Below are positions 1 to 64,000 of a DNA stretch of 64,000 nucleotides, piece after piece (positions within the stretch are counted from its first letter, which is position 1; each line of letters starts with the position of its first letter). This stretch comes from Oscillospiraceae bacterium (GTDB lineage: Bacteria; Bacillota; Clostridia; Oscillospirales; Ruminococcaceae): contig SVMR01000002.1 in assembly GCA_015067315.1 (NCBI GenBank), positions 62,001-126,000 of the forward strand. The letters are read 5' to 3'. The translations under genes and the position numbers were made by a program. The notes under the pieces are model-generated. The model had not been told where the DNA came from. It saw nothing but the letters and a program-made list of their open reading frames with translations, and did not search any database.

Positions 1-531
1 TTGCTCATTAACAAGAATATTTGCAACGCTCCCCTGTATATTGATTTCCACAGAAGAAAGATTTTTGTTTTCTTTTAAAATATACCATTCGATATTCTGA
101 ACAAAATGTTTTTTTGAACGGGTTCCGGTAATAAGTCCCATCTCTTTTGCGTTTTTTAATATATTTTCTGTCGGAGTAATGCTGTTTCCGGAAACGTTTA
201 TTTCCCAGATGAAACTGTTCATAATAATGCAAAACAAAACGGTAATCAGTAATCCAAAAGCAAATCCCGCTTTATATCTGTTGTTTTTAAGATAAAATAT
301 AAATCCGTGTTTCTTCTCTATTCTTAATTTTATTCCGAATTTTCTTGCCGGTTTTCTTAATTTTTTATAATTTTTTAAGGATACTTTGCCTTTTAAACAT
401 AAATCTTTTTTAACCGGTTTTATAATCTCTGTTCCGTTTTTGGCGCAATAAGTAAGGAATCCTTCAATATCCGCACCTTTTGCGGAAAAATATATAAATC
501 CTTTAAAAAAATCTATCAAAAAAGAAAGCAA
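1..531 (-). CDS. yqfD: Sporulation protein YqfD (partial, runs off window start)
   Basis: Manual reverse-strand translation: LSFLIDFFKGFIYFSAKGADIEGFLTYCAKNGTEI...YKAGFAFGLLITVLFCIIMNSFIWEINVSGN; likely TTG start; directly downstream of yqfC. Confidence 0.85.
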   Translation of the reverse strand, partial: MLSFLIDFFKGFIYFSAKGADIEGFLTYCAKNGTEIIKPVKKDLCLKGKVSLKNYKKLRKPARKFGIKLRIEKKHGFIFYLKNNRYKAGFAFGLLITVLFCIIMNSFIWEINVSGNSITPTENILKNAKEMGLITGTRSKKHFVQNIEWYILKENKNLSSVEINIQGSVANILVNEQ

Positions 532-534
532 ATT

Positions 535-804
535 TTATCCTCCTTTTTCAAATTCAATTCTTTCGATTATTCCTGAAATTTTAATTCCCTCAAAAGTATA
601 ATAATTTAGTTCAAAATTTTTTCCGAAGACAAAAATACGGTGCTCATTGGATTTTATTTTGAGCACCGTTTCTCCAACTTCTGTAATTTCTGTTTTTCCG
701 GTAAATACAAACTCTTTGCTGCCCAATATTTCAATATACGGTTCCGTTAAAATAAGCGCCGGAGAAACCGAATCCTTCAGTAATTTAAATCTGTTCTTTT
801 TCAT
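535..804 (-). CDS. yqfC: Sporulation protein YqfC (YabP/YqfC family)
   Basis: 89 aa with PYIEILGSKEFVFTGKTEITEVGET...YTFEGIKISG; gene order yqfC-yqfD. Confidence 0.85.
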   Translation of the reverse strand: MKKNRFKLLKDSVSPALILTEPYIEILGSKEFVFTGKTEITEVGETVLKIKSNEHRIFVFGKNFELNYYTFEGIKISGIIERIEFEKGG

Positions 805-808
805 AAAT

Positions 809-1501
809 TCACCATTTGTTTTTAAGTTTTGTTTTCAATATTTCAAGCGCCTTTTTCTCAATTCTGCTTACGTAAGAACGTGATATTCCAAGATTCTTTG
901 CAATTTCTCTTTGAGTATATGCTTTTTTGCCCTTTAAACCGTAACGCAAATATATAATTTCTTTTTCACGGGGCAAAAGTTCGGAATCGATTATTTTATA
1001 CAGATTTTCAAAAAGCAATTTATTTTCAATGTCCTCGTTTACCGAACGTTCATCCGCAAGGGTGTCAATTACAGAAAGGGCGTTTCCGTCCTTATCCGTA
1101 TCAATCGGATCGGAAAAGGAAACGTCCTGCGCAAATTTTTTCTTGTTTCTGAAATACATAAGTATTTCGTTTTCAATGCATCTTGCGGCATAAGTTGCAA
1201 ATTTTGTGCCTTTTTCATAATTGAACGATGAAACAGCCTTAATAAGTCCGATTGTTCCTATTGAAACAAGGTCATCCTGTTCGGAGGAATTGCTGTAATA
1301 TTTTTTTATAATATGCGCCACAAGCCGAAGGTTATGTTCAATAAGCTTGTGCCTTGCTTTTTCGCTTCCGTTTTTCATCTCTTCAAAATATTTTCGCTCC
1401 TCTTCATAGGAAAGCGGTTTAGGAAATGAACTTGCCGCGGTCACATGTAGAGCAAAAAATATTATTCCGGAAATAATTCCGATTAAAAAAATATAATCCA
1501 A
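809..1501 (-). CDS. sigK: RNA polymerase sporulation sigma factor SigK (uninterrupted)
   Basis: Sigma-70 regions 2 and 4 (KYYSNSSEQDDLVSIGTIGLIKAV; TQREIAKNLGISRSYVSRIEKKAL) with a hydrophobic pro-peptide-like N-terminus. Confidence 0.92.
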   Translation of the reverse strand: MDYIFLIGIISGIIFFALHVTAASSFPKPLSYEEERKYFEEMKNGSEKARHKLIEHNLRLVAHIIKKYYSNSSEQDDLVSIGTIGLIKAVSSFNYEKGTKFATYAARCIENEILMYFRNKKKFAQDVSFSDPIDTDKDGNALSVIDTLADERSVNEDIENKLLFENLYKIIDSELLPREKEIIYLRYGLKGKKAYTQREIAKNLGISRSYVSRIEKKALEILKTKLKNKW

Positions 1502-1595
1502 ATCATATCACCCCATTTAAAAGGTTATTAAAAGTTGTATTTAATTATGATTGGGTGTATAATAAAATTTATAATAGTTTTAAGGAGTTGAAACA

Positions 1596-3290
1596 ATGAA
1601 AGTAAGCGAAATGCCTTATGAGCATATTCCTCTTGAGGAATTCAGCAAAAGCGCAATGGAAGTTATAAACGGAGTAAAAAACGCAAAAAACGTTGAAGAA
1701 GTTCTCGAATGGCGCGAAAAATTCCGCGATCTTGTAATAAGATATTCCACCGCAATGAATCTTTCTTATATAAGATACAGCTGCAATACCGCAGACGAAT
1801 TTTATGTAAAAGAAAACGATTATTTTGATGAGATCAATCCCCAGATCGGAAATCTCATGAATATGTACAACGACGCTCTTCTCAATTCTCCTTTCAGAGC
1901 CGAACTTGAAGAAAAGCTTTCCCCTGTTTATTTCAAACATATGGAAGTTCAGGCAAAAGCAATGTCCCCTGAAATAATCGAAGATATGATTGAAGAAAAC
2001 AAAATCGTATCCGAATATTCAAAACTCATGGCAAGCATGGAATTTGAATTCCGCGGCGAAAAATTAAGCCGCGCAGCTCTTGCGGGCTATTTCAAATCCG
2101 ATGACCGCGAAACAAGAAAAGAAGCCTATACCGTTCTCGGAACCGTTATGAACGGCTATGCGGACCAGCTTGACGATATTTATGACCGCCTTGTAAAAGT
2201 CCGTACCAAAATGGCTCAGAAGCTCGGTTACAAAAACTTCGTTGAACTCGGTTATTACAGAATGGAACGCGTTTGCTATGATAAAAAGGACGTTGAAACC
2301 TTCCGAAAAAACGTTCTTGAATCCATCGTTCCCGTTGTTGCAAAACTCCGCAGCGAAAACGCAAAAGATCTCGGAATCGATAAATACATGATTTATGATA
2401 ATGACGTTATCATTCCCGGCGGCGACCCAAGACCTTCCGGCAGCAAGGAAGAAATCTTCAACGCAGCAAAAGAAATGTATCATGCAATGAGCGATGAATC
2501 CGCTGCATTTATCGATCTTATGCTTGAAAACGAAGCTTTTGACGTTGAATCAAGAAAAAATAAATGGGGCGGCGGTTACTGCACCGAAATCGCAAAATAT
2601 AAGCAGCCTTTTATCCTTGCAAACTTCAACGGTTCCGCAGATGACGTTGACGTAATGACCCACGAAGCGGGACATGCTTTCAATGCGTTCCTTATTGCAG
2701 ATAACAAATTTGCTCTCGAAATCGGATGCGGCGGAATGGAAACCGCAGAAACCCATTCCATGAGCATGGAATTCTTCGCATGGAAATATATCGATAAATT
2801 CTTCGGCGAAAACGCAACAAAATATAAATTCATGCATGCGCTCGGCGCGCTTTCATTTATTCCTTACGGCACCATTGTTGACTATTTCCAGCATATTGTT
2901 TATGAAAACCCGGAAATGACCCCGGCGGAAAGAAACGAAACCTGGAAAAAACTTTGCGCGGAATTCCTTCCGCATATCAATCTTGAAGGCGTTCCTTTCC
3001 TTGAAGACGGCCGCCGCTGGCAGTATCAGATGCATATTTATGAATCTCCTTTCTATTACATCGATTATTGCCTTGCGCAGACCGCCGCATTCGGATTCCT
3101 TCTTGCTTCCCTCGAAGATTATGACGATGCTTTTGCGCGTTATATTCGCCTTATGAAACAGGGCGGCGAGCAGTATTACGATCTTCTTCTTGAAGAAGCA
3201 AAAATCCCCTCTCCTTTCAAAGAAGGCGCTCTTAAAGAACTTGCAGAAAAAGTCGAAGCTCTCCTTGCAAAAATCAAAACCGAAATTTAA
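1596..3290 (+). CDS. M3 family oligoendopeptidase
   Basis: 564 aa with metallopeptidase motif DVMTHEAGHAFNAF. Confidence 0.93.
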   Translation: MKVSEMPYEHIPLEEFSKSAMEVINGVKNAKNVEEVLEWREKFRDLVIRYSTAMNLSYIRYSCNTADEFYVKENDYFDEINPQIGNLMNMYNDALLNSPFRAELEEKLSPVYFKHMEVQAKAMSPEIIEDMIEENKIVSEYSKLMASMEFEFRGEKLSRAALAGYFKSDDRETRKEAYTVLGTVMNGYADQLDDIYDRLVKVRTKMAQKLGYKNFVELGYYRMERVCYDKKDVETFRKNVLESIVPVVAKLRSENAKDLGIDKYMIYDNDVIIPGGDPRPSGSKEEIFNAAKEMYHAMSDESAAFIDLMLENEAFDVESRKNKWGGGYCTEIAKYKQPFILANFNGSADDVDVMTHEAGHAFNAFLIADNKFALEIGCGGMETAETHSMSMEFFAWKYIDKFFGENATKYKFMHALGALSFIPYGTIVDYFQHIVYENPEMTPAERNETWKKLCAEFLPHINLEGVPFLEDGRRWQYQMHIYESPFYYIDYCLAQTAAFGFLLASLEDYDDAFARYIRLMKQGGEQYYDLLLEEAKIPSPFKEGALKELAEKVEALLAKIKTEI

Positions 3291-3298
3291 AGCAAAAA

Positions 3299-3330
3299 AG
3301 GGACCTATAAATTACAGGTCCCTTTTTGAA
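3299..3330. terminator. Intrinsic terminator (bidirectional-looking)
   Basis: aaaaagggacctataaattacaggtcccttttt. Confidence 0.8.
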
Positions 3331-3340
3331 TAACAAAAAA

Positions 3341-3376
3341 ATCCGTGTTCAGAATCTGAACACGGATTTTTGCTTT
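3341..3376. terminator. Intrinsic terminator for the opp operon end
   Basis: aaaaatCCGTGTTCAgaatcTGAACACGGattttt. Confidence 0.75.
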
Positions 3377-3652
3377 TTAATACATTCCGGTTAAAAGAAT
3401 TGCGGCGCCGATTATAAGAATCAGTATTATTGCGGCAAGCGGAACCATCATTCCGAGAGCTGCAACAATCATTGCAGGAAGATCGCCTTTTTCCATTTTA
3501 TCCGCAAGCTGAACTTCGTTTTCAATGGCTTTCGGGTCAATTTCTTCCCTCTCATATTCTTCGTGCAAATCGTGACCGTTCTGTTCTGCCTGGAGCTCGA
3601 ACGCACGGTCAACCCTTTTAGGAAACAACATAAAAAGAGTTTTTTTTGCCAT
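3377..3652 (-). CDS. Small hypothetical protein with C-terminal transmembrane helix
   Basis: 91 aa; hydrophobic C-terminus MIVAALGMMVPLAAIILILIIGAAILLTGMY. Confidence 0.6.
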   Translation of the reverse strand: MAKKTLFMLFPKRVDRAFELQAEQNGHDLHEEYEREEIDPKAIENEVQLADKMEKGDLPAMIVAALGMMVPLAAIILILIIGAAILLTGMY

Positions 3653-3680
3653 AAGTCAAGCTCCCTTCAAACTCAAACTA

Positions 3681-5213
3681 TTATTCCTGCTCTGCTTTGT
3701 GATTAAGCTTGTGGTGGCAAGCAACAAAGTGATTGGGAGATACTTCTTCCCATTCCGGAACAACCTGTTTGCAAATTTCGGTGCAGTATGCGCATCTGGT
3801 ATGGAATTTGCAGCCTTTGGGAGGATTTACCGGGCTGGGGATATCGCCTTCAAGAATCTGGAGGTCTTTATGACCTTCATCTTCGGTTGTAGGAATAGCA
3901 TTAAGAAGTGCTTCGGTATAAGGATGTACAGGATTATCGAAGATTTCCTGAGAATCTGCAAGTTCAACCATGTTACCGAGATACATAACGCCGATTCTGT
4001 CGGAGATATATTTAACTACGGAAAGGTCATGGGTGATAAAGAGATAAGTAAGATCCTGTTTCTCTTTAAGATCCTGAAGAAGGTTGATAATCTGTGCCTG
4101 AATGGAAACGTCGAGTGCGGAAACTGCTTCGTCGCAAACAACGAATTTCGGGTTGGTTGCAAGAGCACGGGCAATACCGATTCTCTGACGCTGACCACCG
4201 GAGAACTGGTGCGGGAAGCGGTGGAGGAAGTAAGGCGCAAGACCGCATTCATCCATAACTTCAAGAACTCTTTCCTGCATACGTTCGCCTTTGTCGCGAA
4301 CCATGTCATGTGCAACCATGCCTTCGCTGATAATCTGACCAACGCTCATACGAGGGTTAAGAGAGGAATACGGATCCTGGAAAATAAGCTGCATATCGCG
4401 GCGAAGTTTGCGCATCTCGTTATATTCAAGACGGGCAAGGTCGATACCGTTATCTCTCATAGCCTCATATTTATCGAACTCGGGTTCATTCTTATACTGT
4501 TCGCGAAGAGCATCGATAGCTTTGTTTGCTTCAGAAATATTTTCTTCGGTTTTTGCAATTTCGGAATTGATTGCTTCAACTTTTGCTCTTGCGGAAGAAA
4601 GTTTGTCTGCATTAACACTGCCGGGCTTTTTGTTCTCATCGAATTCAAGATCGTCGAGAGTAAGCTGAGCTTTTGCAAGTTTTTCGATAAGAGCAGATTT
4701 TTCTTTTGCAAAACCGTATTCTTTGGAATATGCGGCAACAATTTCACTTACGTCTTCAACAACTACAAGACCGCCGAAAATCTTGGTGATATTGAGCATT
4801 GCGTCTTCTGCAAGTTTGCGTGCCTGGTCAAGTTCTGCATGTTTCTGATACTGCTGTTCTTCGGTAAGAGCAGCATATTCTGCTTCAATCTTTGCTTTCT
4901 TCTCTTCAAGGTTTTTCCATTCGCTGCGAAGCTTGGAAAGATTTTTGATTGTCTGCTCTACATATTTGGGAGCAATGTCATCAAGAGATTTGCCGTAATA
5001 CATAGTACGGCCGTAAGTCTGATGATAAAGCTGAAGAATGGTACGGCCAAGGGTGGATTTTCCGCATCCGGATTCACCAACAAGACCGAAGGTTTCGCCT
5101 CTGTAAATATCAAGGGAAACTCCGTCGTTTGCTTTTACAAAACGACCCTTCTTAAGCGGGAAATACTGTTTAAGGTTGCTGATACTGAGCAGGACTTCTC
5201 TGTTATTTTCCAT
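3681..5213 (-). CDS. oppF: Oligopeptide/dipeptide ABC transporter ATP-binding protein OppF with a large internal insertion
   Basis: Walker [11 protein letters not shown]-loop [14 protein letters not shown], signature [16 protein letters not shown]-terminal Cys-rich opp/dpp tail; ~180 aa extra between Walker A and Q-loop. Confidence 0.93.
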
Positions 5214-6192
5214 GTCTGTCCTCCTTATTGGGATAGAAGCAGCGTACCTGGTGATGTTCGTTTACATGAACAAGCTGGGGTTCTTCTTCCCTGCATTTGT
5301 CAGTTGCATATTTGCAGCGCGGAGCAAATTTGCATCCCTTCGGAAGATCGAGCGGATGCGGTACTGCGCCGGGAATTGCATCAAGACGGGTGTTTGCCGG
5401 AGTATCAAGTCTCGGAATGGAGAGCATGAGTCCTTCGGTGTACGGATGAGAATGTTGATTCTGATGGAAAATAGTGTGAGCAGGAGCCATTTCAACTACC
5501 TGTCCGCAATACATAACCGCAACATCATCAGCGATCTGGTTAATAACGCCAAGGTCGTGGGTGATGAAAAGAACTGCGGTGTTGTTTTTATCTTTAAGCT
5601 CGTTGATGAGTTTAAGAATCTGTGCCTGAATGGTAACGTCAAGCGCGGTGGTGGGTTCGTCGGCAATAAGGATTTTCGGTTTGCAGGCAAGTGCCATAGC
5701 AATCATTACACGCTGACGCATACCGCCGGAAAGCTGGTGAGGATACTGTTTTGCAACAACATCCGGGTTAGGGATTTTTACGTCCGCAAGAAGTTCAACT
5801 GCTTTTGCTTTTGCTTCTTTTTTTGACATTCCCTGGTGGTTCATAAGCGGTTCGCAAAGCTGTTTTTCAACAGTGAAAACCGGGTTAAGGCTGGTCATGG
5901 GTTCCTGGAAAATAACAGAAATATCATTTCCGCGGATCTTATACATATCAGCTTTGGAAAGATGAATAAGGTCTTTTCCGTCGAAGGTGATATCGCCTCC
6001 GTCAATGTAACCGTTTTCGTCAAGAAGACGGAGAACGCTCATTGCGGAAACACTTTTACCGGAACCGGATTCACCGACAAGTCCGAGAACTTTACCGGAA
6101 TCAAGGGAGTAGCTTACGCCGTTAACCGCTTTAACAATACCGCGTTTGGTTTTAAAGAATGTTCTAACATCGTTAAGTTCCAATAATGCCAT
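5203..6192 (-). CDS. oppD: Oligopeptide ABC transporter ATP-binding protein OppD
   Basis: [59 protein letters not shown]. Confidence 0.95.
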
Positions 6193-6207
6193 ATGCTTCT
6201 CCCCTCC

Positions 6208-8037
6208 TTATCTACCGTTGGATTTCGGGTCAACAGCATCACGGAGAGCGTCGCCCACAAGGTTGATACAAATAGTGCAGATACCGAAGATAGCTGCGGT
6301 GAATACCCAACGCCACCAATACTGCTGAATAACAACAGAGTTGTTTGCGCCGTTGAGCATATTACCCCAAGTAGGAGTAGGCGGTGCAATACCAAAGCCC
6401 AAGTAAGAAAGAGTGGATTCGGTAAGCATGCAGGTTGCAAAGTCAAGAGTTGCGGAAACAAGGATAAGGGAAAGAACGTTAGGAAGAATGTGTTTGAATA
6501 CGATAGTTCCTTCACGAACACCCATTGCCTGTGCCGCGGTTACATATTCCTGTTCACGCTGGCTAAGAATCTGAGCACGGATAAGGCGGCAGGTTCCGGG
6601 CCAGGAAAGGATACCGAGAACGACCATGATGAGGTACATTCTCTGTTCAACAGAAATTCTTGTACCGATAATTGCGGAAAGAATCATTGCAAAAGGAATG
6701 AAAGGAAGACCGCCGATAACTTCTGCTATACGCATTACAATCATATCGGTCCAGCCGCCGAAATAACCGGCGATACCGCCGAGGATAATACCGATTACAA
6801 GAGAAATTACAACTGCAATTGCACCAACGGTCATGGTAACCTGACCTGCGTTTACAAGACGGGTAAGAATATCGCGTCCGAGGTTATCGGTACCGAAAGC
6901 ATAGCCTTTAAGACCCCAGGTTTCGGTTTCTCCGTTGGAGTTGATTGCATAGTTCTGATAGAAACCTGCAAATACGGTTTCGATATCATGTTCAATAACA
7001 GACTGCGGAACTTCGGACTGTCCGTGGAAGTTGTTACCCCAGGAAATAACTTCACCGTTTTCAAGAAGTGCGGTGTAGTGTTTAAGACCGCCGTAAAGTT
7101 CAACAGGCTTGGAGCTCATTTCGGGAACCTCGTTGAGTCCGTCGGAAACGTTGCCCCAAACAGTGATTTTACCGTCTGCGTCAACTGCAGCAACGGTGTT
7201 GCCGGTTGCAGCGATATCAACAATGTTATCAAGACCTTCGGGAAGACGGTCTGCAATTGCGTTGCTCTGAAGACCTACGTATGCAACGGTTCCGTCATCA
7301 AGAAGTGCCACGCAGTTATAGGTGGTAAGAGCAATTTTTTCAATGTGACCCTGATATGCTTTTCTTACCTTAATATCAGCCATGTTCTGGTTACCCCACA
7401 TATAGAGGTTACCGTCTTCGGTAAGAGCGGCAGTAAACTGGAAACCTGCTTCAAGCTGTTTGAAGCCAAGGTTCTTTTTCATCATCATTGCGGTGGTGAT
7501 TTCGCTGGGGAGGTTGGTCTGACCAAGACGGTCGTTACCCCAAACGTAAACATTGCCAGCATCGTCGATTGCCGCAATATGGTCATAACCTGCTGCAATC
7601 TGTTCGATATGAGCTTCTTTAACTTCTTCGGGAATTACGCCAACGTCGATAACTTCGGTGATTTTGGTATAACCCCAAGTATAAAGATGACCGTCGTTAT
7701 CAACACCGACGCCGAAGGTGGTACCGGGGGTGATATCTTTTACGTTGCCTTCAAGACCTTCCGGAACGGAAAGCATGGAAAGAGTCGGAGGAACGTTGGT
7801 CTGGGTGTTGTCGTTATAAGAAAGGTCAAGAACAAAGAATTTCGGACCAATCATAACAAAGAGGAAAATGCAGAGGAAAATGATAAGACCGGTCATACCA
7901 AGCTTGTTGCTGGTAAAGTTGCGGATAATCATTCTGGTAGGGCTCTGGAGCTGTTCCTCTTCCATGAAGCTGAGCTGTTTGTTGCGATTGCCGAAAAGGC
8001 GTGCAAGAAGGGAAGGTTTTTTATTTTCTTTACTCAT
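6208..8037 (-). CDS. oppC: Oligopeptide ABC transporter permease OppC with inserted RCC1-like beta-propeller domain
   Basis: N-terminal TM1, then seven RCC1-type repeats (e.g. HIAAIDDAGNVYVWGNDRLGQTNLP), then canonical permease core from FGTDNLGRDILTRLV. Confidence 0.93.
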   Translation of the reverse strand: MSKENKKPSLLARLFGNRNKQLSFMEEEQLQSPTRMIIRNFTSNKLGMTGLIIFLCIFLFVMIGPKFFVLDLSYNDNTQTNVPPTLSMLSVPEGLEGNVKDITPGTTFGVGVDNDGHLYTWGYTKITEVIDVGVIPEEVKEAHIEQIAAGYDHIAAIDDAGNVYVWGNDRLGQTNLPSEITTAMMMKKNLGFKQLEAGFQFTAALTEDGNLYMWGNQNMADIKVRKAYQGHIEKIALTTYNCVALLDDGTVAYVGLQSNAIADRLPEGLDNIVDIAATGNTVAAVDADGKITVWGNVSDGLNEVPEMSSKPVELYGGLKHYTALLENGEVISWGNNFHGQSEVPQSVIEHDIETVFAGFYQNYAINSNGETETWGLKGYAFGTDNLGRDILTRLVNAGQVTMTVGAIAVVISLVIGIILGGIAGYFGGWTDMIVMRIAEVIGGLPFIPFAMILSAIIGTRISVEQRMYLIMVVLGILSWPGTCRLIRAQILSQREQEYVTAAQAMGVREGTIVFKHILPNVLSLILVSATLDFATCMLTESTLSYLGFGIAPPTPTWGNMLNGANNSVVIQQYWWRWVFTAAIFGICTICINLVGDALRDAVDPKSNGR

Positions 8038-8055
8038 TTCAATATACCTCCCCCA

Positions 8056-9075
8056 TTATTTATCTACACGGACACGCGGGTCAACAAGACCATAGCTAAG
8101 GTCCATTACAAGCTGACCGAGAAGGCTTACTACGATGTAGAACATCTGGATAGAAAGTGCAAGCTCGAAGTCGTTGTTCATAAGACCGGTATAGTAAAGT
8201 GCGCCCATGCCGTTAAGACCGAAAGTGTTTTCAATAATTACCGAACCGCCGAAAATACCAAGGAACCAGCCGATGATAACGGTGATTACGGGAAGAAGTG
8301 CGTTGCGCCATGCGTGAGAATAGATAACAACTTTTTCACGAAGACCTTTTGCACGTGCGGTACGGATGTAATCCATGCTGAGAGCTTCGATCATAGCTGC
8401 ACGGACATAACGGGTCATACCGCCGAGAGAACCGAAAGTCATTACAATTACCGGAAGGCAGATGTAATAAAGACGGTCAAGGAATGCCTGCATTCCGACG
8501 TAGTCGGAACCGGGAGTCTGGGAACCGGTTACGGGGAACCAACCCAGTTTAACTGCAAAAATCCAAATAAATATAAGGGCGATAATATAAACAGGAATAC
8601 TGTAACCAACAATGGTAATAACCTGTGTTATCTTATCTATTATGCCGTTTTTATGAACAGCGCAGTAAATTCCGAGCGGAATAGTAATTCCCAATGCGAG
8701 AATTGTGGAGAAAATATTAATGAAAATAGTGTTCTCCATTCTGTCCGGAATTATTTCCGCAACGTCTTTTTTATAGACTTGGGAAAATCCGAAATATCCC
8801 TGGAGCATGCCATGGAAGGTATCGGTCTTGGTGTCTTTTGCAAGACCCATCCATCTTGCATAACGAACCGGAATCGGGTCGTCAAGACCATACTCTTCGC
8901 GAAGCTGCTGATATCTTTCCTCATACTCGTCCGGTTTAAGAGTCTGTCTGAGAGGCTCCAATTCCGCACGGGCAGGGTCAGTAGGGATAAGGTTGTAGAC
9001 CGAGTACATCAGGAACGATACTACAAAGAATACGATGATCATGTAGCCAATACGTTTGATAACATACTTTGTCAT
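8056..9075 (-). CDS. oppB: Oligopeptide ABC transporter permease OppB
   Basis: TKYVIKRIGYMIIVFFVVSFLMYS ... NAL LPVITVIIGWFLGIFGGSVIIENTFGLNGMG. Confidence 0.95.
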   Translation of the reverse strand: MTKYVIKRIGYMIIVFFVVSFLMYSVYNLIPTDPARAELEPLRQTLKPDEYEERYQQLREEYGLDDPIPVRYARWMGLAKDTKTDTFHGMLQGYFGFSQVYKKDVAEIIPDRMENTIFINIFSTILALGITIPLGIYCAVHKNGIIDKITQVITIVGYSIPVYIIALIFIWIFAVKLGWFPVTGSQTPGSDYVGMQAFLDRLYYICLPVIVMTFGSLGGMTRYVRAAMIEALSMDYIRTARAKGLREKVVIYSHAWRNALLPVITVIIGWFLGIFGGSVIIENTFGLNGMGALYYTGLMNNDFELALSIQMFYIVVSLLGQLVMDLSYGLVDPRVRVDK

Positions 9076-9273
9076 CTACAATACCCTCCTTTACTCTTCT
9101 TTTAATAAATGTAGTAACATCTATATTAAACCCATTAAAAGGGAATAATCTTCGGAATTAAAAAATGTATATTTTAATAAAATAAAAATACCCGTATAAC
9201 GTATCAAAAGACGAGGGCAGGCAATGCTGCCCTCGTCTGTTCCCCTGTTATTCAACAGGAAAAGCCATTCAAA

Positions 9274-11208
9274 TTATTCTGCGTTCTCGATGGAAGCGTA
9301 AACAATTGCCTGGTTGAATTCCCAAAGGCTGGATTCTACGAAATCGTTGAGCCAATCAGGATAAATGGTGTAGTAAACGTTGGAATAAAGCGGGATTTCA
9401 GGAAGGAGTTCGTTCCATTTGAGGATGAACTGCTGCCAGAGATCGAGATAACCTTCACGGTCGGAAGGATCTACGCCGTAAACCATGTCCATAGAAAGCT
9501 GGTCGAGTTCTTCATCGAAGATGTAGTTGGTGTTGTAGCCAAGTTCTACATACTGAGGATCGAGGGAGAAGCTATAGGACTGGTCGTAAACAGGAGTGAA
9601 GTTGGTTGCAAGGTTGTACATGCCGTAAGTTTTTACGCCGTACTGATCGCCCTGGGTTGCATCACGATACATGTAGTTAAGAAGTTCGGAGAAGGTCATA
9701 ACGGTCTGTTCGATTACCATACCTGCATCAGCGGTCTGCTGGCCTTCGGAAAGCATGGTTACGAGAAGTTCGGAAACAGGGTTTGCTTCAGAAGAGGACC
9801 ATTTGATGTGAAGAGGCATAAGGATTCTGCCGTCAGCAAGAGTTACGTTGAGTTCGTAATCGCCTGCTTCTTCAGGAGTTACTTCTTTGTAACGTACGCC
9901 GGAAACATATTCGTTACCTTCAGCGTCGAGTACCCAACCGTCAGCTACGAGAAGTTCAACAGCTTTAGCGGGATCGTATGCATAGGTATCGATTTCGTCA
10001 GCGAAGAGTTCTTCAGATTCTTTGTACATCCACATTGCAAGGCCGTAAGGACCATGTACTACAGAACCGAAGCCCTGGCAGAAGGTGTTTGCGAATTCGT
10101 TTCTGTCAAGGAGGTATGCAACTGCATGACGTACTGCCTGGAACTGGGTAGGACCAAAGTCGCACTGGAACTGGATTTTGCCGTAGCCGTTACGTTCGAA
10201 GGAAACGGTTTCGTAACCACCCTGTGCTACAAGGTCAAGAGCGGTGTTAACTTCGGTACCGTCGGAGAGAGAATCGAGAACGTCGATTGCACCGGTTTTG
10301 AGTGCGTCGAACTGAGTTGCGGTATCGGATTTAACGATAACGAGCTGCTGGATCTGGGGTTTAACGCCTTCGAAGTTACCAGCATAGTTGGGGTTGATTT
10401 CGAGAACAGCTTCAAGAGCGCCGGTATCGATGGATTTGATTACGTAAGGACCAGCAGAAACTGCGTCTGCATACATCCAACGTGCAGCATCGATTTCAGC
10501 AGCAACGAGTTCGCCGCCTTCGAATTTAGCACCGGTTTCGCCTTCAACTACAACGAGTTCTGCGGAAGCATACATCGGGATGTAGAGAGGAGTAAGGGAT
10601 GCATAGCTGAGTTCATAGAAGTAAGGAACATAATCAGAAGCGATGGTGATGGAGTAAGTGTACTCGTCGATGAGATGAACACCGGAGAGTTCAGTTGCTT
10701 CGCCGTTCTGATATTCAGTTGCGCCTACTACCATTGCAGCAGTAAGTTTTGCACCTGCTTCAGCAGCTGCAGGAGAATAGCCGATGAGAGCATATGCTAC
10801 ATAGTTAGCAGCAGTGATGGGCTCACCGTTGGAGAATACAAGACCTTCGTTGATTTTTACGGTGAAGGTTTTGGTTCCGTCTTCGTTGAGAACGGATTCA
10901 ACGCCGCCGCAGACAGTGGGGTTAACAATGAGTTCGCCGCCCTGGTTGTAGGTGATCGGAGAATAGTCATTGATAAGGTCACGGATCATCTTATCGGTTG
11001 CGTTGTTGGTCCACCATGCTCCGGGGCCGATATCGCCGGAAATTTCGGTAGTGGAACCATAGATAAGTCTGTTGGGGCGAGATTCAACTTCGGGCTGAAC
11101 GTCGGAAGAGGGATCATCGGGGTTTTCAACAACAGGCTCGTCGTTGCCGCATGCTGCGAGAGAGAGCATCATAACTGCGGCAAGAAGAAGTGCGAGAAAT
11201 TTCTTCAT
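9274..11208 (-). CDS. oppA: Oligopeptide ABC transporter substrate-binding lipoprotein OppA
   Basis: Lipobox MKKFLALLLAAVMMLSLAACG; family 5 extracellular solute-binding protein. Start trimmed to MKKF (11208). Confidence 0.92.
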   Translation of the reverse strand: MKKFLALLLAAVMMLSLAACGNDEPVVENPDDPSSDVQPEVESRPNRLIYGSTTEISGDIGPGAWWTNNATDKMIRDLINDYSPITYNQGGELIVNPTVCGGVESVLNEDGTKTFTVKINEGLVFSNGEPITAANYVAYALIGYSPAAAEAGAKLTAAMVVGATEYQNGEATELSGVHLIDEYTYSITIASDYVPYFYELSYASLTPLYIPMYASAELVVVEGETGAKFEGGELVAAEIDAARWMYADAVSAGPYVIKSIDTGALEAVLEINPNYAGNFEGVKPQIQQLVIVKSDTATQFDALKTGAIDVLDSLSDGTEVNTALDLVAQGGYETVSFERNGYGKIQFQCDFGPTQFQAVRHAVAYLLDRNEFANTFCQGFGSVVHGPYGLAMWMYKESEELFADEIDTYAYDPAKAVELLVADGWVLDAEGNEYVSGVRYKEVTPEEAGDYELNVTLADGRILMPLHIKWSSSEANPVSELLVTMLSEGQQTADAGMVIEQTVMTFSELLNYMYRDATQGDQYGVKTYGMYNLATNFTPVYDQSYSFSLDPQYVELGYNTNYIFDEELDQLSMDMVYGVDPSDREGYLDLWQQFILKWNELLPEIPLYSNVYYTIYPDWLNDFVESSLWEFNQAIVYASIENAE

Positions 11209-11440
11209 TTGAATTTCCTCCTTAATTTTTATTATGTCATACAAAAATCAATAATACTTCATTGTGTATAACATCCATATTATTATAATCGACAACAAGC
11301 GAATTGTCAATGAAAAAGTTGAATTTTTCTACAATATATGCATTTTTTGATGAAAAATCTTTCATTTTTAGCCGCTTTAAGTTATGTAAAGTTCAAAAAC
11401 TTTACATAAACTTTGATTTTTTAGCGTGTTAATACGATAA

Positions 11441-11475
11441 AAAGCACCGTTTTATTGAAAAACGGTGCTTTTAAA
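11441..11475 (-). terminator. Terminator of the pot operon
   Basis: aaaAGCACCGTTTttattgaAAAACGGTGCTttta. Confidence 0.75.
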
Positions 11476-12711
11476 TCAATAATAACTCATTCTTTTCTTT
11501 TTAATATGCGCTGTAACTATTTTATATATGATATAAATAATTATAACAATTATTAAAAAGACTGCCTGGAAAATAACCGAATTGCTTCCCTGCGCCATAA
11601 TATCAGTCCAAAGCGCATCGGTAAGAGTTGTTGTTTCAACCGGAAGAGTAAGCAAAGCGTCAAGCGACGCAATGAATTCTTCGTCCGGATAAGCGATTTC
11701 GTTCTCAACAAGCTCCTCATCAAGAAGTTCCAACGCGCCGATGTGGGGTGTGGAATATCCGACATAATAGCTGTTCGCGGCCGCAACGGTTGATTCGCAC
11801 ATATAGTTTATATACATTTCCGCGGCTTCTTTGTTCTTTGCCCCTTCGGGAATACAGAACGAATCTATAAAGATACTCGTATTATCCGGAAGAAAAAAGT
11901 TAAGATCCTCGTTAACGTCCATCATGAGAACCGCGTCGCCGTTGTAATAAGGTGCAACTGCTGCTTCCCCGCCCTCCATTTTGTCATAAATCTCGTCCAT
12001 GACGTAGGCCTGAACAAGAGGTTTCTGGGCACGGAGATGTCCCGCCGCTTCCTCAATTTCCATTTCATCGGTTGTATTGAAGTCATAACCGAGGTCAAGA
12101 AGCGAAAGAGCAAAAGCATCGCGGGAGTTTGAGAACATAAGCATATTGTCAGCATATTTCTCGTTCCAAAGGATATTCCAGCCTGTGAGATCTTCCTCAT
12201 CGACCATTGTTGTGTTGTAAATAATTCCTACAACGCCCCAATACATCGGAACGGAATATTCATTATTCGGGTCAAAATTTGTATTTTTATACTTTTCGTC
12301 GATGTATTTATAGTTCGGAATATTATCAAAATCAAGCTTCTGAATCATTCCTTCGGAAATCATCTTTCCGATCATATAATCGGAAGGAACGATTATATCA
12401 TAGCTTGCTCCGCCGCTTTTAAGCTTTGTATAAAGTTCTTCGTTGGAAGCGAAGAGAGTGTAGTTTACTTTGATTCCCGTAAGTTTTTCAAAATCTTCGT
12501 TGACGTCAAGAAAGTTGACTGAATCGTTCGCAACGTATTCGCCCCAGTTGCAGACGTCTATCTCTATTCCCTGCCCCTGAAACTTCTGGTAATAATCATA
12601 ATCCTCAACTTCGGTTGAATAGCCTTCCGCTTCGCTGTAATATCCGAAAGCGGAAACCGAAGAAAGAATTATCATCAGAACGGCAAGAAAGAATCCGATA
12701 AATTTTTTCAT
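11476..12711 (-). CDS. potD: Spermidine/putrescine ABC transporter substrate-binding protein PotD with C-terminal TM segment
   Basis: WGEYVANDSVNFLDVNEDFEKLTGIKVNYTLFASNEELYTKL...; fourth gene of a potABCD order; C-terminal hydrophobic segment. Confidence 0.9.
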   Translation of the reverse strand: MKKFIGFFLAVLMIILSSVSAFGYYSEAEGYSTEVEDYDYYQKFQGQGIEIDVCNWGEYVANDSVNFLDVNEDFEKLTGIKVNYTLFASNEELYTKLKSGGASYDIIVPSDYMIGKMISEGMIQKLDFDNIPNYKYIDEKYKNTNFDPNNEYSVPMYWGVVGIIYNTTMVDEEDLTGWNILWNEKYADNMLMFSNSRDAFALSLLDLGYDFNTTDEMEIEEAAGHLRAQKPLVQAYVMDEIYDKMEGGEAAVAPYYNGDAVLMMDVNEDLNFFLPDNTSIFIDSFCIPEGAKNKEAAEMYINYMCESTVAAANSYYVGYSTPHIGALELLDEELVENEIAYPDEEFIASLDALLTLPVETTTLTDALWTDIMAQGSNSVIFQAVFLIIVIIIYIIYKIVTAHIKKKRMSYY

Positions 12712-13515
12712 TTATCCTTCCTCCTTTGCCATATTGCGTTCCGCATTCTTTTTGTCCTGTCTTGCGCCGTTGATGTTAACGAGAACAAGAATGAAAAGAA
12801 CGACAACAAACATAATTGTTGAAAGGGCGTTGATTTCCGGGCTTACCTTCATTCTTACCATTGAATAAATTACAACGGAAAGAGTCTGTGAATCTGCCGC
12901 TCCGGTGAAAAAGCTTACCGCAAAGTCATCGAAGGAATATGTAATCGAAAGAAGAAAACCCGCTGAAATTCCGGGCATGATTTCCGGAAGAACAACTTTT
13001 CTGAATGCCTGGGTCGGGTTGCAGCCAAGGTCAAGCGCCGCATTATAGACGTTTTTATCAAGCTGGCGGAGTTTCGGAAGCACGTTGAATATTACAATCG
13101 GAACGTTGAAAGTAATATGCGCAAGGATAAGGGAAGTGAATCCGAGTTCGAGCCTTATAAATACGAAAAGAAGCATCAGCGAAACACCGATTATAATATC
13201 CGGATTCATCATCGGGATATATGTGATGTTAAGCAGAAGCGACTGCATTTTCTGGCTCATTGCGTTGATTCCGATTGCGGCAAGGGTTCCGATAATTACC
13301 GCGCAAACGCCGGCAACAAGCGCAACAATAAGGGTGTTTCTGAACGCCGTAAGAATAATATCGTTTGTAAAAAGCTTTTCGTACCATTTAAAAGTGAATT
13401 CGGTAAAAACAGTACGGCTTTTTGCATCATTGAAAGAAAATACAATGAGCACGGCGATTGGAAGATAGAGGAATGCATAGATGATGCCGAGATAGAATTT
13501 GGAAAGGAATTTCAT
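12712..13515 (-). CDS. potC: Spermidine/putrescine ABC transporter permease PotC
   Basis: YLPIAVLIVFSFNDAKS...FTFKWYEKLF; binding-protein-dependent permease motif. Confidence 0.93.
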   Translation of the reverse strand: MKFLSKFYLGIIYAFLYLPIAVLIVFSFNDAKSRTVFTEFTFKWYEKLFTNDIILTAFRNTLIVALVAGVCAVIIGTLAAIGINAMSQKMQSLLLNITYIPMMNPDIIIGVSLMLLFVFIRLELGFTSLILAHITFNVPIVIFNVLPKLRQLDKNVYNAALDLGCNPTQAFRKVVLPEIMPGISAGFLLSITYSFDDFAVSFFTGAADSQTLSVVIYSMVRMKVSPEINALSTIMFVVVLFILVLVNINGARQDKKNAERNMAKEEG

Positions 13516-14336
13516 ACTACCATTCTTCCCTCCTTCTCCACTTTGTCAGAATCGAACTGATTCATTACGCTCATGCAGATAAGAATTATAATCATGAGCA
13601 CGAAGGAAATTGCGGAACCGAGGTTCGGGTTATAGCTGTTGCTGCTGAACTGCATTTCGATAAGGTCGCCGATCATGAGTTCGGAACCTCCGCCGAGCAT
13701 TTTTGAAATAATGAAGGTACTTACGGAAGGAATGAATACCATCGTAATTCCCGTGCTGATTCCCGGAAGGCTTTGCGGAAGAGTTACATGGAGAAAAACC
13801 TGGAAAGGATTTGCTCCGAGATCCTGCGCCGCCTGAACAAGGGAATGATCCATCTTCATCATAACTGTATAAAGCGGAACTATCATAAAAGGAAGATAGT
13901 CATATACCATTCCGAGAACAACCGCGCCCTGGGTATTGATCATTTCAAAAGGTCCGATTCCGAAAATTCCGAGAAAACGGTTAAGAAGACCGTTGTTTTC
14001 AAGAATCGTCATCCAGGAATAGGTTCTGAGAAGAAAGTTCATCCACATCGGAAGCATGATGAGCATGAACATTGTTCTTCTGATATTGCTTGTTTTTCCC
14101 GCCATAAGAAATGCAAAGGGATATCCGAGAACAAGGCAGATAAGCGTTGCAACAAAAGCAAGGAAAAGAGATTTTATAATAACCGGAATATAATCCCCGA
14201 CTCGGATTATATTCTGCATTGTAAATTCGCCCGTGCTTGTGGTGAATGCAAAATATGCCACCATAAAAAGCGGAACAACGATAAAAATCGCCATAAATGC
14301 GATATACGGAAAAGCAGGATAACGTGATTTTATCAT
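13512..14336 (-). CDS. potB: Spermidine/putrescine ABC transporter permease PotB
   Basis: [22 protein letters not shown]; operonic overlap with potA and potC. Confidence 0.93.
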
Positions 14337-15388
14337 TTTTCTGCCTCCGCCATCTTATGCATGATATGAATATCGTCCGGAATTACGGAAAGTCCAACCT
14401 CCCTGCCCGGTTCCTCATAAAGAGTTGAATGGATTTTCCAGTCAAATCCTTCGGAAGAAACGACGATTTCATAATGCACGCCTTTAAAAATAATGCTTTC
14501 AACTTTTCCGGTAATCTGTCCTTTTTCCGGTTCGGAAATTTTAATATCCTCCGGACGGATTACAACGTCAACGTTTTCGTTTTCATCAAAACCAAAGTCA
14601 ACGCAGTCAAAATCCCTTCCGGCAAAACTGACAAGATAATCTTTCTTCATAACGCCGTCGATAATATTGGATTCACCGATAAAATCCGCAACGAAAGCAT
14701 TGACCGGTTCGTTATAAATATCGATAGGAGTACCGATCTGCTGAATTTCGCCGGCGCGCATTACTATTACGGTGTCGCTCATGGTAAGAGCTTCCTCCTG
14801 GTCATGGGTGACGTAAATAAAAGTAATCTTCGTTTCGCGCTGAATCTTTTTGAGTTCGATCTGCATTTCTTTGCGGAGTTTAAGGTCAAGGGCGCCGAGA
14901 GGTTCGTCAAGAAGAAGAACCTGCGGTTTGTTGATAAGCGCTCTTGCGATTGCAACGCGCTGCTGCTGGCCGCCGGAAAGAAGGTTAACGTCGCGGCGTT
15001 CATATCCGCGCATATTGACAAGATCGAGCATTTCAAAAACTCTTTCCTTTATTTCTTCATCCGGAACTTTTTTAAGCCTTAAACCGAAAGCAATGTTTTC
15101 ATAAACGTTAAGGTTAGGAAAAAGTGCATATTTCTGGAATACGGTATTGACTTCCCTTTTATAAGGCGGAAGATCGTTGATTCTTTTTCCATCAAAAAAA
15201 ACGTCCCCGCTTTTGGGATTTACAAAGCCTCCGATTATACGCAAAGTGGTTGTTTTACCACAGCCGGAAGGTCCCAGAAGTGTGACGAATTCGTGGTTGC
15301 GGATATCGAGATTAATATGGCGAAGAACACTTTCCCCGTCAAATTCCACAACGATATCCTTAAGTCTAATAATGGCATTATTTTCCAT
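14333..15388 (-). CDS. potA: Spermidine/putrescine ABC transporter ATP-binding protein PotA
   Basis: Walker [33 protein letters not shown]-terminal TOBE-like region. Confidence 0.94.
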
Positions 15389-15788
15389 TCTGCATCCCCC
15401 TTTTGCGGATTCAAGTCACGCAAGGTAAAAACAGGATCATCGGCCGCAGCCTCACCCATTTTTCATACTGCTTTTTACAGCATGGCCGTATTGCAATGAA
15501 AAGATTTTGCAATACGTGTTAAAAACCTGTCGACCCACCGCTTTCCTCTTGGAACCGACCCCGCAAAAGAGTTTTTTGTTCTAAACGTTGCCGCGCATAA
15601 AGTAATCTGCCGCTGTGCCCGGTTTTAGAAGGCTCCCGCTTGAAAGCAGTGTTTCATATGACACAGAATTTCGGTCTAATCAATTCGTTTACGTTTTCTA
15701 TCGCGGCTTTTCCAAAACGGTTTTGCTGCGACAGTTCCACCTCCTTCTGACCGAAGGTTCTTTGCCAAACAACAGATGCAAAAATAAC
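15389..15788 (-). ncRNA. Structured 5' leader / possible ncRNA upstream of potA (family not identified)
   Basis: About 400 nt between a strong promoter and potA ATG; perfect 10-bp hairpin 15487-15496/15507-15516, adjacent hairpin at 15464-15484, CUGUCGC...GCGAUAG stem near the 5' end. Confidence 0.45.
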
Positions 15789-15794
15789 ATTTTA

Positions 15795-15823
15795 AATATA
15801 ATATAATTAAAATGTTTTGTCAA
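15795..15823 (-). promoter_or_regulatory. SigmaA-type promoter for potA leader
   Basis: Reverse strand TTGACA (15823-15818), 17-nt spacer, TATATT (15800-15795). Confidence 0.6.
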
Positions 15824-15861
15824 TGATATTACAGACTTTTATTAATTTTTTGTAAATTTTT

Positions 15862-16371
15862 TCATAATTTAAGTATATTTTCCCGTTTTTTGTAATCCGG
15901 AAGAATTTTTTCAATCAGTTTATAAAAATCTTTCCCGTGATTTTTATAAACGATATGAGCAAGCTCATGCACAACCACATAATCGATGGCTTCGGCGGTA
16001 TACTGCATAAGCCGCCATGAATAGCAGATTGAATTTTTTCTGCTGCAGCTTCCGAAGCGTTTTTTTGCGGAAGTTATCTTTATTCCGGAATATTCAAGAC
16101 CCATGAGTTTTGAAAAATATTCGGTTCTTTCGGTAAGATAAGGCAAGGCTCTTTTTTTGAGCACCGAAATTTCTTCGTCATTTAACGAAAATCTTCCCGC
16201 GTGCTCATGTTTTTTAATAATATTTTTTTTAATCCATTTTTCATGTTTCAAAATAAAATTTTCAATATCTTCCGTGCTCATTTTAAGCGGAGCTTTTACA
16301 AGCGGAATAAAATCATCGCCTATCGAAAGTTCTATTGTTTTTCTTTTGCTTCTGATAAGTTTATAATTCAT
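15862..16371 (-). CDS. YgjP-like (DUF45) metallopeptidase-fold protein
   Basis: KRFGSCSRKNSICYSWRLMQYTAEAIDYVVVHELAHIVYKNHGKDFY. Confidence 0.88.
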   Translation of the reverse strand: MNYKLIRSKRKTIELSIGDDFIPLVKAPLKMSTEDIENFILKHEKWIKKNIIKKHEHAGRFSLNDEEISVLKKRALPYLTERTEYFSKLMGLEYSGIKITSAKKRFGSCSRKNSICYSWRLMQYTAEAIDYVVVHELAHIVYKNHGKDFYKLIEKILPDYKKRENILKL

Positions 16372-16795
16372 TTTTTCTCCTCAAAAATTCTTTAATCAGA
16401 TAAGGCTGAATATCCGGATATGTCCATTTTTCCGGAAGTTCGTCAAATAAATATATCTTTTCTATTTCGCTGTGCAGTTCATGCTCAAAAGCTTTAATTT
16501 CGGCAAAAAACAGCATTCCGAAGGTTTCTTCCCCTGTTTCGTTAACTCTGTTTTTTCCGGTTGCGGAATAAACGCAAACCGTTTCAATACCGAAATCCGC
16601 TGCTCCCGTTTCTTCAAAAAGTTCCCTTTTCGCCGTTTCGATAATGCTTTCGCCTTTCTTTCTGTGTCCGCCGGGAATTTCGTATGTATCTCTTTCTTTA
16701 TGCTTGCATAAAACCCATTTACCACCTTGTTTTGAAATAATAACCGCAAATTTAAGCAGAGCATCATTTACGCTATCGTAAAATTTAACTTCCAT
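16361..16795 (-). CDS. NUDIX hydrolase
   Basis: Nudix box-like GGHRKKGESIIETAKRELFEETGA. Confidence 0.88.
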   Translation of the reverse strand: MEVKFYDSVNDALLKFAVIISKQGGKWVLCKHKERDTYEIPGGHRKKGESIIETAKRELFEETGAADFGIETVCVYSATGKNRVNETGEETFGMLFFAEIKAFEHELHSEIEKIYLFDELPEKWTYPDIQPYLIKEFLRRKNEL

Positions 16796-16866
16796 ATATT
16801 CTCCGATTTGACTGATTTTTTTCTTTATGTTAAAATCAATTATATCACAGAAAAGGCGGTGATTGT

Positions 16867-17616
16867 ATGGCTGATGAAGAAAAACTTCTCAAAAAACGTT
16901 TTACGGAGCTTGCGGAACGCTCTTTTTCAAAAAATATCTATACTTTCACCGAATTTTTATCTCCCGCGGAGCAGAATCTTCTCCGTTTCGCGGTAAAAGG
17001 CGTTCCCTATCATTTTGAAGGCGGATTTGAAAATGCGGAAAAAGCGGTTGCCGTTTTCGGAAGCGAAGAGCTTTGCGGATATGAAGAATCCGCGCCGATT
17101 GAATTTATTAAAATCGAACCGTGCTCAATGAAATTTTCCGGCGGTCTTGCTCACCGGGATTTCCTCGGTTCAATAATGTCCCTGGGCATCCGTAGAAGCA
17201 CTCTCGGGGATCTGATCGTAAAAGAAAATGTTGCCTATGCCCCTTGTCTTGAAAATATCGCCGATTATATCTGCGAAAATCTTGTTGAAATAAAGCACAC
17301 CAGCGTCCGGTGCTCAAAAGTTGAATCCATACCCGAAGATGCGCTTCCGCAGCCTGTCGAAAGTGAGTTCGTTGTGGCTTCCGAAAGGCTCGATTCCGTA
17401 ATTTCCTCCATATATAAACTTTCCCGAAGCGAAAGCAAAGGTCTTTGCGAGCACGAAAAGGTGCTCGTCGGAGGAATCCCCGTGCTCAACGCTTCATATA
17501 GTCCGAAAGAGGGGGATATCGTTTCCGTAAGAGGTCACGGAAAGTTTATTTACTGCGGAATAAAACTCGAAACAAAAAAAGGAAGACTCCGCTGCACCGC
17601 AAAAATTTATAAATAA
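16867..17616 (+). CDS. ylmH: YlmH-family S4-domain RNA-binding protein
   Basis: SPAEQNLLRFAVKGVPYHFEGGFENAEK...GSIMSLGIRRSTLGDLIV; C-terminal S4 domain. Confidence 0.85.
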   Translation: MADEEKLLKKRFTELAERSFSKNIYTFTEFLSPAEQNLLRFAVKGVPYHFEGGFENAEKAVAVFGSEELCGYEESAPIEFIKIEPCSMKFSGGLAHRDFLGSIMSLGIRRSTLGDLIVKENVAYAPCLENIADYICENLVEIKHTSVRCSKVESIPEDALPQPVESEFVVASERLDSVISSIYKLSRSESKGLCEHEKVLVGGIPVLNASYSPKEGDIVSVRGHGKFIYCGIKLETKKGRLRCTAKIYK

Positions 17617-17625
17617 AAAAGAGCC

Positions 17626-18237
17626 TCATGGCTCTTTTTTTGTTTTATTTTTTCTTAAAAAACCGATTTCCGTATTGTTTTTAATTCTTTTAATATTTTC
17701 CCAATGTTTATACCATATTATCACGGCCAAAACAACAAAGACAGTCAAAATCAAAACGGAATTTTTTAAAATGCAGGCGGAATAAACCGGCATAAGCGTT
17801 GCAACCGTAAGGGTTCCCAAAGCAATGTAATCCGTTGCAAGGGTTATCGCAATTATAATTATTCCGAAAATCGCAAAATCATCAAGACCGATAAACAAGA
17901 TTATTCCCATAAGCGACGCAAGACCTTTTCCGCCGTTGAACTTCATCCAGAAAGGAAAAATATGTCCGATAATCGCCATTGCTCCTGCAATTATCGCCGC
18001 TTCATAGTTTTTGTCGAAAAGCATATAAACTAACGATGAAGCAAAAAATGCCTTTAAAATATCCCCTATCGCGGCAAAAACGCCGTAAATTTTGCCTACG
18101 GAAATAAAAACGTTGGATGCGCCCGCATTATTTGTACCGACTTTTTTAATATCAATACCTTTCATTTTTGCTATAATTTTTGCAAAACTGAAGCATCCGA
18201 AAAGATATCCAATAACAGCGCTGAAAATATATGTCAT
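17626..18237 (-). CDS. plsY: Glycerol-3-phosphate acyltransferase PlsY-like
   Basis: GCFSFAKIIAKMKGIDIKKVGTNNAGASNVF...FWMKFNGGKGLAS. Start trimmed to MTYIF. Confidence 0.85.
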   Translation of the reverse strand: MTYIFSAVIGYLFGCFSFAKIIAKMKGIDIKKVGTNNAGASNVFISVGKIYGVFAAIGDILKAFFASSLVYMLFDKNYEAAIIAGAMAIIGHIFPFWMKFNGGKGLASLMGIILFIGLDDFAIFGIIIIAITLATDYIALGTLTVATLMPVYSACILKNSVLILTVFVVLAVIIWYKHWENIKRIKNNTEIGFLRKNKTKKEP

Positions 18238-18335
18238 CGGAACCGCCTCCAATCCGATTAAAATTATATATTATCGCTTGAATTTTTTCAACAATAAATG
18301 TAAAATTGAATCATTCTTATTTTATGAGGTATTTT

Positions 18336-19244
18336 ATGAAAAACAAAGCAATGCTCGGAAATATTCTTTTGATTCTAACTGCTCTTATATGGGGATGTGC
18401 TTTTGTTGCCCAAAGCGTCGGAATGGAATTTGTTGAACCGATAACTTTTAACGGAATCCGCTGTATAATCGGCGGAATTGTACTTATTATTACCGATTGC
18501 GTTTTCGATAAAATAAAAAAGAAAAACGGAACATATAAAAAGCCCGAAAAAGAAGAACAAAAGGAACTTTTAAAAGGCGGAATAATCTGCGGAATAATAA
18601 TCTTTTTTGCTTCAACAATCCAGCAGATAGGAATTTCCCAGACCACAGTCGGAAAAGCAGGTTTTATTTCCGTTCTCTATATTCTTATTGTTCCCTTCCT
18701 CGGACTTTTGCTTAAACAAAAACTTCCGAAAATGATCTGGCCTTGCTGCGCGATTGCCGTTGCCGGACTTTATCTTCTTTGCATGAACGAAAGCTTTTCG
18801 ATAAGCAAAGGGGATTTTACCGTTCTCATAAGCGCGCTTGCTTATGCCGTACATATTCTTGCAATCGGACATTTTGCTCCGAAAGTTGACTGCGTAAAGC
18901 TTTCCTGCCTTCAATTCCTTGTTTGCGGAGCAATTTCCGTTGTCGTGATGTTCATTTTTGAAAAACCGGATATTCAGAATATTCTCCGGGCGTGGCTTCC
19001 GATTATTTATGCCGGCGCGCTTTCCGGCGGCGCAGGATACACTCTTCAGACCGTTGCGCAAAAATGGACAAAACCGAGCGTCGCTTCCCTTCTCATGAGT
19101 TTTGAATCCGTTTTTGCCGTTCTTGCCGGCGCGGTTATCCTGCATCAGATTCCCTCTTTGCGTGAAGGATTCGGCTGTGTTCTTATGTTTATTTCAATTA
19201 TTCTGATTCAGTTTTCCGAAAACAAAGAAAAAGGAGCGCAATAA
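18336..19244 (+). CDS. DMT-superfamily (EamA) transporter
   Basis: LILTALIWGCAFVAQSVGMEFVEPITFNGIR; 10-TM pattern; start with RBS GAGGT. Confidence 0.87.
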   Translation: MKNKAMLGNILLILTALIWGCAFVAQSVGMEFVEPITFNGIRCIIGGIVLIITDCVFDKIKKKNGTYKKPEKEEQKELLKGGIICGIIIFFASTIQQIGISQTTVGKAGFISVLYILIVPFLGLLLKQKLPKMIWPCCAIAVAGLYLLCMNESFSISKGDFTVLISALAYAVHILAIGHFAPKVDCVKLSCLQFLVCGAISVVVMFIFEKPDIQNILRAWLPIIYAGALSGGAGYTLQTVAQKWTKPSVASLLMSFESVFAVLAGAVILHQIPSLREGFGCVLMFISIILIQFSENKEKGAQ

Positions 19245-19245
19245 G

Positions 19246-19671
19246 ATGAAAAGCGAAATAATTTCTTCTTCAGGAACCACCGTATATCGTTGTCTGCGTC
19301 TTCATCGGGGAGAAGATTTACTTAAATCCATTCAGAATCTTTGCATTGAGAAAAATATAAAAGCGGGATTTGTCGCTTCCGGCGTCGGTTGTATTTCAAA
19401 AGGAAAAATCCGCGACGCTTCCGGAGTTACAATACGCGAGATAAACGAGGACTGCGAAATCGTAAGCCTAAACGGAACGGTAAGCGCGGAAAGATGCCAC
19501 CTTCATATTGCGCTTTCAAAGGAAGATTTATCGACCATAGGCGGACATCTTTGCGAAGGCTGCATTATTAATACAACCTGCGAACTGATAATTGCGGAAA
19601 TTCCGGATATCTGTATTGACGTTGAGGACGACCCGGAAACCGGATACGATGAACTGATTTTCAGAAAATAA
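19246..19671 (+). CDS. PPC domain (DUF296) DNA-binding-like protein
   Basis: LRLHRGEDLLKSIQNLCIEKNIKAGFVASGVGCISKGKIR...HLHIALSKED...GGHLCEGCIINTTCELII. Confidence 0.8.
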   Translation: MKSEIISSSGTTVYRCLRLHRGEDLLKSIQNLCIEKNIKAGFVASGVGCISKGKIRDASGVTIREINEDCEIVSLNGTVSAERCHLHIALSKEDLSTIGGHLCEGCIINTTCELIIAEIPDICIDVEDDPETGYDELIFRK

Positions 19672-19705
19672 CGAAAAAAGGAGCGAACAACGTTCGCTCC
19701 TTTTT

Positions 19706-20494
19706 TTACAGCAAAATACTCCAGTTTCCGAAATCGAATTTTCCGCTTCCTCGGCAAAGTTTTTTCTGCTTTTCAATTTCTGTCAGACCGTCCAGGACTT
19801 CGAAAACAATTTCCGTTGAAATATCAAGGGAATGATGCGCCGGAAATACTCTTTTTATCGGAAGCTCTGCAATTTTCCGGACGGATTCAAAATATTTTTC
19901 CGGGTCTGTAGATTCATAATTTGCAAAAAGAGTTCCTTTATAAATCAAATCCCCGGTAAATAAATAACCCGTTTCTTCCTCAAAAAAGCAAAGATGACCC
20001 GGAGAATGTCCCGGAGTATGCAGAACCTTGATTTTTCTGCCGCCCAGATCAATAATATCTCCGTCCTTTAAAACTCCGGAAGGTTTTCCCCGGAAAACCG
20101 CATAATCATCAACTTTTATAACATCTGTTAAGTCGTTATCCTTTACAAGCATTTTATAAACAAATTCATTCGAAAGCGGAAAATTCCCGTCAATCCAGTC
20201 TTTTTCAAGTTCGTGAACGTAAAATTCCGGATAATACCGAAGTCCTCCGATATGATCCCAATGAACGTGACTCGGAACAGCTATTACCGGTTTATCCGTA
20301 ATTTTTCCGATTTCCGAAGAAATATCCCCAACGCCAAGACCGGTATCGATAAGAAGAGCCTTTTTTGTACCGATCAAAAGATAACAGTTTGTTTCTTCCC
20401 AATGCTTCGGCTCGCTTATTGCAAAAGTATTTTCATCAATCTGTTTTGTCAAAAACCAATTTTCCATTTTATTTATTCCCGAAAAGATTTTCAA
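19706..20494 (-). CDS. MBL-fold metallo-hydrolase
   Basis: VPSHVHWDHIGGLRYYPE, HTPGHSPGHLCFFEEETGYLFTGDLIY. Confidence 0.88.
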   Translation of the reverse strand: MKIFSGINKMENWFLTKQIDENTFAISEPKHWEETNCYLLIGTKKALLIDTGLGVGDISSEIGKITDKPVIAVPSHVHWDHIGGLRYYPEFYVHELEKDWIDGNFPLSNEFVYKMLVKDNDLTDVIKVDDYAVFRGKPSGVLKDGDIIDLGGRKIKVLHTPGHSPGHLCFFEEETGYLFTGDLIYKGTLFANYESTDPEKYFESVRKIAELPIKRVFPAHHSLDISTEIVFEVLDGLTEIEKQKKLCRGSGKFDFGNWSILL

Positions 20495-22220
20495 ACTGCG
20501 CCGGTCTTACATAGGCGGTTTTGTAATGTTCATAAACTGCTTTTCCCGGAGCGGAGCCGGAAGGCTTTTTAACGTTCCTGATTTCCGTATAATCAACGGG
20601 AACAAGCGAAGATTCCCTTGCTTTTGAATTATATGCCGCAACAACCGCCGCCTGCTGTATTGTCGTATCCGGAACTTCCCTGCCCTCGGTAACAATAACC
20701 GTATGGGAACCGTGAATCTTCTGGGTATGGAGCCAGATATCGTTTTTTCTGGAATCCTTGAATGTAAGTTTATCGTTCTGAATATTGTTTCTTCCGCAAA
20801 GAATCTTAAAACCGTCCATTGAAATATATTCCTTCGGCGCAAGTTTAACCGGCTTCTGGTTGTTTTTACGGTGATTTTTCAGATAACCCTGGGCAACAAG
20901 CTCCTCGCGGATCGCAACGACTTCATCGTCGGTTCTTGCTCTTGAAAGAAGATCAAAAACGGATTCGATATATGAAAGTTCCGCTTCGCCTTTTTCGATA
21001 AACTGTTTAAGCATTCTTTCCGCGGTATCCGCTTTCCGGTATTCGCTGAAATAATGCTGTGCATTCTGGTTCGGCGAAAGGCGCGGATCAAGCTTTACTT
21101 CAATCGGTTTGCAATCCTCGTAATAATTTTCGAGAACTACGGAAGTCATTCCCTTTTCAATCATCCAGAGGTTTGCATGAATAAGTTCGCCTTTTACCCT
21201 AAGAATATCCCTTTCGGTGGAACGGGCAAGTTCCTGACGCTGAACGTCAAGTTTTCTTGAAATTCTGTCCGCCAAATTTGTGACAAATTTAAAAAGATCG
21301 TTGGAACGCTGTTTCATCCTGTCTGCGCCGGAACGTTCCGAATAAAATTTATCAAGCATTTCGCTGAAAGTTTCAAATTTTCGGATTTCCATTGCGTCGC
21401 CGTACTGATTAACCTTAAAGAAAGTAAAATCAAGCGGATGTCCGTTTTCTTCGATTACCATATAAGGAACCGCGCTTTTGTTTTTAACGCTGTCGGTAAG
21501 TTTTTCAAGACAGCTTACAAGTTTTTCGCAGTCATCATTCGTTAAATCATGCGCTTTCGTATCGAATCCGCCGGTTACGATATCCGAAACTTCCCGGCAG
21601 ACAATCGGTGAAACGCCGTCGAGATTTTCCATAAGCGCTTTTGAAAGCGGAATATCTCTTCCGTTTTTAAGGCGCCCGATAAGGCTCATGTAATCGATGT
21701 CAAGCGTATTCATTTTGTCCTGCGCCGGCGGGAAAACATAGCTCATTCCGGGCATAACCTGGCGAACGGAGGACATATCCGCGGTAACGCGCTTTATTGC
21801 GTCGATTATTTTTCCGTCCGGACCGATAAGCATGATATTGCTGTGGCGTCCCATGATTTCAACCGCAAGTTTTATAATAACCGGATCGCCGAATTCGTTG
21901 TAAGTTGCAAAAGAAAGATGGAGCATTCTTTCAAGCCCGAACTGTTCGATTTCAACAAGCTTTGCGCCGGAAAGATGCTTTCTCATAAGCATGCAGAACA
22001 TCGGCGGATTTTTAGGGTTATCCACCGAAGCTTCAATAAAATGTATCCTCGGTCCGGAAGCGGAAGCGGAAATCAAAAGCTTTCCGTTTCCGCCGTTCCA
22101 GCGAAGCGAAACAACCAGTTCTTCCTTTGAAGGCTGGTGAATTTTGTCAATTCTTGCGCCGATTAATTTTTCGGCCAATTCATTTTTGAGCATGCTCAGC
22201 GTAATTCCGTCCAATGCCAT
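20469..22220 (-). CDS. rqcH: NFACT/RqcH ribosome quality control protein (Rqc2 homologue)
   Basis: MALDGITLSMLKNELAEKLIGARIDKIHQPSKEELVVSLR; C-terminal NFACT-R IWLHTQKIHGSHTVI. Confidence 0.92.
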   Translation of the reverse strand: MALDGITLSMLKNELAEKLIGARIDKIHQPSKEELVVSLRWNGGNGKLLISASASGPRIHFIEASVDNPKNPPMFCMLMRKHLSGAKLVEIEQFGLERMLHLSFATYNEFGDPVIIKLAVEIMGRHSNIMLIGPDGKIIDAIKRVTADMSSVRQVMPGMSYVFPPAQDKMNTLDIDYMSLIGRLKNGRDIPLSKALMENLDGVSPIVCREVSDIVTGGFDTKAHDLTNDDCEKLVSCLEKLTDSVKNKSAVPYMVIEENGHPLDFTFFKVNQYGDAMEIRKFETFSEMLDKFYSERSGADRMKQRSNDLFKFVTNLADRISRKLDVQRQELARSTERDILRVKGELIHANLWMIEKGMTSVVLENYYEDCKPIEVKLDPRLSPNQNAQHYFSEYRKADTAERMLKQFIEKGEAELSYIESVFDLLSRARTDDEVVAIREELVAQGYLKNHRKNNQKPVKLAPKEYISMDGFKILCGRNNIQNDKLTFKDSRKNDIWLHTQKIHGSHTVIVTEGREVPDTTIQQAAVVAAYNSKARESSLVPVDYTEIRNVKKPSGSAPGKAVYEHYKTAYVRPAQFENLFGNK

Positions 22221-22246
22221 TCGTGCTCACCTCATTTTTTAAAAAA

Positions 22247-23011
22247 TTATTTTGCCCAGTATCTTGCGGGATCTTCCGAAATTTCGGAAACGATTATTTC
22301 GGTATCTTCGAATTTTTCGGAAAGTTTTTTTGCAAGAGGTTCAATAACTGTGTTTTCTGTGCAAAAATGTCCCGCATCAAGAACACAGAAGCCTTCCCTT
22401 CTCATTTCAATCCACTGATTATGTTTTATGTTTGCGGTAACAAAAGCATCCGCACCGGCAGAAACCGCAAAAGGATAAAGGTCGCCGCCGCTTCCGCCGC
22501 AAACAGCAACTTTTTTAATCATTTTATCAGTAAAAGTATATTTTATTCCGCCGACGTTAAGCTTTTCGGCAACATATTTTACAAATTCTTCGCATGAAAG
22601 AGCTTTTCCGAGTTCGCCCATACGCATAAGACCTTCGCCGTCATCAACTTTAATAACGTTTTCAAGTCCGAGAGCCGCAGCAAGGCAATCGTTTACTCCG
22701 CCGTCCGCAATATCAAGGCAGGTATGGGCGCTGATTATCGCAATCCCCTTTTCCGCCGCAAGAAAAGCGATGTTTTTCGGATGGAATTCCTTAAGCGCTC
22801 CGAAAATCACCGGATGATGGGTTATAATAAGTTCCGCGCCTTTTTCCGCCGCCTCGTTAAGAACGTCCTCGGTAGCGTCAAGCGCAAGAAGAACTTTTTT
22901 AACTTCTTTTTCACCGTCGCCCACAAGAAAACCGGAATTGTCCCAGCTTTCCTGGGTATTAAACGGCGCGATTTCGTCCATAAATTTATAAAAATCAATA
23001 ATTTTGCTCAT
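22247..23011 (-). CDS. Nif3-like dinuclear metal centre protein
   Basis: APFNTQESWDNSGFLVGD, ELIITHHPVIF, CGGSGGDL. Confidence 0.92.
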   Translation of the reverse strand: MSKIIDFYKFMDEIAPFNTQESWDNSGFLVGDGEKEVKKVLLALDATEDVLNEAAEKGAELIITHHPVIFGALKEFHPKNIAFLAAEKGIAIISAHTCLDIADGGVNDCLAAALGLENVIKVDDGEGLMRMGELGKALSCEEFVKYVAEKLNVGGIKYTFTDKMIKKVAVCGGSGGDLYPFAVSAGADAFVTANIKHNQWIEMRREGFCVLDAGHFCTENTVIEPLAKKLSEKFEDTEIIVSEISEDPARYWAK

Positions 23012-23706
23012 AAATCATTCTCCGTTTCGTCCGCCTGTTCTTCAATCATATCCGCAAGCTGGACATGAACAAGAGCATGTTCTTTTTCTTTTTCGGAACG
23101 CAGAAGTCCCTCGGCAATTCCTCTTTGAATATTTGCCTGCCAACGGACGTATTTAAGAGCGGATTCATCGTTCTGTCCAAGAAGTTCTCCCGTAAGGCAA
23201 TAAAGATCGTCCGGAATTTCGCTTCCGCCGATATAATCCGCACTCATTACAGTATAAAGATGCTTTTCCACCTCAACGGCCTTTTCCGCATCAATATCCC
23301 AGCCGTTTTCGCAAAGCCAGCGGCGGAGCATATCCGCTCTGGACATAGGCTGGAGAACAAGATGCACTTTTTCGCTTTTTACCCATTCCGCTTTTTCAAG
23401 GATTCCGATAATGGTTTCCCCGCCCATTCCGCAGATAAGGACTTCGTCAATTTCATCTTCCGGAAGACCTTCAAGACCGTCGGTAAGAACGGTTTCGATC
23501 TCTTCCTCAAGCTCCATTTCTTTTATAAGAGTTCTTGCGCTTTCAAGGGGCTTTATATTAATATCCGTTGCAAAACCGCGCTTGCAGATTCCTTCGCTGA
23601 CAAGATGGCAGATCAGATATCCGTGGTCGGTGCCGATATCCGCGGCAACCGTTCCTTCCCTTACAAAATCCGCCGCAGCGGCAAGCCTTAAATCAAGCTT
23701 TTCCAA
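23008..23706 (-). CDS. trmK: tRNA (adenine(22)-N(1))-methyltransferase TrmK
   Basis: VADIGTDHGYLICHLV, ICGMGGETIIGIL, HLVLQPMSRADMLRRWL. Confidence 0.92.
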   Translation of the reverse strand: MEKLDLRLAAAADFVREGTVAADIGTDHGYLICHLVSEGICKRGFATDINIKPLESARTLIKEMELEEEIETVLTDGLEGLPEDEIDEVLICGMGGETIIGILEKAEWVKSEKVHLVLQPMSRADMLRRWLCENGWDIDAEKAVEVEKHLYTVMSADYIGGSEIPDDLYCLTGELLGQNDESALKYVRWQANIQRGIAEGLLRSEKEKEHALVHVQLADMIEEQADETENDL

Positions 23707-23773
23707 AACAAATTCCTCGCTTTTTATAAAAACTTAAGGCAGCCGTGAATTTCATGGCTGCCGGTTTTTTTAA

Positions 23774-23986
23774 TCAGTTTTCTTTTTCTGCAAAATATTT
23801 ATTGATTTTTTCTACGATTTCTTCGCATTTAACTCCGTGAACCTCGCAGGCTTCTTCAATGCTTTCGCCGCGGGACATCGGACAGCCGAGACAATGCATT
23901 CCCATTTCAAGGAAGAAAACTCCGGTATCTTTATCGTAATCAAGAACGTCGCCGATGATGGAATCTTTGGTAACCTGATATGCCAT
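23774..23986 (-). CDS. DUF1858 domain protein
   Basis: MAYQVTKDSIIGDVLDYDKDTGVFFLEMGMHCLGCPMSRGESIEEAC. Confidence 0.87.
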   Translation of the reverse strand: MAYQVTKDSIIGDVLDYDKDTGVFFLEMGMHCLGCPMSRGESIEEACEVHGVKCEEIVEKINKYFAEKEN

Positions 23987-24063
23987 TTTAAAAATCTCCT
24001 TTAAAATAAATATACTTATATTATAATTCCCGGATGAATGATTTTCAATATAAAATTAAAAAA

Positions 24064-24702
24064 TCATTCTTCTGTTTTTTTGGCACCCGCACAGATTTCC
24101 CTGAGCACGCATTTATCGCAATGGGGTCTTCTTGCAACGCAGACCGCTCTTCCGTGGAGGACCATTCTGTGACAGAAATTGTTGGATTCCGCCGGATCCA
24201 GTATTTCGCGAAGTTCGGTTTCACATTTTGCCGGATCTTTCGTTGTTGTGAAACCGAGAAGATTTGTAATTCTGATGCAATGTGTGTCGCATACAACCGC
24301 CGGTTTTCCGTAAATATCGCCAACAACAAGGTTCGCTGTTTTTCTTCCGATTCCGGGAAGTTTTATAAGTTCCTCAACCGTATCCGGAACAATTCCGCCG
24401 TATTCGTTAACGAGCATTTTTGAGGCAAGGGAGATATCGTGCGCCTTAGTTTTATAAAATCCGCAGGAACGGATTATATCGCTTATATCCTGTTCGTCCG
24501 CCTGTGCAAGAGCTTCGAGAGTCGGGTATTTTGAATATAAAACCGGAGTTACCATATTTACCCTTGCGTCGGTACATTGCGCCGCAAGCCGGGTTGCAAA
24601 AAGAAGTTCGTGTGGTTTTACATATTCAAGGGAACAGATTGCGTCCGGATATTCTTTTTTAAGGAGTTCAACCGCTTTTGCGGCAAGTTCTTTTTTGTCC
24701 AA
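24064..24702 (-). CDS. nth: Endonuclease III
   Basis: ELIKLPGIGRKTANLVVGDIYGKPAVVCDTHCIRI; C-terminal 4Fe-4S Cys cluster. Confidence 0.94.
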   Translation of the reverse strand: MDKKELAAKAVELLKKEYPDAICSLEYVKPHELLFATRLAAQCTDARVNMVTPVLYSKYPTLEALAQADEQDISDIIRSCGFYKTKAHDISLASKMLVNEYGGIVPDTVEELIKLPGIGRKTANLVVGDIYGKPAVVCDTHCIRITNLLGFTTTKDPAKCETELREILDPAESNNFCHRMVLHGRAVCVARRPHCDKCVLREICAGAKKTEE

Positions 24703-24842
24703 AAAAACACCTCCGTTTCTTATAAGAAAAGAATATTATATTTGCATTATCTTGTCAAGATTTCTTCCGATTGGGTATTGCAAAAATCTTTGAAAAGATA
24801 TATTATGTATTTGTATAAATCGGTCAAAGGGGTGTTTTATTT

Positions 24843-25274
24843 ATGGCACAGATTACCGTTAAAATCAAAGACAACCAAAAAGACGCTTACAACGTACGCC
24901 TTGCTGTATTTGTTGCGGAACAAAAATTCCAGAACGAATTTGACGATATCGACAATATTTGCGAAAACGTAACTCTTTATGACGGAGAAAAAGCAATTGC
25001 AACCGGAAGATATTTCCCGGACCCCAAAGGCCGTGAAGATACCTATATTTTCGGAAGAATCGCAGTTCTTAAACCCTACCGCGGAAAACATATCGGTATG
25101 GGCGTAATAGGCGCTCTTGAAACCGCCGCAAAATTAAAAGGCGGAAAAAAAGCGCTTCTTCTTGCCGAAGGACACGCTGTCGGTTTCTATGAAAAATGCG
25201 GTTTTAAAAAGACCGAAGACCGTACAGTTTACAGCGAAGGATGCCCCTGCTACTGGATGGAAAAAAATATTTAA
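24843..25274 (+). CDS. GNAT-family N-acetyltransferase
   Basis: IGRIAVLKPYRGKHIGMGVIGALE; GFYEKCGFKKTED. Confidence 0.88.
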   Translation: MAQITVKIKDNQKDAYNVRLAVFVAEQKFQNEFDDIDNICENVTLYDGEKAIATGRYFPDPKGREDTYIFGRIAVLKPYRGKHIGMGVIGALETAAKLKGGKKALLLAEGHAVGFYEKCGFKKTEDRTVYSEGCPCYWMEKNI

Positions 25275-25348
25275 GAAATTTTTAAAAAACTATTGCTTTT
25301 TTCAAAAGTTTGTTGTATAATAATCAAGCGCTTGAAAATAGCATATAT

Positions 25349-25428
<80 letters not shown>

Positions 25429-25430
25429 GA

Positions 25431-25464
25431 AAGACTCTTAATCTCAGGATTAAGAGTCTTTTTT
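25431..25464 (+). terminator. Element-supplied terminator downstream of tRNA-fMet
   Basis: AAGACTCTTAATC tcag GATTAAGAGTCTT TTTT, perfect 13-bp stem. Confidence 0.85.
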
Positions 25465-25530
25465 GTTGTCTAAATGCCATTAGTAAGTAAACTGAAATAA
25501 TCCAAAGTAAACGGAAATAGTCCGTTCTAT

Positions 25531-25554
25531 TTGGGCGGCAAATTGGGCGGCAAA
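25531..25554 (+). repeat. Tandem 12-bp repeat TTGGGCGGCAAA x2 (candidate integrase arm sites)
   Basis: Two perfect consecutive copies; inverted partial copies at 25872-25891. Confidence 0.5.
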
Positions 25555-25910
25555 TGAGAAAACCCGTCGTCAGCGTCGTCGCATAAGTCGTCCCATGGGA
25601 TAAAATCCCCTCTGCAACTCAATAATACTTCACAGAAACCCGCTAACCTTTGCTAAAAACAGAACTGCGCTCGGGAAAAACTAAAGGGCAGACAGTAAGC
25701 CAATCGAAGCTTACCCTCTGCCCTATTCCAAAATTACCATAATTCCATAAATAATTTGCCTATCTAACGATTCTGCAAAACTTCTCTTTACTACTCACCT
25801 GTAGTAATGCCCGGTTTACTGCCCGCTTTTTATCGCTTGTCTATGCGGTTATTTCTTGCCTGTTTAGGCTCTTGCCGCCCATTTGACGCCCAGAAAAAGA
25901 AAAACGGTGC

Positions 25911-25940
25911 CCCAAGCGTGGCACCTTCATTTAATAGAAA
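25911..25940 (-). terminator. Terminator downstream of integrase
   Basis: GGTGCC ccaagcgt GGCACC followed on the reverse strand by a T-rich tract. Confidence 0.65.
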
Positions 25941-25946
25941 TCGTAT

Positions 25947-27095
25947 TCAGTTTGCGATTCTTTCAGAAATTATTTCATCAATTTTATCTGCAGCTTTCTT
26001 ATCCATCGCCTTAGTGCAATGACCATAAACGTCCATCGTGATGCTGATATTAGCGTGACCTAAGCGGCTTTGAACAGTCTTAGGGTCAATGCCTGCTTCA
26101 AGCATCGCGGTTGCACAGGTGTGTCTAAGGTCGTGGAAACGTATGTGTTTCAAGCCATGTTTTTCAGTGAAGCGAAGCCACTTTTGAGTCATAGAATCAG
26201 GTGCGAAAGGTCTACCGTTTTTCTGACAAATGACGAGGTCTGAATCTGTGAATCCTGCTCCTAACTTCATTTTATTTTCAAGATATTGCTTATGCGCCTT
26301 TTTAAGTTCATCGACGATGTTGCTGCCGATGGTGATATCTCTGATGCCTGCGGCACTCTTGGGAGCCTTTATTTCAACTTTGCCGTCACCATTTACCCTG
26401 TTTTCACGAACGTGGACAGTTCTGGCATTGAAGTCTATGTCGCTCCATTTGAGTGCAAGAAGCTCACCTCTGCGAAAACCTATTGCTATTTCAAGCAATA
26501 CTGGTAGGTACATATCGGTGCATTCAGCGGCATTTATTAAGTCTGAAATTTCATTGCCGGAATATATCTCTGCCTTATAGCGTTTAAGCTTTGGTAGCTC
26601 TACACCAATACATGGATTTTTGGGTATCATCTTGAGGATTACTGCTTTATCCAAAGCCGCTTTGAGGTTCAGAAATGCGTTGCGTATAGTTTTTGGAGCA
26701 AGCTTTTCTTTGTCTTTAAGTTCATTTACCCAAGCCTGAATGGTTGGTGTATTGAGTGATTTTAACTTAATGTCACCGAGTTTAGGAATGATGTAGCCAT
26801 CGATTTTTTCACGATATCCTACACGGGTAGTTGATTCAATGTTGGGTAAGTATAGCTTTAACCATTCATGGAGCCAGTCGCCGAGTTTAACTGCAGATGC
26901 AGTAACGATATCGCCGTTTTCAACTTCAGCTATAAGCTTGCGTAATGTGGCTTCTGCCTGTTTCTTGGTGCCGGTTACAGTTTTATAGGAACGTTCACGT
27001 TTGCCTGTTAATGGGTCACGCTCACTTTCAACTATAAGCTGATAACTTACTGCGCCGTTTTTACCAACACGTTTACGAATATGACCAGTTGCCAT
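25947..27095 (-). CDS. int: Tyrosine recombinase / phage-type integrase
   Basis: GFRRGELLALKWSDID, IRFHDLRHTCATAMLEAG, RLGHANISITMDVYGH. Confidence 0.95.
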   Translation of the reverse strand: MATGHIRKRVGKNGAVSYQLIVESERDPLTGKRERSYKTVTGTKKQAEATLRKLIAEVENGDIVTASAVKLGDWLHEWLKLYLPNIESTTRVGYREKIDGYIIPKLGDIKLKSLNTPTIQAWVNELKDKEKLAPKTIRNAFLNLKAALDKAVILKMIPKNPCIGVELPKLKRYKAEIYSGNEISDLINAAECTDMYLPVLLEIAIGFRRGELLALKWSDIDFNARTVHVRENRVNGDGKVEIKAPKSAAGIRDITIGSNIVDELKKAHKQYLENKMKLGAGFTDSDLVICQKNGRPFAPDSMTQKWLRFTEKHGLKHIRFHDLRHTCATAMLEAGIDPKTVQSRLGHANISITMDVYGHCTKAMDKKAADKIDEIISERIAN

Positions 27096-27154
27096 TGGAA
27101 TACCTCCTTCTTTTTTAATTATAATATATATTCGAATGAAGAGCAGAAACGTTT

Positions 27155-27358
27155 TTAAGCTTCAAGGTCGATGGTAATCTTACCTTTTTGCTTGAGGAAC
27201 GCCTCTAACTTCTCACTAGAAACACGGTACTGCCTGCCGATTTTTAAGTAGTCGATACCGGAGTATCTTACAAATGCGAGAGCAGAATCATAGGAAATTT
27301 GCAATATATCAGCTATCTGGTGCGGTGTTAACATTTGGATATTAGCCATTATCGTCAC
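27155..27358 (-). CDS. Excisionase-like winged HTH DNA-binding protein
   Basis: MLTPHQIADILQISYDSALAFVRYSGIDYLKIGRQYRVSSEKLEAFL; directly upstream of int. Confidence 0.82.
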   Translation of the reverse strand: MTIMANIQMLTPHQIADILQISYDSALAFVRYSGIDYLKIGRQYRVSSEKLEAFLKQKGKITIDLEA

Positions 27359-27362
27359 CTAC

Positions 27363-29084
27363 TTACGCAAATACTCTGAATACGTAAACATCTTCTGTTA
27401 CTTCGCTGTTTACTTCAATTTTTCTTGTTCTTGTGGGACGGTCTTTATCACGACTGATTAATCCCGCATTCGTCCAAGCTTCTGCGCAGGTCTTAATGTT
27501 TGTGAAGCCGTTATCGCTTAGGATTTTCTCAACTATTGAGGGTCTTATCTCAATTTCTTCAACCAAAGTTCTTCCGTCGGGAAGTGCTTTATTTTTGTGG
27601 GTAATTCTTCCCCAGGCTTCATTTATAGGCTCAATAGTTGCGGTGAACTTGCCATGTCTTACATAGAACTTTTTCTTATTGATGTGACATTTTTCGATGA
27701 TAATATTGTAGCTTGATGCAGATGTATCACGAGCATTGCCATTTTCTTCATCATAGCGACAGAGGAAATCATGGATGCCTTCGATGTCGAACTCTATGCC
27801 CAAAGCATCGGTAGCAATTTCTGCAGTGGCCATGAAGAGTGCGGCAAATTTTTCAACGAAACGTTCTGCGCTTGGGGTGTTGATGATTTCTGCCTGTAAG
27901 GTTTCCACCCAACGGTTATATATATCCATTACGAAATCAACCCCGCCGTTATCGATGATATATTTTGCTATCATAGGTGCCGCAAAACCGCCGTTATTCT
28001 TACAGACCTTTACTATTTCACGAGATTGCTCTGCGCTATCGGTTACTGGTTTATTTATTTCCATTACACGAACAGCAAGACCTTCATATTTACTTTTGCA
28101 CCTGTCAAGCAAGGAAGATTCACCACAGCTAATGAATGTGGTAGTGAAACCTTCAGATATGCTTGATTTTAGATCTTTGTTTAGGCGATTCTTGTCAGAA
28201 CCTTCGCTAAGGTCAAATATTAAGCGCGTCATATTTGGACTAAGGGATTTACCGAGTTCATTAAGAACAGTAACTACTCCCCTGTTGCCAGCTTGTGCAG
28301 TTACCATAGCGTTATCGGTTGATGACCATGACTGATAGATGCTTTTGAAGATTTTAGTATCGCCATTGACATCTATTTCTTTGACTTCTCCGTCGAATGG
28401 CTTTCCAGCCGTGCTCGCCGCCAAAGCAAGAGCCGTAGATTTACCCTTACCGGATGCATAGCAAAGATGTATTATTGGGTTACCAATACCTGTTTGTGCT
28501 GAAATTATGCCGTTAGGTACCGCCGCCAATGATGCGATTAGGGTTACTTCAAGTACCGGACTTCCAACAACTTGTTTTTCAATAAGATTCTTCCATTCAG
28601 TATAGCGTCCATATTCTCTAACATCGTAGTCGCCAACATATTCAGCATTTTGAGCACCAATGAGGTGATTTGCACGATAGCAGAGGTCATAGTCGCTATT
28701 ACCATTCGGAAGATAGATCCAACCAAGGTTATTGTAAACAGGGGATGCGCTGTAACCATTGTTTTCAAAATCTTCTTCTTGAAGAATAATCGTATCAACC
28801 AAAGTTTGGTAATTGTTTTTTGAACCCGCGCCGCCTTTGCGAGCCAACGTTTTTAGAAATGCCTGGTCTGCAATTTCGTCACGAAGAACTTTGATTTTTT
28901 TACATTTACCAAGGTAATCAAAGTGTAGTTCAAGGAAAACATCTCCGTTTTCTATATCTTCGCAGATATCGTCAACGATAACAGCTTTGCCAAAAGCTAT
29001 GAACTTAGATGTTTTTGCTTTTGTATTGTATTCTAAGCGGCCAAAATAGCCATTTTGAATACGAGCTGAAGTTGTTATGCCCAT
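27363..29084 (-). CDS. DUF927 domain ATPase (replication/helicase-like)
   Basis: NLGWIYLPNG, P-loop YASGKGKSTALALAAS, LNELGKSLSPNMTRLIFDLSEGSDKNRL; RBS before ATG at 29084. Confidence 0.82.
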   Translation of the reverse strand: MGITTSARIQNGYFGRLEYNTKAKTSKFIAFGKAVIVDDICEDIENGDVFLELHFDYLGKCKKIKVLRDEIADQAFLKTLARKGGAGSKNNYQTLVDTIILQEEDFENNGYSASPVYNNLGWIYLPNGNSDYDLCYRANHLIGAQNAEYVGDYDVREYGRYTEWKNLIEKQVVGSPVLEVTLIASLAAVPNGIISAQTGIGNPIIHLCYASGKGKSTALALAASTAGKPFDGEVKEIDVNGDTKIFKSIYQSWSSTDNAMVTAQAGNRGVVTVLNELGKSLSPNMTRLIFDLSEGSDKNRLNKDLKSSISEGFTTTFISCGESSLLDRCKSKYEGLAVRVMEINKPVTDSAEQSREIVKVCKNNGGFAAPMIAKYIIDNGGVDFVMDIYNRWVETLQAEIINTPSAERFVEKFAALFMATAEIATDALGIEFDIEGIHDFLCRYDEENGNARDTSASSYNIIIEKCHINKKKFYVRHGKFTATIEPINEAWGRITHKNKALPDGRTLVEEIEIRPSIVEKILSDNGFTNIKTCAEAWTNAGLISRDKDRPTRTRKIEVNSEVTEDVYVFRVFA

Positions 29085-29112
29085 ATTGAGCCTCCTTTTC
29101 TGTTGAAAATTA

Positions 29113-29142
29113 TTGACAAATCGCACAGAATTCTGCTACAAT
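29113..29142 (+). promoter_or_regulatory. Candidate sigmaA promoter of the element's rightward transcript
   Basis: TTGACA (29113-29118), 18-nt spacer, TACAAT (29137-29142). Confidence 0.45.
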
Positions 29143-29450
29143 TCACTTACAGGTTAATTCCGCATTGAAATGCACGTTTTATGTGTTTTTTGCCTTAATT
29201 TAAATATATCACATCATATTTTCAAAGTCGAGATGGCATACTTACTGAACTTTTTTTATGTCTCTCATAGGCTTTCCTCGATAAAACGGTTGCCATTTTG
29301 TTTTGACCTCGATATCCTTGCCAAAACTTTTGTGCATTTTGACGAACCCTGTTTTTCATTTTTAGAAAATTTTTTCAAACAAATCATTACTGGACGCAAA
29401 TTGCCCCAACCGGGAGCAATCAGCGTCCTTTTTTCATATCAATTATTATT

Positions 29451-29780
29451 TTGGAGGTGGTAACTGTGCGACGCTATTCGTTGGCATCGGTTGATTACCG
29501 CAAATACGTTGACCTTGTAACTTTTGAGAATACCATTATCAATATCGTGCATCAAGTAATGCCTAATGCTGTTGTAAGTGTTGAGAAAGATTTTTATACT
29601 GTTTCTCCTACTCCAACACGCAGTGAAGCAGTGCGCATAGGTCGTATGTTAAGCAGTAAGGATATTTTAGGCAAATACTGCATCTATGTTCCTAAGTTAT
29701 TCTATGGTGAGGACATTGAGGAAAGGAGTTTGGAAAATTATGCAGAAACAAAAACAGAGTGTACTGGTGGACATTTCTGA
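29451..29780 (+). CDS. Hypothetical mobile-element protein
   Basis: ORF in a rightward operon; SLASVDYRKYVDLVTFENTIINIVHQVMPNAVVSVEKDFYTV. Start may be GTG at 29466. Confidence 0.55.
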   Translation: MEVVTVRRYSLASVDYRKYVDLVTFENTIINIVHQVMPNAVVSVEKDFYTVSPTPTRSEAVRIGRMLSSKDILGKYCIYVPKLFYGEDIEERSLENYAETKTECTGGHF

Positions 29781-29943
29781 GGTTATCAAATGCTATCTCC
29801 CGGTAAGCAGACGCAAGGCTATCAAGTTTGTATCTCTTTATCTTGACATCAAGAAGATTGGCAACCGTATCTATGTTGAGAGGAGTAAGTTAGAAGAACT
29901 GTTGAGAGATCCTAACCGGGAAGATTTTCCTTTGCATTTCTGA
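29741..29943 (+). CDS. Small Xis-like/winged-HTH protein
   Basis: MQKQKQSVLVDISEVIKCYLPVSRRKAIKFVSLYLDIKKIGNRIYVERSKLEELL; overlaps end of upstream ORF. Confidence 0.55.
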
Positions 29944-29994
29944 TTCTGTATCAAAACAGCAAAAAAATATATATTATTATCTTGCAGTACGCGC

Positions 29995-30399
29995 ATGGAG
30001 CAAAATCCATGCGCTGATTTTATATTTAGGGAGGTTTCACCATTGCTATTTATCATTGGAAATCGCGACGATTTATTTAAGGCTCAAAGCCATATTTCAC
30101 AGGATATTTTCATCAAGATATTTGATGATATTACTATCATGGACGCCATCTATGGAGAGCACAGAGATTATTTATCCGCAGGCGGTTATTCTTTGGTAGC
30201 ACAGACCAAGCAGGATTTGCTCACCGTGCTCAAGCTTTTTGACTACCATGCTCATCCATTTGAATGGGCAGAAAAAGTTACGGACGATTATATTTCTGTG
30301 CTTTATGTTTTCAACAACGATTTTTCCATCACTATTTACATGCCCCTTTCTATCTGCCCGCATGATTATATTGATTTTGAGGAGGATTTTATTTTATGA
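29995..30399 (+). CDS. Hypothetical mobile-element protein
   Basis: Overlaps DUF1643 start at ATGA junction; start may be TTG near 30043. Confidence 0.55.
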   Translation: MEQNPCADFIFREVSPLLFIIGNRDDLFKAQSHISQDIFIKIFDDITIMDAIYGEHRDYLSAGGYSLVAQTKQDLLTVLKLFDYHAHPFEWAEKVTDDYISVLYVFNNDFSITIYMPLSICPHDYIDFEEDFIL

Positions 30400-30944
30400 A
30401 CACCGTTACCACAGTTCTCACCACCAAAACTATCTGTTCGGATGATGGTAGCAAGCGTTATTTGCTTAAGAAAACATGGGATAAGGAGAAACCAAAGCTT
30501 ACGATTATAATGCTTGCACCCAGTTCTGCTGCCGACATTGAACTTGACAGTTCCACTATGCTTGTACTCAACAATGCTTACCGCCTTAATTTTGGCAGTG
30601 TTTCCATTGCAAATTTATCTGCAGTAGTTAATGATTTTTCGTTGAATGAAGCAGATGTTGATGATACAGAAAATATCAATCACATTCTTTTGTCAGCAAA
30701 AAAATCAGATGTTATCATCTATGCCCCCGGTATTGGTAAGGCAAAAAACAAAACTTTTCAGGATTTGCAGAAAAACATTTTATCAGCTCTTTTACCTTTT
30801 GAGAGCAAGCTGTTTTGCATAGGAACATCTAATGGTAATGCAAAATTTCAGCATCCCCTCTCTCCTGCAGTTCGTAACTGGTTTCTTTATCCTTTCAAGG
30901 TCAATGATGTTATTGATGAAGATGTCAAGGCAAAAAAACATTGA
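30396..30944 (+). CDS. DUF1643 domain protein
   Basis: KRYLLKKTWDKEKPKLTIIMLAPSSAADIELDSSTMLVLNNAYRLNFGSVSIANL. Confidence 0.75.
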   Translation: MNTVTTVLTTKTICSDDGSKRYLLKKTWDKEKPKLTIIMLAPSSAADIELDSSTMLVLNNAYRLNFGSVSIANLSAVVNDFSLNEADVDDTENINHILLSAKKSDVIIYAPGIGKAKNKTFQDLQKNILSALLPFESKLFCIGTSNGNAKFQHPLSPAVRNWFLYPFKVNDVIDEDVKAKKH

Positions 30945-30959
30945 TTTTTACATAGAAAA

Positions 30960-30988
30960 ACTCCCTGTCTGTAACCCAGACAGGGAGT
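30960..30988 (+). terminator. Hairpin downstream of DUF1643 gene
   Basis: ACTCCCTGTCTG taacc CAGACAGGGAGT. Confidence 0.65.
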
Positions 30989-31033
30989 CTATCTTCGGGA
31001 ACATAGAAAAGCGGTTTGTATGTTCCTCTTAAC

Positions 31034-32074
31034 TTATTTTATTTTTTCGAAATATACTTCACTTTCATCGTAATACCAAGGTTTTGTTATACCTTCCTTT
31101 TTATAATCCAAGTAAAATTCTTTTATGTATAAACCTTTTTCAACATCTAAATGCACAGCAAATGCCGCATCCATTTGATTATATCCACCTGCAGGAAGCC
31201 AAAAATTCAAATATATCTCGCTTAATGCCTCACAAACCATATTTCCCATGTTTGCTTCTCTATATCTTAATTTAAGTGCAACAGAACCTTCTGTTCTTTC
31301 TTTGTTAGATTTAGGAGCATTTTCGTATTTATTAAAATATGTATACCAAGGAGCATCATCTACCCATGGAGATGTAGAGTATATGTAATCAATTATTAAT
31401 TCATCACCAACTGTATTTATATCAGTTATCTCTATTTCAATAAATTCATCATAATGCTCAAATCTCCAGGTACCTATAAATCCGCTCCAATCGATTCCTT
31501 CGTTTACAATATAGTAATTGGGTTCCCATGTATCATAAATAAAAATTTCTGCATATTCACCTGAAAATTTTTCAGTTGCATATTTATAATCAAAATAACC
31601 CTCAAATGTATATGCATCAAAAGGATATCCTTCTGCTGTCGTACCTACAATATTTTCAATAATTTCAAATCTATTGAAGAAACGAGATAATTCATCCGTT
31701 ACTATTACTTCGTTAGTATTAACTCCATTAGGCTCAATGCTTATAGGATAGGCTTCATAATAATCCATAATCCATCCGCCTACATCATAGTAGCTGTGAT
31801 AAAGTATGTATTCAACAGTTATTATATAATCATCATTTTCAAGTACCGCAGAAATATATGCTTCATCATAGGCTTCGTCTGTTTTTCTTTTGGTTAATTC
31901 AAAGTCGGAGTATTCAAGTTCCTGGTTTTCATAATTCAAGTAATAAATATTAGCACCTTGTTCAATAAGTGAATTTTTCATTTCTTTCTCAGAAGGAACT
32001 TTATTACCTGCACCGCAACCTGCAAAAATGAATAACGTGCATATCATCAATGCAATTACACTTATTTTTTTCAT
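31034..32074 (-). CDS. Hypothetical lipoprotein
   Basis: Lipobox MKKISVIALMICTLFIFAGCG; Tyr/Glu-rich 346 aa protein of unknown family. Confidence 0.75.
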   Translation of the reverse strand: MKKISVIALMICTLFIFAGCGAGNKVPSEKEMKNSLIEQGANIYYLNYENQELEYSDFELTKRKTDEAYDEAYISAVLENDDYIITVEYILYHSYYDVGGWIMDYYEAYPISIEPNGVNTNEVIVTDELSRFFNRFEIIENIVGTTAEGYPFDAYTFEGYFDYKYATEKFSGEYAEIFIYDTWEPNYYIVNEGIDWSGFIGTWRFEHYDEFIEIEITDINTVGDELIIDYIYSTSPWVDDAPWYTYFNKYENAPKSNKERTEGSVALKLRYREANMGNMVCEALSEIYLNFWLPAGGYNQMDAAFAVHLDVEKGLYIKEFYLDYKKEGITKPWYYDESEVYFEKIK

Positions 32075-32089
32075 AAGAATTACTTCCTG

Positions 32090-32653
32090 TTATTCAGTAA
32101 GAGTTTTAATCATTTCGTCACGTTCTTCTTTAGAAATGAGCTTCATATCATACTGCATTTCCACTTTGCGTATCGCTTCGAAATTATCCACTTTTTTCTT
32201 TGCAGAAGAAAGTTTAACATCATATTCTTCCTTAGAAATAATGTCCATAGCAAGCGCTTTATCAAGTTTATTTTTTTCTTTGATGAAATCTTCTTCTGCC
32301 CTTTCTTTCTCACGGAGGACTGCGTTATCCTTGATTTTCTTTTCCAATACAATTATTTCTTCTTCAAGCTTGTTTTTCTGCTCGAGTTTAGGGTCAATAA
32401 GTTTAAGTATGTCAGAAACATCTATACCGGGCATTTCTCCAGTTTCAAGGACATAGTCTACATATTTTCTTCCTATCTGAAGATAAGAAGCATCGAGTTC
32501 CTGCTGAATAACATTCACCTGTGTTTTAAGAGCAATAAGTTCATTTTGGTCTTGAACTGCAACACTTGTGCTTGAACCAACATTTGCTGCAGAATTAAGT
32601 ACGGATTTTCCCATATTACTTGCTACTTTAGTTACTTTGTCAAACAATGCCAT
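32090..32653 (-). CDS. Coiled-coil protein with SHOCT-like C-terminal repeats
   Basis: MALFDKVTKVASNMGKSVLN...; DKALAMDIISKEEYDVKLSSAKKK and AIRKVEMQYDMKLISKEERDEMIKTL look like two SHOCT-type helical pairs. Confidence 0.65.
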   Translation of the reverse strand: MALFDKVTKVASNMGKSVLNSAANVGSSTSVAVQDQNELIALKTQVNVIQQELDASYLQIGRKYVDYVLETGEMPGIDVSDILKLIDPKLEQKNKLEEEIIVLEKKIKDNAVLREKERAEEDFIKEKNKLDKALAMDIISKEEYDVKLSSAKKKVDNFEAIRKVEMQYDMKLISKEERDEMIKTLTE

Positions 32654-32654
32654 T

Positions 32655-33014
32655 TCAATATTCTCCTTTACCACTTTTTAAGCTGTCGCTTATTATTCTT
32701 CTAACTGTTTTTTCTGAATAGCCATACTTAACAGCTAAAAGTCTTATGTTATCGCCGTCATACTCCTGTATGATAATTTTCCTGATTCTCTCAGGATTGA
32801 AGAAGCGCACAGGAAAGCTGATTTGCTGACCTTTGAACATCCGATATATCTCCATTGCTGTATCCATGCCAAGCTTCTCACTCACCTCTTTATAAACAGA
32901 ATTCAGCAATTCAGGGTCATTTTCAGCCATTTTTATCACCTCTTTCGACAATTTTAACAAATTGCCATTCTCAAGTAAAATCCCAATGTCCTTGTGTTTG
33001 TCCAAATTTTGCAT
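32655..33014 (-). CDS. Mor-family transcription activator-like protein
   Basis: KEVSEKLGMDTAMEIYRMFKGQQISFPVRFFNPERIRKIIIQEYDGDNIRLLAVKYGYSEKTVRRIISDSL. Start taken at MQNLDKHKD. Confidence 0.72.
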   Translation of the reverse strand: MQNLDKHKDIGILLENGNLLKLSKEVIKMAENDPELLNSVYKEVSEKLGMDTAMEIYRMFKGQQISFPVRFFNPERIRKIIIQEYDGDNIRLLAVKYGYSEKTVRRIISDSLKSGKGEY

Positions 33015-33032
33015 ATTATCACTCCAACAAAA

Positions 33033-33081
33033 AAGCTCCCCTGTTAATGCTTTCTTAACTAGCACTAACAGGGGGCACTTT
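33033..33081 (-). terminator. Hairpin with U-tract upstream of the Mor-like gene
   Basis: Reverse strand CCCCTGTTA...TAACAGGGG agc TTTTTT. Confidence 0.5.
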
Positions 33082-33470
33082 TATGATATTTATGCGAAAT
33101 TATTGATTTTACGTTTGCGCAGAGGTTGGTGTAGATGGCAGTTTTTCTTTACCCAATTATTTCTTGGACAACCTTCTGTTTTTGGACATTTTTTGTGTTT
33201 TTCTATTTCTAGTATTTTTTTGCGAAAAATAGGGAAATTTGTCTGTGGCAACTCTTTTGATGTTGACTGTGTTGTTATTTTAGTCGTGTATTTTCCCAAA
33301 CGTTGTTTTTCTGATTGGGGAAATTCTTCTTTTTTCCCATGTTTTTGTCCTTGCTTTTTGGTGGCAGAAAGCTTGTTTTTTAGCACACGTCGGCAGATGG
33401 TCGGCAAGAAATGGCTTGAGCATGCGGTTTTTCCTTTATTTGCTAGGCTTATGTGATTTCTTTTTTCGTT

Positions 33471-33518
33471 CTCATAACCCGGAGGTCGTTGGTTCAAATC
33501 CTTCCCCCGCAACCAGAA
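33471..33518 (+). repeat. attR (48-bp direct repeat, duplicated tRNA-fMet 3' half)
   Basis: Exact copy of 25381-25428. Confidence 0.95.
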
Positions 33519-33556
33519 AAAATCCCTCGGACAGTCGTCCGGGGGATTTTTTGTGC
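33517..33556 (+). terminator. Ancestral tRNA-fMet terminator displaced by the element
   Basis: aaaaaatccctcggacagtcgtccgggggatttttt directly after attR. Confidence 0.7.
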
Positions 33557-33624
33557 CGTAATATTGAAAATATAAAATAAAAACAGTATTATATAATTAA
33601 ATATTAAGGTCAGGAGGTGTCTTT

Positions 33625-35022
33625 ATGCCGGAAAAATATTTTCTTCAAAGCCGCTGGAAACCCGAAGGCAATAAACTTTATTATTACGGTCTTAGAAACA
33701 AAGAAAATCTTTTCAGGAATTCCGTAAAAATAACCTCCGAACAAAAAAGAATAATCTCTTCCCTGCCCGGAGAACTTTCGGAAAAAGAAGTTTCCGTTTT
33801 AAAAAATCTTTTGGGAAAACAGGTGGTAACCGAAAACGAACTCCGAAAAATTCCAAAATCCCTTGCCGAAGCCCGCTTTTGCAAAAACTGCTGCGCAAAC
33901 GATTTTATAATTCCGGGAATCGAATTTGACGAAAACGGTCTTTGTCCCATGTGTCAGACCGCAAAAGATACCGAAAACCTTAAAAGCGTCGTTCCCGTTA
34001 TAAAACAAATCCCCCATTCGGAAAAATCCCGTTTTGACGTTGCCCTTTTTTACACCGGAGGAAAAGATTCAACTTTTCTTCTTTATTACCTTGCAAAAGT
34101 TAAAAAGCTCCGTGTCCTTGCCCTTACCTGGGAAATTCCTTTTATTTCAGAAAGTGCAAAACAAAGCATTGAAAACGCAAAGCGGATTTTTTCAAACGTT
34201 GAATTTATTTCAAGAAAAATCTGCGACGAGGATTTACGAAAAATTTATAAAAAACTTTATGAATTGAGCAAAAACACCTGCGCCTGCCCTTCCCTTGCCT
34301 ATATTATTTTTTATCCGGAACTTGTTGCAAACCGCGTACCATATTTCATGGCGGGAAACGAACCGGTTCAAATGCTCGGACTTTATTATAACCATATGTC
34401 CCCGAAATTTGTTTACAGCCTTTCCGAAAACAAGGCTCTTTCGGCAATTATTAATTTCGGAAGAATCTTAACCCTGAAACCTCCGCTTAAAAACGGCCAG
34501 TTCCAGACTCTTATGACAATGGGTCAGCTTTCAAGAAAAAACAGCGCCGTAATGGACTTTTTCGGATATTCGAACCCTCTTGTTTCAAACATCGTCAAAG
34601 CAATAAACGAAGTTCCGGAACTTATTCCGCCTTTTAAAAAAGCGATCCGGATTTCTTCCCGTTCCGGAAACATCCCCGCCTTTGTTCATCTTGATTTTGA
34701 CGAAATATGCGGCGGAAAATACGATTGGAAAAACGTTAAAACAACTCTTACAGAAGAATGCGGGTGGGTTCCCCCTTCCTCGGATAAAAAAGCGCTACAT
34801 ACAAGCTGTAAAATCGAAAGATGCAAAGACCATTCCCAGTTCCTCCGTTTTTATAACTGCGAAAGCAAAATGATTCCGTTCAGCGCTCTTGAAATTTCTC
34901 TTGCAAGCAGAAACAAACTGAACTCAAGGGAAGAAATTATCTATGAAATGGAAAATTTTCTCGGTTTTTCTCTTGATGAACTTCCGGAATGTTCCGTTAT
35001 GTGCGATTATATAAAGGAGTAA
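33625..35022 (+). CDS. Zinc-ribbon ATP-pyrophosphatase (N-type PP-loop; ExsB / N-acetyl sugar amidotransferase-like)
   Basis: CKNCCANDFIIPGIEFDENGLCPMC then PP-loop DVALFYTGGKDSTFLLYYLAK. Confidence 0.72.
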   Translation: MPEKYFLQSRWKPEGNKLYYYGLRNKENLFRNSVKITSEQKRIISSLPGELSEKEVSVLKNLLGKQVVTENELRKIPKSLAEARFCKNCCANDFIIPGIEFDENGLCPMCQTAKDTENLKSVVPVIKQIPHSEKSRFDVALFYTGGKDSTFLLYYLAKVKKLRVLALTWEIPFISESAKQSIENAKRIFSNVEFISRKICDEDLRKIYKKLYELSKNTCACPSLAYIIFYPELVANRVPYFMAGNEPVQMLGLYYNHMSPKFVYSLSENKALSAIINFGRILTLKPPLKNGQFQTLMTMGQLSRKNSAVMDFFGYSNPLVSNIVKAINEVPELIPPFKKAIRISSRSGNIPAFVHLDFDEICGGKYDWKNVKTTLTEECGWVPPSSDKKALHTSCKIERCKDHSQFLRFYNCESKMIPFSALEISLASRNKLNSREEIIYEMENFLGFSLDELPECSVMCDYIKE

Positions 35023-35025
35023 AAA

Positions 35026-35706
35026 ATGGACAGAATATTTTATTTCAGCGGAAGCGGAAAAAGCAGAAGATTTGCGGAATTTTTAGGTAAAAAACTTGAT
35101 TTTCCGATCTCCGACTTTACCGAAACAACCGATTTTTTTGTCAAAACTGCAATAATTGTTTTTCCCGTTTACTGCCAGAATCTCCCGGATCCCGTAATTT
35201 GTTTTCTTAAAAAACTTAAAGCCGAAAACATAGCTTTTGCCGCGGTTTACGGAAGAAAATCCTACGGAAACGTAATTGAGGATGCGGTAAAAATCTCTTC
35301 CGGAAATTTTATCGGCGGAATATGCGTTCCCTGCGGTCACAGTTTTCTTTCCGAACCGGATGATTTTGATTTCGAATCCGTTCTTCCGTTTATCGAAAGA
35401 ATAAAAAACCCGGAAAGCGCAAAAACCGAACATTGCCCAAAGGATTTTTATGCGGATTTAATTCCTGCAAAAAGAACAAGAATCGGAGTAAAAATCAAAA
35501 GAAACGGTAACTGCAAAAATTGCGGAAAATGCACAGAAAATTGCCCCATGGGAGCGATTGAAAACGGAATAATCGGCAAAAACTGCATCCGCTGTCTTCG
35601 CTGCGCAACCGAATGTCCCGAAAACGCACTTGAATTCAAAACTTTATGGTTTTTGAAGGCATATCTTGTTTCCGGAAGAAAAAATGAAATCAAATTTTAT
35701 CTTTAA
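35026..35706 (+). CDS. EFR1-family flavodoxin/ferredoxin protein
   Basis: Flavodoxin-like IFYFSGSGKSRRFAEFL; two 4Fe-4S motifs CKNCGKCTENCP and CIRCLRCATECP. Confidence 0.82.
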   Translation: MDRIFYFSGSGKSRRFAEFLGKKLDFPISDFTETTDFFVKTAIIVFPVYCQNLPDPVICFLKKLKAENIAFAAVYGRKSYGNVIEDAVKISSGNFIGGICVPCGHSFLSEPDDFDFESVLPFIERIKNPESAKTEHCPKDFYADLIPAKRTRIGVKIKRNGNCKNCGKCTENCPMGAIENGIIGKNCIRCLRCATECPENALEFKTLWFLKAYLVSGRKNEIKFYL

Positions 35707-35711
35707 ATCAC

Positions 35712-35741
35712 TTGACAATAACGCTTGTTTAACACTATAAT
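35712..35741 (+). promoter_or_regulatory. SigmaA-type promoter upstream of YitT-family gene
   Basis: TTGACA (35712-35717), 18 nt, TATAAT (35736-35741). Confidence 0.6.
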
Positions 35742-35772
35742 ATTTTATGTATTAAGCGTAAGTTTTTAAAAG

Positions 35773-35808
35773 CGTTTGTCAGGAAAAACACTTGGCAAAC
35801 GTTTTTTT
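35773..35808 (+). terminator. Terminator-like hairpin inside the YitT gene leader
   Basis: CGTTTG tcaggaaaaacacttgg CAAACG TTTTTTT. Confidence 0.6.
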
Positions 35809-35843
35809 GTAATACGTACTGCGGATTTGAAAGGGCTGTTAAA

Positions 35844-36731
35844 ATGGATAAAATAAAAAATATCTGGCAAAAGATTTCCCCGTTTTTCTGGATCGTTTTC
35901 GGAAATATAATCTATGCGCTGAGCATCAAGCTTTTTGTCCTTCCTTCCGGAATCGCCCTTGGCGGAACAACCGGTATTGCGCTTATAATCGAATATTTCT
36001 TCCATATTCCGATTTCCGGATTTGTTTTCGTTTTTAATATGGTAATGCTTTGCCTCGGATATTTTGTTCTTGGAAAAGCTTTTGCAATGACTACAATTCT
36101 CAGCTCTTTCTGCTATCCTTTTTTCCTTGAAATCTGCAACCGTATTTTCGGAGATTATTATCTTACCGACGACGTATTCCTTTGTTCCGTTCTCGGCGGA
36201 ATCGGAATCGGATTTGCCCTTGGTCTTGTAATTCGTTCCGGAGCTTCCACCGGCGGAATGGATATTCCCCCGCTTATCCTCAACAAACTTTTCCATATCC
36301 CCGTTTCAACAACTCTCTATGCTCTTGATTTTGTCGTTGTTGTTCTGCTTTCAATGTTCAAATCCGTTGACCTTATCCTTTACGGAATTGTTTTCACTTT
36401 TGCATATACCTATGTCCTTGACAAAACCCTTGTACTCGGTAAATCCAGAACCGAAATCAAAATCGTCACAAGAAAAGCAAGGGAAATCACCGACGCGATT
36501 CTTTCGAAAATCGACCGCGGCGTAACCCTTCTTGAAGCCGAAACCGGTTATAAACATTATCACACCGAAGTTGTTATGACTATTGTTTCCAACCGCGAAA
36601 TCGCAAAAGTCGAACGCATTGCCCACAGCATCGACCCGAAATGCTTTGTAATCATAAGCCATGTTTCCGAAGTTCGCGGAAGAGGTTTTTCCTCCGCAAG
36701 AAAATATAAAAAACGTCCCGAAGAAATTTAA
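35844..36731 (+). CDS. YitT family membrane protein
   Basis: FVLPSGIALGGTTGIALIIEY...GASTGGMDIPPLIL; C-terminal DUF2179-like domain. Confidence 0.9.
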   Translation: MDKIKNIWQKISPFFWIVFGNIIYALSIKLFVLPSGIALGGTTGIALIIEYFFHIPISGFVFVFNMVMLCLGYFVLGKAFAMTTILSSFCYPFFLEICNRIFGDYYLTDDVFLCSVLGGIGIGFALGLVIRSGASTGGMDIPPLILNKLFHIPVSTTLYALDFVVVVLLSMFKSVDLILYGIVFTFAYTYVLDKTLVLGKSRTEIKIVTRKAREITDAILSKIDRGVTLLEAETGYKHYHTEVVMTIVSNREIAKVERIAHSIDPKCFVIISHVSEVRGRGFSSARKYKKRPEEI

Positions 36732-36746
36732 TTTTATTACAAAAAA

Positions 36747-36775
36747 AATCCGGTGCTCATTTTGAGCACCGGATT
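36747..36775. terminator. Bidirectional terminator with CGGTGCTCA inverted repeat
   Basis: AATCCGGTGCTCA ttt TGAGCACCGGATT, 13-bp perfect arms. Confidence 0.85.
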
Positions 36776-36785
36776 TTTTATTTGA

Positions 36786-37865
36786 TCAAAGTATCATATC
36801 CCCTGCTTTAATAAGTCCCGTTTTCTTCATTACCGCATAGAAAAGATAGGAAAGAACCGCCGGAAGAACAAAACAGACTATAAGAAGTCCAAGCCACATA
36901 TTTGCTCCGCCGTTCATATCGGAAAGAACCCCAAGAGGTCCCACAAGTCCGCAGGTTCCCATTCCGGCGGAAACTCCGGTACATTCAAGCTTGAAAACAA
37001 GAGTGCTTACAGGTCCGGTAATCGCCGCCGCAAGAGTCGGAGGAATCCAGATTGCCGGTTTCTTTATGATATTGCTCATCTGAAGCATCGAAGTTCCGAG
37101 TCCCTGGGCAAAAAATCCGCCCCAGCCGTTATCGGCAAAACTAATTACCGCAAAACCTATCATCTGTGCACAGCATCCGGCAACGGCCGCGCCGCCCGCA
37201 ATTCCGCTTATGCCGATCATCGCGCAGATTGCCGCAGAGGAAATCGGAAGAGTAAGAATCATTCCCACAACAACGGAAATAATAATTCCCATGAGAAGGG
37301 GCTGCATTTCCGTCGCGGTATTAATAAAATCTCCGAGATAATACATAATATATGCAACGGCGGGACAAACGAGTTTTGCAATGGCATAGCCCGCAATTAT
37401 CGTGACGGTCGGGGTTACAAGAATATCGACTTTCGTCTTTTTTGAAACAAGCATTCCGATTTCAACGGCAAAAATCACGGCAACAAATGCGCCGGCAGGA
37501 CCCGCCGTATATGCAATGCTTTCTCCGCTTTCAAGAACAATTGCAGCTCCGAGAGAATACGAAATACTTCCTACCGCGGCGCAAGAGAACATTACAAGAG
37601 GATCCGCTTTAAGCGAATATGCAATTGCAACGCCGATTGCCATTCCGGAAGCGCCCTGTGCAAAAGTTTTCATCTCGGTGAAAAATCCGCCGATTGCGTT
37701 AACCGTTTCGTTTGCAATATAATCCGATCCGAGATATGTTCCGAGCGTTCCGAAAATCGTTCCGATCAGGAGCGAAGCAAAAAGTCCAAGCGCCATCGCG
37801 GACATTGCGTCAATGAAATATTTCTTTGCGTATTTTTTAAGAGTTTCCATTAATGTCATCTCCAA
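36786..37865 (-). CDS. PTS-type IIC membrane transporter (orphan)
   Basis: Hydrophobic 359 aa; AGYAIAKLVCPAVAYIM, LPISSAAICAMIGISGIAGGAAVAGCCAQMIGFAV, KKPAIWIPPTLAAAITGP. Confidence 0.78.
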   Translation of the reverse strand: MEMTLMETLKKYAKKYFIDAMSAMALGLFASLLIGTIFGTLGTYLGSDYIANETVNAIGGFFTEMKTFAQGASGMAIGVAIAYSLKADPLVMFSCAAVGSISYSLGAAIVLESGESIAYTAGPAGAFVAVIFAVEIGMLVSKKTKVDILVTPTVTIIAGYAIAKLVCPAVAYIMYYLGDFINTATEMQPLLMGIIISVVVGMILTLPISSAAICAMIGISGIAGGAAVAGCCAQMIGFAVISFADNGWGGFFAQGLGTSMLQMSNIIKKPAIWIPPTLAAAITGPVSTLVFKLECTGVSAGMGTCGLVGPLGVLSDMNGGANMWLGLLIVCFVLPAVLSYLFYAVMKKTGLIKAGDMIL

Positions 37866-37968
37866 TAAAAAATTTATAACTTTATTGTATCACTAAACAA
37901 CATTTATTGCAAAATATAGTTAAAAAATATATAATAAATTCATACCGAACACGGGAGGTGTTTTTTAT

Positions 37969-38688
37969 ATGAAACCGATTATCGGAATTTTGCCTTCTTA
38001 TGACGACGAAAAACAGCAGATTTTTCTTAACGAAACCTATGTTGACGCTGTAATTGAATCCGGAGGAATCCCTTTTGTACTTCCCCTTACTAATGACCAA
38101 AAAATCGTTTTTTCCGCAATCGAAAAAATCGAAGGACTTATTCTTTCCGGCGGAACGGATATTGATCCCAAATATTACGGAGAAGCAAATTCCGGAAAAA
38201 GTCTCGGAATCTGCCCTTTGCGGGATGAAGCGGAAGAAGTTTATATCCGTCTTGCCCTTGAATCGGATATCCCCGTTCTCGGAATCTGCCGCGGAATGCA
38301 GGCTCTTAACGTTTTCTGCGGAGGAAGCCTTATTCAGGATATTCCTTCCGAACACGGTTTTTCCGTAATCCACCGCCTTGAAAAACCGGAGATTGCCTTC
38401 CACAGCCTCACCGTTGAAAAATCCTCTCCCCTTTCCGACGCAATGGGTTTCGGAACCCATACGATAAACAGCTATCATCATCAGGCGGTTAAAAATATCG
38501 CTCCGGATTTTTCGGTTTGCGCCGTTTCGGAAGACGGAATTGTTGAAGCGATTTATCATAAAAACAAAAAATTCGTTCTCGGAGTTCAATGGCATCCGGA
38601 ACGCGACCGCGAAACCGCAACAGAAAATAAAAAAATCGTGGATTATTTTATAAAAATCTGCTCTGAAACAAAAAAGGAGAAATCATGA
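37969..38688 (+). CDS. Gamma-glutamyl-gamma-aminobutyrate hydrolase family (class I GATase-like, C26)
   Basis: GLILSGGTDIDPKYYGE, VLGICRGMQALNVFCGG, GVQWHPE. Confidence 0.92.
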   Translation: MKPIIGILPSYDDEKQQIFLNETYVDAVIESGGIPFVLPLTNDQKIVFSAIEKIEGLILSGGTDIDPKYYGEANSGKSLGICPLRDEAEEVYIRLALESDIPVLGICRGMQALNVFCGGSLIQDIPSEHGFSVIHRLEKPEIAFHSLTVEKSSPLSDAMGFGTHTINSYHHQAVKNIAPDFSVCAVSEDGIVEAIYHKNKKFVLGVQWHPERDRETATENKKIVDYFIKICSETKKEKS

Positions 38689-39464
38689 CAAAAACAGTTC
38701 TCATAACCGGCGCTTCTTCCGGAATAGGAAAAGAATTTGCAAAAATATTTTCCAAAAAAGGCTTTAACGTAATCCTTGTTGCAAGAAGCGAAGAAAAACT
38801 CGGCAAAATTAAAGATTACCTTACCCAAAAATACGAAAACAACGTAGTTTATTACGTAAAAGACCTTACCGCGGAAAACGCAGTAAAAGAACTTTATGAT
38901 GAGGTAAAATCCGACGGATATCCGGTGGATTATCTTATAAACAACGCAGGATTCGGCAGCAACCACGGATATATCGAAACAGATTATGAAGTGCACGAAA
39001 ATATGGTAAAGCTCAATGTGCTTTCTCTTATGGAACTTTGCCATTGCTTCGGAAAAGATATGTGCGAACGAAAAAGCGGAAAAATCCTGAACGTTGCATC
39101 CATAGCCGCTTTTTCCGCCGGACCTTATATGTCCGTTTATTATGCAACAAAGGCTTTTGTTCTTTCCCTTTCCGAAGCTCTTTCGGAAGAATTTTCAGAA
39201 TACGGCGTTTCCGTAACCTGCCTTTGCCCCGGACCCACGGAAACAAACTTCGGCGCCGTTTCCGATTTCGGAGAATCCAACGCATTCAGATATCTCGGGG
39301 TTGCAAAAGCTTCCGACGTTGCAAAAATCGGATATAAAGCGATGATGAAAGAAAAATCTCTTGTTTTCTCCGGTTTTAAAGTTAAATTCATGGCTTTTCT
39401 TACAAGAATCACTCCCCGTTCAATCAATACAAGTTTTTCAAAATTCATGAACAAGCATAAATAA
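38685..39464 (+). CDS. SDR-family oxidoreductase
   Basis: VLITGASSGIGKEFAKIF, LINNAGFG, MSVYYATKAFV. Confidence 0.92.
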   Translation: MTKTVLITGASSGIGKEFAKIFSKKGFNVILVARSEEKLGKIKDYLTQKYENNVVYYVKDLTAENAVKELYDEVKSDGYPVDYLINNAGFGSNHGYIETDYEVHENMVKLNVLSLMELCHCFGKDMCERKSGKILNVASIAAFSAGPYMSVYYATKAFVLSLSEALSEEFSEYGVSVTCLCPGPTETNFGAVSDFGESNAFRYLGVAKASDVAKIGYKAMMKEKSLVFSGFKVKFMAFLTRITPRSINTSFSKFMNKHK

Positions 39465-39505
39465 ACAATAAATTGCCTGTAAAGTAAAATGATATTACAT
39501 ATCAA

Positions 39506-39535
39506 AAAAAGCCCGCATTGGCGGGCTTTTTTAAT
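39506..39535. terminator. Bidirectional terminator
   Basis: aaaaaaGCCCGCattgGCGGGCttttttaa. Confidence 0.8.
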
Positions 39536-39547
39536 ATATGGTTTTAA

Positions 39548-40780
39548 TTATTCAAAAAATCTTTCACCAAGACCGTATTCATCAACAACAAAGTCCATAT
39601 CTTTGTCGCCACGTCCGGAAAGGCAGACGAGAATTGAACCCGTGTCGTGTTCTCTTGCGTATTTCATAGCGTAAGCAACCGCATGGGAGCTTTCCACAGC
39701 GGGAATAATTCCTTCAAAGCGGCAGAGTTTATAGAAAGCTTCCATCGCCTCTTCGTCGCTTATCTGAACGTAATTTACCCTGCCGACGTCACGGAGGAAT
39801 GCGTGTTCCGGACCGACGGAAGGATAGTCGAGTCCGCTTGCAATGGAATAAACCGGGCTTGGGTTGCCCTCGTCATCCTGGAGAAGATAGCTGTTGAATC
39901 CGTGAAGAATACCGGGTTTTCCGTATGCCATGGAAGCGGCATGATCGCCAACCGCAGAACCTCTTCCGAGAGGCTCAACTCCATATATATCAACCGGATC
40001 GCCGAGGAAAGGAACAAACATACCGATGGAGTTTGAACCGCCGCCGACGCATGCGGTAACCGCGTCGGGCATGATTCCTGTCATTTCAAGGAACTGTTCT
40101 CTTGCTTCAATTCCTACTATGGACTGGAAATCACGAACCATTTTCGGGAACGGATGGGGACCTACAACGGAACCGATGCAATAAATAGCATCTTTATACT
40201 CGTTCATATATGCCTCAAAGGCGGCGTCCACAGCCTCTTTAAGGGTTTTAAGTCCTTTTGTGACCGGAATTACGTTTGCGCCGAGAAGTTTCATTCTGGT
40301 AACGTTAGGAGCCTGTTTTTCAATATCAACTTCGCCCATATAAACGTCGCATTCAAGACCGAAATAGGCGGCAGCGGTTGCGATTGCAACGCCGTGCTGA
40401 CCTGCGCCGGTTTCGGCAATGAGTTTTTTCTTGCCCATATATTTTGCAAGAAGACCCTCGCCCATGCAGTGGTTCAGTTTATGAGCACCGGTGTGGTTAA
40501 GATCTTCCCTTTTAAGATAGATCTGGCATTTGCCGAGATGGTTGGAAAGTCTTTCGCAATGATAAACCGGAGTTGCTCTTCCCTGGAATTCTTTTCTGAT
40601 TCTGCGAAGTTCGTTGATAAACTGCGCGCTGTGGCAGATTGTTTCATAAGCATCGTTGATTTCCCTAAATGCCGGAACAAGTTCATCCGGAATAAACTGT
40701 CCGCCGAAATCCCCGAAAAATCCTTCTTTATTGGGGTAATCTTTAAGATAACGGTCAAAATCTTTATATGTCATATTCAT
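39548..40780 (-). CDS. trpB: Tryptophan synthase beta subunit
   Basis: [61 protein letters not shown]. Confidence 0.95.
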
Positions 40781-40870
40781 TTTAGCTGTTTCCTTTCAAA
40801 ATAAATTTGTTATAAAGCAAAAATTATTTTAAAATGTGCCATCGTTTCATGATAATTCCTCCAAAATAAA

Positions 40871-41135
40871 AAAACGCCTTTGTCCCCCATTAAAACAGGA
40901 CAAAGACTTCAAAAAAATCTCTGCGGTGCCACCTGAATTGGCAAAAGCCCACTTTATCGGATACTGACATATCCTTCCGGTCTGATAACGGTCCGGCGCC
41001 GACAGCCATTACTTGCAAAAAACTGCTTTCCTGCTGTCCTCATGAGTCCATTCGCTTTCATTAAGGTTACGGAATTTCCACCAGCATCCGCTCTCTTTAA
41101 GCCAACCTGAAAGTTACTATTCTCAATCATCGGTT
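40871..41135 (-). promoter_or_regulatory. T-box riboswitch, Trp (UGG) specifier, upstream of trpB
   Basis: T-box core AGGTGGCACCGCAG (reverse strand of 40921-40934); specifier UGG in GCGAAUGGACUC (41048-41050 revcomp); terminator TTTGTCC...GGACAAA (40879-40904) with U-tract. Confidence 0.92.
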
Positions 41136-41274
41136 TAAAATATTATATATAATATATACCACCGAATAACACTTTTGTCAAGTAAATCGCTAAAATAATT
41201 TTGTATTGAAATTTATATTATTTCGGCTATAATAAATATAAATTTACCGAACAGGCTTTTTTAAGGAGTACATA

Positions 41275-41796
41275 ATGTTATTAAAAACAAATAGGCTAAC
41301 TATAAGACATATAGAACCCGGTGATTGGAAAAATATAAAAAAAATATGGCAGGATTTTAATAATTCTCCCTTTTCCCAATATGATATGCCGCATAACACG
41401 GATGACGAAGACGTTAAAAACAGAATTTCAAAATGGGCCAACGCAAGCAAAGGTTTTGAGCATATTTTCTTTGCCGTCTGTCTTGAAGAAATTGTTATCG
41501 GTTTCTTTTCTTTCAATATCCGCGAAGATTCCCATGAACTCGGATATTGCTTCAGTTCCGCATATCAGGGAGAAGGTTATGCAAAAGAAAGTCTTAAAGC
41601 TTTAATTGAATATCTTCCTGAAATCGGAATAAAAAAGCTTTCCGCCGGTACTGCGATTAATAACGTCCCTTCCGTTTCCTTTCTGAAATCTTTGGGTTTC
41701 GTTTTGACCGGAACCGAAAAAGTATCTTTTTATAAAAACGAAGAAGGAAACGATATTGTGTTCGAAGGCGGAAAATTTGAACTAAACATAGAATAA
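41275..41796 (+). CDS. GNAT-family N-acetyltransferase (RimJ/RimL type)
   Basis: LLKTNRLTIRHIEPGDW, ELGYCFSSAYQGEGYAKESLKALIEY. Confidence 0.9.
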   Translation: MLLKTNRLTIRHIEPGDWKNIKKIWQDFNNSPFSQYDMPHNTDDEDVKNRISKWANASKGFEHIFFAVCLEEIVIGFFSFNIREDSHELGYCFSSAYQGEGYAKESLKALIEYLPEIGIKKLSAGTAINNVPSVSFLKSLGFVLTGTEKVSFYKNEEGNDIVFEGGKFELNIE

Positions 41797-41808
41797 AAGC
41801 ATTAAAAA

Positions 41809-41835
41809 AAGCGGTGCTCATTTTGAGCACCGCTT
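41809..41835. terminator. Bidirectional terminator with CGGTGCTCA inverted repeat
   Basis: AAGCGGTGCTCA ttt TGAGCACCGCTT. Confidence 0.85.
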
Positions 41836-41847
41836 AAATTATGTAAC

Positions 41848-42708
41848 TTATGCTTTGAGGTCAAGACCGGAAGCTTTTTTGTCATACATCTGTTTGCAAA
41901 GTTCTGCAATGTATGCGCCTGCTTCTACCGGAGGAGTACCTGCTTTATGGATGTTGGAAACTACGGTACGGTTTGCTTCCGGAATGCCGGGATAGCCGCC
42001 ATATACGCAGTATGCGGAGAGAGAGCTGGAAGTTGCAAGTCCGGGTCTTTCACCAAGAAGGATTACGGTTACTTTTGCGCCGAGAATCTGTGCAACGGAG
42101 TCTTCTGCGCCAACACGACCATATTTTACAAAGAAAGGAGTACCGACTTTAAGACCGGTTGCTTTAAGACCGTTATAGATTGCGGGAAGAACTGCGTCGA
42201 TGTTTGCTTCAACTGCGGAAGAAGAAAGTCCGTCGGAAACAACGATCTGTACGTCGGGTTCTGCAATACAGTCTTTTTTGATCTGTGCGGCGGTTTCTTC
42301 GTCGAAGATACGGCCAAGGTCAGGTCTGGTAAGATAGGTTTCTTTGCTGTCGCATTTGGTCTGATAGGTTTTGAGGTTGTTTCTTTCAAGATATTCTTCA
42401 TGAACATCGTTGAAAACTGCGTCCATTGCAGCAGCGTTGTCTGCGCGGACACGAAGAGTTGTTCTGGTAAGAGGACGGGGACCTGCTCTCCAAACGCCAA
42501 GACGTGCGTCGGTTTTAGCTTTGATTCTCATATACTCTTCTTTGTTATAAGGATTGGGAATGTTGAATTCCTCTCTGAGGCTATATGCGGAGATGTCTTC
42601 TACCTCTCCGTCACATTCGCATTTGCACTCACATTTAGGAGCTGCTTCGCCCTGAGTAGCCTGTGCGATAGCTTCACGGATGATTTTCATAAGTTCGGTA
42701 TCGTTCAT
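41848..42708 (-). CDS. eutC: Ethanolamine ammonia-lyase small subunit
   Basis: ARLGVWRAGPRPLTRTTLRVRADNAAAMDAVF; VVSDGLSSSAVEAN; GERPGLATSSSLSAY. Confidence 0.95.
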   Translation of the reverse strand: MNDTELMKIIREAIAQATQGEAAPKCECKCECDGEVEDISAYSLREEFNIPNPYNKEEYMRIKAKTDARLGVWRAGPRPLTRTTLRVRADNAAAMDAVFNDVHEEYLERNNLKTYQTKCDSKETYLTRPDLGRIFDEETAAQIKKDCIAEPDVQIVVSDGLSSSAVEANIDAVLPAIYNGLKATGLKVGTPFFVKYGRVGAEDSVAQILGAKVTVILLGERPGLATSSSLSAYCVYGGYPGIPEANRTVVSNIHKAGTPPVEAGAYIAELCKQMYDKKASGLDLKA

Positions 42709-42728
42709 TATAATTGCAGCCTCCTTTC

Positions 42729-44099
42729 TTATTTAGCAAAGAACATGGATGCGTCGCCTGCACGTTCGCCAAGACGGCCTTCTTCGTCGAGGATGCCCAT
42801 CTTGATTGCCCATTTGTGGAATTCAGGCGCAGGTTTTCTGTGGCTGAGTTCACGCATGGTGTTGTCGTCATGGAAGGAAACGTCCTGATATGCGAGCATT
42901 ACGTCGTCGCCCATAGGAACGCCCATGTAATAGTTGCAGTTTGCTGCGTTAAGAAGCAGGCAAGCAATTTCCTGGTCGTCCTGGGTAATGCCGGTGTGGT
43001 TGGTGAAGCAAGGTGCCATACCCATAGGAAGACCGATGATTTTTGCCATAAAGTGGTCTTCAAGGTTGCCGCGGATCATTTCTTTACCGTCGTAAATGGT
43101 TTCCGGTCCAATGAATCCGGTAACGTTGTTTACGCCGAAAGGTTCGAAGTTACGTGCAAAACCGTAGGTACGTGCTTCAAGAGTCATTTCGTCTGCGCCT
43201 TCGTCGCAGTCGATAGACATTTCGGAACCTTGGCCGGTTTCGAAATAAAGTTTGTTCATACCGGTACCGTAGCATTCCTGTTTTGCAAGGTCATAAGCTT
43301 CGTTAAGAAGTGCTTTATCTACGCCGAAAGCTTCGCAAGCGCTTTGGGTACCTGCGATTGACTGGAAGAACATGGAAAGCGGTGCGCCTTCACGAACAGC
43401 CTGCATCTGGGTGGTTACGTGAGAAAGAACGGAAATCTGGGTAGGAATATCCCACTGATCTTTGAAATCGCGGAGTGCATGGGAAATTCTCTGGGTGGTT
43501 TCAACGGTATCTTCTACGGGGTTGATGCCGAAGCAAAGGTCACCGGAACCGAAAGAAACGGCTTCCTGAACACCGAGAACGATGGTTTCGGGATCGTCGG
43601 TGCTGGAGTTGCACTGTGCACGGAAGGAAAGAGTTCCGGGAAGACCGATCTGGGTTTCGCAGCGGGTAGGTCTGCAGCATTTGCTTGCGCCGTAGATAAG
43701 GTCGGAAGCGGAGCAGATTTTTGCGACTGCTGCAACGGTTTCACCGATCCAGGCATAGCTTGCACGGTAAAGATCGTTGGTAGTGGTCTTGTGGTCCATG
43801 ATCCACTCACGAACTTCGGCAATGGTATAGTTTTTGAACTGATCATACATGCGTTTGTTCATGGAGTCGATCTCAACTCTGGTAACCTCGTCTTTTTCGT
43901 AAGGAACGACGGGGTTTTCGGTGATGTCTTTAACGGTAAGCTCGCTGAGAACTACTTTTGCCGCAATTTTTTCGGAAACAGTTTCCGGAGCAATTCCGAG
44001 ATATCTGTCGCCGGATTTCGGCTCGTTGGCTTTTGCGAGAACGTCTTTGACATCACGGAATTCATAAGTTTTTCCGTTAAGTCTGGTTTTCAGTTTCAA
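42729..44099 (-). CDS. eutB: Ethanolamine ammonia-lyase large subunit
   Basis: SGDRYLGIAPETVSEKIAAK; RCETQIGLPGTLSFRAQCNSSTDDPETIVLGVQEAV. Confidence 0.95.
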   Translation of the reverse strand: MKLKTRLNGKTYEFRDVKDVLAKANEPKSGDRYLGIAPETVSEKIAAKVVLSELTVKDITENPVVPYEKDEVTRVEIDSMNKRMYDQFKNYTIAEVREWIMDHKTTTNDLYRASYAWIGETVAAVAKICSASDLIYGASKCCRPTRCETQIGLPGTLSFRAQCNSSTDDPETIVLGVQEAVSFGSGDLCFGINPVEDTVETTQRISHALRDFKDQWDIPTQISVLSHVTTQMQAVREGAPLSMFFQSIAGTQSACEAFGVDKALLNEAYDLAKQECYGTGMNKLYFETGQGSEMSIDCDEGADEMTLEARTYGFARNFEPFGVNNVTGFIGPETIYDGKEMIRGNLEDHFMAKIIGLPMGMAPCFTNHTGITQDDQEIACLLLNAANCNYYMGVPMGDDVMLAYQDVSFHDDNTMRELSHRKPAPEFHKWAIKMGILDEEGRLGERAGDASMFFAK

Positions 44100-44163
44100 G
44101 GTGAAAACTCCTTTCCGTTTTCCGCAAAATGCAGAAAACTGGTTAATTTATATTTTCCGTTTT

Positions 44164-44216
44164 TATGTGAAACCACGTCCCAAAACATCTCCGAATCTCG
44201 GACGCAATTTCACATA
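44164..44216 (-). promoter_or_regulatory. Long hairpin in eutB 5' leader
   Basis: Arms TATGTGAAA/TTTCACATA and CGTCC/GGACG, with an alternative TCCGA-gat-TCGGA hairpin. Confidence 0.5.
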
Positions 44217-44347
44217 TTTACGTAATATATAAGCGGACATACTACCCCACTTATACTATATTAGTATATACAAGATAGCAAATTTTGTCAATTATTTGTC
44301 ATTTCTTTTCTTTAAAAAAATGAAGTTTTATTTTTATATATATTGAC

Positions 44348-44382
44348 GAAAAAAGCTCTCCTTTCCGGAGAGCTTTTGTTTT
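44348..44382 (-). terminator. Terminator downstream of typA
   Basis: aaaaAGCTCTCCtttccGGAGAGCTtttg. Confidence 0.7.
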
Positions 44383-44391
44383 TCATAAAAA

Positions 44392-46266
44392 TCAATCGGT
44401 ATTCTTTTTGAAACGTGCTTTCATTCTCATGTTGTTATCAAGAATCTTTTTGCGGATTCTGATATTTTTCGGAGTTACTTCAAGAAGCTCGTCGTCTTTA
44501 AGGAATTCGATGGAAGCTTCAAGGCTCATTCTCTTGAAAGGAACAAGACGGAGAGCATCGTCGGAACCGGAAGCGCGGGTGTTGGTAAGATGTTTGGTTT
44601 TGCAAACGTTAACAGCAATGTCTTCCGCTTTCGGAGAAGAACCGACAACCATTCCTTCGTAAACAGGAACGCCGGGTCCGATGAAGAGCTGACCGCGCTC
44701 CTGGGCGTTGAAAAGACCGTAAGTAATGGATTCGCCGGTTTCGAAGGAAATAAGGCTTCCGGTTGCGCGGCGCTGAATATCGCCTTTATAGGGCTCATAG
44801 CAATCGAAAACAGAACTCATAATGCCTTCGCCTTTTGTATCGGTCATGAATTCGTTTCTGTAACCGAAAAGTCCGCGCGCGGGAATCTTGAATTCAAGAC
44901 GCATGCGGCTTCCGAAGGGAGCCATTTTTGTAAGTTCGCCTTTTCTGTTGCCCATTGCGGACATAATGTTGCCTACGCAGTCTTCCGGAACGTCGATTGA
45001 AAGAAGTTCGATCGGTTCGTGGAGTTTTCCGTTGATGGTTTTATAAAGAACCTTCGGGGTGGAAACCGCAAATTCATATCCTTCGCGGCGCATGGTTTCG
45101 ATAAGAATGGAAAGATGCATTTCGCCGCGTCCGCAAACGGAGAATTTATCGGTAGTGTCGGTATCGGAAACGCGGAGAGAAACGTCTTTAAGAAGTTCTC
45201 TGTAAAGTCTTTCGCGAAGCTGACGGCTGGTTACAAATTTGCCTTCTCTTCCGGCAAAGGGGCTGTCGTTGACGCAGAAAGTCATTTCAACGGTAGGTTC
45301 GCTGATTTTTACGAAAGGAAGAGCTTCAACCGCTTCGGGAGCGCAGACGGTATCGCCGATGTAAATATCGGAAATACCGCTGAGGCAGACGATATCGCCA
45401 ACGGAAGCGCTTTCGCAGGGTTCTTTTGCAAGACCTTCAATCTGATAAAGGGTTGCGATTCTTCCTTTATAGTCAGCTTTTTCATTGTGGTAATCGGTGA
45501 TGACAACATCTCTGTTGGGGGTGATGCGTCCGCGTTCAACTCTGCCGATACCGATTCTTCCGACATATCCGTTATAGTCGATGGAAGAAACGAGCATCTG
45601 AAGAGGGCCTTCCTCGTCGCCTTCCGGTGCGGGAATATGGTCAAGAATTGTATCGAAGAGAGGTTTAAGATCCTTGCCTCTTGTATAAGGATCGAAAGAA
45701 GCGGTGCCTTCTCTTCCGGAGCAGAAAAGCATCGGGCTTTCAAGCTGTTCTTCGGAAGCATCAAGATCAAGGAGAAGTTCAAGAACTTCGTCGCCGATTT
45801 CGTCAAGTCTTGCGTCGGGTTTGTCAACTTTGTTGACAACAACGATTACGGGATGGTTGAGTTCAAGAGCTCTCTGGAGAACAAATCTGGTTTGGGGCAT
45901 CGGACCTTCCGCTGCGTCAACAAGAAGAATTACGCCGTCAACCATTTTAAGAACACGTTCAACTTCGCCTCCGAAGTCTGCGTGTCCGGGGGTATCGATA
46001 ATATTGATTTTAACACCGTTATAATGAACGGAAGTGTTTTTTGCAAGAATGGTAATGCCTCTTTCGCGTTCAAGGTCGCCGGAGTCCATAACGCGGTCTT
46101 CAACAACCTGGTTATCACGGAAAGTACCGCTCTGTTTGAGCATTTCGTCAACAATGGTGGTTTTGCCGTGGTCAACGTGGGCAATAATCGCAACGTTTCT
46201 TAAATCTTCACGAATCAAAATTTTTTCTTCCTTCCTTGCGGGATTGTTCCCGGAATAAATAAACAT
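44392..46266 (-). CDS. typA: Translational GTPase TypA/BipA
   Basis: AIIAHVDHGKTTIVDEMLKQSG, GHADFGGEVERVLKMVDG; true start probably TTG near 46218. Confidence 0.93.
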   Translation of the reverse strand: MFIYSGNNPARKEEKILIREDLRNVAIIAHVDHGKTTIVDEMLKQSGTFRDNQVVEDRVMDSGDLERERGITILAKNTSVHYNGVKINIIDTPGHADFGGEVERVLKMVDGVILLVDAAEGPMPQTRFVLQRALELNHPVIVVVNKVDKPDARLDEIGDEVLELLLDLDASEEQLESPMLFCSGREGTASFDPYTRGKDLKPLFDTILDHIPAPEGDEEGPLQMLVSSIDYNGYVGRIGIGRVERGRITPNRDVVITDYHNEKADYKGRIATLYQIEGLAKEPCESASVGDIVCLSGISDIYIGDTVCAPEAVEALPFVKISEPTVEMTFCVNDSPFAGREGKFVTSRQLRERLYRELLKDVSLRVSDTDTTDKFSVCGRGEMHLSILIETMRREGYEFAVSTPKVLYKTINGKLHEPIELLSIDVPEDCVGNIMSAMGNRKGELTKMAPFGSRMRLEFKIPARGLFGYRNEFMTDTKGEGIMSSVFDCYEPYKGDIQRRATGSLISFETGESITYGLFNAQERGQLFIGPGVPVYEGMVVGSSPKAEDIAVNVCKTKHLTNTRASGSDDALRLVPFKRMSLEASIEFLKDDELLEVTPKNIRIRKKILDNNMRMKARFKKNTD

Positions 46267-46354
46267 AAAAAACGGACAGTTCCCCGTTTTGTCAATCGTG
46301 GGAAATGCCCGTTATTGGACAAATCTCTTAAAGTCTGTCGTTTGGACTTTTTTA

Positions 46355-46597
46355 TCAGTCCGGAAGATCTTCGGTGGGAAGATCGAGATTTTCAAGAAGT
46401 CTGCGGAGTTCGCCGAGTTCTTCAGCGGTAAAGGTAAGACCTTTTGCCATTCTGCTGTGGTCGGGAGCCCATTCGCGAATGTCATATTTTGCGGGACGGT
46501 CGTTCCAGCTTACGAGGTTGAGTTCTTTGGTCCAGCCGCGGGAGTTTTCGGAAATAACGCCGCATTCTTCGGTGATTTTATAAGTGATTTCAGGCAT
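46355..46597 (-). CDS. YdbC/PC4-like ssDNA-binding family protein
   Basis: GWTKELNLVSWNDRPAKYDIREWAPDHSRMAKGLTFTAEEL. Confidence 0.85.
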   Translation of the reverse strand: MPEITYKITEECGVISENSRGWTKELNLVSWNDRPAKYDIREWAPDHSRMAKGLTFTAEELGELRRLLENLDLPTEDLPD

Positions 46598-46819
46598 GTC
46601 AGTTTCCTCCAATGAAGTTTTATATTTTGCGCTTTTATATATAATATATTATAATTATAATATTTATTTTTGCAATATCATTTTTCAAAAAATTTGTATT
46701 TTATTTTTGTTTTTTCAAAAATTTTTTTATATTTCTAAAAATTTCCCCTTTCCGGCATATTCTGCATAGTATATTTTGCGTACAAAAACGCGCAATAACA
46801 AATCTGGGAGACTGATAAT

Positions 46820-47002
46820 ATGGAAAATATCGGCAGCATGAATCCTGTTCCAAACTGCGAACCGGCTCCGGGAGTGCTTGCAATGGCAAAAGTTGCAATG
46901 CAGCCCTGGTGTCAGGTTTATGACGGTTCAACGGCTCTCAGCAGAGGAACTCTCTTCCCTGCTCTCGATTTGCCCTATCTCGGCAGAAAGGCAACGGAAT
47001 GA
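46820..47002 (+). CDS. cotJA: Spore coat associated protein CotJA
   Basis: GVLAMAKVAMQPWCQVYDGSTALSRGTLFPALDLPYLG; first gene of cotJABC. Confidence 0.9.
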   Translation: MENIGSMNPVPNCEPAPGVLAMAKVAMQPWCQVYDGSTALSRGTLFPALDLPYLGRKATE

Positions 47003-47253
47003 ACGAACGCAAAACTCTTCTTTCAAGAATTGCAACCTGTGATTTTATCCTTGCGGAAACCTCGCTTTTTCTTGACACCCATCCGAATTGCGCGGAGGCG
47101 CTTGCTTTTTATAAAAAGCATCTCGAAATGAGAAAAAAAGCCGCCGAAGAATATTCCGAAAAATTCGGAATGCTCCGCCATGAGGATTATAACGGACAGA
47201 ATACATGGCAATGGACCGAAGGTCCCTGGCCCTGGGAATATGAGGAGGCGTGA
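46999..47253 (+). CDS. cotJB: Spore coat protein CotJB
   Basis: TCDFILAETSLFLDTHPNCAEALAFYKKH...W..GPWPWE. Confidence 0.9.
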   Translation: MNERKTLLSRIATCDFILAETSLFLDTHPNCAEALAFYKKHLEMRKKAAEEYSEKFGMLRHEDYNGQNTWQWTEGPWPWEYEEA

Positions 47254-47256
47254 TTT

Positions 47257-47859
47257 ATGTGGATTTATGAAAAGAAACTTCAGCATCCTGTAAAAATTGC
47301 AAAAACCGACCCCGCAATGGCAAAAATCATAATCACACAGCTTGGCGGTCCCGACGGCGAACTCGGCGCTTCAATGCGCTATCTTAACCAAAGATACGCA
47401 ATGCCCAACGACAAAGTTAAAGCCGCTTTAACGGATATCGGCACCGAGGAGCTTGCCCATATGGAAATGATCGCGAGCATTGTTCATCAGCTCACAAGAA
47501 ATCTTTCCATGAGCGAAATTGAAAAAAGCGGTTTCGCGCCCTATTTTGTGGACCATACTGTTGGCATCTACCCTGTTGACGCAAACGGAGTTCCCTGGAG
47601 CGCCGCCACAATCCAATCCACCGGCGACCCCATTGCCGATCTTCACGAAGATATGGGCGCCGAACAGAAGGCAAGAAAAACCTATGACAACATCCTCAAT
47701 CTTTGCGACGATCCGGATGTCCGGGACGTTATAAAATTCCTCCGCGAACGGGAAATTGTTCATTACCAGCGTTTCGGCGAAAGCCTTGAACACATTCTCG
47801 ACGGACTTGATAAACGCAATTATTATGCCTTTAACCCGGCATTTATTCCGAAAAAATAA
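47257..47859 (+). CDS. cotJC: CotJC / manganese catalase family protein
   Basis: MWIYEKKLQHPVKIAKTDPAMAKIIITQLGGPDGELGASMRYLNQRY; GTEELAHMEM. Confidence 0.93.
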   Translation: MWIYEKKLQHPVKIAKTDPAMAKIIITQLGGPDGELGASMRYLNQRYAMPNDKVKAALTDIGTEELAHMEMIASIVHQLTRNLSMSEIEKSGFAPYFVDHTVGIYPVDANGVPWSAATIQSTGDPIADLHEDMGAEQKARKTYDNILNLCDDPDVRDVIKFLREREIVHYQRFGESLEHILDGLDKRNYYAFNPAFIPKK

Positions 47860-47928
47860 TTTTCAGACAGCAAAACAGCCGTAAAGCTTTTAAGCTTTAC
47901 GGCTGTTTTTTTAATTACGATAACTGAA

Positions 47929-48870
47929 TTATCTCTGTCCTTTGTCGTAAGGAATACCTTCTGCTTTAGGTGCTCTGGATTTTTTGGAAGTGAATGCAAG
48001 AACGATAAGGCAGATGATATAGGGCAGCATATTATATACGGAACCCGGAATGTTGAGAGCAACAAGGAACGGGAATCCGAAGAAAACGTTGGAAAGTGCA
48101 CGGAAGAAACCGAAAATAAGCGCAGCCATTGCAATTTTGGTAGGTTTCCACTGACCAAAGATCATAACAGCAAGAGCAAGGAATCCGAAACCTGCAACAC
48201 CGTTTTCAAATTTCCATTCGGAAACACCGGAAAGGATATAGCAGATACCGCCGAGACCGCCGAACATACCGGAAATAAGAACGCCTGCCCAACGCATTTT
48301 ATAAACGTTGATACCAACACTGTCTGCTGCCTGAGGATGTTCACCGCAAGCCATAAGACGAAGACCGAATTTAGTCTTATAAAGTGTGATATAAGCAGCT
48401 ACAACGCCGATAACAGCAATAAGCATAAACCAGTTGAATTCAAAGCTTCCGATGTTAACAATGAAAGCTTTCTTTTCTTCAACGTACTGAATGGTGGAAG
48501 AAACGTCGTCGGGGTTTGCTGCGGTGTTGATTGCTTTTACAGCAACGGTTGCGCCTGCGGTACCGAGCATATTAAGTGCGGTACCGACGATGGTCTGGTT
48601 TGCCTTAAAGTTGATGCAGGCAACACCGAGCAGCGAAGAATATGCAACACCGAAAATAATTGCCGCAAGAAGAACGCAAAGGATAAGCGGAAGAGGTCCG
48701 AAGCTGTCGGGAGCATATCTCATCATAAGAGCGCCGCCGAGAGCGCCGATTACCATGATACCTTCAAGACCGAGGTTGATAACGCCGGAATGTTCCGCAA
48801 AGCAACCGCCGAGAGCGACAAGCGCAAGAACCGATGCGAAAATTAATGTGTACTGAATAAGTAAAATCAT
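47929..48870 (-). CDS. Nucleoside ABC transporter permease (NupQ-like)
   Basis: GGCFAEHSGVINLGLEGIMVIGALGGA. Confidence 0.9.
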   Translation of the reverse strand: MILLIQYTLIFASVLALVALGGCFAEHSGVINLGLEGIMVIGALGGALMMRYAPDSFGPLPLILCVLLAAIIFGVAYSSLLGVACINFKANQTIVGTALNMLGTAGATVAVKAINTAANPDDVSSTIQYVEEKKAFIVNIGSFEFNWFMLIAVIGVVAAYITLYKTKFGLRLMACGEHPQAADSVGINVYKMRWAGVLISGMFGGLGGICYILSGVSEWKFENGVAGFGFLALAVMIFGQWKPTKIAMAALIFGFFRALSNVFFGFPFLVALNIPGSVYNMLPYIICLIVLAFTSKKSRAPKAEGIPYDKGQR

Positions 48871-50009
48871 TATTTGTCGCCTCCTTCCTGAGCATTGGCA
48901 GCTTCTTTTGCTTTAAGAGCCTTTTTTTCTTCCTGTTTATCAAGAAGATAATTCATTGCGTATTTAATGAAGAATACGAAACCGCAAAGATAAATTATGA
49001 TTGCGGAAATAAGGTCGGAAATCTGGGAACAATACATGGTCTTGTCAACATAAGCGCCGCCGTTGGTGATATGCTGGATGAAATAGGAGGAGAAGATTGT
49101 TCCGATAGGATTAAGACCGCCGAGGAACGCAGCAGCAATTCCGTTGAAGCCCATTGCGGGAACAGCGGAAGAAGTGCAGGACCACTGTTCATAGTCGGTA
49201 AGATACATGAAAGATGCGCCGAGAGCAGCAATAGCGCCGGAAATCATAAGAGTTACGATAATGTTTCTCTTTTCTGCCATACCGCAATATTTAGCGGCGT
49301 TCTTATTGAAACCTGTTGCTTTGAGTTCAAAACCGAATTTGGTTTTTTCAAGGATAACAAGAATAAGAACAGCGGTAAGGATGGAAAGCGGAAGAGCTAT
49401 TGTTACATAAGTATTTCCCGCAAAGATTTTGTCAAATCCAAGTCCGGGAAGCATCGCCTGTTCGCCGTGGGTATTGAGATGGAAGGTATAAGGGCTGGTG
49501 GTTTCTTTAACCGTGCTGAGAATCATGTTCGTTGAATAAAGAGCGATCCAGTTGAGCATGATTCCCGAAATTACTTCGTTAACGTTGCAGTAGGATTTGA
49601 GAAGACCTACAATTGCGCCGTAAAGTGCTCCGCAAACGCCGGCAATAATCATGCAGGGCAGCCAGCCGAGTCCGAGAGAAATTGCGCAATAGATACTTGC
49701 GCAGATACCTACGCAATACTGACCTGCGGCACCGATGTTGAAAAGACCTACTTTATATGCAAAAAGAATGGAAAGAGAGCACATAAGAAGAGGCGCGGTT
49801 TTTACAAGGGTGTTGCCGAAGTTTTTAATCTGAAGATTTGTTTTTGAATAATGGAGGAAGTTTTTAAGAACTTCGCCGATAGCCTCACCTGCTCCGGTGG
49901 GGTTGATGAAAAGAAGAACGATATATCCGATGAGAACACCGAGGATAATGCAGATAAATGAAGCAAAAAGCGACTGGAACGCTTCGTTTTTCAAAATTTT
50001 CTTGGTCAT
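48870..50009 (-). CDS. Nucleoside ABC transporter permease (NupP-like)
   Basis: AYKVGLFNIGAAGQYCVG; AALGASFMYLTDYEQWS. Confidence 0.9.
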   Translation of the reverse strand: MTKKILKNEAFQSLFASFICIILGVLIGYIVLLFINPTGAGEAIGEVLKNFLHYSKTNLQIKNFGNTLVKTAPLLMCSLSILFAYKVGLFNIGAAGQYCVGICASIYCAISLGLGWLPCMIIAGVCGALYGAIVGLLKSYCNVNEVISGIMLNWIALYSTNMILSTVKETTSPYTFHLNTHGEQAMLPGLGFDKIFAGNTYVTIALPLSILTAVLILVILEKTKFGFELKATGFNKNAAKYCGMAEKRNIIVTLMISGAIAALGASFMYLTDYEQWSCTSSAVPAMGFNGIAAAFLGGLNPIGTIFSSYFIQHITNGGAYVDKTMYCSQISDLISAIIIYLCGFVFFIKYAMNYLLDKQEEKKALKAKEAANAQEGGDK

Positions 50010-51553
50010 GCTTTCACCTCATCTCTTTTTGCGCCGGCCATATAAAGACCGAGTTCATCTTCGGTTGTGGTCTTGGGATTGAGTTCGCCGACAATTTCGC
50101 CTTCGTACATAACAAGAATGCGGTCGGAAACGTCCATAACTTCTTCAAGTTCAAGAGAAACAAGAAGAACCGCTTTTCCTGCGTCGCGCTGTGCAACGAT
50201 CTGTTTATGGATATATTCGATTGCGCCGACGTCAAGTCCGCGGGTAGGCTGAACAGCGATAAGAAGTTCGGGGTTCTTGTCGATTTCACGGGCAACAATA
50301 GCTTTCTGCTGGTTACCGCCGGACATGCTTCTTGCAATGGTGACGGGTCCCTGACCGGAACGAACGTCATACTGCTCAATAAGCTTTTCTGCGTATTTTC
50401 TGATATTTCCTTTTCTGAGGAAACCGAATTTATCGGTGAATTCCGGTTCAAAATAACGCTGGAGAACACAGTTGTAATCAAGCGGATAGTCAAGAACAAG
50501 ACCGTGTTTGTGTCTGTCTTCCGGAATATGGCTCATGCCGGAAAGAAGTCTTTTGCGGATAGAAGCTTTTGTTATATCCTCGCCGCAAAGGGTGATTTTT
50601 CCGCTTACGAGAGGTTCAAGACCGGAAAGTCCGTAAACAAATTCGGTCTGACCGTTTCCGTCGATACCCGCAATGCAGACAACTTCGCCGCGGCGGACTT
50701 TAAGGGAAACGTTTTTGACTGCGTTGTTTTTATGCATTTTGGAAGCAACGGTCATGTTTTCGATATCAAGAACAACTTCACCGGGGGTGCTTTCTTCCTT
50801 CTTAACGTGAAGGTTGACGTTGTGACCTACCATCATTGCGGAAAGTTCTTCAATGGTTGCGTCCTTGGTATCAACGGTACCGATGTATTTACCTTTTCTG
50901 AGAACGCTGCAGCGGTCTGCAACGGCTTTGATCTCATTAAGTTTATGGGAGATGAAGAGAATGGATTTTCCCTCTTTTGCGAGGTTCTTCATAATCTGCA
51001 TAAGCTCTTCAATTTCCTGGGGGGTGAGAACCGCGGTGGGTTCATCGAAAATGAGAATTTCGTTTTCGCGGTAGAGCATCTTGAGAATTTCGGTACGCTG
51101 CTGCATACCGACAGTGATATCCTCAATATAAGCATCCGGGTCTATATGAAGACCGTATTTTTCGGAAAGTTCAAGAACTTTTTCTCTTGCTTCCTTCTTT
51201 TGAAGGAAACCGAATTTGTTGGGTTCAACGCCCATGATAATATTATCAAGAACAGTAAAGCATTCAACAAGCTTGAAATGCTGGTGTACCATTCCGATTC
51301 CGAGATCATTAGCGTCGTTGGGGTTTTTAATCTGAACTTCCTTACCGTCTTTTTTGATAATACCCTCTTCTGCCTGATAAAGACCGAAAAGAACACTCAT
51401 CAAAGTTGATTTTCCCGCGCCATTTTCGCCAAGAAGAGCGTGTATTTCACCTTTTTTAAGCTGAATTGTTACGTCGTCGTTGGCGATGATTCCGGGGAAT
51501 TTTTTGGTAATATGAAGCATCTCAATTGCGTACTGATTCTCCAACTCTACCAT
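50006..51553 (-). CDS. Nucleoside ABC transporter ATP-binding protein (NupO-like, duplicated ABC domain)
   Basis: Walker A GENGAGKSTLMSVLFGLY; second half SGGNQQKAIVAREID. Confidence 0.92.
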   Translation of the reverse strand: MVELENQYAIEMLHITKKFPGIIANDDVTIQLKKGEIHALLGENGAGKSTLMSVLFGLYQAEEGIIKKDGKEVQIKNPNDANDLGIGMVHQHFKLVECFTVLDNIIMGVEPNKFGFLQKKEAREKVLELSEKYGLHIDPDAYIEDITVGMQQRTEILKMLYRENEILIFDEPTAVLTPQEIEELMQIMKNLAKEGKSILFISHKLNEIKAVADRCSVLRKGKYIGTVDTKDATIEELSAMMVGHNVNLHVKKEESTPGEVVLDIENMTVASKMHKNNAVKNVSLKVRRGEVVCIAGIDGNGQTEFVYGLSGLEPLVSGKITLCGEDITKASIRKRLLSGMSHIPEDRHKHGLVLDYPLDYNCVLQRYFEPEFTDKFGFLRKGNIRKYAEKLIEQYDVRSGQGPVTIARSMSGGNQQKAIVAREIDKNPELLIAVQPTRGLDVGAIEYIHKQIVAQRDAGKAVLLVSLELEEVMDVSDRILVMYEGEIVGELNPKTTTEDELGLYMAGAKRDEVKA

Positions 51554-51686
51554 CCCTCCTATTTATAACTTATAGTTATAATCATAATACTACAAAATAC
51601 AACTAAATACAAGAAAAATTTGTTCAAAAAACAAACAAAAAAAGGACGGGATCAAAACCCGTCCTTTTTAAGCACTGTGATAAAAA

Positions 51687-52802
51687 TTATTTGATGTTGC
51701 CGAGATCGTTAACAGTTACAACAGTTACGAAATCTGCTGCTGCGCCTTCGATAACGCTGCTTACAACAACATCGCCGTTGAACATTGCAGCTACGAGAGC
51801 TTCATAGTCAGCTTTGGTGAAGGAATCAGAGAACTGAGTGGAAGGAGCAAGCTGTACATAGTTTTCTTCCGGGATTTCGGAAACGAGACCAAGGTTTTCA
51901 ACCTGTCCGCCTACGAATTCGCCAGCGATAATTTTTGCAAGCATGGTTTTAACAGTAGGAGCAAGACCTTTCATTGCGGAAGTTACGGTCATGCCTTCGC
52001 CATATGCTGCATCGATGTTTGCAGCCTGGTCAACGTCAACGCCGATAACTTTGCCGTTAACTTTTGCTGCTGCTTCAGCAACAGAAGTGTAAACGCCGCC
52101 GCCGCATGCGAATACGATTTCAGTGCCGTTGCCATACCAGGTATCCATAACTGCAGTAACGTCAGCGTCACCGTAGAACTGGTTTGCAAAGCCCCAAACA
52201 ACGTTAACATCAGCACCGGTTTCTACAGCTGCTGCGTCAGCACCCTGAAGGAAGCCATAGCCGAAACGAAGAACTGCAGGAACAGCCATACCGCCGCAGT
52301 AACCGAGTTCGGTGTAACCGAGTTTTACTGCTGCGTAACCTGCCATGTAGCCGGAAAGTTCTTCCTGGTATACTGCGGAGTATACGTTTTCAGGAATGGT
52401 CCAGCCGCCGGAAGTGAGGTCAAATTCTGCAACGTCGAGTGCTACGAATTTAACTTCGGGATAGTTGTCTGCAGTTGCAATGATAGCATTTGCAAATGCG
52501 AATCCGGGAAGAACGATTACGTTGTAACCCTGGTCAACAGCGTTATCGATCATGGAGATACGGTCTTCGTCGGAGTCGGATGCGGGTTTGAAATACTCGA
52601 AGTTGATGCCTTCTGCTTCGCAGAATTCTTTGCATGCTTCATAAGTGGTCTGGTTGAAGGACTGGTCGGTGATATCGCCGTAGTCGGTAACCATAGCAAC
52701 AGCATATTCTCCAGCTTCTTCGCCGGGTTCTTCGTTAGAACCGCAAGCTGCGAAAGAGAGAACCATTACCATTGCAAGAAGAAGTGCAATAATTTTTTTC
52801 AT
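51687..52802 (-). CDS. BMP-family nucleoside-binding lipoprotein
   Basis: Lipobox VMVLSFAACG; VAMVTDYGDITDQSFNQTTYEACKEF. Confidence 0.92.
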   Translation of the reverse strand: MKKIIALLLAMVMVLSFAACGSNEEPGEEAGEYAVAMVTDYGDITDQSFNQTTYEACKEFCEAEGINFEYFKPASDSDEDRISMIDNAVDQGYNVIVLPGFAFANAIIATADNYPEVKFVALDVAEFDLTSGGWTIPENVYSAVYQEELSGYMAGYAAVKLGYTELGYCGGMAVPAVLRFGYGFLQGADAAAVETGADVNVVWGFANQFYGDADVTAVMDTWYGNGTEIVFACGGGVYTSVAEAAAKVNGKVIGVDVDQAANIDAAYGEGMTVTSAMKGLAPTVKTMLAKIIAGEFVGGQVENLGLVSEIPEENYVQLAPSTQFSDSFTKADYEALVAAMFNGDVVVSSVIEGAAADFVTVVTVNDLGNIK

Positions 52803-52950
52803 TTTAATTTTCCTCCCCTGTGTAATATTTTTTCACAGTACTTAGAATATAACATATTTCATAAATAAGTTCAAGTCTATTTGCATTTTAAGCAAAAAAT
52901 TTTGAAAAAATATACCAAAAAACGCACCTTTTCGGTGCGTTTTTTGAATA

Positions 52951-53568
52951 TCATTTTTGATTTTTTATGTATTCGCGGATATATCCGGAGAAAAGATCGA
53001 TTGCCGCCTTGTTTTTTCCGCCTTCAAGAATCACAATATCGGCATTTTTCTTGCTTGGTTCAACAAATTTATCGTGCATCGGTTTAACGGTTGCTTCGTA
53101 TTGCGTAAGAACGGATTCGAGGCTTCTTCCCCTTTCGTTCATATCCCGGAGGATTCTTCTTCCAAGGCGAACGTCCGCATCTGTATCAACGAAAATCTTC
53201 ATATCCATAAGATCGCAAAGGTCTTTGTTCTCAAGAATAAGGATTCCGTCAATAATAAGGATTTCGGTCGGGTTAAGGGTAATCGTTTTGCTTTTGTCAC
53301 GGTTATGTACAGTGTAATCATAAACCGGTTCCTCGATTGTCTCTCCGTTTTTAAGCGCTTTTATATGTTCGATCATCAGCTCCGTATCGAAAGAATCCGG
53401 ATGGTCGTAGTTTGTCTTACATCTTTCCTCATAAGTAAGATGATCCTGAACCTTATAATAATTATCATGGTGGATAACAGTTACATATTCATTGAATTCT
53501 TTGACAAGAGCATCTGTAAAAGTTGTTTTTCCGCTTCCGGTTCCCCCGGCAATTCCGATTACAAACAT
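52951..53568 (-). CDS. udk: Uridine kinase
   Basis: GIAGGTGSGKTTFTDAL; HHDNYYK; NYDHPDSFDTELM. Confidence 0.93.
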   Translation of the reverse strand: MFVIGIAGGTGSGKTTFTDALVKEFNEYVTVIHHDNYYKVQDHLTYEERCKTNYDHPDSFDTELMIEHIKALKNGETIEEPVYDYTVHNRDKSKTITLNPTEILIIDGILILENKDLCDLMDMKIFVDTDADVRLGRRILRDMNERGRSLESVLTQYEATVKPMHDKFVEPSKKNADIVILEGGKNKAAIDLFSGYIREYIKNQK

Positions 53569-53606
53569 TTTTGCACCTTCCCGCTTTTTATTTTACCGAT
53601 AAAATA

Positions 53607-54329
53607 TTATTTGCTGAATTTAACGACAGTATCAAGAACAAGTGTGATCATTTCATCAAGTTTGGTCTGGCGATCCATGGAGCTGATACCCTCGCCGGTA
53701 AGCATATCATCTGTTACTGTGCAGACGCAAAGACCTTTTTTGCCTGCTCTTGCGGCATTGAGATAAAGAGCGGCGGATTCCATTTCTTCCGCAAGTACGC
53801 CCATTTTCTGCCATTTTTCAACGTATCCCATGTGGTCGTCTTTATAGAAAACATCGGAAGAAACAACGTTTCCGACTTTTACGTTAACGCCTTTTTCCTT
53901 TGCGGTATCAACAAGGGTGCTGAGAAGTTCAAAATCGGCAATAGGCGCAAAAACTCCGGGAAGTTCATGGTGGGAAGCATAGCTGGAAGTTGTGCAGGCT
54001 CCCTGTGCGGCAACAATTGTGCCAACCGGAAGTCCCATTCCGCCTGCGGAACCGATTCTAATAATATTATCAACTTCAAAGAAGTTGAAGAGTTCGTAAC
54101 TGTAAACGCCCATGGAAGGCATGCCCATTCCGCTTGCCATTACGGAAACCTGAACGCCTTTATATGTACCGGTATATCCCTGGATTCCGCGGACGTTGTT
54201 CACAAGTTTTGCGTTTTCAAGATATTTTTCGGCAATATACTTGGAGCGAAGAGGATCTCCGGGCATAAGAACGGTTTTTGCAAAATCTTCGGGTACTGCA
54301 TTGATATGGGGGGTGGGATAATTGGACAT
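53607..54329 (-). CDS. deoD: Purine-nucleoside phosphorylase DeoD-type
   Basis: VLMPGDPLRSKYIAEKYL; GMGMPSMGVYSYEL; EEMESAALY. Confidence 0.94.
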   Translation of the reverse strand: MSNYPTPHINAVPEDFAKTVLMPGDPLRSKYIAEKYLENAKLVNNVRGIQGYTGTYKGVQVSVMASGMGMPSMGVYSYELFNFFEVDNIIRIGSAGGMGLPVGTIVAAQGACTTSSYASHHELPGVFAPIADFELLSTLVDTAKEKGVNVKVGNVVSSDVFYKDDHMGYVEKWQKMGVLAEEMESAALYLNAARAGKKGLCVCTVTDDMLTGEGISSMDRQTKLDEMITLVLDTVVKFSK

Positions 54330-54341
54330 TGTGTTTCCTCC

Positions 54342-54917
54342 TTATTTCTGTTCTGCAATGGCTTTTTTCCAGCATTTGTGGCACATTGCGATATATCTGT
54401 CGTTTCCGCCGAGGCAAACCTGTTCGCCTGCGGTAACGATTTTTCCGTTGTCATCCATTCTTGCGTTTACGGTTGCCTTGGCTCCGCAATCGCAGATCGT
54501 CTTAATTTCGGTTATTGAATCGGCAACTTCAAAAAGGCGCATGCTTCCGGGGAAAAGTTTTGTGATGAAGTCGGTTCTTAAACCGAAGCACATTACGGGA
54601 ATATTCATTTCGTCAACAATATCGCGGAGTTCGTCAATCTGTTCCGGAGTGAGAAACTGGGATTCGTCGGAAATAATTACGTTGCAGTCTTTATGATTCG
54701 AAAAAAGTTCCTTGATGCTGTCTTCGGAACCGATCTGTTCCGCAACTGCATAAAGTCCGATTCTGGATTTAATGATTTCCGCTCCGTCCCTTGTATCGGT
54801 TTTCGGTTTAATAAGCCATACTTTCATTCCGCGTTCTTCATAGTTATATTTTGCAATAAGCGCCTGGGCGGATTTTGAACTTCCCATTGCGCCGTATTTG
54901 AAATAAAGTTTTGCCAT
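54342..54917 (-). CDS. tdk: Thymidine kinase
   Basis: FKYGAMGSSKSAQALIAKYNYEERGMKVWLIKP; CFGLRTDF; Zn-binding Cys residues. Confidence 0.93.
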   Translation of the reverse strand: MAKLYFKYGAMGSSKSAQALIAKYNYEERGMKVWLIKPKTDTRDGAEIIKSRIGLYAVAEQIGSEDSIKELFSNHKDCNVIISDESQFLTPEQIDELRDIVDEMNIPVMCFGLRTDFITKLFPGSMRLFEVADSITEIKTICDCGAKATVNARMDDNGKIVTAGEQVCLGGNDRYIAMCHKCWKKAIAEQK

Positions 54918-55151
54918 TTTTTCAGATTCCCCTTTTCCGCTTTTTTTGCCGAAGCGACAAATAAAAACAAAATTTTACAAAATGATTATAGCATACAAAA
55001 AATATTTTTCATATACCCATTTTAAATAATGTTTATTAAAATTAATAATTTTTTATAAAACATCTCTTGCTATAATGTCAATTTTGATGTAGAATATATA
55101 TGTGATAATTTTTATGTTTTGCAGAATGCAAAAACGAGAGGAGGATTTTCC

Positions 55152-55397
55152 GTGAACGAACCTACCATTTCCTTTTCCATAAGAGAAGATAAAGAGAAAG
55201 AGATCAAAGCAATTCTCACAACTGTTTATGATGCTCTCCGCCAGAAAGGATATAACCCCATTAACCAGATTGTCGGATACATCCTTTCCGAAGACCCCAC
55301 TTATATCACCACCCACAACAACGCAAGAAGCCTTATCCGCAGAATCGACCGCGACGAGCTTCTTCAGATTCTTGTAAAAACATATCTTAACGATTGA
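55152..55397 (+). CDS. IreB-family regulatory phosphoprotein (UPF0297)
   Basis: [60 protein letters not shown] start assumed. Confidence 0.85.
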
Positions 55398-55412
55398 TAT
55401 TTGGAGGAAACT

Positions 55413-55703
55413 ATGTCTGAACAGTTTATGACTTACAAGGGCCGTCCCCTTGTTCGCAGCAAAAAAATTCTTTATTACGGAGATATGCGCGACGCTTATG
55501 TTGTTATGCTTCAGATCAACAACACCGCAACCGCAGGCGGAACCGAAGTTGCCGGTCACATTGTACTCCAAATGATGTCCACCGACCCCAACGCGGCTCC
55601 CACCGAAATGGTTGTAAAACGCGCGGAACGCGACGGACTTTATGCCGCTCTTGATCTTGCATCAACCTGGCTTGACCGTCAGCTTGGAAAAGTCGAAGAA
55701 TAA
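55413..55703 (+). CDS. Conserved hypothetical protein
   Basis: MSEQFMTYKGRPLVRSKKILYYGDMRDAYVVMLQINNTATAGGTEVAG; tightly follows the IreB gene. Confidence 0.7.
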   Translation: MSEQFMTYKGRPLVRSKKILYYGDMRDAYVVMLQINNTATAGGTEVAGHIVLQMMSTDPNAAPTEMVVKRAERDGLYAALDLASTWLDRQLGKVEE

Positions 55704-55707
55704 GCGA

Positions 55708-55740
55708 ACAAAAAAGCCGCCCGAAGGCGGCTTTTTTTAT
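55708..55740 (+). terminator. Intrinsic terminator
   Basis: aaaaaaGCCGCCcgaaGGCGGCtttttt. Confidence 0.8.
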
Positions 55741-55813
55741 TTTAATTCAATCGGAGGTTTTGTATGAGATTGCGTTTTGTTCTCTTTTGATATAATATCG
55801 AAAGGAGAATTTT

Positions 55814-56227
55814 ATGAATTTAACAATAAAAGACTATAATAAATATAATTCCGAAGAAATCCTGGAATTATATAAAAGCGTCGGTTGGTGCTCATATACC
55901 AATCGTCCGGATATGCTTGAACACGCATTTGAGCATTCGCTTAAAATCCTCGGTGCTCATGACGGAGAAAAACTTATCGGAATAATCCGTGCCGTCGGCG
56001 ACGGATATTCGGTGCTTTTAATCCAGGACATTCTTGTTCTTCCGGAATATCAGCGCAAAGGCATCGGCAGAAAACTTATAAGCGCGATGCTGGAACTTTA
56101 TCCGGATGTTTACCAGACCGAACTTGCAACCGACAACACCGAAAAGACCGTTGCTTTCTATAAATCCTGTGGCTTCCTCCCCTATTCGGAAATCGGATGC
56201 GAAGGTTTTATGAAAATAAAATACTGA
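55814..56227 (+). CDS. GNAT-family N-acetyltransferase
   Basis: IQDILVLPEYQRKGIGRKLISAMLELY. Confidence 0.9.
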   Translation: MNLTIKDYNKYNSEEILELYKSVGWCSYTNRPDMLEHAFEHSLKILGAHDGEKLIGIIRAVGDGYSVLLIQDILVLPEYQRKGIGRKLISAMLELYPDVYQTELATDNTEKTVAFYKSCGFLPYSEIGCEGFMKIKY

Positions 56228-56262
56228 TACAAAAAAAGAGCTTTCCTTCCGGGAAGCCCTTT

Positions 56263-56580
56263 TTATTTTCCTAAAATCTTATTATAAATTTTTACAATAA
56301 TTGCCTTTCCGGTTTTCTTCTCTCCTTCAAAGAAAGGAATTTCCTTACCGACCCAAAGGCAGCCCGGATACTCTTCCGGAACAATAAATGTAATTGTTCC
56401 TTTTGCAGTTCCATTCGATTCAACAAATTCTTTTTCATAATATTTATGCAAACCAATTGTAAGGTAGTTTTCTTTGATAAGATGCGAAGGGCTGTATCCA
56501 TCAGCAATGGGATTTTTCCTTGCACCGTTGAATTCAAATAAAACTTCAACATCAGGGTTTCTGTTCTGAATATTCATCAT
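56263..56580 (-). CDS. Hypothetical protein, EF-Tu C-terminal beta-barrel-like
   Basis: VLFEFNGARKNPIADGYSPSHLIKENYLTIGLHKYYEKE...GCLWVGKEIPFFEGEKKTGKAIIVKIYNKIL. Confidence 0.6.
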   Translation of the reverse strand: MMNIQNRNPDVEVLFEFNGARKNPIADGYSPSHLIKENYLTIGLHKYYEKEFVESNGTAKGTITFIVPEEYPGCLWVGKEIPFFEGEKKTGKAIIVKIYNKILGK

Positions 56581-56676
56581 ATAATCACCTTCCGAAAATA
56601 TTGTACCATAATAATAAAAAAACGCAACAAAAAAGAGCTTCCCTTCCGGGAAGCTCTTTTAATTTCAGTTTTATGA

Positions 56677-58326
56677 TTACCAGTTGCCGGAGGGTTTCGG
56701 AACCTGGTGCATTTTTTCAGCAACTTCGTTGATGAATCTGCCCTGATATTCGGGTTTTTCGGTAACGAGGCTTTCGGTTGTAAGAACCATTGCCGCAACG
56801 GATGCTGCGTTGTTGAGTGCGCTGCGGGTTACTTTAACAGGGTCAACAACACCTGCTTCGATCATATCGGTGAATTCTTCGGTGAATACGTTGAAACCAT
56901 AGCCGACTTTTCTGGAACGGCGTACTTTATCGATTACAACGGAACCGTCAAGACCTGCGTTTACAGCTACCTGACGCATGGGTTCTTCAAGAGCGCGAAC
57001 AACGATGGAAACACCGGTTCTTTCGTCGCCGGAAGTATGTGCAAGAAGTTTTTCAACTTCGCCGATTACGTTTACAAGAGCAACGCCGCCGCCTGCTACG
57101 ATACCTTCTTCAACTGCTGCTTTGGTTGCGTTGAGGGCGTCTTCGATACGGAGTTTCTTTTCTCTTGCTTCGGTTTCGGTTGCTGCGCCGCATTTAACAA
57201 CTGCTACGCCGCCAACGAGTTTTGCAAGTCTTTCCTGGAGTTTTTCACGGTCATAGTCGCTGTGTGCGGTTTCATAGGAAGCTTTGATAACAGCGATACG
57301 GCCCTGGATTTCTTCTTTGGAACCTGCGCCGTCAACGATAAGGGTTTTATCTTTATCAACTTTAACTTTTTTAGCAAAGCCGAGGTGGTTGAGTTTAACT
57401 TCGGAAAGGTTAAGACCGATATCGTCGCAAACAAGGGTTGCGCCGGTAAGAGCAGCGATATCGAGAAGCATTTCTTTTCTTCTGTCGCCGAAGCCGGGGC
57501 CTTTTACGCAGCAAACGTTAAGGGTGCCGCGGAGTTTGTTAACAATAAGGTTGGTAAGAGCGTCGCCGTCGATATCTTCAGCAACGATAAGGAGTTTTTT
57601 TCCTGCTTTCATGGTCTGTTCGAGAATCGGAACAAGTTCCTGGAAGGAGGAAATTTTCTTTTCAACAAGAAGAATGGAGCAGTCTTCGATAATTGCGACC
57701 ATTTTGTCCGCATCGGTTACCATATAAGGAGAAAGGTAGCCGCGGTCGAATTCCATACCTTCAACAACTTCAATATAGGTGTTTGCGGTTTTGCTGTCTT
57801 CAACAGTGATGATACCGTCGGTGGTAACTCTTTCCATTGCTTTTGCAATAAGTTCGCCGAGTTCGGGGTCGCCGCAGGAGATGGTTGCAACTCTTGCAAT
57901 ATCCTGGGAACCGGAAACAGCTTTTGCGTTGCCGAGAACAGCCTGGGTTGCTACGTCAACTGCTTTCTGAATACCGCGTTTTACAAGCATGGGGTTTGCG
58001 CCGGCGGTAACGTTTTTCATACCTTCGCGAACAAGAGCCTGTGCAAGGATGGTTGCGGTGGTGGTGCCGTCGCCTGCTGCGTCGTTGGTTTTTTCGGCAA
58101 CTTCTTTAACAATCTGTGCACCCATGTTTTCAAAAGGATCGGGAAGAGTGATTTCTTTTGCAATGGTAACACCGTCGTTGCAAATCATGGGAGTTCCGAA
58201 TTTTTTATCGAGAACAACGTTGCAGCCTTTGGGACCAAGGGTGATTTTAACGGTATTGGCGAGCTGGTCGATACCAGACTGAAGAGCGCGTCTTGCTTCG
58301 TCGCCGTAAAGCATCTGTTTTGCCAT
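56677..58326 (-). CDS. groEL: Chaperonin GroEL
   Basis: [47 protein letters not shown]. Confidence 0.97.
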
Positions 58327-58358
58327 ATATATTACCTCCGAAAAGTTAACTTATAAAA

Positions 58359-58646
58359 TTAATCTTCAACAACTGCGAGGATGTCATTCTGGGAGAGGAT
58401 GATGATTTCTTCGCCGTCGATTTTAACGGTAGTGCCGGCATATTTGCCCATGATTACATGGTCGCCGACTTTAAGCTGCATTTCGACTTCTTTGCCGTCA
58501 ACAAAGCCGCCGGGGCCTACTGCAATAACTTCTGCAATTTCGGGTTTATCCTGTGCGTTTGCAGTGATGAAAAGACCTCCTTTGGTTTTTTCTTCATAAT
58601 CTACCATTTTAATAACAACTCTGTCTCCAAGGGGTTTTACGTTCAT
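58359..58646 (-). CDS. groES: Co-chaperonin GroES
   Basis: MNVKPLGDRVVIKMVDYEEKTKGGLFI; start trimmed to 58646. Confidence 0.96.
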   Translation of the reverse strand: MNVKPLGDRVVIKMVDYEEKTKGGLFITANAQDKPEIAEVIAVGPGGFVDGKEVEMQLKVGDHVIMGKYAGTTVKIDGEEIIILSQNDILAVVED

Positions 58647-58690
58647 TGGAAATCCTCCTAAATATATGTTATTTATTGATAAACATTCGT

Positions 58691-58717
58691 TTAGCACTCA
58701 ACATTCAAAAGTGCTAA
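58691..58717 (-). promoter_or_regulatory. CIRCE operator (HrcA site)
   Basis: TTAGCACTC-N9-AAGTGCTAA, one mismatch from consensus. Confidence 0.93.
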
Positions 58718-58788
58718 TAATATTTTATACTATATGACCCGAAATGTCAATGATTTTGGGTCATATTTTTCATGAAATACAGGATTTT

Positions 58789-59541
58789 TTAGTTTTCAGC
58801 AGAATTTTTGGGCTGTTCAGCAGTTTTTTCGACAGTTTCAGCACAATTTTCGCACTCATTGAGCTCATTTTCAGAGGGATTGATTGTTAATTTTTTAGCA
58901 ATAAGGAATTTTATCGGAATTCCCTGCTCGGAAAACATTTTTTCGTGCTCTGTCATTATATTGTCGGTAAAGCCGGAATTATGAAGGTCTTCGGTGACAA
59001 AAGTAAGTTCAAAACCGCATTCGGTGAAATATCTTTTTGAAGAAAGGAAAAGATCGTCATTATCGGTTTTGAAGCGGATTTCTCCCCCGTCCTTCAGAAA
59101 TTCACGGTACTGCATAAGCTGGTTGTTGTGAGTAAGACGTTTTTTGTGGTCATGGGTCTTCGGCCAGGGGTTGCAGAAGTTGATATAAATCCTGTCGCAA
59201 ACGTCCTCGGTGGAAAAAACCTTGTTGATAAGCATTATTTCCTGGCTGAAAATATAGACGTTGTCGATTTCCCTGTTTGCCGCCGCATATTCGCGTTTTA
59301 TGTTGCGCATTGCAAGACCGAGCATTTCGCTTTTGATATCCACCGCAATATAGTTAATATCCGGATTTGCAACGGCGAGTTTTGACATAAAGCCACCTTT
59401 TCCGCATCCGAGTTCAATCATAAGCGGCGCATCGTTTTTAAAAACGGAATGCCATTTTCCTCTGTTTTCTGCCGGAACGTCTATGCAGTTTTCCCATTCG
59501 GCAAGTTCCGGTCTTGCCCAGGGTTTTCTTCTGATTCTCAT
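58789..59541 (-). CDS. trmB: tRNA (guanine(46)-N(7))-methyltransferase TrmB
   Basis: IELGCGKGGFMSKLA; INFCNPWPKTHDHKKRLTH. Confidence 0.93.
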   Translation of the reverse strand: MRIRRKPWARPELAEWENCIDVPAENRGKWHSVFKNDAPLMIELGCGKGGFMSKLAVANPDINYIAVDIKSEMLGLAMRNIKREYAAANREIDNVYIFSQEIMLINKVFSTEDVCDRIYINFCNPWPKTHDHKKRLTHNNQLMQYREFLKDGGEIRFKTDNDDLFLSSKRYFTECGFELTFVTEDLHNSGFTDNIMTEHEKMFSEQGIPIKFLIAKKLTINPSENELNECENCAETVEKTAEQPKNSAEN

Positions 59542-60326
59542 TTCAATTCCTCCGCATTTATTCCGTAAATTCTGCAGCCGTTTTCAAAGGCTCTGTTAAT
59601 AAGTGTCTGCGCGTCAGTTCCCCGGATTTCCGCAAGGCGTTCGGCTGTCGCAGGAATAAGGCTGCTGTCGCAGCGCTGACCTCTGTACGGAACCGGAGCC
59701 ATATAAGGGCAATCCGTTTCAAGAAGAATTCTGTCTTCCGGAACAGCTTCCGCCGCAAGCAGAAGCTTGTTTGCGTTCTTAAAGGTTACCGAACCGGTAA
59801 AACCGATATACATTCCGAGTTTTAGAAATTCCTTCGCCGTTTCCGCGGAACCGGAAAAGCAATGGATAATTCCCTTCGGGCGGTATTTTTTCACCAGTTC
59901 AAGAGTATCCGCATGGGCTTCCCTGTCATGGATTATTACAGGCAAATCAAGTTCGTTCGCAAGTTCAAGCTGCGCGGCAAAAACCTCTTTCTGTTTTTCT
60001 CGCGGAGAAAAATCGTAATGGTAATCAAGACCGATTTCGCCGATTGCCACAACCTTTTTTTCTTTTGCAAATTCTCTGATTTTTTCAAGCCAATCGCCGT
60101 TTCCGTCGCTCTCTGCTGAATGGGGGTGAACGCCGACTGCGGAATATACAAAATCGTATTTTGACGAAAGTTCAAGCGTTTTTTCGCATGATTCAAGATC
60201 GCACGCCGGATCCACAATCAAGGAAACGCCGTGCTCAAAAACTTTTTTGAGCACGGTGTCGCGGTCTTCATCAAATCTTTCGTCATCGTAATGAGCATGG
60301 GTGTCGAAGATTCCTTTGTATTCCAT
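59538..60326 (-). CDS. tatD: TatD-family hydrolase
   Basis: FDTHAHYDDERFDEDRD; AIGEIGLDYHYDFS; LETDCPYMAPVPYRGQRC. Start trimmed to MEYKGIFD. Confidence 0.94.
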   Translation of the reverse strand: MEYKGIFDTHAHYDDERFDEDRDTVLKKVFEHGVSLIVDPACDLESCEKTLELSSKYDFVYSAVGVHPHSAESDGNGDWLEKIREFAKEKKVVAIGEIGLDYHYDFSPREKQKEVFAAQLELANELDLPVIIHDREAHADTLELVKKYRPKGIIHCFSGSAETAKEFLKLGMYIGFTGSVTFKNANKLLLAAEAVPEDRILLETDCPYMAPVPYRGQRCDSSLIPATAERLAEIRGTDAQTLINRAFENGCRIYGINAEELK

Positions 60327-62269
60327 TAATGGAGCCTCGTTCCTACCGGTACGGAATCGTCGATGAAGGTTACACAAACGGAACCGTCTTCCCTGTCGCC
60401 CGCAAGAAGCATTCCGCAGGATTCGACTCCGCAGAGTTTTGCGGGTTTAAGGTTTGCGACAACAACGATTTTCTTGCCGATGAGTTCATCCGGAGTATAG
60501 TGCTGTGCAATTCCGGAAACAATCTGGCGTCCGCCCATTCCGTCGTCAAGCTGGATTTTATAAAGTTTTTTTGCCTTCGGAATTTTTTCGCATTCAAGGA
60601 TTTTCGCTACGCGAAGTTCAACCTTTGTAAAATCGTCGATTGCAATTTCGGGCTGGAGTTCGATTGCGGGTTTTTCTGCCGCTTTTTCCGCTTCAAGCTG
60701 TGCTTTATGCGCCGCTTCAAGTTCTGCGATAAGTTTTTCTTTATCGATTCTGGAGAAAAGAGGAGTTGCGGTGCCGACTTTTTTGCCCGCTTCAAGTCCG
60801 CCGAAATTCAGAATGCTTTCATAGGTCTGAGCTTCGATTCCGAGCTGGGCGGCAATTTTATCGGTGGTTTCGGGCATAATGGGCGCGATAAGAACGGAAA
60901 GAATTCTGATTCCTTCAAGAAGGTTATAAAGAACAGTTCCGAGTCTTGCTTTCTTTTCTTCGTCTTTTGCAAGAGCCCAGGGCATTGTTTCGTCAATGTA
61001 TTTGTTGCAGCGGCTTGCAAAATCCATAATGCAGTCGATTGCATCGCTCATTTTATATTCGGAAAGGTTTTTGTCAAAGCCTTCAATGGCTTTTTTGGCG
61101 AAAGCTTTAAGGTCTTCGTCAAGTTCATCGGAACAAACGGGAACCTGGATAACTCCGTCAAAATATTTGTTTTGCATTGCAACGGTTCTGTTGACAAGGT
61201 TTCCGAGAGTGTTTGCAAGATCGGTGTTGAATCTGTCGATCATTGCTTCATAAGTAATGGAACCGTCGTTTGCATGGGGCATTTCTGTAAGGAGATAATA
61301 ACGCACCGCATCAACGCCGAAAACTTTTGTAAGGTCATCCGCATAAATTACGTTACCGCGGGATTTGGACATTTTGTCTTCTCCGAAAAGGAGCCAGGGG
61401 TGTCCGTAAACCTGTTTCGGAAGCGGTTCGCCGAGAGCCATAAGCATAATGGGCCAGTAAATCGTATGGAATCTTACGATATCCTTACCGATAATATGAA
61501 CGTCTGCGGGCCAGTATTTTTTATACTGTTCGGAACTTCCGTCCGGGTCATAGCCGAGAGCGGTTATATAGTTGGAAAGCGCATCGATCCATACATAGAT
61601 AACGTGTTTATCGTCGAAAGTTACGGGAACGCCCCATTTGAAGGAAGTTCTTGAAACGCAGAGATCCTGAAGACCGGGTTTGATGAAGTTGTTGAGCATC
61701 TCTTTTTTACGGGCTTCGGGATAGATGAAGTTTTCGTTGCTTTCAATGAATTCCTCAAGCTGTTTCTGATATTTTGAAAGGCGGAGGAAATATGCTTCCT
61801 CTTTTGCCTTGCCGACTTCCCTTCCGCAGTCGGGACATTTTCCGTCAACAAGCTGGCTTTCGGTCCAGAAAGATTCGCAGGGAGTGCAGTAAAGACCTTC
61901 GTATTCGCTCTTATAGATATCGCCCTGGTCATAGAGCTTTTTAAAGATTTTCTGAACGGTTTTTTCATGATAATCATCGGTCGTTCTGATGAAATGGTCA
62001 TAGGTTGTGTTGAGAAGATCGCAGATTTCTTTGATTTCTCCCGCAACTTTGTCAACATACTGTTTTGGGGTTACTCCCGCATCCGCGGCGTATTTTTCAA
62101 TTTTCTGGCCGTGTTCATCTGTTCCGGTAAGGAAGAAAACGTCATATCCCTGCATTCTTTTATATCTTGCGATAGCATCGGTAAGAACGATTTCATAGCT
62201 GTTTCCGATATGAGGTTTTCTTGAAGTATAAGCAATGGCAGTTGTTATGTAAAACTTAGGTTTGCACAT
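60326..62269 (-). CDS. metG: Methionyl-tRNA synthetase
   Basis: TTAIAYTSRKPHIGNSYE; KMSKSRGNVIYADDL; C-terminal EMAP/Trbp111-like tRNA-binding domain. Confidence 0.96.
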   Translation of the reverse strand: MCKPKFYITTAIAYTSRKPHIGNSYEIVLTDAIARYKRMQGYDVFFLTGTDEHGQKIEKYAADAGVTPKQYVDKVAGEIKEICDLLNTTYDHFIRTTDDYHEKTVQKIFKKLYDQGDIYKSEYEGLYCTPCESFWTESQLVDGKCPDCGREVGKAKEEAYFLRLSKYQKQLEEFIESNENFIYPEARKKEMLNNFIKPGLQDLCVSRTSFKWGVPVTFDDKHVIYVWIDALSNYITALGYDPDGSSEQYKKYWPADVHIIGKDIVRFHTIYWPIMLMALGEPLPKQVYGHPWLLFGEDKMSKSRGNVIYADDLTKVFGVDAVRYYLLTEMPHANDGSITYEAMIDRFNTDLANTLGNLVNRTVAMQNKYFDGVIQVPVCSDELDEDLKAFAKKAIEGFDKNLSEYKMSDAIDCIMDFASRCNKYIDETMPWALAKDEEKKARLGTVLYNLLEGIRILSVLIAPIMPETTDKIAAQLGIEAQTYESILNFGGLEAGKKVGTATPLFSRIDKEKLIAELEAAHKAQLEAEKAAEKPAIELQPEIAIDDFTKVELRVAKILECEKIPKAKKLYKIQLDDGMGGRQIVSGIAQHYTPDELIGKKIVVVANLKPAKLCGVESCGMLLAGDREDGSVCVTFIDDSVPVGTRLH

Positions 62270-62298
62270 TATGTTAAATCTCCTTTTGGATTATAATG

Positions 62299-63480
62299 TC
62301 AGAATTCTTTTATATATTCAAGCATTTTTTTTGCGAATTCATCAGCTTTTACATCGCCTTTGAAAATATCGACAACAAGAGCGCAGAATTCATCGGAAAG
62401 GGTTTCGTTTTCTGCGGATTTTGTTTCAAAAACGGGAGCAAAAACAGCGGAGGGCTGTTCGGATTTTTCATAAATATGTTTCATGAATTCCTTTGCAAGC
62501 TCCGGTTCTTTTGCTTCTGCGGGAATATACATTTCGGAGAAAGTCACGATTTCCGCAGAACTTCCGGAAAGTGCGGGATAACTGCAGATTGCGTATTTTT
62601 CTCCGTCTTTGTTGAGTTCTTCAAGGTCGGAAACAGTTCCGGAAATGAAAAGCGCTTTTCCGTCTTTAAGGGCGGAAAGGGTGTCTTCCTTGGATTTGGT
62701 GCTGCTTCCGGAAACGACGAGTTTTATTATTTTTTCAATTTTCTGGGCAAAAGTTTTGATGTTTTCGTTTTCCCAGGCTTCCTCATCATAAGCGAAAAGT
62801 TTTGCGGTTTCATCGGCGCCGATTACCGGAACAAGAGCTGCCGCAAAGATATCGACAAATTCGTCCGGTTCGGAACCTGCATAGGTAAAGAATTCAAAAT
62901 TCTTGTTTTTGCATCCTTCCGCAATGGAAATGAAATCGTCCCAGGTCTGCGGTTCGGAAAAACCGTTGGAAGAAAGGGTTTCTTTGTTATAGATAAGTCC
63001 GGTTTCTTCAAAGAAAACCGGCGCAAGATAGGAAACGCCGTCTTCATAAGGTTTGCAGATATTGTTATCAAAAGCGCCGTCCGGTGCGGAAGATTCAATA
63101 TCGGTAAGGGCAAGCATTGCTTTGTCTTTTACGAGTGCTTCGGTAACTCCGCTTTCTTCTTCAAGAGGAAGGAAAACAAAATCCGGGGAATTTCCCGCAA
63201 GGATTCTGTCGCGGACTTCGTATGCCGCATCTTTTGTGATCACCATATTGATTGTAACGCCGTCGTTTGCGCTTTCAAAAGAAAATTTTACTTCTTCCCA
63301 AAAAGCTTTATTGTCGCCGTCATCATAGATTATTGCGGTGAAAGATTTTTGGAGCGGAGCAACAACAATTTCGTTTTCCTGTTTCGGAGGTTCATTTTCC
63401 TCCGGCTTTTCTTCTTTGCATCCGGCAAAAACGGAGAGCATCATGATAGCTGCAAGTAAAATAGAAATAAATTTTTTCAT
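62299..63480 (-). CDS. Family 1 extracellular solute-binding lipoprotein
   Basis: Lipobox MLSVFAGC; ETGLIYNKETLSSNGFSEPQTWDDFISIAEGCKN. Confidence 0.85.
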   Translation of the reverse strand: MKKFISILLAAIMMLSVFAGCKEEKPEENEPPKQENEIVVAPLQKSFTAIIYDDGDNKAFWEEVKFSFESANDGVTINMVITKDAAYEVRDRILAGNSPDFVFLPLEEESGVTEALVKDKAMLALTDIESSAPDGAFDNNICKPYEDGVSYLAPVFFEETGLIYNKETLSSNGFSEPQTWDDFISIAEGCKNKNFEFFTYAGSEPDEFVDIFAAALVPVIGADETAKLFAYDEEAWENENIKTFAQKIEKIIKLVVSGSSTKSKEDTLSALKDGKALFISGTVSDLEELNKDGEKYAICSYPALSGSSAEIVTFSEMYIPAEAKEPELAKEFMKHIYEKSEQPSAVFAPVFETKSAENETLSDEFCALVVDIFKGDVKADEFAKKMLEYIKEF

Positions 63481-63624
63481 TATATCCTCCCGGTCATAAA
63501 AATACAGATTAATAATATCACAAAATGAATATAATTAAAAGACTTTATTTAAATTTATTTTACTTTACTTTTATTATTAATTCATTTAAAATAGAATCAT
63601 CAAATAATTTTTGGATGTGATTCA

Positions 63625-64000
63625 TTGCAGGATTATCTTTATCTGTTTCTGATTTCCATGGTTCCGCTTGTTGAACTGCGCGGAGCAATGATATATGCGG
63701 CAGTTGCGGAAATGCCTTTTCTGCCTTCCCTTCTCTGCTGTATCCTCGGAAATATTCTTCCCGTTCCCTTTTTAATCAAGTTTGCAAAAACCGTTCTTGT
63801 TCATTTTTCAAAAATTCCGAAAATCGGTTTTATTTTCCAAAAAATAATTGACCACGGAAACAAAAAAGCCCATAAAGTCCATAATGCGGAACTCCTCGGA
63901 CTTTTCTTATTCGTTGCAATTCCCCTTCCGGGAACCGGCGCATGGACTGCTTCGCTTATTGCGACGCTTCTTCAGCTTCGGGTTTTAAAATCAAGCGTTG
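63625..64000 (+). CDS. Small multidrug export protein family (COG2426), partial at window end
   Basis: Manual translation: LQDYLYLFLISMVPLVELRGAMIYAAVAEMPFLPSLLCCILGNILPVPFLIKFAKTVLVHFSK...IPLPGTGAWTASLIATLL; putative TTG start; not in the ORF track. Confidence 0.75.
   Translation, partial: MQDYLYLFLISMVPLVELRGAMIYAAVAEMPFLPSLLCCILGNILPVPFLIKFAKTVLVHFSKIPKIGFIFQKIIDHGNKKAHKVHNAELLGLFLFVAIPLPGTGAWTASLIATLLQLRVLKSSV

Follow-up and report, generated by a model that had tools for sequence, protein, structure and literature searches.

To our knowledge, the solved peptide importers are all of one compact architecture. The closest described systems are DppABCDF and OppABCDF of E. coli and OppABCD of M. 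tuberculosis (PDB 8z1v, 8z21, 8j5q). In DppABCDF, the loop between the first two transmembrane helices (TM1-TM2) of the permease DppB carries a scoop which enters the binding cleft of DppA, and DppA caps both DppB and DppC (PMC12136057). The maltose importer MalFGK2, of type I, has a large extracellular folded domain, MalF-P2, in one of its permease subunits, and works cited in PMC3150292 describe the interaction of this domain with the binding protein. BLIP-II (PDB 1jtd, 3qhy), a free secreted beta-lactamase inhibitor, is built of seven blades with three strands each and has a protein-binding turn face.

The importer described here is encoded in a stretch of 64,000 nucleotides from an Oscillospiraceae gut bacterium (contig SVMR01000002.1, positions 62,001 to 126,000), referred to below as the window. 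It shares with the peptide importers named above the operon content, the OppC core, the family 5 binding protein, the cysteine-rich C-termini of OppD and OppF and the expected pairing of OppC with OppF. Solved OppC and DppC chains contain only a short TM1-TM2 segment, whereas the window OppC carries a large conserved domain, and solved OppF and DppF chains match both sides of a likewise large and conserved insertion in the window OppF but not the insertion itself.

The opp operon of the window

ORF analysis of the window revealed an oppA-oppB-oppC-oppD-oppF operon on the minus strand, running from 11244 to 3681 (Table 1). Judged by its domains and operon, the system is an OppABCDF-type oligopeptide ABC importer. 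Besides OppC, whose Opp/Dpp permease domains OppC_N (34.7 bits) and BPD_transp_1 (116 bits) score above the Pfam cut-offs, the operon encodes a family 5 binding protein, another permease and a pair of oligo_HPY ATPases. None of the named NCBI oligopeptide permease equivalogs was reached, the best being Opp4C (300 bits against a cut-off of 350), and the system forms a distinct branch in the operon tree. The ORF of 91 aa which follows oppF is conserved in close relatives only. It should be noted that the total count of sigma-70 matches in the region, which include the one upstream of oppA, is not above chance.

Table 1. Features of the opp operon, in window coordinates
Feature	Position	Strand	Description and basis
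sigma-70 consensus match	11282..11310	-	TTGACA-17-TATAAT, 12/12, upstream of oppA
oppA	9274..11244	-	family 5 solute-binding lipoprotein; likely start MKKFLALL, 644 aa; SBP_bac_5
oppB	8056..9075	-	339 aa, permease partner of OppC; ORF and Pfam
oppC with predicted RCC1 propeller	6208..8037	-	609 aa; complete open ORF, Pfam, AlphaFold2
OppC TM1	7837..7902	-	residues 46-67 (GMTGLIIFLCIFLFVMIGP); sequence, OppC_N Pfam 32-84, model helix 45-67
predicted seven-bladed RCC1/BLIP-II-type propeller	6904..7764	-	residues 92-378, TM1-TM2; Pfam, AlphaFold2, Foldseek, phmmer
junction WGLKGYAF	6895..6918	-	residues 374-381, running into GTDNLGRD; fixed length
canonical OppC core	6208..6894	-	GTDNLGRD to C-terminus, residues 382-609 and stop; BPD_transp_1, structures 8z21_B, 8z1v_B
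oppD	5203..6192	-	329 aa ATPase, normal length
oppF	3681..5213	-	510 aa ATPase with helical insertion
OppF insertion	4464..4970	-	Walker A to Q loop, residues ~82-250, four long helices; alignment and predicted structure
91 aa ORF	3377..3652	-	predicted membrane protein directly 3' of oppF, before the putative terminator
hairpin	3337..3371	.	strong, 16 pairs, T tails on both strands, past the 91 aa ORF; probable shared terminator

A predicted beta-propeller in the TM1-TM2 loop of OppC

In the window OppC about 285 residues of RCC1 repeats separate TM1 from the FGTDNLGRD core. The initial annotation had placed an RCC1-type propeller in this extracellular loop at 6904-7764, which corresponds exactly to residues 92-378, and Pfam, AlphaFold2 and Foldseek agree with it. 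Pfam assigns OppC_N to residues 32-84, RCC1 repeats to about 92-375 and BPD_transp_1 to 416-605. RCC1_2 matched the insert with E=2.4e-32 (110 bits against a cut-off of 22), five stretches passing individually, and an RCC1-like domain model matched at 1.9e-37, while the full-length WD40_RLD model stayed under its cut-off (130 against 150). In phmmer searches the insert matched BLIP-II, UVR8 and RCC1 chains and the core matched OppC and DppC chains. The claim that other OppC proteins are short in this region also held, as control OppCs have only 72-119 residues ahead of the GTDxxGRD motif.

The fold predicted by AlphaFold2 came out as a propeller, with pLDDT mostly 80-93 over residues 92-378 and two 10-residue blocks near 68. 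It shows the seven blades that had been proposed, each of three strands, the first strands starting at 99, 144, 192, 232, 272, 311 and 352. The membrane part of the model is poor because the alignment was shallow (ten sequences). Of the seven RCC1-type motifs that had been read from the sequence, the one of blade 4 (VALLDDGTVAYVGLQSN) does not show the WG signature; in the prediction it is nevertheless a normal blade. The OppC insert is thus, by this model, a closed seven-bladed propeller of the RCC1/BLIP-II type. The spacing from blade 7 to the GTD motif is six residues and was constant in 70/70 testable homologues.

BLIP-II was the top match in both Foldseek (TM-score 0.77-0.78, normalised on the target) and phmmer. 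The two differ in that BLIP-II is free and secreted while the OppC propeller is inserted into a loop of a membrane permease; their identity is about 25%. When the BLIP-II interface residues were placed on the OppC propeller by repeat register, they were not kept as such, and binding of class A beta-lactamases is not expected from the sequence.

Distribution and origin of the propeller

OppC with the propeller was present in 21/199 sampled genomes of the family, 30/394 of the order, 17/391 of the class and 14/399 of the phylum, these samples overlapping in a few genomes, and the propeller also occurs in sampled families outside the class. Named genomes with the same architecture include MAGs from sheep, goat and roe deer gut, an Erysipelotrichaceae MAG and other Clostridia. 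Several other loci of the homologue search (L013-L024) turned out to be unrelated RCC1 proteins without an OppC core.

A tree of 63 operons was built from the OppC core, OppD and the OppF core with the OppF insertion removed. All propeller operons (39/39) were grouped together by a single branch whose SH-aLRT support was 100%, which never happened with shuffled labels. The quick tree method and some long outgroup branches call for caution, yet the propeller clade stands well apart. OppA of the propeller operons likewise formed its own clade in an OppA-only tree of 36 operons. Since the propeller operons form one clade, the simplest account is a single gain of the propeller, followed by inheritance along with the operon. 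An RCC1 protein elsewhere in the same genome was considered as its source and rejected, as only three RCC1_2 matches exist genome-wide and all are in oppC. Between close relatives dN/dS was 0.09-0.24 for the propeller and 0.01-0.09 for the OppC core. The propeller is under purifying selection, though it changes faster than the channel, its sequence divergence being about twice that of the OppC core.

The helical insertion of OppF

The window OppF, with 510 aa against the usual ~330, is longer by an insertion of about 170-190 aa that separates Walker A from the Q loop. The model of residues 82-250 is a helical bundle with pLDDT mostly 64-92; the remainder of the OppF model is unusable because of the shallow alignment. 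An insertion of 150-215 aa was found in OppF of 36/38 propeller operons and of 0/25 operons with other OppC types. When the two traits were searched separately in the class sample, all 17 of the 17 genomes with propeller OppC had the OppF insertion, and among the other genomes it was seen in G668 only. G668 is a candidate at most and no counterexample, because its contig of 3.7 kb is too short to show OppC and the genome is 78%-complete. In propeller operons L117 and L119 OppF is plain; as both lie inside the propeller clade, the absence is probably a secondary loss, and the two insertions are therefore not strictly coupled.

In E. coli DppABCDF, DppC pairs with DppF (PMC12136057), and the elaborations of OppC and OppF would therefore share one half of the transporter. 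As all propeller operons belong to one clade, their co-occurrence is by itself no proof of a shared function. In the open-library literature no paper was found that links RCC1 with OppC or oligopeptide permeases or describes the architecture. The doubly decorated importer is old and is conserved in many Bacillota, and it has apparently not been described before.

A second type of insertion in OppC

Ten loci of Bacillota (L145-L149, L154-L158) also carry a large extracellular insertion at the same site of OppC, in this case helix-strand repeats which extend the TM1-TM2 loop by about 220-380 residues. It shows no similarity to the propeller, and the operons carry an ordinary OppF. Nine of these loci could be placed in the tree, where they are a separate clade among the short-loop OppCs. 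No consistent Pfam match was obtained, one member touching CBM_X2 just below the cut-off, and no solved relative was found. A common origin of the two insertion types was rejected on the profile comparison (hhalign probability 0.1%, no profile similarity) and the tree. As two unrelated domains occur in separate clades, the OppC TM1-TM2 loop has been extended at least twice, which suggests that this site is a hotspot for retuning peptide uptake. The second insertion type, the co-occurring OppF insertion and the separate clade of OppA go beyond the initial annotation.

Possible functions of the propeller

Docking of OppA, binding of peptide or peptidoglycan fragments and gating of the channel had been suggested as functions. 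Of these, docking fits best with the position of the equivalent loop of DppB and with weak co-variation. The OppC propeller could be an additional docking and hand-over platform for OppA, and this is the reading we favour, though tentatively. The propeller sits in the OppC loop corresponding to the scoop region of DppB, its pseudo-symmetric TM1-TM2 counterpart in the partner permease, which contacts the binding protein. The scoop differs in being helical, about 30 residues long and part of DppB rather than DppC; the window OppB keeps its own TM1-TM2 region. Since blade 7 ends six residues before GTD at the membrane surface, the propeller is expected to stand rigidly over the channel half that OppC forms. 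From this place it would hold OppA or help to retain released peptide, as MalF-P2 holds MalE, and the OppF bundle, in the same C/F half, would aid assembly or couple this half to ATP hydrolysis. MalF-P2 belongs to another permease family, another loop and another fold, and the OppC propeller is not a homologous fold in the same loop; if our reading is right, it would work like MalF-P2 without homology.

The chain exits the propeller on the face formed by the turns from first to second strand, and on geometric grounds that face is expected to point to the membrane side. It includes the turn residues that, glycines apart, are best conserved in the propeller (F108, D152-H153, Q200, H320 and Y360-Q361-N362-Y363), and the same turn face binds target proteins in BLIP-II (interface residues in PMC10817188). 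A rank test of conservation between the two turn faces of the propeller was not significant (p=0.40). Beyond the common operon signal, propeller divergence correlated with that of OppA (partial r 0.39), OppB (0.36) and the OppF insertion (0.19); as the value for OppB nearly equals that for OppA, the signal for OppA may stem from rapid evolution common to the parts outside the cell. The lengths of propeller and OppA increase together (Spearman 0.56, uncorrected for kinship and mainly owed to one clade). The sub-clade of L120, L121, L123, L127-L129, L137 and L140 combines longer propellers with an OppA of 732-815 aa, in which the N-terminal tether accounts for much of the additional length. It counts against the docking reading that ordinary Opp systems manage to dock OppA with no domain of this kind.

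RCC1/BLIP-II propellers are binding modules, and the aromatic and polar residues conserved on the turn face would also suit a propeller that is a receptor in its own right. It would bind the cell wall or a substrate class such as peptides, muropeptides or glycopeptides, and would concentrate substrate or anchor the importer close to where the substrate arises. That the second OppC lineage independently acquired another domain in this loop is what would be expected if the site displays binding modules. We regard a receptor as unlikely, although worth keeping in view, because the propeller has no known ligand-binding motif, substrate binding is already supplied by OppA, and a junction that is short and fixed, together with conservation that is old and extends over the clade, is more fitting for a structural partner than for a variable receptor.

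It could also be that the outer propeller and the inner OppF arm act jointly on the C/F half and govern its assembly or its ATPase activity, for instance by keeping the importer off without OppA or by recruiting a cytoplasmic partner. Both insertions are on subunits that pair (PMC12136057) and they occur nearly always together, but this may be plain co-inheritance in one clade. L117 and L119 keep the propeller without the OppF arm, and the divergence of the two insertions co-varies weakly (partial r 0.19), so that such a regulatory role seems fairly unlikely.

The rate of divergence, about twice that of the OppC core, and the tolerance of a different large insertion at the same site in another lineage would be in line with a selectively tolerated ornament or structural spacer that has no specific partner; this is improbable in view of the low dN/dS, the retention of the propeller throughout the clade and in many families, and its blade-specific conserved residues. 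That the propeller OppC is an assembly, frameshift or MAG chimera artefact, as might be feared since the named relatives are metagenome-assembled genomes, can practically be discarded, because the survey of homologues found the same in-frame junctions in about 70 distinct proteins from many genomes, some of them single-contig (G592, G609).

Returning to OppA docking, the importer could represent an undescribed subtype of peptide ABC importer, widespread in Bacillota, in which the OppC/OppF half has been rebuilt. The propeller would replace or supplement docking of the binding protein, the OppF arm would couple to assembly or ATP use, and the OppC TM1-TM2 loop would be a general graft site. We put this forward only as a cautious suggestion. 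If true, the loop would be a site where bacteria graft domains to retune peptide uptake. Propeller and OppF arm are combined in dozens of genomes of Bacillota, and most of the named ones are MAGs from animal guts. This combination offers a natural experiment on binding-protein docking and on the division of labour between the transporter halves.

Genes around the operon

An M3-family oligoendopeptidase (TIGR02289) is encoded at 1596-3290 on the plus strand, convergent with the opp operon. M3 peptidases are also found near several other opp operons, both with and without the propeller. Such a neighbour may hint at transport of peptides, which is suggestive only. As a marker of the subtype the peptidase neighbourhood was rejected, since it is not enriched (8/38 propeller operons against 4/27 others). 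A predicted spermidine/putrescine-type ABC importer operon lies directly upstream of oppA (11476-15388, minus strand), and a putative sigma-factor-like protein is encoded at 809-1501 on the minus strand.
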